From Caldimicrobium sp. (GTDB lineage: Bacteria > Desulfobacterota > Thermodesulfobacteria > Thermodesulfobacteriales > Thermodesulfobacteriaceae): a stretch of DNA of 36,442 bases. Shown here one piece after another: positions 1 to 36,442 of this stretch; within the stretch, counting starts at the first letter, position 1; each line of letters opens with the position of its first letter. The position numbers and the translations under genes were made by a program. A model generated the notes under the pieces. It made no database searches. It was given only the letters and a program-made list of their open reading frames with translations, and was not told where the DNA came from. The stretch is taken from assembly GCA_009903935.1 (NCBI GenBank), contig WYEG01000012.1, positions 1 to 36,442 on the forward strand, in the 5' to 3' direction.

Positions 1-79
1 TACCTTTGCCAAATATTTACCACTATAAAGAAGGTCCTCTGTCCCTCAATGGTTGCAGGTCTTATATACCTTTCAGCCC

Positions 80-1153
80 TTATCTCACAGGTTTTGGTGT
101 GTTAGCCGTTGAGGGAGGTAGGACAGGTACTTCCAATGCATCCTTTGGGATTTCTCCGTCTAATGTTTTCAAAAAAGCGACAATCTTTTCTAATTGATCC
201 TTGGTTAGTTCCTGACCTAACTGCACCTTGCTCATAATTTGCACGGCATCCTCCAAGTTCCATACAGACCCGTCATGGAAATAAGGATAGGTTTTTGATA
301 TGTTTCTTAAGGAAGGAACTTTAAAAACATAAAGGTCTTCCTGCTTTTGAGTTACCGCAAACTTACCAACATCAACGGGCATGGTTGGTTTATCCAGAGT
401 AAGAAACTGTCTTGTTGCTTCCCAGTAGGATTCTAAAACGCCAAACTTTGTAAACATCGTTCCACCAAGAGCAGGACCATTGTGACAGGAAGCGCATCCT
501 AACTCTATAAAGATTTTAAGCCCTTGTTTTTCTTTTTCAGTAAGGGCCTTAGCATCACCATTGAGGAATTTATCAAACCTAGATGGAGTAACAAGGGTTC
601 TTTCAAAGGCACCGATAGCCTTTGCTACATTATCATAGGTTAAGGGATTTTTATCGTTGGGGAAGGCTTTTTTAAAAAGCTCGACATACTCTGGAATTGA
701 ACTAAGAACTTTTATCACCTGTTCTGGCGAGTCCATAGCCATCTCTATCGGGTTGAGTATCGGTCCTTTTGCTTGTTCTTCAACATCCTTTGCCCTCCCA
801 TCCCAAAACTGTGCTACATGAAGAGCAGCGTTTAGCGTAGTAGGTGCATTCCTTGGACCTATCTGCCATCTGTGCCCAATTGATGTAGGTAGATTGTCTA
901 CTCCATAAGTAGCGATGTTATGACAGGTGTTACAGCTAATTAACCCACTTTTAGAAAGCCTTGGGTCATAGTAAAGCATCTTCCCAAGCTTCACTTTCTC
1001 AGGAGTAACTGGATTCTCAGCGCTATCCACTACCCTGGGAAGAGGCTTAAAGTACTTTTTTGCTTCTTCTAAAACATTATCTGATTTTGCCGCACCCAAA
1101 CTTGCAACCATAATAAGCATACCACCCGCAAGTGCTATTACCCTTTTTCTCAT
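80..1153 (-). CDS. Diheme cytochrome c peroxidase (MauG/CcpA family)
   Basis: Predicted periplasmic enzyme that reduces hydrogen peroxide to water with electrons from c-type cytochromes. The 357-residue product starts with a Sec signal peptide (MRKR, then a hydrophobic run to about residue 22). It carries two heme c attachment motifs, CNTCH at 74-78 and CASCH at 220-224, separated as in two-domain bacterial peroxidases. Conserved family stretches include FWDGRA near 116-121 and YFHDGSVW near 291-298. Length fits the family (about 320-370). The start follows a strong AAGGAGGTGA ribosome-binding site and its own promoter lies upstream, so it appears monocistronic. Family assignment is firm. True peroxidase versus a MauG-like oxidase role cannot be settled from sequence alone. 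Confidence 0.93.
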   Translation of the reverse strand: MRKRVIALAGGMLIMVASLGAAKSDNVLEEAKKYFKPLPRVVDSAENPVTPEKVKLGKMLYYDPRLSKSGLISCNTCHNIATYGVDNLPTSIGHRWQIGPRNAPTTLNAALHVAQFWDGRAKDVEEQAKGPILNPIEMAMDSPEQVIKVLSSIPEYVELFKKAFPNDKNPLTYDNVAKAIGAFERTLVTPSRFDKFLNGDAKALTEKEKQGLKIFIELGCASCHNGPALGGTMFTKFGVLESYWEATRQFLTLDKPTMPVDVGKFAVTQKQEDLYVFKVPSLRNISKTYPYFHDGSVWNLEDAVQIMSKVQLGQELTKDQLEKIVAFLKTLDGEIPKDALEVPVLPPSTANTPKPVR

Positions 1154-1189
1154 ACCTTCACCTCCTTCTTAAAGTTTTTTTATTTTAAA

Positions 1190-1217
1190 ATTATAATAGT
1201 AACAGATTTATTTGCAA
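1190..1217 (-). promoter_or_regulatory. Promoter of the cytochrome c peroxidase gene
   Basis: On the minus strand a -35 box TTGCAA (1212-1217) and a consensus -10 box TATAAT (1190-1195) are separated by 16 nt. The ATG at 1153 lies about 37 nt downstream, with the Shine-Dalgarno sequence between. This is a sigma-70-type match by eye. Confidence 0.65.
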
Positions 1218-1227
1218 GTTCTAATCA

Positions 1228-1512
1228 GGTCAGTTTTTAAAATTGTTTTTTGCACAAGTCTTATACGCTTTTTAAGTCCTCTTTATAATCCTAACTCCGA
1301 AGGAGGGTCTCCTTTTCGGCTTTCTAACAAAATAGGGGGATACTTCGCTCGTTAAGACAGGAGGCAGGGGATACCATCCCGACCAGCGCTTTTTGTTAAC
1401 GTCCCTCTCGGTGGAAGGGGGCTTTCTTTTATCGTTCCTATAAAAATTGTAGAGACCTCGATAACTCTCCATAGAAGCCAGAAAAAGATTGTATAAAACA
1501 GCCTCTTGAACG
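1228..1512. repeat. Non-coding block, possible degenerate miniature element or structured RNA
   Basis: Part of a 422-base gap between genes. The ends form an imperfect inverted repeat: left GTTTTTAAAATTGTTTTTTG (1235-1254), right (read on the minus strand) GGCTGTTTTATACAATC. These resemble the ends of the two miniature elements at 9969-10182 and 29411-29621. Read on the minus strand, the interior has TCCTG and CGAGCGA followed by ATCCCC, in the same order as those elements. It also holds many pairing arms: TAACAAAA with TTTTGTTA, GGGATGGTATCCC, and TTATCG with CGATAA. A 66-codon open frame (1272-1472, minus) lies inside but lacks a ribosome-binding site and looks like repeat translation. No clear target duplication is visible, so a third diverged copy is likely but unproven. 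Confidence 0.4.
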
Positions 1513-1514
1513 AC

Positions 1515-1542
1515 TTGTTATTTCGAATTTTCTCTTTATATT
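1515..1542 (+). promoter_or_regulatory. Promoter of the 1576-5357 operon
   Basis: TTGTTA (1515-1520) and TATATT (1537-1542) are 16 nt apart on the plus strand. Transcription would begin near 1549, giving a leader of about 27 nt that contains the AAGGAG (1564-1569) used by the ATG at 1576. Confidence 0.5.
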
Positions 1543-1575
1543 ATCTTTTAAATCATGCTTTCTAAGGAGAAAACT

Positions 1576-2178
1576 ATGGGAGATCAAATTCGCAGCACTT
1601 GGGAGATAGTTCTTGAGAAGCTTGAGAAGATAGGGAAGGCTGACCCTGAGGAGCTAAAATTAGAAAATCTTAAAGAATCAGCTTTCAAAGCCTGTGCCAA
1701 ATTTCTTAACGAGCCAACCTCCTCTTGGGAAGATACAGTGGGGAAATTTTTGTCCCAGGTTGAGCCTAAGTATAAAAGCCAAGCTATAAAATTCATAACT
1801 GAAGTACTTCTTAAAAATATCGTCCTTCCTAAACTTGAGACTCAGCTCGCAAATAGTGAAAGAGCTATTGCCGGATTATCTTACCTTTTTAAAGGCATTC
1901 CAGAAATGGGTAAGCTTATAAAACAGTCAGAAGGTCTTATTAAAGAATACTATGCCCAGAAAAAAGCCCTCTATGAAGAACTAAAGAAAAAATATTCGGC
2001 TGAGCTTTCTGCTTTAGAACAGGCTTTATCCAACAACCTTGGGGTGGAGGTGAAGGTTTCAGCAGAGCAGCATCCTCAATTTCAGGAAGAGTGGAGAAAG
2101 ATCAGCGAATACATCGACAGAGAGGCTGAAAAACAGCTCGAATACCTAAAGCAGATATTCCAAAAGGTCGTAAGTTAG
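1576..2178 (+). CDS. Unknown helical cytoplasmic protein
   Basis: I do not recognise this 200-residue protein. It is rich in Lys, Glu, Leu and Ala with no signal peptide or membrane segment, and predicted helical throughout. The region around residues 105-150 (KKALYEELKKKYSAEL) looks like a coiled coil. The start at 1576 is chosen because AAGGAG at 1564-1569 sits 6 nt before this ATG; an in-frame ATG at 1555 is upstream of that site and lacks one. It is the first gene of a compact plus-strand operon: the next unknown gene begins 4 nt after its stop, followed by two CNNM/CorC membrane proteins. A role linked to those is possible, but only from context. Confidence 0.75.
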   Translation: MGDQIRSTWEIVLEKLEKIGKADPEELKLENLKESAFKACAKFLNEPTSSWEDTVGKFLSQVEPKYKSQAIKFITEVLLKNIVLPKLETQLANSERAIAGLSYLFKGIPEMGKLIKQSEGLIKEYYAQKKALYEELKKKYSAELSALEQALSNNLGVEVKVSAEQHPQFQEEWRKISEYIDREAEKQLEYLKQIFQKVVS

Positions 2179-2182
2179 CTAA

Positions 2183-2884
2183 ATGGCTGAACCCCCTTTA
2201 CTCCTTTTTCCCCAGACCTTACCCTATCCTTCGAGGGTTGAAAAGGCTTTAGAAGAGCTCGAGTCCATCATTGTCCTTGAGCTTCCTTATACTAATGAAA
2301 ATTGGCAAAAACATTGGGCTAAATTTTTAAACAAGGTCAAATTTTTAAAACTTAAGCTTGAAGCCTCTATAGACTTTGACCATTTAAAGAGGCTTTTTCT
2401 TCAGCTTAAGGATTGGGCTCTCTACCTTAGGGATGTAGAAAATTTAAAGATCCTTGAAAGGTATGCCCAATCGGAAGATGATCTTCCCTTCTTTGCCGAA
2501 AAAAAGAAGGAAGCATTAGGAGATTTGGAAAAAGCCTACTTAGTGTTAATGCTTGCCGAAGATGTAGACCTAACTCTAAGCGAAGTAAAAAAAAGCTTAA
2601 ACACCTTTGAACAAACTTGGGAAGATTTTTTAAAAGAAGGCATAGTTGGAGAGGACCCCTTCTTTAGAAGATTTGAAGTCCCCTGGGAAAAGGGGACCCC
2701 ACCTGAGGAGCTTTCTAACCTAAGTAGAAGGGTCATTGCTTGGAATACCATTTTCCCACATCTTGACCTTGAAGAATTTGAAAACATTGAGCTTCTTGTT
2801 TCTGAAGCTGAATGCGTAGAATTTTTAAAGGAAACTAAAATTATGAAACATCCTAAAATAAATGGCATAATTACCCTTTTTTAG
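2183..2884 (+). CDS. Unknown helical protein, operon with CorC-type genes
   Basis: A 233-residue protein with no family I recognise. It has no signal peptide, is highly charged and appears helical, with aromatic-rich patches (NWQKHWAKFLNKVKFLKLKL near 39-58). The last residues (NGIITLF) are hydrophobic and run close to the next start. It begins 4 nt after the previous stop and ends 5 nt before the next ATG, so it is almost certainly co-transcribed and possibly translationally coupled. It is real by codon pattern and spacing, but function is unassigned. Together with the preceding gene it may be a partner of the two membrane proteins that follow. Confidence 0.75.
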   Translation: MAEPPLLLFPQTLPYPSRVEKALEELESIIVLELPYTNENWQKHWAKFLNKVKFLKLKLEASIDFDHLKRLFLQLKDWALYLRDVENLKILERYAQSEDDLPFFAEKKKEALGDLEKAYLVLMLAEDVDLTLSEVKKSLNTFEQTWEDFLKEGIVGEDPFFRRFEVPWEKGTPPEELSNLSRRVIAWNTIFPHLDLEEFENIELLVSEAECVEFLKETKIMKHPKINGIITLF

Positions 2885-2889
2885 GGTAA

Positions 2890-4146
2890 ATGGTTGACCT
2901 CTACCTCTTTTTATTTATTCTCTGCCTTTTAACATCCTTTTGCCTTTCCTGCAGTGAAGCAACCATCTTTTCCCTCACTCGAATTGAGCTTGCTGATATC
3001 TATCGAAACCTATCGGAAAAAAAGTCCTTTGCCATCCTAAAAAATCCGGAGGCTTTACTATTTACCATCCTTGCCGGGAATGAAATAGCGGATTTTTTAG
3101 GAGGATTTTTCTTATCAAACGCCATGACACGCCTAATGGATGCAGGGGCAAGGACCTTTGCCTTTGCCCTCTTCTCAATCTTAGCCTTTTATGTTGCCGA
3201 TTTTATTCCTAAAATACTTGGCTATACCCATAGAAGAAAACTTATCTTCGTTCTTCTACCCTTTGTGCTATTCCTACACAAGCTTTTCTTTCCGTTAAAT
3301 TTTGTGCTGGAAAGGCTAAACATTTTAGCCCTTCTAAAAAGGAAAAAAGAAAAAGGCGAAGAAGAGGGAGCCTTATCCACCGCTGAGCAGTTCATTCTCT
3401 ACCTTTTAGATGAAGCAAGAAAGGCTGGTAAGATAAGCGAGCTTGAATTAAGGTTTATCCGTGGCCTCTTTATCTCAGAGGACATACCCGTTTCCACTAT
3501 CATGGTCCCAAGGTCAGAAATCTATGCCCTGCCAGACCAAGAAATTACCCACAAGCTTCTTCAGGAAATTAGCAAAACACCCTTTACCAAAATCCCCGTT
3601 TATGGTTCAACCCTCGATGAGCTAATGGGTATTCTCTATGTGAAAGACCTTTTCAAGTATGTAAAATCCTTGGAAGAAAAAAAGCTTAAACTCTCTGAAG
3701 TTGTAAGGTCGGCTTTTTTTGTTCCCGAATTCAAAAAGGTAAGAGACCTTTTAATTGAATTCCAAAAAAAACACCTAAAAATAGCTTTGGTTGTTGATGA
3801 ATATGGAACTATAAAAGGGCTCGTCACTTTACCTGACCTTCTTGAGCTTCTCTTTGGTGAATTTCGCACCGAGGATAAACCAAGCTTCAGCCCTATTAAA
3901 AGATTAAGCGAAGACAAATACTTAGCCCATGGTAATGCCCCCATGTATCTCTTAAAGGAGGAGCTTGAAGCCTTTGATATTTCCCCCGAGGATGAAAGTC
4001 GAAGCTTAAACGGTTTTTTGCTTGAACGATTTGAAGGAGTCCCTAAAGTAGGTGATAGCCTTGAAGTAGCTGGTTTTACTTTTAAAGTGCTGAAGGTTCG
4101 AAAAAACAAGATACTCTGGGTTGAAATCTGGAGAAAAAAAGAATGA
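2890..4146 (+). CDS. CNNM/CorC-type membrane protein with CBS pair (paralogue 1)
   Basis: 418-residue member of the HlyC/CorC (CNNM) family, whose members are linked to magnesium or other divalent-metal handling. In order: an N-terminal DUF21-type membrane domain with about four hydrophobic segments (near 1-20, 55-75, 90-108 and 118-140); a basic linker (LLKRKKEK); a CBS pair (about 200-325) with STIMVPRSE near 202 and VVDEYGTIKGLVTL near 301; then a C-terminal CorC_HlyC transporter-associated domain (about 335-415, LNGFLLERF). Length is normal. The ATG follows a weak AGGG site, so coupling to the upstream gene is likely. Its stop overlaps the start of a second, diverged paralogue. The exact substrate cannot be told from sequence. 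Confidence 0.9.
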   Translation: MVDLYLFLFILCLLTSFCLSCSEATIFSLTRIELADIYRNLSEKKSFAILKNPEALLFTILAGNEIADFLGGFFLSNAMTRLMDAGARTFAFALFSILAFYVADFIPKILGYTHRRKLIFVLLPFVLFLHKLFFPLNFVLERLNILALLKRKKEKGEEEGALSTAEQFILYLLDEARKAGKISELELRFIRGLFISEDIPVSTIMVPRSEIYALPDQEITHKLLQEISKTPFTKIPVYGSTLDELMGILYVKDLFKYVKSLEEKKLKLSEVVRSAFFVPEFKKVRDLLIEFQKKHLKIALVVDEYGTIKGLVTLPDLLELLFGEFRTEDKPSFSPIKRLSEDKYLAHGNAPMYLLKEELEAFDISPEDESRSLNGFLLERFEGVPKVGDSLEVAGFTFKVLKVRKNKILWVEIWRKKE

Positions 4147-5357
4147 TATTTGCCCTTCTTTCCTTCTTATTCTTTATTGCTTTAGAAGCCTTCTTTGCTT
4201 TAAGCGAAATGGCTTTAATTTCAGCAGAGAGGCTAAGCCTTCAGAAGCGGGCAAAAAACGAAAGGATTGCCCGCATAGCCTTAAATCTTTTAGACAATCC
4301 AGAAAGGCTTTTTACCACAACCATCATGGGAATAACCATGAGCATTGCCGGAAACGCTATTTTTACTTCCTACTTTCTTATCTCATCCTTAGGAAATGCC
4401 GGAGCTATCTTTTCGCTTATAATCCCCATTTTCACCTTTCTCTTTGGTCAAGCCTTCCCCAAGGTCATAGGCAAAGTATACTCAGAAACGCTGGTTCTGA
4501 TAGTTGCTCCTATCCTCTATCTATTGTCTTTTCTTTTCTACCCTGTTTATTATCTCAATCAGAGCTTAACCAACCTAATTTTCAGAAAAAAAGAATACCA
4601 TAGCACCATACCTTTTATAAAATTTAGAGAAGTTTTCTTGAGCCTCATAAAGTATGAGGAAGAAATTGACGCCAAAGAAAGAGAACTTATGCATAAGATC
4701 TTCGAGTTTAGTAAGAAAAAGGTATACCAAGTAATGATCCCTCTTCCTCAAGTAAAAGCCTTACCTCTTACAGCTACTTTAGGCACAGCCATAGAATTTT
4801 GCAAACAGTATAACTTTTCTTACATACCTTTATACAAGGATAACCCTACTAATCTCATAGGAGTTATTCGAGTAAAGGACCTGCTTTCAGAAATTAAAGA
4901 TTATTCTCTTCCAATATCTCAATTCATGATAGAACCCCTCTTTATACCGGAAAACATCCCAGCCTACGAAGCCCTTGCCATTATGCAAAACTCCAATCAA
5001 GATTTTGCCATCGTTGTTGATGAATATGGACTAACAACCGGAATCATCACCCTCGAAGACCTCGCTGAGGAGGTTTTAGGAGAGTTTAGCGACCAGTTAG
5101 ATTATCAACATAGATTAATCATTCCGCTTTCTGATAAAACTTATTTAGCCAAAGGAATAGTAGAGATAGAAAAGCTTTCTCAATTAGGATTAGAGATAGC
5201 TTCTTCCGAATTTGAAACCTTAAACGGCTTTCTCTATAGTCTCTTTAAACGTATCCCTGAAACGGGAGAAAGTATAAGGTATAAAAACTTTGAGTTTATA
5301 ATTAGAAAGGCAACACCCACCACCGTGGAAGAGGTATTGATTAGAAGGGTAGATTGA
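4143..5357 (+). CDS. CNNM/CorC-type membrane protein with CBS pair (paralogue 2)
   Basis: 404-residue paralogue of the preceding gene with the same order of domains: hydrophobic DUF21-like N-terminus (FALSEMALISAERL near 18-31), CBS pair (VMIPLPQVKALP near 197, VVDEYGLTTGIITLEDLAEE near 296) and a CorC_HlyC domain ending in LNGFLYSLFKRIPETGE. Its first codon overlaps the last codon of paralogue 1 (ATGA), indicating translational coupling and possibly a heteromeric complex. The paralogues have clearly diverged, so this is not a recent duplication. The 3' end overlaps by 17 bases the end of the convergent lipoprotein gene, with no terminator between. Confidence 0.9.
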   Translation: MIFALLSFLFFIALEAFFALSEMALISAERLSLQKRAKNERIARIALNLLDNPERLFTTTIMGITMSIAGNAIFTSYFLISSLGNAGAIFSLIIPIFTFLFGQAFPKVIGKVYSETLVLIVAPILYLLSFLFYPVYYLNQSLTNLIFRKKEYHSTIPFIKFREVFLSLIKYEEEIDAKERELMHKIFEFSKKKVYQVMIPLPQVKALPLTATLGTAIEFCKQYNFSYIPLYKDNPTNLIGVIRVKDLLSEIKDYSLPISQFMIEPLFIPENIPAYEALAIMQNSNQDFAIVVDEYGLTTGIITLEDLAEEVLGEFSDQLDYQHRLIIPLSDKTYLAKGIVEIEKLSQLGLEIASSEFETLNGFLYSLFKRIPETGESIRYKNFEFIIRKATPTTVEEVLIRRVD

Positions 5358-5913
5358 TTTTCTTTCTCTTAAAGCCAGTAGTATCGATTGGCGGGGGAAG
5401 GGATGAAATCTCTTCCAACTCTTTAATCCTCCATGTAAGAGAGAAAAACAGAGAATTAACCCTTCCTTCAAGCTTTTGTCTATCGAACGCGTATTCACCT
5501 TTAAAAGAGTTAAGATAGAACTCTCTTGATGTTTCTTTTAAACCCAAAAAGTAGTAAGGTAGGTCTTTCAACTGAAGTCGTTCTTCTTTTGGATAATAAA
5601 CTTTGGCTTTCGATGGAAGAATAACCCTTGGACCTCTCTTTTCATCCCATTCGAACAAAACCTCATCTCCAAACGGGGGGCTTATCCTTAACAGAAAGTA
5701 AGCCTGCAAAAGATAAAACTCTCCATAAGCCCCGGATGAAGGAATGTCAAATAGCTTAGAAAAGTCTCCCTCAACATAGACTTTTCCTTTAAGTATTCGT
5801 CCTTCAAGTCCTTTAGTGAGAAGTGCTTCATAAAGGTTTATCATAGGTGGTTTAACTGCACAGCCTATTAAAAGGAAAAGGGGAAGGAGTAGTAAGAAAG
5901 CTACTTTCCGCAT
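5341..5913 (-). CDS. Predicted lipoprotein of unknown function
   Basis: 190-residue protein with a type II signal peptide: MRKVAFLLLLPLFLLIGC, with lipobox LIGC and Cys at 18. The mature part has alternating strand-like stretches (GRILKGKVYVEGDF, GAYGEFYLLQAYFLLRI) and could adopt a LolA/LolB-like or DUF4292-like half-barrel, but I cannot assign it firmly. It is the last gene of a minus-strand unit: its start overlaps the TPR gene by 13 bases, and rpoH lies upstream of that. A role in outer-membrane lipoprotein handling together with the TPR protein would fit, but that is inference from context and topology. Confidence 0.8.
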   Translation of the reverse strand: MRKVAFLLLLPLFLLIGCAVKPPMINLYEALLTKGLEGRILKGKVYVEGDFSKLFDIPSSGAYGEFYLLQAYFLLRISPPFGDEVLFEWDEKRGPRVILPSKAKVYYPKEERLQLKDLPYYFLGLKETSREFYLNSFKGEYAFDRQKLEGRVNSLFFSLTWRIKELEEISSLPPPIDTTGFKRKKINLPF

Positions 5914-7496
5914 CTTTTCGCCTTAGAGAGAATTCTTTCTTTTTCGACCCTTCTAAAGGCACTTTTTTCTGCCCGTTTATACCATTCACAAGCCTTATTT
6001 TTATCTCCTAAGGCAAGGTAGACATCTCCAAGGTGTTCAAAGATGACGGGTTCATCTTCTTTTAAGTTAGAAATTACCCTCTCAAGATGCTCTTTAGCTT
6101 TGGTATAATCACCCTTTTTATAATAAAGCCAGCCTAAGCTATCCTCGATGTATGGGTCATCAGGCTTTGAATTGTGAGCTTTAAGCAAGAGGGCTTCAGC
6201 TCGGTCTAAATCTCTGTTTAGCTCAACAAGGCTATAGCCTATAAAATTCAACAGATAGGGATCGTCTGGCTTCTTTTTTAATAGAGGTTCTAATGTTTGA
6301 ATGACCTTTTCGTATTGCTCAAGGCAGGCCAAGTTCCCAGCCAAGACAAAAAGTAGCTCTTCATCATCCGGAAACCTTTTTAAACCCTCTTCCGCAACCT
6401 TTATCCCCTCTTCGCAAAGGTCAAGTTGGTCAAGGGCTTGAGCCTTAAACACAAAATGCCCCCGTTCGGTAGGAGTAAACTTTTTGATAAGAGAGATGGC
6501 TTTCTCAGGGTCCATCTTCTTGTAGATAAAAAAACTCCGCTTTAAGCCTTCAAAATACCAAAGGGTATCTTGAGGGATGCTCTCATAAATTTTCAAAGCC
6601 TCTTCTTCTTTCCCTTTGTATTCAAGAGTTAAGGCAAGATAGAACAAAAACTCAGGTTGAGCCTTGTTCTGAGATAGTTGCTTTTTTAAGAGCTCTTCAG
6701 ACTTTTCCCAATCTTTTCGCTCAAGGTAAAACCCAAGTAGATAGCGGAATAAAGCTTGGTCTTCAGGGTTTTTGTTTAAGGAATTTATAACGAGTTTTTC
6801 GATAGTTTGATAATCCCTTATCTCTTCTAAAAATCTTAAAGCTTCAAAGAAAATGGGATGAGAACCATCAGAAAGCTCAAGGGCTTTAAGATAAGCTGTT
6901 TTGGCTTGCTCATAATCCTTTTTTTCCTTATGAACTCGCGCCTTATACAACCAGGCTACATGGTTGTTTGGGTCAAGTTTTATCAACTTTTCAAGACTGG
7001 TTAAAGCTAAATCCCATTCCTTTTTCTGAAGATAGACCGAAGTTAGGAGGCTTAAGGCCTCCTCATCCTTAGGATTTTTATCAAGATACTTCTCTAACAA
7101 GGAAATCGCTTTATAACTTCTTTCTTTTAAAAGATAAGCCTTGCTCAAGAGAAGAACGGTTTCCTTATCTTCTGGATACTTCTTTAAAAGGCTTTCTCCA
7201 TAATTTTCTGCCTCATCAAACTTTCCTGCCTGAAGATAAAGAACAAGAAGTGACCTTTTTAAGAATAAGCTTTCTGCGTTAGCTTTAATGGCTTTCTTTA
7301 AGAGTTCAACCGCTTCCTCAGGGGTCTTTGCGGAAATATTTGCCAAAAGAAAATAGTAGTAAGATTTGGTAAAGTTGTCATAAAATTGAGAAGCTCCTGC
7401 GGAGCTAACGAAGATAAAGAAAAAAAGAAGTGCTAAGCTTGAACATAAGAATAAGCTAATCCTTAGAAGGAAGCGCAAGATGAAAATACATGGCAT
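5901..7496 (-). CDS. Exported or membrane-anchored TPR repeat protein
   Basis: 531-residue protein with an N-terminal hydrophobic signal/anchor (about 6-33, ending VSSAGASQ) followed by TPR-like repeats over nearly the whole length. Clear examples are AWLYKARVHKEKKDYEQAKT, YIEDSLGWLYYKKGDYTKAK and FEHLGDVYLALGDKNKACEW. Such repeats form a superhelical scaffold for protein binding, here probably on the outer face of the inner membrane. The start overlaps the 3' end of rpoH by 41 bases; an AGGAG site 10 nt before the ATG supports it. The downstream lipoprotein overlaps it by 13 bases, so the two are likely partners. No catalytic domain is seen. Confidence 0.9.
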   Translation of the reverse strand: MPCIFILRFLLRISLFLCSSLALLFFFIFVSSAGASQFYDNFTKSYYYFLLANISAKTPEEAVELLKKAIKANAESLFLKRSLLVLYLQAGKFDEAENYGESLLKKYPEDKETVLLLSKAYLLKERSYKAISLLEKYLDKNPKDEEALSLLTSVYLQKKEWDLALTSLEKLIKLDPNNHVAWLYKARVHKEKKDYEQAKTAYLKALELSDGSHPIFFEALRFLEEIRDYQTIEKLVINSLNKNPEDQALFRYLLGFYLERKDWEKSEELLKKQLSQNKAQPEFLFYLALTLEYKGKEEEALKIYESIPQDTLWYFEGLKRSFFIYKKMDPEKAISLIKKFTPTERGHFVFKAQALDQLDLCEEGIKVAEEGLKRFPDDEELLFVLAGNLACLEQYEKVIQTLEPLLKKKPDDPYLLNFIGYSLVELNRDLDRAEALLLKAHNSKPDDPYIEDSLGWLYYKKGDYTKAKEHLERVISNLKEDEPVIFEHLGDVYLALGDKNKACEWYKRAEKSAFRRVEKERILSKAKRCGK

Positions 7497-8451
7497 CTGG
7501 TAGTTTCTCCTGAAGGAATTTTCTTAGCTTTTTTATCAACTTCTCTTCAATCTGTCTAATCCTTTCCTTTGAGATGCCAAGCTTCTGTGAAAGTTCGTTC
7601 AAAGTCTTTGGCTCTTCAGCCAAAAGCCTTTCGTGAAAGACTACATAATCTTTACCGGTAAGCTGATTGGAAAACTCTTTAAGAAGCTTCTTAAATTTTG
7701 TTAGGACTTCTTCTCTTGCGTATTGCTCTTCAGGGGTTGGTCTCGTATCCTTTAAAAAGTTACCAAGCGTATCCTCAGAATCTGAAGCTATCGGGGCATC
7801 AAGGCTGACATCCATCTGGCTCATTCTCATTTCCATTTCTTCAACTTCTTTTTCCTTAACCCCCAAACTTTCAGCTATAGCTTTAGCAGTGGGCTCAAAA
7901 CCCAGAGCAGCAAGCCTCTCCTTTTCTTTCCTCAAGCGGTAAAAAAGCTTCCTTTGAGCCTGCGTTGTCCCCATTTTAACAAGCTTCCAGTTATCCATTA
8001 TGTATTTAAGGATGTAAGCCTTGATCCAAAAGGAAGCATAGTAGGAAAACTTAACCCCTTTATAGGGGTCAAACTTTTTAACCGCTTGGATTAGACCAAG
8101 ATTACCCTCTTGAATAAGGTCAAGAAAGTTGTAGGACCAGAACTTTTGAAACTCAAGAGCTATTTTAACAACAAGCCTAAGGTTTGAAACTACAAGCTTG
8201 TAGGCAAGCTTTGGGTCCTTTGTTTCATAGTAGGCTTTGGCAATGGCTTCTTCTTCCTCCCTGCTTAAAAGAGGATACTTGCTAATCTCTTGAAGATACC
8301 TTTGTAAAGGGTCAAACTTTGCGGGAAGTTTAGCTTCAACCTCTTCCTCAGCTGAAGGAAGAGGCAATAGTAAGTCTTTTATCTCATCAACCTTTTCAAG
8401 CTCGGCCGGAACAGGCTCAACAGGTGAGGAACTCGATTTAGGTGGGTTCAT
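7456..8451 (-). CDS. rpoH: RNA polymerase sigma factor RpoH (sigma-32 type)
   Basis: 331-residue alternative sigma factor that directs RNA polymerase to heat-shock-type promoters. Region 1.2 begins at DPLQRYL (47), region 2 holds DLIQEGNLGL (111-120), and the diagnostic RpoH box lies near 164-175 (QRKLFYRLRK). Region 4.2 has a helix-turn-helix (LNELSQKLGISKERIRQIE). RpoD-type regions 1.1 and the non-conserved insert are absent, supporting RpoH over the housekeeping sigma. An acidic, Pro-rich extension of about 45 residues precedes region 1.2. There is no Shine-Dalgarno sequence; a TATAAT box ends 6 nt before the ATG, suggesting a leaderless mRNA. Downstream TPR and lipoprotein genes overlap in series. 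Confidence 0.93.
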   Translation of the reverse strand: MNPPKSSSSPVEPVPAELEKVDEIKDLLLPLPSAEEEVEAKLPAKFDPLQRYLQEISKYPLLSREEEEAIAKAYYETKDPKLAYKLVVSNLRLVVKIALEFQKFWSYNFLDLIQEGNLGLIQAVKKFDPYKGVKFSYYASFWIKAYILKYIMDNWKLVKMGTTQAQRKLFYRLRKEKERLAALGFEPTAKAIAESLGVKEKEVEEMEMRMSQMDVSLDAPIASDSEDTLGNFLKDTRPTPEEQYAREEVLTKFKKLLKEFSNQLTGKDYVVFHERLLAEEPKTLNELSQKLGISKERIRQIEEKLIKKLRKFLQEKLPDAMYFHLALPSKD

Positions 8452-8457
8452 ATTTTT

Positions 8458-8463
8458 ATTATA
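8458..8463 (-). promoter_or_regulatory. -10 box of rpoH, probable leaderless start
   Basis: A perfect TATAAT on the minus strand ends 6 nt upstream of the rpoH ATG. With normal spacing the first transcribed base would be at or next to the A of the start codon. No good -35 box is visible at 16-18 nt, so regulation by an activator or another sigma factor is possible. Confidence 0.5.
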
Positions 8464-8496
8464 CCTAAAAAGTTTTAAATTTCTATAGCATGAATA

Positions 8497-9135
8497 CTAT
8501 TTCAAACCCAATATCTTATGCAGTTGAACCTGTAAGCGTATGGGAAGTCTTGTCTCAAGGATCAAACCTGCAAGTTCTGATGCTGACAAAAAAGGATGAG
8601 CCGGAGAGAAGAAAACCTGCGTCTTATCTAACAAATGCCATTTAGTAATAATGTCTACCGCCCAATCAAAGTCTTCTCTATCTTTTAAGACAATTTTTAC
8701 AGCATCTTTTAAGGTTAAATAATGCAAATTATCATACAGGTTAAATTCTTCCATCCCAGATGAGGGGGGCTTTAGGTCCATAACTATAAGGACCTCTTTA
8801 GGGACATCCTTTATAGGGAGGCTTCCGTTTGTTTCAAGGAGAGGCTTTGCTCCATGAGCAACTAAAGCTTCCAAAAAAGGAATAGCTCCCTCTTGCATAA
8901 GAGGCTCACCACCCGTTAACACTACATAGGGTATACGAGGAAAATTTTCTCTCCAGTAATGAATAAGCTCCTCCACTTCCATTTCAAAAAAGGGATAGGG
9001 CTCTCGAGCATAGGGTGTGTCGCACCAACTACAGCTTAGATTACAACCATATAGCCTAAAAAAAACTGAAGGCAGGCCAACGAGCGGGCCCTCACCTTGA
9101 ATGGAAAAAAAAACCTCTGAAAGTTTAAGTTTCAC
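8497..9135 (-). CDS. queE: 7-carboxy-7-deazaguanine synthase QueE
   Basis: Radical SAM enzyme that converts 6-carboxy-tetrahydropterin (the QueD product) to 7-carboxy-7-deazaguanine in queuosine precursor synthesis. The 212-residue protein has FSIQGEGPLVG near 10-20, typical of QueE, then the iron-sulfur motif C31-x3-C35-x2-C38 (GCNLSCSWCDT), and VVLTGGEPLMQ for SAM binding. Length is normal. It starts with GTG, overlapping the queD stop as GTGA, so the two are translationally coupled. queC is not in the window; queF lies about 18 kb away. Confidence 0.95.
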   Translation of the reverse strand: MKLKLSEVFFSIQGEGPLVGLPSVFFRLYGCNLSCSWCDTPYAREPYPFFEMEVEELIHYWRENFPRIPYVVLTGGEPLMQEGAIPFLEALVAHGAKPLLETNGSLPIKDVPKEVLIVMDLKPPSSGMEEFNLYDNLHYLTLKDAVKIVLKDREDFDWAVDIITKWHLLDKTQVFFSPAHPFLSASELAGLILETRLPIRLQVQLHKILGLK

Positions 9136-9506
9136 TCTTCAGAATAGATAGCACAAGCCTTCTCAGTCTCGTAGACGGCAACTTCCTTAACCTTTACTCC
9201 GTCATAGGCTGAAAGCTTGTTTTTTGCCCTCTCGAAAATAAACCGTGCCAGGTTTTCCGAAGAAGGATTTCTATCCTTAAAATATGGATGGTCGTTTACT
9301 AAGCGATGGTCTAATTCGTTCAATATTTCCTTTAGTATAGCTTTTAAATCCTTAAAATCGATTAAGATCTCAATTTCGTTAAGCTTTTTGCCTTCAACGG
9401 TAAGCTCAACCTTCCAGTTGTGGCCATGAAGATTTTCGCACTTTCCTTGATAATTTCTAAGATAGTGAGCTGAAGAGAAGTAATCGGATACTTTTAGACG
9501 GTACAT
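9132..9506 (-). CDS. queD: 6-carboxytetrahydropterin synthase QueD
   Basis: 124-residue member of the 6-pyruvoyl-tetrahydropterin synthase family. It converts dihydroneopterin triphosphate to 6-carboxy-tetrahydropterin, which QueE then uses. Zinc ligands are H14 (SSAHYL) and H27/H29 (NLHGHNW); the catalytic Cys is C23 in GKCENLHGH. Other family features are LDHRLVNDHPYF, PSSENLARFIFE and a C-terminal VAVYETEKACAIY. Length is typical for QueD. The ATG has only a weak AAGAGA site. The gene lies 12 nt downstream of the tRNA-Cys gene with no promoter between, so it is probably expressed from a transcript that also contains tRNAs. Confidence 0.95.
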   Translation of the reverse strand: MYRLKVSDYFSSAHYLRNYQGKCENLHGHNWKVELTVEGKKLNEIEILIDFKDLKAILKEILNELDHRLVNDHPYFKDRNPSSENLARFIFERAKNKLSAYDGVKVKEVAVYETEKACAIYSEE

Positions 9507-9518
9507 TTTCTCTTAGTG

Positions 9519-9590
9519 AGGCGGCGCGGGGATTCGAACCCCGGATTCACGGCTTTGCAGGCCGTCGCCTTACCGCTTGGCTACGCCGCC
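9519..9590 (-). tRNA. tRNA-Cys (GCA)
   Basis: A full cloverleaf can be drawn on the minus strand. The acceptor stem GGCGGCG pairs with CGCCGCC, the anticodon stem is ACGGC/GCCGT with loop CTGCAAA (anticodon GCA), and the T arm reads GGGG-TTCGAAC-CCC. The discriminator base is U, as expected for tRNA-Cys. CCA is not encoded (the following bases are CA). The gene sits 13 nt after the amphi-Trp gene and 12 nt before queD. Confidence 0.95.
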
Positions 9591-9603
9591 TGTATTTAAA
9601 AAA

Positions 9604-9810
9604 CTATCCTTTCCATTCAAACTCAACTTCAATCTGATGCTTATCTTCCTTCACTTTGTACTCTAATTCACATTCAAAACTTTCGGGCAAATTAACCGTT
9701 ACCTCTCCTACCTTTACCTGACCAGCCTCAACTTGCTCAGCAAGCTCTCTTAAAAGCTTTGCCGCCTCAGATTTGGAAGTAATTTTTTTTACTTCTACTT
9801 TGTCCTTCAT
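9604..9810 (-). CDS. Small amphi-Trp domain protein
   Basis: 68-residue protein matching the small amphi-Trp domain family: a helical N-terminal half (SKSEAAKLLRELAEQVEAGQ) followed by beta strands (GEVTVNLPESFECELEYKV) and a Trp near the C-terminus (VEFEWKG). The family is widespread in bacteria and archaea and its function is not established. The ATG has an AGAGGTG site. It lies between two tRNA genes on the same strand (tRNA-Met 36 nt upstream, tRNA-Cys 13 nt downstream), so its mRNA is probably released by tRNA processing enzymes. Confidence 0.85.
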   Translation of the reverse strand: MKDKVEVKKITSKSEAAKLLRELAEQVEAGQVKVGEVTVNLPESFECELEYKVKEDKHQIEVEFEWKG

Positions 9811-9846
9811 ACAAACACCTCTTTTTAAAATAAATTAAATTTCAAA

Positions 9847-9920
9847 TGGCGGCGGAGGGACTCGAACCCCCAACCCTGTGGATATGAGCCACATGCTCTA
9901 ACCTGTTGAGCTACGCCGCC
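9847..9920 (-). tRNA. tRNA-Met (CAT), probably elongator
   Basis: Cloverleaf on the minus strand: acceptor GGCGGCG/CGCCGCC, D-arm GCTC..GAGC, anticodon stem TGTGG/CCACA with loop CTCATAT (anticodon CAT), T loop TTCGAGT, discriminator A. A paired G1-C72 argues against an initiator tRNA. The GTAGCTCA start resembles elongator tRNA-Met more than tRNA-Ile2, but tRNA-Ile2 cannot be fully excluded without checking for a lysidine synthase identity set. CCA is not encoded. Confidence 0.93.
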
Positions 9921-9930
9921 TTTCTTTAAA

Positions 9931-9959
9931 ATAATACAAACGCCTCTTGACCTTGTCAA
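9931..9959 (-). promoter_or_regulatory. Strong promoter for tRNA-Met and downstream operon
   Basis: Minus-strand TTGACA (9954-9959) and TATTAT (9931-9936) are separated by 17 nt, placing the transcription start a few bases before the mature tRNA-Met. It probably drives tRNA-Met, the amphi-Trp gene, tRNA-Cys, queD and queE. Confidence 0.75.
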
Positions 9960-9963
9960 GAGG
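9943..9963. repeat. Perfect 9-bp inverted repeat over the -35 box
   Basis: CCTCTTGAC and GTCAAGAGG are separated by CTT. The repeat covers the -35 box of the tRNA-Met promoter and touches the left target duplication of miniature element copy A. It could be an operator or a relic of the insertion site. Confidence 0.6.
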
Positions 9964-9968
9964 GGCAA

Positions 9969-10182
9969 GCTGCTGTTTAAAAAAGCCCCCCTCTACTTTG
10001 TCCTGCCGAGCGATAGCGAGGCATCCCTAACTTCGTTCGGGACGGCGTTCCCAGGGTGGAGACCCCTTGGCTGACGCCTCGGGGTGACAAAAAGTGCTCG
10101 GGGTGACAAAAAAATGGCTCAGGGCAAAAAAAATGGCTCAGGGTGACACATGGGGGCTTGCACATCTTTTTAAAACAGCCCC
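9969..10182. mobile_element. Miniature inverted-repeat element, copy A (214 bp)
   Basis: Non-coding element whose ends are inverted repeats: left GCTGCTGTTTAAAAAAG, right (complement) GGGGCTGTTTTAAAAAG, 14 of 17 matching. It is flanked by near-identical direct repeats AGAGGGGCAA (9959-9968) and AGAGAGGCAA (10183-10192). The interior shares long stretches with the element at 29411-29621, such as TTTGTCCTGCC, GGCATCCCT and CTTCGTTCGGGA. It encodes no transposase; the 104-codon open frame across it is not a gene. It lies just upstream of the tRNA-Met promoter. The intergenic stretch 9921-10387 holds only this element, promoters and an AT-rich hairpin. Confidence 0.7.
10078..10153. repeat. Four tandem ~20-bp units inside element copy A
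   Basis: The unit CTCGGGGTGACAAAAA recurs four times, beginning at 10078, 10097, 10118 and 10137 (spacings 19, 21 and 19). Units 3 and 4 carry CTCAGGG in place of CTCGGGG. Copy B has only one comparable unit (GGGAGTGACAG). Confidence 0.75.
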
Positions 10183-10218
10183 AGAGAGGCAATAAAAACT
10201 TAAGGTATATTTGAAGGA

Positions 10219-10248
10219 AAATATCTTTCATACTTTTAAAAGATATTT
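10219..10248. repeat. AT-rich 10-bp inverted repeat upstream of the carboxypeptidase gene
   Basis: AAATATCTTT and its exact complement AAAGATATTT are separated by 10 nt. The site lies about 140 bases before the D,D-carboxypeptidase start. It might be an operator or a weak hairpin; no U-tract follows on either strand that would make it a clear terminator. Confidence 0.5.
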
Positions 10249-10324
10249 GAGAATTAACAAGCAAACTTGCCAATATTAGCTGAAAATCCAAAAAATTACT
10301 GCATATTTAATAATTTGGGTGTTG

Positions 10325-10352
10325 ACTTTTTAGAAAGCTTTAGTAATTTAGG
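10325..10352 (+). promoter_or_regulatory. Possible promoter of the carboxypeptidase gene
   Basis: A TTGACT -35-like box close to 10323-10328 is followed about 16 nt later by a TAATTT -10-like box. Its position roughly 30 bases before the ribosome-binding site is suitable, but the -10 match is weak. Confidence 0.4.
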
Positions 10353-10387
10353 TTTGAGTTTTTAATAGCACCTTAGAGGTGAAGGCA

Positions 10388-11536
10388 ATGAAAAACTATA
10401 AATTCATCTCTTATATTCTTCTACTTATTTTTTTCTTTTTAAATTTTTTCTTAAAACCTAGCTTTTCTTATGCAGAGGAAGAGCAAGGAGTCGAGAATAT
10501 AAATGCTCTTTCCGGTGTTGTTCTTGATGCCAAAACAGGAATGGTTCTCTATGCTAAAAACCCCCATGTTAAAATCCCTCCAGCAAGCACTGTAAAGCTC
10601 CTTACGGCAATGGTTGTGTTAGACCATCTGCCTCTTCATAAGAAGGTAAAGATTTCCAAGAATGCTGAAGAGACTCCCTCGGTAGGACCCTTTTTAAGGG
10701 AAGGAGAGGTCTATACTGTTGAGGAACTCCTCAACCTCATGCTGATAAAATCTTCAAATCAGGCAGCCGTTGCCTTGGCTGAAGCAGTTAGCGGCACGGA
10801 AGAAAACTTCTCAGTTCTTATGAACGCTAAGGCTAAAGCCCTTGGTTTACAAAATTCTAAATTTCAAACTGCCTCCGGCCTCCCAGCTTCCGACCAATAC
10901 ACCACAGCCTACGACCTTGCTCTCTTGCTTTTTGAGGCTCTAAAATATCCTAAAATCGCTGAAATAATTCAAACTCCAGTAAAGATAATCACTAATGAAC
11001 AGGGAAGAACAATTATCGTTAAAAATACTAATCACCTCCTCTTTGATGATGAGTACAAAGAAGCTGTAATAGGTGGAAAAACAGGATATACAAAGCTTTC
11101 TAAACATTGTTTAGTTAATGTAGCAAAAGTTAAAAACAGATTGGTCATTACATCAATACTTGGAGCGCCTAATAGAGAATCTCTATGGCAGGATACCAAA
11201 AGGATGCTAAAAATCGCTGAGCTTGTTTTAGAAAATAAGATCAATCCGGTTTATGTAAACACTGTAGTAAATTTAAGCCAACCGGTTAATCATGTATACA
11301 CTGTTAAAAATAAGATCAAATCAGCAAAACATGAAAAGAAGGTGAATAAAAAATTGATAGCAAAAGCTAAAGGGAAAGGAAACAAAACTTTGATAGCTAA
11401 AACATCTAGTAAAAATGTAAAAAAATTAAATACAAATATAGCTAAAAACAAAGCAAGTTCAACCAAAAACATAGCTTCTAAAAAGAAAGGTAAAGGTATC
11501 AAAACCGCTCAAACTGAGGCTCGTCGAAGCGGCTAA
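10388..11536 (+). CDS. D-alanyl-D-alanine carboxypeptidase (PBP5/DacA type, S11)
   Basis: Penicillin-binding serine peptidase that trims the terminal D-Ala from peptidoglycan stem peptides in the periplasm. It has a signal peptide (hydrophobic run, cleaved near SYAEEE). The three catalytic motifs are present: PASTVKLL with the serine nucleophile, KSSNQAA (SxN) and IGGKTGYT (KTG). I chose the ATG at 10388 because GAGGTG lies 6 nt upstream; a GTG at 10379 is in frame but overlaps that site. The usual C-terminal domain and membrane-anchor helix are replaced by a very Lys-rich, Ala/Ser/Thr-containing tail of about 80 residues. The stop lies 6 nt before the UDP-glucose dehydrogenase gene. Confidence 0.93.
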   Translation: MKNYKFISYILLLIFFFLNFFLKPSFSYAEEEQGVENINALSGVVLDAKTGMVLYAKNPHVKIPPASTVKLLTAMVVLDHLPLHKKVKISKNAEETPSVGPFLREGEVYTVEELLNLMLIKSSNQAAVALAEAVSGTEENFSVLMNAKAKALGLQNSKFQTASGLPASDQYTTAYDLALLLFEALKYPKIAEIIQTPVKIITNEQGRTIIVKNTNHLLFDDEYKEAVIGGKTGYTKLSKHCLVNVAKVKNRLVITSILGAPNRESLWQDTKRMLKIAELVLENKINPVYVNTVVNLSQPVNHVYTVKNKIKSAKHEKKVNKKLIAKAKGKGNKTLIAKTSSKNVKKLNTNIAKNKASSTKNIASKKKGKGIKTAQTEARRSG

Positions 11537-11542
11537 CTGGAG

Positions 11543-12850
11543 ATGCATATTGCAGTAGTTGGGACTGGTTATGTAGGGTTGGTGTCTGGAGCCTGTCTTG
11601 CCGACTTTGGGCTCAAAGTCGCCTGCGTTGATGTAGACGAAAAAAAAATCGAAGCCCTTAGAGAGGGAATTATACCTTTTTATGAGCCAGGGCTAGAAGA
11701 CTTAGTAAGAAAGAATGTAAAGGCCGGTCGCCTTACTTTCACCACTAATCTTGCTGAAGCAGTAAAGAACTCCTTAGTAGTCTTTATCTGCGTTGGAACA
11801 CCACCCTTGCCAGACGGTTCTTCTGACCTTTCCCAGATTAAAAGCGTAGCCTTAGCTTTAGCCGATGTTCTTGATGACTATAAGGTTATTGTTACCAAAA
11901 GCACTGTCCCTGTGGGGACAAACCGTTGGATCAAGAGGCTGATAGATGAGAACAAAAAGGTAAACGTTGAGGTTGACATCATCTCAAACCCCGAATTTTT
12001 GAGAGAAGGAAACGCCGTAGAAGACTTTATGCGACCTGACCGGGTGATTATCGGGGGTGAAAGCGCTCATGCTATTGCCATAATTAAAGACATCTATCGC
12101 CCGCTTTATCTTGCTGAGACACCTTTTATCATCACCAATCTTGAAACAGCAGAGATGATAAAGTATGCCTCTAATGCATTCCTGGCCTTAAAGATCAGCT
12201 TTATCAATGAGGTTGCAAATTTTTGCGAAAAAGTCGGAGCTGATGTTACGGTGGTGGCTAAAGGCATGGGGTTAGACCCAAGGATAGGGCCAAAGTTTCT
12301 AAACCCAGGACCCGGATTTGGTGGTTCTTGCTTCCCAAAAGATGTGAGCTCTTTAATTCATCAGGGAAGACAGGTTGGCTCTCCGTTTAAACTCCTCGAA
12401 GCCGTGCTCGAGGTAAACGAAAGACAAAAGCTTAGAGCCATTGAAAAGCTTGAAGCCCTACTTGGAGACCTCAATGGAAAAACCATAGCCATCCTTGGGC
12501 TTACCTTTAAGCCAAACACAAGCGATGTAAGAGAAAGCCCTGCCTTGAAGATAATTCCAGAGCTCTTAAAGAAAGGAGCAAACGTTAAAGTTTATGACCC
12601 AGCAGGGATGGAAGAGTTTAAAAAAGCAGCTCCGAACATGTCAATTGAATATGCTAAGGACCCAGAAGCCTGCGCCGAAAAAGCAGATGGACTGCTAATC
12701 CTTACAGAATGGAATGAATTTAGGTTCCTTGACCTAAAAAAGATAAAAAGTCTCATGAAGACGCCTGTTTTGGTTGACATGAGAAATATCTACGACCCTG
12801 ATATCGTTAAGAAGCTTGGTTTTCGCTATTCAGGGATTGGAAGAACTTAA
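11543..12850 (+). CDS. ugd: UDP-glucose 6-dehydrogenase
   Basis: 435-residue enzyme that oxidises UDP-glucose to UDP-glucuronate with two NAD+, supplying sugar precursors for surface polysaccharides. The N-terminal Rossmann motif GTGYVG is at 7-12. The catalytic Cys is C263 in GFGGSCFPKD, with conserved Lys and Asn in AEMIKYASNAFLALK (around 207 and 211). The C-terminal UDP-binding domain has LGLTFKPNTSDVRESP. Length is standard. A GGAG directly abuts the ATG, too close for normal use, so translation may be coupled to the upstream gene, 6 nt away. The gene ends with stop codons overlapping those of the convergent metallo-hydrolase gene. Confidence 0.96.
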   Translation: MHIAVVGTGYVGLVSGACLADFGLKVACVDVDEKKIEALREGIIPFYEPGLEDLVRKNVKAGRLTFTTNLAEAVKNSLVVFICVGTPPLPDGSSDLSQIKSVALALADVLDDYKVIVTKSTVPVGTNRWIKRLIDENKKVNVEVDIISNPEFLREGNAVEDFMRPDRVIIGGESAHAIAIIKDIYRPLYLAETPFIITNLETAEMIKYASNAFLALKISFINEVANFCEKVGADVTVVAKGMGLDPRIGPKFLNPGPGFGGSCFPKDVSSLIHQGRQVGSPFKLLEAVLEVNERQKLRAIEKLEALLGDLNGKTIAILGLTFKPNTSDVRESPALKIIPELLKKGANVKVYDPAGMEEFKKAAPNMSIEYAKDPEACAEKADGLLILTEWNEFRFLDLKKIKSLMKTPVLVDMRNIYDPDIVKKLGFRYSGIGRT

Positions 12851-13500
12851 AGGTCTAACTCTTGAACAAAGGGATTGAACCGCTTTTCTTCAGCTATCGT
12901 AGAGGTAGGCTTTGGTCCATAGTCATGCCCAGGATAAACTATGGTATCATCGGGTAAAAGAAAGAGCTTGTCCCTGATGGAATGAAGCATCTGCAAATAA
13001 TTTCCACCCGGTAGGTCCGCCCGGCCAACGCCCTGCACAAAAAGAGTATCTCCAGTAAATACTGCCTTCGAGCCTTTAGCATACAAACAGGATGAGCCTG
13101 GGGAATGACCTGGTGTATGAATAACCACTAAAACCTCATCCCCAAGGGTTATCTCAAATCCATCCTCATAAACCGCGTCAGCCCGAGGATTTGCTGGAAA
13201 TCCCCAGTTTTTAAAAACAGAAAAATTCTGAGGGTCTCTAAAGAAGAGCTCATCTGCCTTGTGTAAAATAAACGGTGCCTTAAGAAATTGTCTTAGGTAG
13301 TCTACACCAAGAAGATGGTCAGGATGCCCGTGCGTTCCAAAGATAAATTTTACTTTAAGACTATATTCTTGAACAATTTTTAATATTCTTGGGTCAGCAT
13401 CGCCTGGGTCGATGATGGTCGCTTCCTTGGTTCCTTCATCGTATACAATATAAGTGCAAACTTGGAAAGGACCTGTGATGAGGGTCTCAATCTTTAACAT
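12847..13500 (-). CDS. Metallo-beta-lactamase-fold hydrolase (glyoxalase II-like)
   Basis: 217-residue zinc hydrolase of the glyoxalase II / YcbL type. The first metal motif is THGHPDH (H57, H59, D61, H62). Further ligands lie in HTPGHSPGS, FTGDTLF and YPGHDYGP. It lacks the extra C-terminal domain of true human-type glyoxalase II, so a small thioester-hydrolase role is likely, but substrate is unknown. It is the last gene of the rpsT to MBL minus-strand unit, starting 3 nt after the stop of the ybeY-pdxJ frame with a GAGGT site inside that frame. Its stop overlaps the stop of ugd on the other strand. Confidence 0.92.
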   Translation of the reverse strand: MLKIETLITGPFQVCTYIVYDEGTKEATIIDPGDADPRILKIVQEYSLKVKFIFGTHGHPDHLLGVDYLRQFLKAPFILHKADELFFRDPQNFSVFKNWGFPANPRADAVYEDGFEITLGDEVLVVIHTPGHSPGSSCLYAKGSKAVFTGDTLFVQGVGRADLPGGNYLQMLHSIRDKLFLLPDDTIVYPGHDYGPKPTSTIAEEKRFNPFVQELDL

Positions 13501-13503
13501 GCT

Positions 13504-14700
13504 TTAAGACCTCGCTCGGAGGATGAGCTCCTTCATCTCTTTTACGGCTTCTTTTAGACCTACAAATATAGCTCTTGAAACTATGCTATGACCTATGCTA
13601 AATTCTTCAATTTCAGGAATTGCAGCAACCGGTCCGATGTTTTCATAGTTTAATCCATGCCCGGCATGGACAATAAAACCAAGGTCCTTAGCAAACCTTG
13701 CTGCGTTTTCTAGCCTTGTAAGCTCTGAAAGCCTTTTTTCTTCCTCTTCAGCGTCGGCATACATCCCCGTATGGAGCTCAACTATCTGGGCACCCGTTTT
13801 CTTTGCTAATTCAAGGGCTTTCTCATCTGGGTTTATAAACAAACTTACCTTTATTCCGCTCTTATTAAGCTCTTTAACTGCTTTTTTTACTTCCTCAACT
13901 CTATCCTCAAGCTCGATACCGCCTTCCGTTGTAATCTCTTCCGGTCTTTCAGGGACTAAGGTTACTTGATAGGGTTTTACTTCTTTAGCAAATTTAATCA
14001 GGTCTTTATCTATGGCCATCTCAAGGATTAGCTTTGTCTTAATTATTTCTCGGATCAACCTCACATCACGTTCTTTTATATGTCTTCTATCAAGGCGGAG
14101 ATGAACAACGATCCCATCAGCTCCTCCAAGCTCAGCTAATACCGCAGCATGAACCGGGTCTGGATAGTAGGTTTTTCTTGCTTCTCTTACCGTGGCTACA
14201 TGGTCCACGTTTACGGCAAGCTTAGCAGGCATGTACTCCCTCCTCCTCAAAAATTTAAGGACCTCAGGGTCAGGATAAATTTTTTCCATTAAATTTATCT
14301 CATTTCTAAGCATTAGCCAAGGAGAATAAACTCCTTTTTCATGGTCATGACCTAAAAGATGAAGAAGCCCATGAAAACAAAGACTAAGAAGATAAGGATA
14401 AAAGTTCAATCCATACAAACAAGCCTCTTCCTCAGCCTTTTCAACAGCAATAACTACATCCCCTAAGAAAGGCATGTTTTGCCCTTCTTCCACAGGAAAG
14501 GCTAAAACATTCGTTGGATAGGGACGAGAAAGATATCTTTGATTAAGCTCTAATATCTCCTCATTGCCTACAAAAGTTAAAGAAACAATTTTCTTCTTAA
14601 TATTAAGAAGTTTAAAAGCATTTTGAAGATGTTTTTTTAGTTGTCTTTCAATTTCCGCTGGAAATTTGTTAATACCTTGATAGTTTATGTAAATTTTCAA
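13504..14700 (-). CDS. ybeY-pdxJ: YbeY-PdxJ continuous reading frame (rRNA maturation endonuclease fused to pyridoxine 5'-phosphate synthase)
   Basis: One uninterrupted frame of 398 codons contains two normally separate proteins. Residues 1 to about 150 match YbeY, a zinc endoribonuclease of 16S rRNA maturation, with the signature HGLLHLLGHDH (110-120). From M157 onward the sequence is PdxJ, which joins 3-amino-2-oxopropyl phosphate and 1-deoxyxylulose 5-phosphate to make pyridoxine phosphate: NVDHVATVREARKT, NLEMA-like LILEMA, VELHTG and VHAGHGLNYENI. The join is only about six residues, with no stop. A strong GGAGGAGGGAG lies 3 nt before the M157 codon (14232), so PdxJ may also be made alone. 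The frame opens with TTG overlapping the trmI stop. In PdxJ the usual HLREDRRH reads HLRLDRRH. Confidence 0.9.
   Translation of the reverse strand: MKIYINYQGINKFPAEIERQLKKHLQNAFKLLNIKKKIVSLTFVGNEEILELNQRYLSRPYPTNVLAFPVEEGQNMPFLGDVVIAVEKAEEEACLYGLNFYPYLLSLCFHGLLHLLGHDHEKGVYSPWLMLRNEINLMEKIYPDPEVLKFLRRREYMPAKLAVNVDHVATVREARKTYYPDPVHAAVLAELGGADGIVVHLRLDRRHIKERDVRLIREIIKTKLILEMAIDKDLIKFAKEVKPYQVTLVPERPEEITTEGGIELEDRVEEVKKAVKELNKSGIKVSLFINPDEKALELAKKTGAQIVELHTGMYADAEEEEKRLSELTRLENAARFAKDLGFIVHAGHGLNYENIGPVAAIPEIEEFSIGHSIVSRAIFVGLKEAVKEMKELILRARS
14230..14246 (-). promoter_or_regulatory. Internal ribosome-binding site and ATG for PdxJ
   Basis: On the minus strand GGAGGAGGGAG (14236-14246) precedes an ATG (14232-14230) by 3 to 6 nt. 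It lies within the ybeY-pdxJ frame, exactly where stand-alone PdxJ would begin. It is a far better site than that of the TTG starting the whole frame, so separate production of PdxJ is probable. Confidence 0.65.
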
Positions 14701-15461
14701 GGTGTCAACACCTTCTTAGCGAAGATAAGGTAGCCGGTGTGAGCAACCATCCTGTCCTCTGGTCTTAGCCTCTCAGGATTAGGTTTATACCTTCTTACCA
14801 GTATCTCTAAAACCTCAACATCTTTAAAGGGTAAGCTTAAAAGATGGGTTAAAGTTTGGGATACTTGATTGGTTGTAGGGACAAGGACCCCAAGAGGATG
14901 TCCAGGTTTTAAAGCATCCCAGGCTGGTTTTAAAAGGAGCCAGGGTTCCCTAACATCTAAAAAGAGAGCATCTATATTGGTTTCGTCAAAGGTGTCAACC
15001 ACTTCTTTTAGCTTCAACTCCACCCTGTGGGCAAGACCAAATCTTTCAAGATTTCTTTTGGCAAGTTGAAAAAACCTTTCCTCCTTTTCATAAGTAATTA
15101 CTCTACCCTCTTCTCCTACAGCATAGGCAAAGGCTAAGGTTAGAGCACCTGAGCCTGTTCCGCATTCTAACACTTTTTTTCCGGGACCTACGTCGAGTTT
15201 AAGCAGAATGTATCCTGCATCCTTAGGGTAGATAATCTGCGTTTGTCTCTCTACATTCTTAATAAAATCATAGATAGTTGGTTTAAGTATAAAAAAAGAG
15301 GACCCCTTTTTACCAAGGACTTTATCCCCGTAATCTTTGCCAATAAGGAAAGCTAAATCTAAGGAATCAAATCGTGTGCTAAATATCTTTGGTTTTAGCT
15401 CAAGGAAGTATTTCTTTTCGCCATCAAAAAGTAGGATAAAATCACCTTCTTTTAGGGGCAT
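14697..15461 (-). CDS. trmI: tRNA (adenine-58-N1)-methyltransferase TrmI
   Basis: 254-residue SAM-dependent methyltransferase that forms m1A58 in the T loop of tRNAs, a modification important for tRNA stability at high temperature. An N-terminal small beta domain (about 1-70) is followed by the class I fold: SAM motif LECGTGSGALTLAFA near 98-112, acidic residue in ITYEKEERFF, and LDVREPW near 168-174, typical of TrmI (DVPEPW). The motif RRYKPNPERLRPEDRMVAHTG near the end is also characteristic. It starts 5 nt after the aminopeptidase stop, and its own stop overlaps the TTG of the next frame. Its placement near tRNA-Ala in one unit fits its role. Confidence 0.93.
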   Translation of the reverse strand: MPLKEGDFILLFDGEKKYFLELKPKIFSTRFDSLDLAFLIGKDYGDKVLGKKGSSFFILKPTIYDFIKNVERQTQIIYPKDAGYILLKLDVGPGKKVLECGTGSGALTLAFAYAVGEEGRVITYEKEERFFQLAKRNLERFGLAHRVELKLKEVVDTFDETNIDALFLDVREPWLLLKPAWDALKPGHPLGVLVPTTNQVSQTLTHLLSLPFKDVEVLEILVRRYKPNPERLRPEDRMVAHTGYLIFAKKVLTP

Positions 15462-15466
15462 GAGAA

Positions 15467-16852
15467 TTAGCGAGAGAAAAATACTTTATAGGCAAGATAT
15501 GTCATGTATAGGTCTAAGACATGGGAAACTTCAAAGGGGGAGTGCATGGAGAGTAAAGGTGGTCCAACATCAACAATATCCATCCCATACTGGGCAAAGT
15601 ATTTAGCTACAGTTCCTCCGCCTCCCTCATCAACCTTACCCATTGAGGCAACTTGATAGACAACCTTTTCCTCATCCCAGATTCTCCGGAGATAGCTTAC
15701 ATATTCAGCATGAGCTTCGTTTGCCATGTATTTTCCACCATGACCGGTGTAGCGAGTTAAAACTACTCCATACCCTAAGCGGGCATCGTTAAGCTTATCG
15801 TGGACCTCAAGATAGTTTGGGTCAATGCCTGCTGTAACATCCGCTGAAATGGCCTTTGTCTTTTCCATAACCTCAAAAAAGAGCACAGGGTCTGTAGGAA
15901 GCCCTTCCATCTTGATAAGATCATAGACCAACTTTTCAAACACCCTGCTTTTAGCGCTGGTATTACCCTCTGAGCCGATCTCCTCTCGGTCTATAAAGAG
16001 GGCAAGAGAAGTATACTCAGGTTCTTTGACTTCAAGAAGAGCGGTTAGAGAGGTGTAAACGCATATCCGGTCATCCTGGCCGTAGCCCCCGATAAAAGCC
16101 CTATCTAAACCGATGAACCTTGCCCTTCCAGCGGGCACAGCACAGACCTCAGCTGAGGCAAAATCTTCCTCAGTAAGGCCATACTTCTCAAAGAGAAGTT
16201 CTAAAACCCTCTTCTTAACCTTTTCTTTCTCTTCTTTCTTTTCTTCTTCCGTTTTCTTTGGTATTCCACCAACGAGGATGTTTAAATTTTCGGCAAGAAT
16301 TGCTTCGGAAAGCTTCTTTTCTTCCTGTTTTTTTCTGGCAAGATGGGGAAGAAGGTCGCAGATGGTAAAAAGGGGGTCGCTATCCTCTTCTCCGATGACT
16401 ACTTTTACCAGGGTGCCATCCTTCTTTACCACAACGCCATGAAGGGCAAGGGGCAGAGCTACCCAATGGTACTTTTTTATGCCCCCATAGTAATGGGTTT
16501 TAAGAAAGGCAAGGTCAAAGTCCTCAAAGAGGGGATTGAGCTTTAAGTCAAGCCTTGGGGTGTCTATATGGGAGGCAATAATCCGCAATCCTTCGGAGAT
16601 TGGTCTTTTACCTTTTTTCCAAAGGGCTATAAACTTACTTTTGTAGACAAAATAACCTTTATCTTTGTCCCCTTCGCGAAAGCCTTGAGCCTCGGCTCTT
16701 TCTTTAATGTAATCTACGCTTTCCCTTTCGGTTTTCACCCTTGAAAGAAAGTCTATGTAATCCATAGCGTAGGAAAAGGCTTTATCAACCTCTTCTGAGG
16801 ATAGCATTTGAGCTACATGCTTTCTTTCAAGCAGAAGCTTTTCTTCAGCCAT
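15467..16852 (-). CDS. M18-family aminopeptidase
   Basis: 461-residue zinc aminopeptidase of the M18 family (aminopeptidase I / aspartyl aminopeptidase type), cytosolic, removing N-terminal residues from peptides. Visible metal and catalytic stretches are IASHIDTPRLDLK (His and Asp ligands near 88-93), GGYGQDDRICVYTSL (bridging Asp), DREEIGSEGNT (Glu pair) and, near the C-terminus, LSMHSPFEVSHVLD with the last His ligand. A Lys/Glu-rich insert (KKTEEEKKEEKEKVKK) lies mid-protein. The ATG is preceded 7 nt upstream by GAGGAG. Upstream, 41 nt away, is tRNA-Ala; downstream trmI begins after 5 nt. Confidence 0.92.
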   Translation of the reverse strand: MAEEKLLLERKHVAQMLSSEEVDKAFSYAMDYIDFLSRVKTERESVDYIKERAEAQGFREGDKDKGYFVYKSKFIALWKKGKRPISEGLRIIASHIDTPRLDLKLNPLFEDFDLAFLKTHYYGGIKKYHWVALPLALHGVVVKKDGTLVKVVIGEEDSDPLFTICDLLPHLARKKQEEKKLSEAILAENLNILVGGIPKKTEEEKKEEKEKVKKRVLELLFEKYGLTEEDFASAEVCAVPAGRARFIGLDRAFIGGYGQDDRICVYTSLTALLEVKEPEYTSLALFIDREEIGSEGNTSAKSRVFEKLVYDLIKMEGLPTDPVLFFEVMEKTKAISADVTAGIDPNYLEVHDKLNDARLGYGVVLTRYTGHGGKYMANEAHAEYVSYLRRIWDEEKVVYQVASMGKVDEGGGGTVAKYFAQYGMDIVDVGPPLLSMHSPFEVSHVLDLYMTYLAYKVFFSR

Positions 16853-16878
16853 AGGATAGCTCCTCGTGATTTAGTCTA

Positions 16879-16891
16879 ATTCCTTTGAAAG
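16879..16891 (-). other. Small hairpin between tRNA-Ala and the aminopeptidase gene
   Basis: The 13-base palindrome TCCTTTCAAAGGA (minus strand) lies directly behind the 3' end of tRNA-Ala. It lacks a U-tract, so it is not an obvious terminator. It may help 3' processing or protect the released mRNA end. Confidence 0.35.
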
Positions 16892-16893
16892 GA

Positions 16894-16967
16894 TGGAGAT
16901 GAGGGGATTTGAACCCCCGACCTCCGGAGTGCGATTCCGGCGCTCTCCCGGGCTGAGCTACATCCCC
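16894..16967 (-). tRNA. tRNA-Ala (CGC)
   Basis: Cloverleaf on the minus strand with acceptor GGGGATG/CATCTCC including the G3-U70 wobble pair that identifies tRNA-Ala. D-arm is GCTC..GAGC; anticodon stem CCGGA/TCCGG with loop ATCGCAC (anticodon CGC); T arm GGGGG-TTCAAAT-CCCCT; discriminator A. CCA is not encoded. It lies 17 nt after rpsT and 41 nt before the aminopeptidase gene, with no separate promoter seen. Confidence 0.95.
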
Positions 16968-16984
16968 ATCTTTGCTTAAAGGTG

Positions 16985-17266
16985 CTATTGCGTTTGAGCC
17001 TGAGCTTTAGCCTTGTTTAGCTTTTCAAAAAGTTTAGAAATTTTATTTGCTGCTTTCTTCCAGTGAAAAATGCCCTTGCTTACCCCACGGTGGAGGAAAC
17101 TCTGACAAACTCTAAGCTGAGCTTCTGCCTTATCAAAGTCTTTAGCCTCAAGGTAAGCTAAAAATTTTTTAATTTCCGTCTTTACCCTTGTTTTGAACGC
17201 TTTGTTCCTAAGCCTTCTCTTCTCGCTCTGCCTTAAAGCTTTTTCCGCTGACTTATGCTGAGGCAC
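16985..17266 (-). CDS. rpsT: 30S ribosomal protein S20
   Basis: 93-residue, very basic helical protein with the S20 pattern: MPQHKSAEKALRQSEKRRLRN at the N-terminus (normal MxxHKSAxKRxRQ), then KTRVKTEIKKF and the HRGVSKGIFHWKKAANKISKL region. S20 binds 16S rRNA early in 30S assembly. The start is GTG with AAGGAGG about 6 nt upstream; a non-ATG start is also used in E. coli S20, where it takes part in autoregulation. It has its own promoter and heads the minus-strand unit that continues with tRNA-Ala, the aminopeptidase, trmI and ybeY-pdxJ. Confidence 0.97.
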   Translation of the reverse strand: MPQHKSAEKALRQSEKRRLRNKAFKTRVKTEIKKFLAYLEAKDFDKAEAQLRVCQSFLHRGVSKGIFHWKKAANKISKLFEKLNKAKAQAQTQ

Positions 17267-17294
17267 GCTGATCCCTCCTTAAATTTTTTTATCA

Positions 17295-17322
17295 AATTTA
17301 CTACAATGGCTATTATTGTCAA
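17295..17322 (-). promoter_or_regulatory. Promoter of rpsT
   Basis: Minus-strand consensus TTGACA (17317-17322) and TAAATT (17295-17300) are separated by 16 nt. The start of transcription would be near 17288, leaving a short leader with the Shine-Dalgarno sequence. Confidence 0.7.
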
Positions 17323-17343
17323 CTTTTGAGGGTATGGTAAACT
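17316..17343 (+). promoter_or_regulatory. Candidate purL promoter, sharing the -35 region with rpsT
   Basis: Plus-strand TTGTCA (17316-17321) and TAAACT (17338-17343) are 16 nt apart. The -35 box overlaps the rpsT -35 box on the other strand. Transcription would begin only about 4 nt before the purL ATG. Confidence 0.4.
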
Positions 17344-17353
17344 TGCAAAAGAA

Positions 17354-20300
17354 ATGGGCGCAAATAGGATTGAAGTTGCCTTTAAACCTGGGTTCCGAGT
17401 TGCCCTTGGGGAAAAGATAGCTAAAAAAGTAAAGCTACACCTTGGGCTACCTGTAAAGAATATTCATTTTATCAAAGTCTACTTAGTTGAAGGAAACTTT
17501 AGTCACGAGCTACTTCATACCTTTGCAAGCTCAGCCCTTGCAGACCCGGTTATTCAATTCTATACCATCGGAAAACCCATAGCTTATGAGCTCCCTTACC
17601 TTTTTGATTGGGTGTTAGAAATAGGCTTTCGTCCGGGAGTAACCGATAACGAGGGTAAAGTTGCAGAGGAAGCGTTAAGCTACCTCCTTGGACGACCCCT
17701 AAACTCCCTTACTGAAGGTGTATACTACGCAAGGCAATACCTTATTGAAGGAGACCTTTCCTTTGAAGAGGTAGAAAGAATTGCTCGGGACCTCTTAGCT
17801 AATGAGCTAATCGAACGATGGCTTGTTCTGCCTGCAAGCGAATACCAAAAAAAAGGGATAACTTATTCCCCCCCACGAGTCACGGAAACCTTCCCGCCTA
17901 TCGTTGAAACTTTCGACCTATCAAGCATGTCAGAAGAAGAGCTGATAAAACTATCTCGAGAGCGGCTCTTAGCTTTAAATCTTGAGGAGATGAAGACCAT
18001 TCAAAGGTACTTTGAAAAAGAAGATTTTATCAAACTTCGACAAAGACAAGGGCTTGATAGAAGAATAACCGATGTTGAGCTCGAAAGCCTTGCTCAGACC
18101 TGGTCTGAACATTGCAAACACAAGACCTTTAACGCAAAGATCATCTATAAGGACTTAGAAACTGGAGAAACCCTTGAGATAGATAGTCTCTTTAAAACCT
18201 TTATTAAACGCTCAACTGAAGAGATAAGAAAAGAAAAGGGAGAAAAAGATTTCTGTCTTTCGGTGTTTGTTGATAATGCAGGAGTTATAAAGCTTGATGA
18301 GGATTGGGCTTTAGCCTTCAAAGTGGAAACGCATAACAGTCCTTCAGCCCTTGACCCCTACGGGGGTGCTTTAACAGGAATCGTAGGGGTAAACCGGGAC
18401 CCTCTTGGCACTGGGCTTGGGGCAAAGCTTATATTCAACACAGATGTCTTCTGCTTTGCACCCCCAAACTGGGATAAGCCTCTTCCTCCAAGGCTCCTTC
18501 ACCCGAGACGAATTTTTGAAGGAGTAAGGGAAGGGGTGGAGCACGGGGGCAATCAAAGCGGAATTCCTACGGTTAACGGCTCCATCGTGTTTGACCCAAG
18601 GTTTTTAGGAAAACCCCTTGTTTACTGCGGAACTGGTGGGCTTATCCCCCTTAAGGTTGGAGATAGGGAGGGTTGGAAAAAAGGGGCAAGACCTGGAGAC
18701 AAGGTGGTAATGGTAGGAGGAAAAATCGGCAAGGATGGCATACATGGAGCCACCTTTTCCTCTGAAGCTCTTCATGAGGGCTCACCGGCAACGGCAGTGC
18801 AGATCGGAGACCCGATTACCCAAAAGAAGATGACAGACTTTTTGCTTAAAGCAAGGGACCTTGGGCTTTACAACTCCATCACTGACAACGGAGCAGGAGG
18901 GCTTTCTTCATCGGTTGGGGAGATGGCGAGAGAAAGCGGAGGAGCAGTGATTGACCTTGCTAAAGCTCCTTTGAAGTATCCAGGTCTTAAGCCTTGGGAA
19001 ATTCTTGTTTCGGAAAGCCAAGAGAGGATGACCGTTGCCGTGCCTCCTGACAAGGTCGACGAGTTTTTGAAGCTTGCGGAGAAGATGGGGGTTCAGGCTA
19101 CGGTTCTTGGCGAGTTTACGGATTCTGGCTATTTCCATATTCTATACGAAGGGAAAACCGTGGGGCTTTTACCCCTTGAATTTTTGCATGATGGGGTGCC
19201 TCAACTTAAGCTTTACGCCGAGTGGAGCCAACCTAAGTATCCTAAAGAAGTACTTCTGCCTGAGCCTGAAGATTATGAAGCCCTCGGAAAAGAAATTCTA
19301 TCCCGGTTCAATGTTTGTTCAAAGGAGTATGTGGTTAGGCAGTATGACCATGAGGTGCAGGGTGGAAGCGTTGTTAAACCTTTGGCTGGTCTTGATGGAC
19401 CAAGCGATGCCGCTGTTCTAAGGTATGACCTTGAAAAGACATCCGGCATTGTTATTGCTCATGGAATATGTCCTAAGTTTTCAGACTTTGATACCTATCT
19501 CATGGTAGCAAATGCTATAGATGAAGCCATAAGGAATGCTGTCTGCGTTGGGGGAGACCTTGAATACATGGCAGGGCTTGATAACTTCTGCTGGTGCGAC
19601 CCCGTTGAAAGCGAAAAAACTCCAGATGGGAGGTATAAGCTTGCTCAGCTTGTAAGAGCAAACATGGCTCTTTATGACTATACAAAAGCCTACGGAGTCC
19701 CCTGCATATCGGGTAAAGACTCGATGAAAAACGATTACCTAATGTCCCTTGGTTTAGACCCAAAGGGTGAAAATCCCTATGGAGTTGGAACCATCTTGCC
19801 AGACGGAAGCTTAAAGATCTCTGTTCCCCCTACCCTTCTTTTTTCTGTGGTTGCCAAAATACCGGATGTTAGACTTTCCCAAACGATGGATATAAAGGGA
19901 CCCGGCGACTTTATTTACATTCTTGGCAAGACTAAAGAGGAACTCTTTGGGTCAGAATACTTTGCCCACCTTGGGATAAAAGCAGGCATTGCCCCAAAGC
20001 CTGATGCTGAAATCAACAAGAGGCTTTATCTGCGCCTTCGCGATGCTATCTACTTTGGTCTTGTAAACTCAGCCCATGATGTCTCTGACGGGGGGCTCTT
20101 TGTTTGCCTTGCTGAAAAAGCCTTCTCTGGCGGGTATGGAATGTTTGTTGACCTCTCTGCAGTTCCTTATGAAGGGGAACAGAGGGATGATTTTATCTTA
20201 TTTTCTGAGAGCGCAGGGCGAATTGTCGTGACTGTGCCACAGGATAAAAGAAAAGACTTTGAAAAGCTCATGTCCGGTTTACCTTACGCTTTGATCGGGG

Positions 20301-20413
20301 AGACCATCGCTGAACCGACCCTTTATATTAAAGGTTTAAGCGGAAAGACCATACTTTCAGCAAACATCTTAGAATTAAAGAAGGCTTGGCAAGCACCCTT
20401 TGCCAATTGGTAA
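17354..20413 (+). CDS. purL: Phosphoribosylformylglycinamidine synthase, PurS-PurL fusion
   Basis: 1019-residue enzyme of step four of purine synthesis, converting FGAR to FGAM with ATP and ammonia. Residues 1 to about 80 and about 85-165 look like two PurS-type domains (the second with FRPGVTDNEGKVAEEALSYL). The PurL catalytic body follows, with WSEHCKHKTF near 251-260, ETHNSPSALDPYGGA, a glycine-rich SITDNGAGGLSS, and a second AIRS half with GKDSMKN. It ends at residue 1019 without the class I glutaminase domain of the E. coli enzyme (about 1295 aa), so a separate PurQ must supply ammonia. There is no clear Shine-Dalgarno site before the ATG. It leads a plus-strand operon into hisD. Confidence 0.95.
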   Translation: MGANRIEVAFKPGFRVALGEKIAKKVKLHLGLPVKNIHFIKVYLVEGNFSHELLHTFASSALADPVIQFYTIGKPIAYELPYLFDWVLEIGFRPGVTDNEGKVAEEALSYLLGRPLNSLTEGVYYARQYLIEGDLSFEEVERIARDLLANELIERWLVLPASEYQKKGITYSPPRVTETFPPIVETFDLSSMSEEELIKLSRERLLALNLEEMKTIQRYFEKEDFIKLRQRQGLDRRITDVELESLAQTWSEHCKHKTFNAKIIYKDLETGETLEIDSLFKTFIKRSTEEIRKEKGEKDFCLSVFVDNAGVIKLDEDWALAFKVETHNSPSALDPYGGALTGIVGVNRDPLGTGLGAKLIFNTDVFCFAPPNWDKPLPPRLLHPRRIFEGVREGVEHGGNQSGIPTVNGSIVFDPRFLGKPLVYCGTGGLIPLKVGDREGWKKGARPGDKVVMVGGKIGKDGIHGATFSSEALHEGSPATAVQIGDPITQKKMTDFLLKARDLGLYNSITDNGAGGLSSSVGEMARESGGAVIDLAKAPLKYPGLKPWEILVSESQERMTVAVPPDKVDEFLKLAEKMGVQATVLGEFTDSGYFHILYEGKTVGLLPLEFLHDGVPQLKLYAEWSQPKYPKEVLLPEPEDYEALGKEILSRFNVCSKEYVVRQYDHEVQGGSVVKPLAGLDGPSDAAVLRYDLEKTSGIVIAHGICPKFSDFDTYLMVANAIDEAIRNAVCVGGDLEYMAGLDNFCWCDPVESEKTPDGRYKLAQLVRANMALYDYTKAYGVPCISGKDSMKNDYLMSLGLDPKGENPYGVGTILPDGSLKISVPPTLLFSVVAKIPDVRLSQTMDIKGPGDFIYILGKTKEELFGSEYFAHLGIKAGIAPKPDAEINKRLYLRLRDAIYFGLVNSAHDVSDGGLFVCLAEKAFSGGYGMFVDLSAVPYEGEQRDDFILFSESAGRIVVTVPQDKRKDFEKLMSGLPYALIGETIAEPTLYIKGLSGKTILSANILELKKAWQAPFANW

Positions 20414-20437
20414 GAAGTTAAAAAGGAGATTATCCTC

Positions 20438-21748
20438 ATGCTTAGAACGTTAACCTATCCTTCAGCTAAATGCGAAGCCTATCTTAAAGCTCTTGAAAAC
20501 AGAATTTCCGCCTATCCCACAAAGTTAGAACGCTATCTCAAAGAAATAGCCGAGGATGTTAAGAAAAAGGGAGATAGTGCCCTTTTAGAATACACCGAAA
20601 AATTCGATAAGGTCAAGCTAAATGCCAATGCTCTCCGGATCAAAGATGAAGAAATTGAGAGAGCATATAGAGAGGTCTCTGAGGAACTTCTTTCAGCGAT
20701 AAGGCTTGCGATAAAGCAAGTTCGTCAGTTTCATGAAAAAAACCTTCCTCAAAGTTGGATCGAGTCCTTCACTAAGGGAATAATCGTCGGTCAAGTTGTG
20801 AGGCCGGTTTATTCCTGCGGGCTATACATTCCAGGGGGTAAGGGCGGTGAAACTCCCCTTATTTCTACGGTTATCATGACTGCGGTTCCTGCAAAGATTG
20901 CCGGGGTGCCTCGGTTGATTATGGTTTCCCCCCCAAGGGTTGACGGAAGCCTTCATCCAGCCCTTCTTGTTTCGGCAAAAGAAGCGGGCGTTGATGAGGT
21001 GTACCGGGTGGGTGGACCTTGGAGCATCTTTGCCTTAGCCTATGGCACAGAAACTATTCCCAAGGTAGACCTAATCTGCGGACCGGGGAATATCTATGTA
21101 ACGCTTGCGAAAAAGCTTGTTGCCTTCCAGACGGGGATCGACTTTTTGGCTGGACCAAGCGAGGTTGTGGTGGTTGCCGATGGTTCAGCTAATCCAAAGT
21201 TTGTGGTCTGGGACCTTCTTGCCCAAGCAGAGCATGACCCGGAAAGTCTGAGCATCCTGATTACCCCTTCTAAAAAGCTTGCTAAAGCGGTCAAGAATTT
21301 GCTCCCTAAGGAGATGTCAATCCTTCCAAGAAAAGAGATAGCCGAAGGAGCTTTAAAAAAGCACGGAGCTATCATCGTTGTTTCTTCATTAGATGAGGCG
21401 ATGGAGCTTGTAAATAGAATTGCGCCTGAGCACTTAGAGTTAGCTGTAGAAAATCCAGAGGAGCTCCTTTTTGAAGTTAAGAATGCAGGGGCGGTTTTTC
21501 TTGGGCATTATACACCTGAGGCTATGGGAGATTACCTTGCAGGTCCAAACCATGTTCTTCCTACCATGGGGCTTGCAAGGTTTGCCTCCGCGTTGTCTGC
21601 CGATAAATTCTTAAAGAAGATCAACTTTTTAAAATATACTAAGCTTGCTTTGTTCGCTCAAGCAAAGGAGGTCATCACCTTGGCGAATGCGGAAAGCCTT
21701 TTTGCTCACGCTCAGGCAGTTAAAGTAAGGCTTGAAGAAAACCCATAA
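20438..21748 (+). CDS. hisD: Histidinol dehydrogenase
   Basis: 436-residue zinc enzyme catalysing the last two oxidations of histidine synthesis (histidinol to histidine, NAD+-linked). Key residues are present: Q and H zinc ligands in LAQAEHDPES, the catalytic Glu-His in APEHLELA, the Asp ligand in MGDYLAGPNHVLPT and the final His in SLFAHAQAV. The NAD-binding stretch GPSEVVVVAD is seen too. Length is standard. It has a good AAGGAG site 9 nt before the ATG and lies 24 nt after purL. No other his gene is nearby, so the pathway is scattered in this genome. Confidence 0.97.
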   Translation: MLRTLTYPSAKCEAYLKALENRISAYPTKLERYLKEIAEDVKKKGDSALLEYTEKFDKVKLNANALRIKDEEIERAYREVSEELLSAIRLAIKQVRQFHEKNLPQSWIESFTKGIIVGQVVRPVYSCGLYIPGGKGGETPLISTVIMTAVPAKIAGVPRLIMVSPPRVDGSLHPALLVSAKEAGVDEVYRVGGPWSIFALAYGTETIPKVDLICGPGNIYVTLAKKLVAFQTGIDFLAGPSEVVVVADGSANPKFVVWDLLAQAEHDPESLSILITPSKKLAKAVKNLLPKEMSILPRKEIAEGALKKHGAIIVVSSLDEAMELVNRIAPEHLELAVENPEELLFEVKNAGAVFLGHYTPEAMGDYLAGPNHVLPTMGLARFASALSADKFLKKINFLKYTKLALFAQAKEVITLANAESLFAHAQAVKVRLEENP

Positions 21749-21760
21749 GAGGGAAAAATC

Positions 21761-23107
21761 ATGAAGGAGTATTGCAATCCCTTGGACTTTACTGAAGAAA
21801 TTCAAGAGGAAATTCAAACGGAAATAGAAAGCTTAGGTCCCTGTAAGATAGATAATCCCCTTAAGGACACTCGTCCATGCTTTGTTACAGACGAAGACAG
21901 GGTAAGTTTACGAGTAAGCGCTTCTTATTTAAAAAAGATTATCTCTGAGGGAAAGGAAATCCCCTCTCTTGAACTTGCTGGTCCACGCCCAAAGATCTAC
22001 TTTGACCCATCTAAAGTTCGTGCGGGAATTGTTACTTGCGGAGGTCTTTGCCCAGGGATAAACGATGTTATTCGGTCCATTGTTATGACCCTTTGGTATT
22101 CCTACGGAGTTGATAAGATCGTTGGCTTTCAGTATGGATTGCAAGGCTTTATCCCAGAATACAAACATCCGGTAGTTGAGCTAAATCCTGAGGTAGTAAA
22201 GGACATTCATAATCTTGGCGGAACAATTCTTGGGACATCCCGGGGGCACCAGCCCATTGAGGTCATCGTCGACACGCTTGAACGAATGAACATTCAGATA
22301 CTCTTTATGATCGGAGGAGACGGAACCTTTAGGGCGGCAAACAAGATCAAGGAGGAGATAGCAAGACGGGGGCTAAAGATAGCGGTTGTTGCTGTGCCAA
22401 AAACGATAGATAACGACATCTGGCTTGTTTCAAAGACCTTTGGGTTTGACACGGCGGTTGAGCTTGCCTGCGAAGCCATAAGATGCGCCCACACCGAGGC
22501 TCGAGCTGTTCCCTACGGCATTGGATTGGTAAAGCTTATGGGTAGACACTCAGGCTTCATTGCCGCTGCCGCAACCCTTGCTACCAAAGAGGTAAACTTC
22601 TGCTTAATTCCTGAGATGGATTTTGACTTGGAGGGAGAGGGAGGGTTTCTTTCCGCTCTTGAGAGAAGGCTTAGAGAGAGAAAGCATGCGGTTGTTGTTG
22701 TGGCAGAAGGTGCAGGGCAAAAGTATGTGCAAAAGGACCCGCCGGAGTATGATGCCTCAGGAAACATCAAGCTTGGCGACATCGGAAGGTTCCTTAAAGA
22801 AAAGATAGCTGAGTATTTCCGCGGAAAAGGGATGGAGGTAGTGATTCGGTATATTGACCCAAGCTATATAATAAGAAGCGTGCCTGCCAACGTGAGCGAT
22901 AGAATCTACTGCGGGTTCCTTGGACAGTATGCGGTGCATGCCGCCATGGCAGGAAAAACGGGTCTTATGATTAGCTTTCTAAACGACCAGTTTGTGCATG
23001 TGCCGTTATCTGAAGCGGTAAAAAGGAGAAAATTTGTCAACCTAAACAGCAGATTTTGGCTTTCTGTCCTTGAATCAACCGGTCAGCCACCCCTTAAGAA
23101 CGCATAG
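21761..23107 (+). CDS. 6-phosphofructokinase, ATP/PPi-type uncertain (large group)
   Basis: 448-residue member of the phosphofructokinase superfamily, phosphorylating fructose 6-phosphate to the 1,6-bisphosphate in glycolysis. Diagnostic motifs are CGGLCPGINDVI near 93-104, IGGDGTF (185-190) and PKTIDND (213-219). The residue corresponding to E. coli Gly104 is Gly, which favours ATP, while that corresponding to 124 is Lys, as in PPi enzymes. This Gly/Lys pattern is known in ATP-using members of the long PFK group (for example trypanosomal enzymes). The N-terminal extension of about 85 residues fits that group. An AGGG site precedes the ATG. It lies between hisD and ftsH with 12- and 3-base gaps. 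Confidence 0.92.
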   Translation: MKEYCNPLDFTEEIQEEIQTEIESLGPCKIDNPLKDTRPCFVTDEDRVSLRVSASYLKKIISEGKEIPSLELAGPRPKIYFDPSKVRAGIVTCGGLCPGINDVIRSIVMTLWYSYGVDKIVGFQYGLQGFIPEYKHPVVELNPEVVKDIHNLGGTILGTSRGHQPIEVIVDTLERMNIQILFMIGGDGTFRAANKIKEEIARRGLKIAVVAVPKTIDNDIWLVSKTFGFDTAVELACEAIRCAHTEARAVPYGIGLVKLMGRHSGFIAAAATLATKEVNFCLIPEMDFDLEGEGGFLSALERRLRERKHAVVVVAEGAGQKYVQKDPPEYDASGNIKLGDIGRFLKEKIAEYFRGKGMEVVIRYIDPSYIIRSVPANVSDRIYCGFLGQYAVHAAMAGKTGLMISFLNDQFVHVPLSEAVKRRKFVNLNSRFWLSVLESTGQPPLKNA

Positions 23108-23110
23108 GGA

Positions 23111-24943
23111 ATGAAGAAAAACCAGAAACTATTATTCATTCTTTTAACAACCTTTTTCTTACTACTTTCTCTATTTTTGATAGAACGGGACCTCTACCGC
23201 TACGACAAGGTCACTTACTTTGAGTTCAAAACCCTTCTTCGGGAAGGTAAAGTCCAAGATGTGGTCATAAAAAAGAAAGAAATCTACGGAAAGTTTTTAG
23301 AAAGCGCTGCAGATACGCTTTCCCAAATCAGAAAAACCCCGGTAAAAGTTGGCACTTACTTCAAAACTGTCTACCCAGATGACCCGGAGCTTTTTAAACT
23401 CCTTGAAGAAAAAGGCATAAACTACGAGGTAAAGCCCGATTCTAACCTTTGGGTCACAGTGCTATCCTGGGTTCTTCCCTTTGTGCTTCTCTTTTTGTTT
23501 TGGATATTCTTGCTAAGAAGGTTTGCCGGCCCTGACGGTGGCATAATGAGCATCGGGAAAAGCAAGGCTAAGGTCTATGTTGAAAAGGAGATCAAAGTAA
23601 CCTTTCAGGATGTGGCAGGCGTTGATGAAGCCGTCGAAGAGCTAAAGGAGATCATTGAATACTTAAAGAACCCGCAAAAGTTCGTTAGGCTTGGCGCAAA
23701 GATCCCGAAAGGTGTTTTACTCGTTGGACCACCAGGGACAGGAAAAACGCTTCTTGCTAAGGCCGTTGCCGGAGAGGCTGATGTCCCCTTTATTTCCATC
23801 TCAGGCTCATCCTTTGTAGAGATGTTCGTTGGCGTTGGAGCAGCTCGGGTAAGGGACCTTTTTGCCCAAGCAGAAGCCCTTGCCCCATGCATCATCTTCA
23901 TCGATGAGATAGATGCTGTAGGACGAGTACGGGGCATTTCCCCTACAGGAGGGGCAGAGGAAAGGGAGCACACTTTAACCCAGCTTTTAACCGAGATGGA
24001 CGGCTTTGACCCAAAAAAAGGCGTCATCATCATAGCCGCCACAAACCGCCCCGAGATCCTTGACCCTGCCCTCCTCAGACCAGGACGTTTTGACCGGGTG
24101 GTAGTTGTTGATAGACCAGACCTTAAAGGAAGGGAAGCCATCCTTAGGCTTCACTGTCGGGAGATAAAGCTTGCCCCTGATGTAGACCTAAAAGTAATAG
24201 CAGCAAGGACCCCGGGCATGGTTGGAGCCGAGCTTGCAAACATTGTAAATGAGGCTGCTCTTCTTGCCGCAAGAAAGGGTAAAGATGCCGTGGGGATGGA
24301 AGATTTTGAGGAGGCGATAGACAGGGTTGTTGCTGGTCTTGCTCGAAAAAGCAGATACCTCTCACCGGAAGAAAAACGACGCATAGCCTACCATGAGGCT
24401 GGGCATGCCATCTGTGCTGCGGTGTTTACTCCAAAGGAAAAGGTGCATCGCGTATCCATCATCCCAAGAGGAGTTGCTGCCCTTGGTTACACCCTTCAAC
24501 TCCCTGAGGAAGAAAAATATCTCCTTACGAAAGAAGAGCTTTTAGCCAAGGTCTGTGTCCTTTTTGGGGGGAGGGTAGCTGAAGAGCTTGTTTTTGGTGA
24601 AGTGTCAACGGGAGCCCAAAACGACTTAGAGAAGGCTACAGAGATCGCAAGAGCCATGGTCTTAGACTATGGAATGAGCGAAGTGCTTGGTCCGCAAACC
24701 TTTAGAAAAAGAGAACACCTCTTCCTAGATGTGCCCTTTAAAGAAAGAGAGCTTGTCTCAGAAGAAACAGCAAGGCTCATCGACGAGGAGATTAGTAAAA
24801 TCCTTAAAAGCTGTTATGATAAGACCAAAGAGCTTCTTCAGGCTGAGAGGGAAAAGCTTGACAGAATGGCTGAGCTTCTACTTCAGAAAGAAGTGCTTGA
24901 AGGAGAAGAACTTGAAAAGATCCTATATACTCATAATAGCTAA
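23111..24943 (+). CDS. ftsH: ATP-dependent zinc metalloprotease FtsH
   Basis: 610-residue membrane-anchored AAA+ protease that degrades misfolded membrane proteins and short-lived regulators. Transmembrane segments lie near 7-24 and 113-136 with a periplasmic domain between. Walker A is GPPGTGKT (206-213), Walker B IIFIDE (261-266), the SRH region runs [20 protein letters not shown] (310-329), and the zinc protease motif is HEAGH (428-432). Length is typical. It starts 3 nt after the phosphofructokinase stop with no clear ribosome-binding site of its own, so coupling is likely. RpoH, a classic FtsH target in E. coli, is also encoded in this window, though far away. Confidence 0.98.
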
Positions 24944-24966
24944 AAAGTGGCTAAAAGGGGTTGTTT

Positions 24967-26628
24967 ATGAAATGGCTTAAAAGAATATTCCTAAGCTTGT
25001 TTTTTCTTATCAGCTCATTTTTTATTACCTCAGGGTATGGGGCAAATGTCCTTGAGGATGTTGAAAGGGATTTTAAATCCTTGCAAGCCCTTATCATCGG
25101 AATAGAAAATGGTGAATACATCATTGACAAAGGGCGTGCTCAGGGGGTAAAACCGAAAGACATCTTCATGGTCTACAAGAGGACTAAAAAGGTTGTTCAT
25201 CCCGAAACTAAAGAATCTTTAGGCTTCTTAAGGGAACCTATAGGAAAGGTTGAAGTGACAAGAGTTGAGGAAAATTTTTCCTTAGCAAGGGTTTTGTCTA
25301 AGAAAGAAGATTTTCCCATTCCGACCATCGTTCGAAGGAGCGCAGAGCTTAAGATTTATGTCCTTCCAGAGACCCAAGGGATCGAAGAGCCCCTTATTTT
25401 TGCGCTAAAAAATGCTCTTCCTGATAGCGAAATAAAAGTCCTAAAAGGGGTATCTTTTTCCCAATTGGAACCCTCAGCGCTAACCGCTGAACGGATTGAT
25501 TATGTCTTCGTTGTAGGGACTGATTTCCTAAAAGTTTATAACGCCTACCTTGAGCCAGTTAAGGCTTATGGAAACTATTTTGCCGTCGTAAAAAGACCTG
25601 AACAAAAGCCTGAAACTCAAAGACCGGGCACTCCACCAATAACTCAGATTGCCCAACCCTTTACCTTTCTTCAGATGCAAATCTTAGGTAAGATGCCCGG
25701 TGAGGTCCTTCAAGCAGAGTTTGCAGACCTTGACGAAGACGGACAACCTGAGCTTGTTTACATCACTCAAGAAGAGCTGCAAATCGTAAAAATCAAAGGT
25801 GGACTGCTTGCTCGGTATAAACCACCTAAAGGAAAGATCATCTATGTTTCAACCGGACCAAAGGGCTGGATTGCTTTGAACATTTACGAGCCAAACCTTA
25901 AGATGAGAAGCGAAGTGTTAAAATTAACACCTCAGGGGCTTCAACCGGTCATCCGGGATGTTAACCTCTTTCTTCAGTTTGTAGACTTTACTGGAACTGG
26001 AATAAAGGATACGCTTGTTGGACAAACTTTTAGCCTTGACACCTTCTTTGGCAAAGAGGTCTATATCCTAAAGAGAGAGGACAACCGAATAGTCTACGGA
26101 CCAAAGCTTGAAGTTGCGGACAATTTTAGGCTGCTTGGCTCAGCCATGGCTGACCTTGACGGAGACGGGGAACGAGAATGGATAACCTACCTTCCTGACG
26201 GGCGCCTCGCAGTGTTTAAAAGAAACCTCCTTCAGTTTTCTACCCCCTTTTCAGTAGCCAAGCATTTTTATAGCTTCACACTCACTCAGGGGAAAAAAGG
26301 ACAAGAGGTGCTAAAGGGCGTCTTTCTCCCCTATCCTACTCCTATTGTCACCACTAATCCTGTTGACGGGAGAACGGTAGTTCTCTACCTCAAAACTGAA
26401 TTCCCTTTAGAAAAAATAGCTAAAGACTTGAAACGAATTCCTCTTAATCAAGCAAGCTTCCAGGTTGGCCTTCTTGGGTATCAAGTTAGTTACTTCTTTA
26501 GAACCGTTACCGATGATATGACAGGGCTTCCAACTGGCTTAGGTCTATGGGGAAATTCTCTTTACTTAACCGTGGTAACCGGAGAGTATCCAGGTAAAAC
26601 AGAAACGATCCTTAGTTATAGATGGTAA
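24967..26628 (+). CDS. Exported FG-GAP/VCBS repeat protein with FlgT-like N-terminal part
   Basis: 553-residue secreted protein. It has a hydrophobic signal peptide (to about SGYGA). The region IDKGRAQGVKPKDIFMVYKR, followed by IGKVEVTRVEENFSLARVL, resembles the C-terminal domain of FlgT and related envelope proteins. The second half has calcium-binding FG-GAP/VCBS loops ADLDEDGQPELVY and ADLDGDGEREWITY, expected to form a beta-propeller. The ATG at 24967 is preferred because AGGGG lies 6 nt upstream; a TTG at 24961 is in frame. It is the last gene of the purL operon and ends overlapping the convergent ahbB gene by 13 bases. No motility genes are nearby, so its role is unknown. Confidence 0.85.
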   Translation: MKWLKRIFLSLFFLISSFFITSGYGANVLEDVERDFKSLQALIIGIENGEYIIDKGRAQGVKPKDIFMVYKRTKKVVHPETKESLGFLREPIGKVEVTRVEENFSLARVLSKKEDFPIPTIVRRSAELKIYVLPETQGIEEPLIFALKNALPDSEIKVLKGVSFSQLEPSALTAERIDYVFVVGTDFLKVYNAYLEPVKAYGNYFAVVKRPEQKPETQRPGTPPITQIAQPFTFLQMQILGKMPGEVLQAEFADLDEDGQPELVYITQEELQIVKIKGGLLARYKPPKGKIIYVSTGPKGWIALNIYEPNLKMRSEVLKLTPQGLQPVIRDVNLFLQFVDFTGTGIKDTLVGQTFSLDTFFGKEVYILKREDNRIVYGPKLEVADNFRLLGSAMADLDGDGEREWITYLPDGRLAVFKRNLLQFSTPFSVAKHFYSFTLTQGKKGQEVLKGVFLPYPTPIVTTNPVDGRTVVLYLKTEFPLEKIAKDLKRIPLNQASFQVGLLGYQVSYFFRTVTDDMTGLPTGLGLWGNSLYLTVVTGEYPGKTETILSYRW

Positions 26629-27089
26629 CGCGCATGCTTTCTTCTTATCTCTTGTTTGGTGGCTAATATTTGATACTCTGTCAATCCAAGTTCTTTTGCC
26701 GTCTCTTCAATGAGCCTTTTTAGCTCCTCCATGGACTTTGCATGGCACATGGTGTAAAGGTTGTAAGGCCAATCTGGAAAGCACTCTCGGACATAGCAGT
26801 GGCTCACAAAGGGCTTTTCTGCAAGCCCTCTCCCTACTTCTTCGACCCTTTCTTCAGGGACCTGCCAGGCAACCATCGCATTTCCTTCATAGCCTGCAAG
26901 GTTATGCCTTAGGGTTGCCCCAAGGCGCCGAATGACACGCCGTTCAAGTAATCCTTGAATTATTCTTATTACCTCTTCCTCTGCTAAACCAAGCCTCTGT
27001 CCAATTTCTGCATAGGGTCTTGAAACAAGGGGAATTCCCTCGATCAAAGCTTGAAGAACCTTTTTTTCTTGGTCGGTTAACTTAGACAT
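26616..27089 (-). CDS. ahbB: Siroheme decarboxylase subunit, AhbB type (Lrp/AsnC-like)
   Basis: 157-residue protein of the Lrp/AsnC-like family. AhbA and AhbB form siroheme decarboxylase, which removes the acetate carboxyls of siroheme to give didecarboxysiroheme in the alternative heme pathway of sulfate reducers and archaea. The N-terminal helix-turn-helix (about 5-58, ending GVIRRLG-like [10 protein letters not shown]) is followed by [11 protein letters not shown] and the family signature [19 protein letters not shown] (95-116). The protein ends STKE-like [16 protein letters not shown] plain Lrp regulator is less likely because of the WPYNLYTM motif. It overlaps the end of queF by 8 bases. 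An AhbA partner is not in the window. Confidence 0.85.
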
Positions 27090-27462
27090 TCCTTTTTCTT
27101 TCCACGGTGATTATGGTATGGACATTTCCCCGGGGATGAAAATCGCCTACCACTTTAAGTTCCCTTGGTTTTAGAAGGTTCCATAGAGCATCGAAGATCT
27201 CGTTTGTTGCCGCCTCATGGGAGATGTAGCGATTACGAAACTTATTTAGCCAAAGCTTAAGAGAACGGAGCTCAACGATCTTTTCATCTGGTACATAAGA
27301 AATTTTTATAATCGCAAAATCAGGATAGCCAGAACGAGGACAAAGGCAAGTAAACTCCGGGAAGGTAATCTCGATTAAATAATCCCTATCTGGGTAAGGA
27401 TTAGGCCAAGCCTCAAGCTCAGCCTCCTCAATCGCCTTCTCCCCGTATTTTTTCTCTTCCAT
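27082..27462 (-). CDS. queF: NADPH-dependent 7-cyano-7-deazaguanine reductase QueF
   Basis: 126-residue single-domain QueF that reduces preQ0 to preQ1 in queuosine synthesis. The catalytic Cys is C41 in [13 protein letters not shown]. The NADPH-binding family motif reads [20 protein letters not shown], and the C-terminus has [18 protein letters not shown]. Length fits the short (type I) form. There is no Shine-Dalgarno sequence; a consensus TATAAT ends 8 nt before the ATG, so the mRNA is probably leaderless or nearly so. ahbB overlaps its end, so both share a transcript. The other queuosine genes, queD and queE, lie about 18 kb away. Confidence 0.95.
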
Positions 27463-27470
27463 CGTAAAGA

Positions 27471-27498
27471 ATTATACAAAGATTTTTAAAAGTTTAAA
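27471..27498 (-). promoter_or_regulatory. Promoter of queF-ahbB
   Basis: Minus-strand TATAAT (27471-27476) with TTTAAA (27493-27498) 16 nt upstream. The predicted transcript start is within about two bases of the queF ATG. Confidence 0.6.
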
Positions 27499-27788
27499 GT
27501 AGTTTTAAGCAGAGGATGCAAATTTGGGCTCCTGCTCAACATATTCCACAGGGATTAATAAAACGAGGTTGTCCATCCCTGAACATAAAAGGACATACTT
27601 TCTCAATGTTACATTTCAAAATAATAACCACATAGAGTGTTTTTTTACTTGCCAGCTTTTTTAAAAAAGGTAAAATAGCAAAACATCCATGTGGTGTAAA
27701 ACTGATTTAACCTCAATAAATTCTTCAGACCTTAGAAAAGGTGTTTTCAAGCTCATATTCAATCCAACAAAGGAGGTTTAAAAGAGAG
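27499..27788. other. Intergenic stretch with two promoters and no clear gene
   Basis: About 290 bases between queF and the small acidic protein gene. It holds the upstream part of the queF promoter region, the promoter at 27649-27676, and a 33-codon minus-strand frame (27505-27606) ending PVEYVEQEPKFASSA that has no ribosome-binding site. I see no RNA gene or repeat. Confidence 0.5.
27649..27676 (+). promoter_or_regulatory. Promoter of the small acidic protein gene
   Basis: TTGCCA (27649-27654) and TAAAAT (27671-27676) are 16 nt apart. The spacer contains the palindrome CTTTTTTAAAAAAG. Transcription would start about 105 bases before the ATG at 27789. Confidence 0.5.
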
Positions 27789-28061
27789 ATGAAGTGCACA
27801 AGGCTTCAATCGCTTTTGCGGGAATGGTACCAGCAGGTTAGGTCCTTTAATCTTTCTCCTCTAAAGATGATGGAGTTGGTAGAAAGGCATATCAAGCATT
27901 GCGAAATTTGTAAAAATGATGAAGACTTACCCTTAGAGCTTGATCAATTAAGAGAAATAATTCGCGTTCCCCAAATTCCTGTTCACTTAAAAACTAAATT
28001 AGAAGAACCTCAATATGTTTACGAAGATGAAGTAGCAGAGGAAGAGGAAGAAGAATTTTAG
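27789..28061 (+). CDS. Small acidic protein with a putative HCC zinc site
   Basis: 90-residue protein of unknown function. It has H34-x3-C38-x2-C41 (HIKHCEIC), the arrangement seen in zinc-binding anti-sigma (ZAS) domains, in a helical N-terminal half (RLQSLLREWYQQVRSF). The C-terminus is strongly acidic (EDEVAEEEEEEF). The start at 27789 follows AGGAGG at 27771-27776 at a longish 12 nt; an upstream in-frame ATG at 27741 precedes that site and is unlikely. No sigma-factor gene is adjacent, so an anti-sigma role is only a guess from the metal motif. Its stop overlaps the stop of the convergent ligase gene. Confidence 0.75.
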   Translation: MKCTRLQSLLREWYQQVRSFNLSPLKMMELVERHIKHCEICKNDEDLPLELDQLREIIRVPQIPVHLKTKLEEPQYVYEDEVAEEEEEEF

Positions 28062-29341
28062 TTTTTCTTTCTTTTGTCCTGCACCCTCACCGCTTTGCCT
28101 GGAACCCTTTGGATCGTTCCTTCTGGAACGACCTGAATGTTGCTATGGAAGCCCAAGAAGTCGTATAGTTCAAGCTTGAGTCTATCCATCTCCTCTTGGC
28201 TTAAGTCTCGGACCTTCTCTACGATTATCGTCATCTCATCCTTACCCTTTACAGTTTCTATAACTAACTGATAGTAAGGTGAAAGGGCTTTATACTTTAG
28301 AAGAATAGCTTCAACCTGTGAAGGATAAAAGTTTACCCCTTTAACCTTTAGCATATCATCACATCTACCCTTGATCCTGTCAACCCTTACATGGGTCCTT
28401 CCGCAATCGCAAGGCTCATAACTAATGATTTTCGTTATATCTCTTGTTCGGTAGCGGATCAAGGGTAAGCCTTCCCGAGTCAAGGTAGTAACAACCAGCT
28501 CGCCCTCCTGTCCAATAGGTAGAGGTTCCCCTGTCTCGGGGTTAACTATCTCAACTATGTAATGGTCTTCCCATATGTGAATACCAGAACGGGCTGAACA
28601 ATCAATGCCAAGACCAACACCACCAGTCTCGGTCATACCTATGATATCATAGGTCTTTACTCCCATTTCAGCCTCAATTCTACGACGATACTCATCACTC
28701 CAGGTTTCAGCACCAAGGATAGCTACCCTCAAATTTGTTTCCCTAAAATCGAAACCCGATTCTTTAGCAACCTCAATAAGCCTTGCCGGGTAGCTTGCGA
28801 TGGCTCCGATGGCTGTTGTCCCGAGCTCTTTCATCAGCTTCAGCTGAAGAAGGCTTCTTCCAGCTCCAGCAGGGATGATAAAACAGCCAAGCCTTTCAGC
28901 ACCGTAATGAAAACCAAAGCCCCCATTAAACAACCCAAAGGAAGGCATAATCTGCAGACGGTCCTCCGAGGTTAAACCAGCTGCCGTCAAACAACGAGCC
29001 ATTATCTCTCCCCACTGCTTTATATCCCCTTCTGTCATGGCGTTTATTACAGGAACGCCTGTTGTCCCAGAGCTCATATGCATTCGTTTGCATTTTTCTA
29101 TGGGCACAGCAATATGCTTAAAAGGATAACCTTCACGAAGCTCATCCTTCGTGGTAAAGGGAAGGTGTTTTAAGTCTTCAAGACTTTTTATATCCTCAGG
29201 ATTGATATCCCTGTACTTTTCCTTTAAAAAAGATTGAGAATTTTTAAGATAAAGCAGCGTTTTTCTTAATCTTTGTAGTTGAAGTTTTTCGAGCTCTTCC
29301 CTTGGTAGGGTCTCCATCTCGGGGTTGAACATGCGGTCCAT
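28058..29341 (-). CDS. Phenylacetate-CoA ligase family enzyme
   Basis: 427-residue adenylate-forming enzyme of the PaaK type, which activates aryl acids such as phenylacetate to CoA thioesters via an acyl-adenylate. Motifs are the ATP-binding loop MSSGTTGVPV (about 91-100), GMTETGG in the middle, YRTRDIT, and the hinge/C-domain GRCDDMLKVKGVNFYPSQVE. Length is that of the family (about 430). In anaerobic thermophiles such enzymes often act with indolepyruvate oxidoreductases in aromatic amino-acid use, but no such gene is here. It has a GGGGG site before the ATG and stands alone on its strand. Confidence 0.9.
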   Translation of the reverse strand: MDRMFNPEMETLPREELEKLQLQRLRKTLLYLKNSQSFLKEKYRDINPEDIKSLEDLKHLPFTTKDELREGYPFKHIAVPIEKCKRMHMSSGTTGVPVINAMTEGDIKQWGEIMARCLTAAGLTSEDRLQIMPSFGLFNGGFGFHYGAERLGCFIIPAGAGRSLLQLKLMKELGTTAIGAIASYPARLIEVAKESGFDFRETNLRVAILGAETWSDEYRRRIEAEMGVKTYDIIGMTETGGVGLGIDCSARSGIHIWEDHYIVEIVNPETGEPLPIGQEGELVVTTLTREGLPLIRYRTRDITKIISYEPCDCGRTHVRVDRIKGRCDDMLKVKGVNFYPSQVEAILLKYKALSPYYQLVIETVKGKDEMTIIVEKVRDLSQEEMDRLKLELYDFLGFHSNIQVVPEGTIQRVPGKAVRVQDKRKKN

Positions 29342-29410
29342 AACCTTGCCCCCTTATGTTTAATTTGGGCTAATCATAACAAATAAACCGAAGTTGGCAA
29401 CATTAAAGAA

Positions 29411-29621
29411 AGACTGTATTAAAAAGGTCCCCCTAGTTTGTCCTGCCAAGCAGTAGCAAGGCATCCCTCACTTCGCTCGGGACGGCGTCCCTCCTCACTT
29501 CGTTCGGGATGGCGCTTCGGGAAGTCATCCCGAGGCACGCAAGTGCCGAGGGACCCCTCGGCTTGCGCTGGGAGTGACAGCGGGAGAGCTTACACAAAAA
29601 CATTTTTGAAACATCCTCGCC
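29411..29621. mobile_element. Miniature inverted-repeat element, copy B (211 bp)
   Basis: Non-coding element flanked by a perfect 8-bp direct repeat TTAAAGAA (29403-29410 and 29622-29629), as left by transposition. Ends are imperfect inverted repeats (left AGACTGTATTAAAAAGG, right complement GATGTTTCAAAAATG). The interior matches copy A (9969-10182): TTTGTCCTGCC, AGCAAGGCATCCCT, CTTCGCTCGGGACGGCG. It also has an internal duplication of about 28 bp (CTCACTTCGCTCGGGACGG followed by CTCACTTCGTTCGGGATGG). Length nearly equals copy A (214). No transposase is encoded; the 67-codon frame across it is not a gene. It fills the 321-base gap between the ligase and epimerase genes. Confidence 0.72.
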
Positions 29622-29662
29622 TTAAAGAATGTTTATTTTGAAACAATTTGAGAGGCAAAGTT

Positions 29663-30553
29663 TTAGAGTGAATTTACCAGAGCTGTTTCAAAGTCAGGAT
29701 ACTTGAATTGATAGCCAAGGTTGAGAAGCTTCCTTGGGATAACCTTTGCGCTTGCCATGATGACATCCGCAAGCTCCCCATAAATAAGCTTTAACGCAAA
29801 TCTTGGCACAGGGAATATTGCCGGCCTCTTCAAAACCTTTGCTAAAATCTTGGTAAAATCGACATTCCTTATAGGATTAGGAGAGACAAAGTTGTAAACC
29901 CCTGGTTCAGCATTTTTTTCAAGTAAAAAGAGCATAGCTTGCAGAATATCCTCAACATGGACCCAAGGGAACCATTGTTTCCCAGAACCAAGCCTTCCAC
30001 CAAGTCCGAGCTTAAAAATGGGTAAGACGGTCTTGAGCATACCCCCACCCTTACCAAGAACAATCCCAAAGCGGGTTATGAATACTTGAGCTCCCTTTGA
30101 CAAACCTCTTAAAGCCTCCTCCTCCCAGGCAAGGCATAGCTTTACAACAAACCCCTCACCAGGAGATGAGCCTTCATCGAGCTCCTCTTCCCCTCTGTCT
30201 CCGTAGTAACCAACAGCGCTGGCATTAAAAAGGAGTTTTCCTGCTGTTAGGCACTCGACAGCTCTTCGTGTAGACTCAATCCGAGAATCCCAGAGCCGTT
30301 TTTTGTATTCTTCAGTCCAACGATGGAATATGGTCTCTCCAACTAAATTGATTATGATGTCTGCTTCCCTGGCTATGTTTTGCCAGTCTCCACCCTTTAA
30401 GGGGTCGCCTAAGACCGCAGTTGCTCCGGGTGGAACCCTAAGCAAAGACTTATTTGACCGAATAAGAAGCGTTACCTCGTGTCCTTTCTTTAAGAAACCT
30501 CTGCATAGGTGCTGCCCTATAAAACCTGTTCCACCAAGGATGAATATCTTCAT
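29663..30553 (-). CDS. TIGR01777-type NAD(P)-dependent epimerase (YfcH-like)
   Basis: 296-residue atypical short-chain dehydrogenase/reductase of the YfcH / SDR39U1 family. It has the N-terminal nucleotide motif GGTGFIGQHL (8-17), INLVGETIFHRWTEEYKK (typical of the family), NASAVGYYGDRGEEELDE and the C-terminal DUF1731-like end (MASAKVIPRKLLNLGYQFKYP). The substrate is not known for the family. It starts with ATGA overlapping the ylxR stop and has its own AAGGAG 8 nt upstream, so it belongs to the rimP-nusA-ylxR transcript, in the place where infB is commonly found in other bacteria. Confidence 0.9.
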   Translation of the reverse strand: MKIFILGGTGFIGQHLCRGFLKKGHEVTLLIRSNKSLLRVPPGATAVLGDPLKGGDWQNIAREADIIINLVGETIFHRWTEEYKKRLWDSRIESTRRAVECLTAGKLLFNASAVGYYGDRGEEELDEGSSPGEGFVVKLCLAWEEEALRGLSKGAQVFITRFGIVLGKGGGMLKTVLPIFKLGLGGRLGSGKQWFPWVHVEDILQAMLFLLEKNAEPGVYNFVSPNPIRNVDFTKILAKVLKRPAIFPVPRFALKLIYGELADVIMASAKVIPRKLLNLGYQFKYPDFETALVNSL

Positions 30554-30780
30554 TTTTTATTCTCCTTTTTTAATACCTTTATAAGCCTTGCCCTAACTTT
30601 AGGATCATCCTTTTTAGAAAAGCATTCATGGCAAAGATAAGCCCCTCTCCCAGGTAAAATTTGCTTTGGGTCATGGTATATTTTATCCCCTTTAAGGACA
30701 AAACGGTATAAGTCCCACTTAATGAGTTTTTTTCGACAAAGGACGCAAGTTCTAAGTGGCTTATGAGGATTTTCCTTCAA
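30550..30780 (-). CDS. ylxR: YlxR-family RNA-binding protein
   Basis: 76-residue member of the YlxR (DUF448) family. It shows the motif RTCVLCRKKLIKWDLYRFV and GRGAYLCHECFSK, with the typical GRGAYxC core. The protein binds RNA; in Bacillus subtilis YlxR has been reported to bind and modulate RNase P. It starts with TTG and overlaps the end of nusA by 20 bases, the usual order in the nusA operon. Four cysteines (CVLC, CHEC) could hold a zinc, though this is not universal in the family. It is followed by the epimerase gene. Confidence 0.92.
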   Translation of the reverse strand: MKENPHKPLRTCVLCRKKLIKWDLYRFVLKGDKIYHDPKQILPGRGAYLCHECFSKKDDPKVRARLIKVLKKENKK

Positions 30781-32008
30781 GATAAGACTTGGCTTTGGTT
30801 AAGATTTGTTGAGCTTCCTCAAGCGGTAGTTTAGTGATTTCCGCTATCTTTTCTGGTGGTGTTTCCACAAGGGTTTTCAAGCTTTTAATATCAACCTCAT
30901 AAAGCCTTCCAGCTACTTCATCCGAAAGACCAGTCACCTTAAGAAGCTCAGCAAACTCTGGCTCCTGTCTCCTTGCATACTGAGTTTCGCTGAGGATGTC
31001 TATCCTCCATCCCACAAGCTTCGAAGCAAGTTTAACATTTTCCCCTTTGCGCCCTATGGCAAGAGAAAGCTGGTCATCTGGCACTATTACTTCAAGGGTT
31101 TTAGTTGCCTCGTCTACGATTACTTTGGTGCATTCAGCTGGAGATAAAGCATTGTAGACAAACTTAGCTGGGTCAGGATCATACTGGACAACATCTATCT
31201 TTTCTCCCTTAAGCTCCTGCAAAACTGCAGAAATTCTTGAACCCCTCACTCCTACGCAGGCACCAACAGGATCAAGGTTTGGGTCCTTGCTCAGTACAGC
31301 TATTTTAGTGCGAGAACCTGGTTCTCGGGCTATAGCCATTATTTTGATTATGCCCTCTTGGATTTCAGGGACTTCCTTCTCGAAAAGCTTCTTAACAAAG
31401 GCTGGATGGGAACGGGAAACCACTATCTGAGGTTCCTTTGTGCGATACACCTCGATAACCAATGCCTTTACTCGCTCACCACGATGATATTTTTCTCCTG
31501 GAATTTGTTCTGATTCCGGAAGCAAGGCTTCTGCCCGGCCAAGGTTTAAGATTACATCCCCACGGTTGAACTTATGAACATATCCCGTTATTGTCTCACC
31601 AAGCTTGTGTTTATACTCCTCATAAATTTGATGCTTTTCAGCAAGTCTAATCTTTTGAGAAAAAACCTGTTTTACTACCTGAGCGGCGATCCTACCAAGA
31701 TCCTCAATCTTCACAAGCTCTCCTATCATATCTCCGATCTTAACTGATGGGTCGATCTTTTGCGCCTCTTCAAGAGAAATTTGATTTGTCGGATCGACCA
31801 CCTTATCAACTACCTCTTTAAAATGATAAACATTTATCTCTCCAGTTTCCTCATCAAAGCGAACATCAACCTTGGCTTTATTACCAAGCTTTTTTTGGGC
31901 TGCGGTCTTTATCCCCTCAACCAAGGCTTCCACAACGATTTCTTTTGAAATACCCTTCTCCTTACTTAGGGCTTCTACGATTTTTTTTAGCTCTCTCTGA
32001 GGCTGCAT
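30761..32008 (-). CDS. nusA: Transcription termination/antitermination protein NusA
   Basis: 415-residue NusA, which binds RNA polymerase and controls pausing, termination and antitermination. It contains an N-terminal polymerase-binding domain (about 1-125), an S1 domain (GETITGYVHKFNRGDVILNLG, about 132-200), and KH domains with ACVGVRGSRISAVLQELKGE and LAIGRKGENVKLASKLVGWRI. It ends with one helix-hairpin-helix-like segment (LLKVTGLSDEVAGRLYE..LVETPPEKIAEITKLP), compared with two acidic repeats in E. coli (495 aa). AGGAG lies 9 nt before the ATG. rimP is 16 nt upstream and ylxR overlaps the end. Confidence 0.97.
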   Translation of the reverse strand: MQPQRELKKIVEALSKEKGISKEIVVEALVEGIKTAAQKKLGNKAKVDVRFDEETGEINVYHFKEVVDKVVDPTNQISLEEAQKIDPSVKIGDMIGELVKIEDLGRIAAQVVKQVFSQKIRLAEKHQIYEEYKHKLGETITGYVHKFNRGDVILNLGRAEALLPESEQIPGEKYHRGERVKALVIEVYRTKEPQIVVSRSHPAFVKKLFEKEVPEIQEGIIKIMAIAREPGSRTKIAVLSKDPNLDPVGACVGVRGSRISAVLQELKGEKIDVVQYDPDPAKFVYNALSPAECTKVIVDEATKTLEVIVPDDQLSLAIGRKGENVKLASKLVGWRIDILSETQYARRQEPEFAELLKVTGLSDEVAGRLYEVDIKSLKTLVETPPEKIAEITKLPLEEAQQILTKAKSYLEGKSS

Positions 32009-32024
32009 GCTATCTATCTCCTAT

Positions 32025-32492
32025 TTAAAAAGAAATTTCTGGTTTTAGATTGGCTTTTTTGATGTTGCTAAATTCTATCTCTACCCATTCTCCTGTATCA
32101 AGTTCAAGAAGAACTTTGCCTTCCTTTAGCCCTAAGAGTAAACCTTTAAAATTTTTCCGTCCCTCTACAGGTTCTTTAAGTGAAATCTGCACCCTTTCCC
32201 CTTTAAATCTTTCAAAGTGTTCTTTTTTAGTTAAAGGTCTTTCAATTCCGGGGCTTGATACCTCAAGAAGATAAGGATGATGAATGAGGTCTATCTCATC
32301 AAGGATTTTCCCAACAAACTCGCTAACCTTTGCACAATCCTCAACTGTTACCCCACCTGGTTTATCGATATAAAGCCTCAACACCCAACCCCGAGGCTCC
32401 CTTTTCCATTCAAGGGATACAAGTTCGTATTTTTTCCGAATTATTGGTCCTTCAATTGCCTCTAAAAGCCTTTCTTTTAAGTCTTCTTGCAT
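32025..32492 (-). CDS. rimP: Ribosome maturation factor RimP
   Basis: 155-residue factor for 30S subunit maturation. The family signature HPYLLEVSSPGIERPLTKKEHFERFKG is partly visible near 96-116 (SSPGIERPL); upstream is VTVEDCAKVSEFVGKILDE. The C-terminal Sm-like domain contains GLLLGLKEGKVLLELDTGE. The start follows AAAGGTAG. It lies 29 nt downstream of tRNA-Gly and 16 nt upstream of nusA, matching the classic rimP-nusA pair. In E. coli the same pair is preceded by the metY tRNA gene. Confidence 0.95.
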   Translation of the reverse strand: MQEDLKERLLEAIEGPIIRKKYELVSLEWKREPRGWVLRLYIDKPGGVTVEDCAKVSEFVGKILDEIDLIHHPYLLEVSSPGIERPLTKKEHFERFKGERVQISLKEPVEGRKNFKGLLLGLKEGKVLLELDTGEWVEIEFSNIKKANLKPEISF

Positions 32493-32521
32493 AAAAAGTC
32501 TACCTTTAAATAAAATAAAAA

Positions 32522-32593
32522 AGCGGGCAACGGGATTCGAACCCGCGACCCCCAGCTTGGGAAGCTGGTGCTCTACCCCTGAGCTATGCCCGC
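32522..32593 (-). tRNA. tRNA-Gly (CCC)
   Basis: Cloverleaf on the minus strand: acceptor GCGGGCA/TGCCCGC, anticodon stem CCAGC/GCTGG with loop TTCCCAA (anticodon CCC), T arm GCGGG-TTCGAAT-CCCGT, discriminator U as normal for bacterial tRNA-Gly. CCA is not encoded. It heads the rimP-nusA-ylxR unit, with its own promoter upstream. Confidence 0.95.
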
Positions 32594-32604
32594 TTCATTT
32601 TAAT

Positions 32605-32632
32605 AATATACAAACAATTTCCATTTTGACAA
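32605..32632 (-). promoter_or_regulatory. Promoter of tRNA-Gly-rimP-nusA operon
   Basis: Minus-strand TTGTCA (32627-32632) and TATATT (32605-32610), spacing 16 nt. Transcription would start a few bases before the mature tRNA-Gly. A TTGACA on the opposite strand (32626-32631) overlaps the -35 box, but its -10 partner is poor. Confidence 0.6.
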
Positions 32633-32698
32633 GTATGACCTGAGACTGCTACCCAATGTTTGGCGATTGCTTAACGGAACCTGCTTGGCACAACATGG

Positions 32699-34267
32699 AT
32701 GAAAGATTTTCTGAAACCACATCAATTAATGTTGACAAAAATTTCAAGTTTATTAAATTTACGGTTAATGCTTAAAGTATTCTTACCCTTTTTAAAGAAA
32801 ATTTTAATCCTTTTGGCTTTATTATTTCTCCCTTATTTAGCCTTTGCCTACGAAGATCAAACTGAAAAACGGCTAAATCTTTGGCCTTTTTTTGTCTATT
32901 CCAAGCATAAACCTAAAAATCTTACGAGGATTGAGCTTTTAGGTCCGTTTATTTCTAAAACCTCAAGCCCTAAAGAGGAAAGCTTTTCTCTCCGCCCTAT
33001 TTATTCGTCTGTGAAGGAGATTAAAGACAATAAAACTATAGAAAAAAGAGCTTATTTTATTTCACCCCTCGGGCTATATAGAGAGAATGAAGAAGAAATA
33101 AGATTCAAGCTTATACCCCTTGTGGATAAAAGCATCAAAAAGGACCCCTCTGAAAATGAAGGGCAAAAATGGGATTTCTTCCCCTTCTTTGCTGGTAAAA
33201 CGGTAAACAACGAAACTTATGGGGGCGTCTTCCCCATTTATGGAATCTATAAAGAAAGGTTCGGTGCAAAAGAAATATCCTTCTTTCTCTGGCCCCTTTA
33301 TTCAAGAGTGTCTTACGACAACTACACAGCCTATAACATCATTTGGCCGTTTATAAGAGTGGCTAAGCCAACAAATAACGAAGATAAAACCTACGGGGGC
33401 TTCAAATTTTGGCCTTTTTATGGACATTTTAAGGAAGGAGAAGAGGAAAGAAAGTTTATTCTATGGCCCTTTTACATTAGTTACTACTACCAAGACGATA
33501 CGGGAAATTTTGTAAAGCGACGCTATTTCTTTCCTTTCTACATGAAGGAAGACACCGAATCCTACGAAAAAAGAATCTATCTATGGCCATTTTTCCAAAA
33601 GGTCTGTGGATTTGACCCTCCTTATTATCAGCTTGATGCTCCTTGGCCCTTCTATAGAAAGATCAAAGGAGAAGATATCGAGGGTAAACGCTACTGGCCT
33701 ATCTACGGGTATGTTTCCAAACCAGATTCTAAGGAATTTTTCATCCTCTGGCCCTTTTATTTCTACCGCGAAGATTGGTATAATTCAACTAAAAGCTCAA
33801 CTGTAGAAAATGAAGTACGTTTTCTCCTTTTTTCAAAATCCTATGAAGAAAAAACAAATGGAACCCTTACAAAATCTGAGTTTCGACTCTGGCCTCTCTA
33901 TTATTCCTACCACCAATACGTTTCCCCCAAACAAGAAGCTTTTTATTTCCCTGCCATCCTCCCCTTCTTTGACGAAGGAATGGAAAGAAACTACGGACCG
34001 TTGCTCAAACTTTACGAAGCCTACTCTAAGGAAGATTACACCTTTTCTAAAGCCTTATTTGGTTTTTATCGACACGAAAAGTTCGGAAGGAGAAATGTGG
34101 TTGAATTGGCCTTTTTGCTAAGATATATTGATGACGAACATACGCACTATGTTGAGTTTTTAGAAGGCTTGATCGGATGGGGGCTTATTGATGGAAAAAA
34201 ACTCATTAAAGTCCTTTATATTCCAATCCAACTTACACCTCAATCTCCAACAACCGAAGGGAACTAA
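32699..34267 (+). CDS. Exported WPF-repeat protein of unknown function
   Basis: Up to 522 residues. A hydrophobic signal or anchor lies near 29-49 (LPFLKKILILLALLFLPYLAFA), then the mature chain. From residue 60 to about 480 it has roughly 20 degenerate units of 18-24 residues, each with a short hydrophobic core such as LWPFF, FWPFY, IIWPFI, YWPIY or LWPLY, followed by a charged stretch. This pattern fits a beta-strand repeat, perhaps an outer-membrane barrel or a periplasmic solenoid. I recognise no named family. The start is uncertain: none of the candidate ATG codons (32699, 32729, 32768) has a good ribosome-binding site. coaD begins immediately after its stop. Confidence 0.8.
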   Translation: MKDFLKPHQLMLTKISSLLNLRLMLKVFLPFLKKILILLALLFLPYLAFAYEDQTEKRLNLWPFFVYSKHKPKNLTRIELLGPFISKTSSPKEESFSLRPIYSSVKEIKDNKTIEKRAYFISPLGLYRENEEEIRFKLIPLVDKSIKKDPSENEGQKWDFFPFFAGKTVNNETYGGVFPIYGIYKERFGAKEISFFLWPLYSRVSYDNYTAYNIIWPFIRVAKPTNNEDKTYGGFKFWPFYGHFKEGEEERKFILWPFYISYYYQDDTGNFVKRRYFFPFYMKEDTESYEKRIYLWPFFQKVCGFDPPYYQLDAPWPFYRKIKGEDIEGKRYWPIYGYVSKPDSKEFFILWPFYFYREDWYNSTKSSTVENEVRFLLFSKSYEEKTNGTLTKSEFRLWPLYYSYHQYVSPKQEAFYFPAILPFFDEGMERNYGPLLKLYEAYSKEDYTFSKALFGFYRHEKFGRRNVVELAFLLRYIDDEHTHYVEFLEGLIGWGLIDGKKLIKVLYIPIQLTPQSPTTEGN

Positions 34268-34768
34268 ATGTTAGTTAAGCTTGCCATCTATCCAGGCACC
34301 TTTGACCCTATAACAAACGGTCATCTTGACATAGTTAAACGGGCCTTAAAGCTTTTTGACAGGCTAATCATTGCCATAGGAGAAAATCCAGCTAAGAAAC
34401 CTCTTTTTACCTTAGAAGAAAGAATTTTCATGATAAATGAAGCGATAAAAGACCTTCCTGAAAGAAATCTAATCGAAGTTGATAGCTTCAGCGGTCTTTT
34501 AGTTGACTACGCTAAAAGAAAAGGAGCCATTGCTATCATCAGGGGACTTAGAGCGGTATCCGATTTTGAATACGAACTACAATTAGCTTTGATGAACAGA
34601 AAACTTTCCAACTCCATCGATACGGTTTTTTTAATGCCCAGTCTAAAATGGATTTTCCTGAGCTCCTCAATAATTAAAGAAGCGGCAAAGTTCGGAGGGG
34701 ATGTATCAGACTTAGTTCCGCCCATAGTCGTCCAAAAACTAAAAGAAAAGTTTAGAGAAATGGAATAA
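34268..34768 (+). CDS. coaD: Phosphopantetheine adenylyltransferase
   Basis: 166-residue nucleotidyltransferase for the penultimate step of coenzyme A synthesis (4'-phosphopantetheine plus ATP to dephospho-CoA). It has the signature YPGTFDPITNGHLDIVKRA with the TxGH motif, IIRGLRAVSDFEYELQLALMNR, and the SSSIIKE segment near 137-143. Length is standard. Its ATG directly follows the stop of the WPF-repeat gene, with GAAGGGA upstream as ribosome-binding site, so translation is coupled. A DUF3108 gene follows after 36 bases. Confidence 0.97.
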   Translation: MLVKLAIYPGTFDPITNGHLDIVKRALKLFDRLIIAIGENPAKKPLFTLEERIFMINEAIKDLPERNLIEVDSFSGLLVDYAKRKGAIAIIRGLRAVSDFEYELQLALMNRKLSNSIDTVFLMPSLKWIFLSSSIIKEAAKFGGDVSDLVPPIVVQKLKEKFREME

Positions 34769-34804
34769 AAGAAAATTTTAAAAAACTTAGAAATTGAGGT
34801 CAAA

Positions 34805-35503
34805 TTGCTACTAAGAATTTTTCTCTTTTTAGTAATAGTAACATCCGTATTAAGTAAAAATTCCTATTCATCATACTTTTTCTATGAAATTTATTTGGGT
34901 CCTATTAAAGTTGGAGAAAGTCAAATTAGCATTTTAAAGAGCTCAAACACTTTTAGTGCTAAGGTATACACAACTGGTTTAGGGAATATGATATATCCTT
35001 ATTATGCCACATGGGAAACAAAAGTTGAAAAAAATGGATATCCAATTCAAACAATTATTTATTCAAAGGAAAGAAGTAAAGAAAGAAAGAAAATCTTACA
35101 TTTTGATTCGAAGAATTCCGTAGTTTATGAAGAAAAATTTTTGCCTGAAAAAGAAAACAAAACGGTTAGAGTTTCTTTTCCTATACATGATGAACTTAGT
35201 GGTTTCATTTCTGTTTGGGATTGGAGTAAACTACCTCAAAAATCTTCTATACCTTTATACATAAAAAAAGAAAGAAAGTTTGCAACTGTTGAAATTCAAA
35301 CTAAGGAACCATGCGAATTCTTGAATAAAGAAATAATGTGTCAAACAATAAAAGTTACGCTACCAGAAAAAAGCGAACTATTGAAAAGGTCAAAAAATGT
35401 AATCATATACATGCACCCTCAAGAAAAATTCCCTGTTATCATTAAGGGAAACTTGCCACTATTTGGTAGTCTAAAAGCTGTATTGAAAAACTTTTCCCTT
35501 TAA
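34805..35503 (+). CDS. DUF3108 exported protein
   Basis: 232-residue secreted protein that resembles the DUF3108 family: after a signal peptide (LLRIFLFLVIVTSVLSKNS) comes YFFYEIYLGPIKVGESQI, then ATWETKVEKNGYPIQTIIYSKER and the late IYMHPQEKFPVIIKGNLPLFG. Family function is not known; the fold is a periplasmic beta-rich domain. It starts with TTG, with GAGGT 4 nt upstream. The coding sequence is more AT-rich than purL or ftsH by eye. It follows coaD on the same strand and its stop abuts that of the convergent J-domain gene. Location near an outer-envelope-type repeat protein is suggestive only. Confidence 0.8.
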   Translation: MLLRIFLFLVIVTSVLSKNSYSSYFFYEIYLGPIKVGESQISILKSSNTFSAKVYTTGLGNMIYPYYATWETKVEKNGYPIQTIIYSKERSKERKKILHFDSKNSVVYEEKFLPEKENKTVRVSFPIHDELSGFISVWDWSKLPQKSSIPLYIKKERKFATVEIQTKEPCEFLNKEIMCQTIKVTLPEKSELLKRSKNVIIYMHPQEKFPVIIKGNLPLFGSLKAVLKNFSL

Positions 35504-35504
35504 A

Positions 35505-36407
35505 TTAGAACCTTATTTTTAAAAAAGCTTCCATTACCTTTCTAATTCTTATGAATTTCTCCCTATCCCCACCCAAATCTGGATGATAAATTTTGATCTT
35601 TTCTCTAAAAAGCTTTAATATTTCTTTTTTGGAAAGACTGTATAAAGTTTCCAATGATACATTAAGAACATAGGCAACTTCTTTATAAATAGATTCCTCC
35701 ATCTTTAAATAAAAAGAAGGAACTCGCCTAATAGGTATAACATCAAAATATAACCAAACATATCTACAAAGATAATATTTAATTACTTCATCTTCTGACA
35801 AACCCATACGATAAGCTTCATCGCTAGCAATTTCACATAGCCTTTGGATAAAAAGCTTATCCTGATCTTCCTGAGTTGGAGTATAATTTAAGCCAAATAT
35901 TGCGTATAAATACCGAACTTTTTCTCTATAGTTTAGTTTGTCTTCAAAATTCCAGAGATAATTTTCGATTTCATCTCTTGATTTCTCAATCAGTTCACGA
36001 TAGAAAGGAAAAAACTTCTCTTCAACCCGCCATGGTTCCCTATGGTCTAACCTCAAGGCGATCAATCTTCTTCGGTCAAAAAAATGGACTTCCGATGGTG
36101 AAAATCTTGTAGTTGCCCTTTTAATAGGCTTTCTATTCAGAGAAAAATCGACCCATCTTTGAGCATCTTGCGTCAAAAAAGGATAAAAGACCTCTTCTAA
36201 CTCAAACTGGTCGGTTTGAACTCCAAGCTTTTTTAAATCCTCTTCCACGAGGATCGAAAAGGCAACATCACTATAATAATGAACATACTCACGAGGGTTT
36301 GTACCTAAATTTAATAAAACCTTAGTCTTCCAGTAAGGTGGGTCAAAATATGATTGATTAAGGGAATAAGAATAAACACCATTGACTAGCTTCCGACTTA
36401 TATACAT
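35505..36407 (-). CDS. Protein with C-terminal J domain
   Basis: 300-residue protein (from the ATG at 36407) with a J-domain-like C-terminus: about residues 240-300 have LSKKEILKLFREKIKIYHPDLGGDREKFIRI, including the HPD motif that stimulates DnaK-type chaperones. The first 235 residues have no family I recognise, are rich in Tyr, Phe, Arg and Glu, and lack a signal peptide or the Gly/Phe and zinc domains of true DnaJ. An in-frame TTG at 36425 (six residues longer) lies inside a hairpin loop and is less likely. The ATG has no clear ribosome-binding site. It is probably a specialised co-chaperone with an unknown client or target. Confidence 0.75.
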   Translation of the reverse strand: MYISRKLVNGVYSYSLNQSYFDPPYWKTKVLLNLGTNPREYVHYYSDVAFSILVEEDLKKLGVQTDQFELEEVFYPFLTQDAQRWVDFSLNRKPIKRATTRFSPSEVHFFDRRRLIALRLDHREPWRVEEKFFPFYRELIEKSRDEIENYLWNFEDKLNYREKVRYLYAIFGLNYTPTQEDQDKLFIQRLCEIASDEAYRMGLSEDEVIKYYLCRYVWLYFDVIPIRRVPSFYLKMEESIYKEVAYVLNVSLETLYSLSKKEILKLFREKIKIYHPDLGGDREKFIRIRKVMEAFLKIRF

Positions 36408-36410
36408 GAT

Positions 36411-36433
36411 AAAAGGGGGAGACAACCCCCCTT
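36411..36433 (-). terminator. Terminator-like hairpin just before the J-domain gene
   Basis: On the minus strand GGGGGG (36431-36426), TTGTCT, CCCCC (36419-36415) and TTTT (36414-36411) form a G-C stem followed by a short U-tract, only three bases before the ATG at 36407. It may end a gene outside the window or act as a leader attenuator. Confidence 0.5.
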
Positions 36434-36442
36434 AAAATATAG

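Follow-up and report, generated by a model that had tools for sequence, protein, structure and literature searches.

A Family of Exported Trp-Pro-Phe Repeat Proteins as a Candidate Outer-Membrane Component of Mla-Type Lipid Transport Systems

A 36,442-nucleotide stretch of a Caldimicrobium sp. genome (contig WYEG01000012.1; here called the window) encodes a protein in which a short Trp-Pro-Phe core recurs at regular intervals, and the question that it raises is what such a protein does for the cell. A preliminary description, made from the letters of the DNA, had taken it for an exported beta-strand repeat protein of no named family, perhaps an outer-membrane or solenoid structure. We consider it probable that this protein, here called WPF, works as the outer-membrane-side part of an MCE (Mla-type) lipid transport system of a third type. 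Veillonella parvula has a minimal system in which MlaEFD functions without MlaA and MlaC, and an elongated MlaD, fused to a barrel, is thought to bridge the periplasm (PMC10665443). The fused barrel occurs in only about 10% of MlaD sequences and in none from Planctomycetes or Verrucomicrobia, and the possibility of "as yet unidentified proteins" has been raised for barrel-less systems (PMC10665443). For the question of how Mla systems with neither MlaA nor a barrel reach the outer membrane, WPF is a concrete candidate, present in about 40 to 45% of sampled genomes from three phyla.

The gene is an open reading frame with exactly the boundaries first assigned to it (Table 1), and the export signal that had been proposed is present as an N-terminal hydrophobic stretch. 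Because the chains of its relatives begin about 25 residues ahead of a conserved YED, the true start may be M24 instead of M1. About nine relatives carry a lipoprotein-type signal, and in several members and lineages the lipobox Cys is followed by Ala or Ser. Under the sorting rule of Escherichia coli, Ala or Ser after the lipoprotein Cys fits attachment to the outer membrane, and by analogy these WPF signals would fit it as well.

Table 1. Positions of the features discussed here within the window
Feature	Position	Strand	Basis or remark
WPF-hairpin protein gene	32699..34267	+	Open reading frame, 522 aa plus stop; translation may really begin at base 32768
N-terminal export signal region, residues 1-50	32699..32848	+	Hydrophobic stretch, modelled as a helix at 6-48; cleavage likely between AFA and YED
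Repeat region, residues 56-415	32864..33943	+	Motif count and shuffles, DSSP of the model, covariation
Conserved interruption and strands after it, residues 412-463	33932..34087	+	Near-invariant columns, helices 426-436
coaD	34268..34768	+	TIGR01510, 7e-61; directly after the WPF stop codon
DUF3108 protein	34805..35503	+	Apparently exported
306-aa protein	35505..36425	-	C-terminal stretch weakly similar to DnaJ (E 0.002, below cut-off)
tRNA-Gly (CCC)	32521..32594	-	Between rimP and the WPF gene

Beyond residue 50 the chain holds 13 copies of the strict motif [WF]P[FLI], whereas 2,000 shuffles of the same composition contained it 0.94 times on average and 5 times at most. Counting degenerate corners (GPF, RPI, SPL, IPL, and LPF) brings the total to about 18 Pro-centred units. 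The earlier figure of about 20 repeats was therefore right about regular units, with the number itself reached only by a looser four-residue pattern (20 units). The spacing is as regular as had been described, at 17 to 23 residues across most of the chain. When 55 relatives were aligned, the unit Pro was invariant or nearly so at most sites, the residue preceding it was W in 48% and F in 16% of alignment cells, and many of the unit tryptophans were nearly invariant. The units are thus real homologous features. Positions -2, -1, +1, and +2 around WP are 82 to 100% hydrophobic, and both faces are hydrophobic beside the WP turn. Near the end of the repeats, residues 412 to 463 follow the pattern LPFxDEGxERNxGPLLxLxE...LWGLYRxE, with two short helices, and are near-invariant in the alignment, which makes them a candidate functional site.

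Neither the protein, nor its relatives, nor a profile built from it matched any Pfam, NCBIfam, or PDB entry at the curated threshold, in line with the original impression of an unknown family. A Pfam search of the window protein up to an E value of 1 returned no match, MORN (PF02493) and MlaA (PF04333) included, and among 28 relatives Pfam gave no MORN match and just two unrelated weak ones. On these grounds we rejected a MORN repeat identity for the window protein; an identity with MlaA was rejected for want of a PF04333 match and because the predicted structure is all-beta, whereas MlaA is an alpha-helical doughnut lipoprotein. The best subthreshold NCBIfam match was the Leptospira family LA_1737_Cterm (NF047486), found in 6 of the 55 members at an E value of 6e-4; one example spanned 47 residues and scored 19.8 bits, under the cut-off of 60. 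We set this weak likeness aside as a family identity, since it is subthreshold; it probably reflects common repeat composition, and a distant relationship is possible. Literature searches, whose coverage of subscription journals and preprints was thin, found no description of the WPF family.

WPF is thus a conserved, unnamed, exported family, single-copy in many Thermodesulfobacteriota, Verrucomicrobiota, and Planctomycetota. It occurred, nearly always as a single copy, in 47 of 60 relatives, in 43 of 96 Verrucomicrobiota sample genomes at E < 1e-50, and in 52 of 118 Planctomycetota sample genomes at E < 1e-20. A contig scan also located it in Nitrospinota and Syntrophaceae. Weak matches to the WPF profile lie in longer Verrucomicrobiota open frames of about 770 to 1,100 aa (G212:C24, G177:C42, and G249:C20), which may be hairpin-repeat paralogues.

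Outside the window's own family (Caldimicrobium/Thermodesulfobacterium), the WPF gene lies in one operon with an MCE/Mla lipid ABC transporter. Its neighbors were identified as MlaE, MlaF, and MlaD by Pfam (PF02405, PF00005, and PF02470, respectively), and with MlaE, MlaF, and an MCE-domain MlaD encoded together these operons belong to the MCE/Mla systems. In most Thermodesulfobacteriota the genes run mlaE-mlaF-mlaD-WPF; in Verrucomicrobiota and Planctomycetota they run WPF-mlaE-mlaF-mlaD. In whole-genome matches, MlaD was encoded on the strand of WPF and within 4 kb of it in 39 of 48 WPF genomes of Thermodesulfobacteriota; the same held for 39 of the 43 Verrucomicrobiota genomes with a strong match, and the full WPF-mlaEFD operon was present in 18 of 20 Planctomycetota loci. 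At the Nitrospinota loci the WPF gene does not adjoin mla genes.

In the window's own family, the gene sits upstream of coaD and away from the mla genes. The coaD cluster accompanies WPF at 16 loci; because this context is confined to that family we set it aside as a functional clue, and coaD probably stands outside the WPF system. The mlaEFD set of the window genome is on a separate contig (C13), and searches of that genome recovered neither MlaA nor MlaC. Genes for a dihydroxy-acid dehydratase and a UvrD-like helicase flank this set, and both were rejected as alternative partners of mlaEFD after the flanking genes were checked. Within the window, the DUF3108 gene downstream of coaD is kept with WPF-coaD at six own-family loci, the gene for the 306-aa protein is likewise kept at six loci, and a tRNA gene precedes WPF on the opposite strand.

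The distribution of WPF is inversely related to that of MlaA. In the Thermodesulfobacteriota phylum sample of 118 genomes, 48 encode WPF and 57 MlaA, with both in 8, where 23 were expected (odds ratio = 0.086, P = 9e-9 at the genome level, unadjusted for relatedness); MlaA is thus absent from 40 of the 48 WPF genomes. With families as the unit P becomes 0.025, so inheritance matters: the co-occurrence pattern is partly inherited, and genome counts overstate independence. Among the 60 relatives, MlaA was encoded by none of the 47 genomes with WPF versus 6 of the 13 without it, and MlaC by 1 of 47 versus 9 of 13.

The eight genomes that hold both WPF and MlaA give the impression of two Mla systems working in parallel. 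Each of them has at least two MlaD genes, and seven have a short MlaD (158 to 209 aa) besides a long one near WPF. In most of them an MlaD frame of 346 to 388 aa lies beside WPF and one of 158 to 209 aa on the contig with MlaA, as exemplified by the two sets of genome G060 (contigs C321 and C349). The WPF-side frame of 574 in genome G153 is inflated, with the protein start inside the frame, and genomes G102 and G066 fit the two-set pattern less neatly.

Lengths of MlaD follow the same division. Measured from stop to stop, which can overstate protein length, MlaD frames were 148 to 257 aa beside MlaA and had a median near 350 beside WPF; among the frames listed, those of at least 480 aa fell in none of the WPF genomes without MlaA and in 16 of the 20 genomes with neither WPF nor MlaA. 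The long MlaD proteins that we read end in barrel-like sequence, as judged by eye, in agreement with what is reported for Veillonella (PMC10665443). From these length and co-occurrence patterns three alternatives appear: a short MlaD paired with MlaA, an MlaD that bears its own barrel, and a medium MlaD paired with WPF. Neither of the known outer-membrane components, MlaA or an MlaD barrel, was found as part of the WPF systems. Some Thermodesulfobacteriota encode MlaEFD with no MlaA, WPF, or long MlaD detected (G046:C61, at locus L112; G083; and G064:C324, at locus L102) and possibly represent a fourth outer-membrane solution; that G064 and a few others have no known partner and no WPF implies that further Mla partners exist.

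The MlaD that adjoins WPF is itself distinctive. Behind a transmembrane helix and an MCE domain come GxGTLGKLxxD repeats, and the C terminus is a hydrophobic tail, with the motif PxSVLG, in which a Pro is fixed; its size is roughly 280 to 440 aa with the helical extension. The tail was present in 29 of 30 WPF-linked MlaD proteins, the exception being cut by a contig end, and it also occurs in the window genome's own MlaD. A related form, APIxxFxxxLFxxF, is found in Planctomycetota, and the tail was absent from the MlaD proteins that we read from WPF-less genomes. AlphaFold gave the transmembrane helix, a confident MCE domain, and then only low-confidence helix, with no barrel.

We then turn to the WPF fold. 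An AlphaFold model built from 55 sequences (mean pLDDT of 92.2, pTM of 0.77) was all-beta, and DSSP assigned about 46 strands with a length near 6 residues, which bears out the proposed beta-strand repeat architecture. The repeat region consists of pairs of these strands joined alternately by W/F-P-F/L/Y turns and by charged turns, each W/F-P-F forming a break of 3 to 4 residues between two strands. Three layouts were compared by charge covariation in 142 sequences (Neff = 106). Pairing of strands across each WP, at symmetric positions, gave a mean r of -0.050 (standard error [SE], 0.011) and pairing across the charged turns gave -0.027 (SE, 0.012), while controls fell between -0.007 and +0.022. 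The pairing needed by long kinked strands gave +0.019 (SE, 0.009), and for equivalent strands of neighboring repeats (A-A' and B-B', as in a solenoid) covariation was about 0. These values support the view that WP is a hairpin turn and that the chain meanders in antiparallel fashion, hydrophobic along its WP edge and charged along the other, although they are support and not proof, because the effects are small and common ancestry was only partly controlled.

Pairing across WP disfavors both a solenoid and a simple barrel. Structure searches returned antiparallel sheets, OspA, MORN proteins, and ApoB but no global match, with TM scores of at most 0.34 among the matches listed. The solenoid suggested in the preliminary description was therefore rejected in its parallel beta form, given the missing A-A' and B-B' covariation and matches that are antiparallel meanders. 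None of the 50 top-ranked PDB structure matches was an outer-membrane barrel; in a comparison of strand length and residue pattern, the strands measured about 6 residues versus about 9 to 11 in such barrels, and no dyad pattern was seen. The first guess at the fold was thus partly right, and WPF is a candidate for the missing outer-membrane component where MlaA and an MlaD barrel are absent.

Three other explanations of WPF have to be weighed against a role at the outer membrane. It could be a lipid conduit or scaffold that spans the periplasm, running alongside the helical part of MlaD or wrapped about it, a MORN-like rod whose aromatic edge offers a path for acyl chains. The operon and co-occurrence evidence would fit this equally well, 46 consecutive strands could stretch across much of the periplasm, the structure matches are elongated meanders, and the hydrophobic faces beside the WP turn suit such a path. 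Yet the long helical part of MlaD could already span the periplasm, the components that WPF is exchanged for, MlaA or a fused barrel, are both outer-membrane elements, and the lipoprotein signals fit attachment to a membrane at one end, so we regard a conduit as unlikely.

A conventional outer-membrane beta-barrel of about 22 long strands kinked at WP is considerably less likely still. Each unit does have a hydrophobic segment, about 9 residues long and flanked by charge, and short constant spacings alternate with long variable ones between units, like the turns and loops of a barrel (one-sided P = 0.008), an alternation that the hairpin model does not account for. Against this, the model splits each strand at WP into two, and covariation pairs the halves across WP instead of giving the pairing of a barrel. 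Of the outer-membrane idea first put forward, then, the connection is likely by operon, co-occurrence, and lipobox, but a conventional barrel is not supported. The least probable explanation is that WPF is merely an operon neighbor of mlaEFD with another envelope function, such as that of a wall or surface layer protein. The move of the gene out of the mla operon to its place before coaD would suit this, but elsewhere WPF is kept beside mlaEFD in three phyla and two gene orders, it trades off with MlaA, MlaC, and barrel-MlaD, and it is matched by the MlaD tail.

For the favored reading, an outer-membrane end of an Mla system, we propose the following arrangement. MlaE, the permease, and MlaF, the ATPase, would sit in the inner membrane, and the barrel-less MlaD, with one transmembrane helix, an MCE ring, and a long helical C-terminal part, would extend outward with its conserved hydrophobic tail. 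The exported WPF protein, lipid-anchored in some lineages, is predicted to fold into an antiparallel meander of about 46 short beta-strands, its Trp-Pro-Phe turns lining a hydrophobic edge and its charged turns the other edge. We infer that WPF associates with the outer membrane through this hydrophobic edge, receives the MlaD tails, and passes phospholipid between the outer membrane and MlaD. It would thereby do the job of E. coli MlaA (plus MlaC) or of the MlaD-fused barrel of Veillonella. Because a normal membrane-spanning barrel needs strands longer than about 6 residues, contact between WPF and the membrane may be shallow or absent. We see an even chance that this is a third MCE architecture across three phyla, with a single-layer beta-hairpin protein as its outer-membrane end and a fold new to lipid transport.

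These systems resemble E. coli Mla (MlaA-OmpC, MlaC, and MlaFEDB) in their MlaE/MlaF/MlaD core operon and in having an extra exported, sometimes lipid-anchored component. They differ in the absence of MlaA and MlaC, in an MlaD with a helical extension and hydrophobic tail, and in WPF being an all-beta repeat protein unrelated to MlaA. With V. parvula they share MlaEFD without MlaA and MlaC (PMC10665443), but their MlaD is barrel-less, and the gene next to it supplies WPF as a separate protein. The repeats themselves recall MORN-repeat proteins and OspA, with units of about 20 residues that form beta-hairpins in a long antiparallel single-layer meander, although the structural matches are weak; WPF has W/F-P-F/L turns in place of the Gly-rich MORN units, is exported in Gram-negative bacteria, and is tied to mla genes. 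In chloroplasts, the TGD system combines an MCE permease, ATPase, and substrate-binding protein (TGD1/2/3) with TGD4, a beta-rich outer-envelope protein held to be a barrel. Compared by description, it too has a separate beta-rich outer-membrane protein beside an MCE transporter, but WPF does not model as a barrel.

The MlaD tail together with the WPF gene offers a signature for annotating many envelopes, and WPF could prove to be a new kind of beta architecture for handling lipids. At seven Verrucomicrobiota loci (L072, L074, L079, L081, L082, L084, and L085), a gene for an MMPL/RND-type transporter of about 780 to 940 aa lies directly upstream of WPF-mlaEFD, with PF03176 recognized in the L072 copy; it is perhaps a further lipid component of the envelope.
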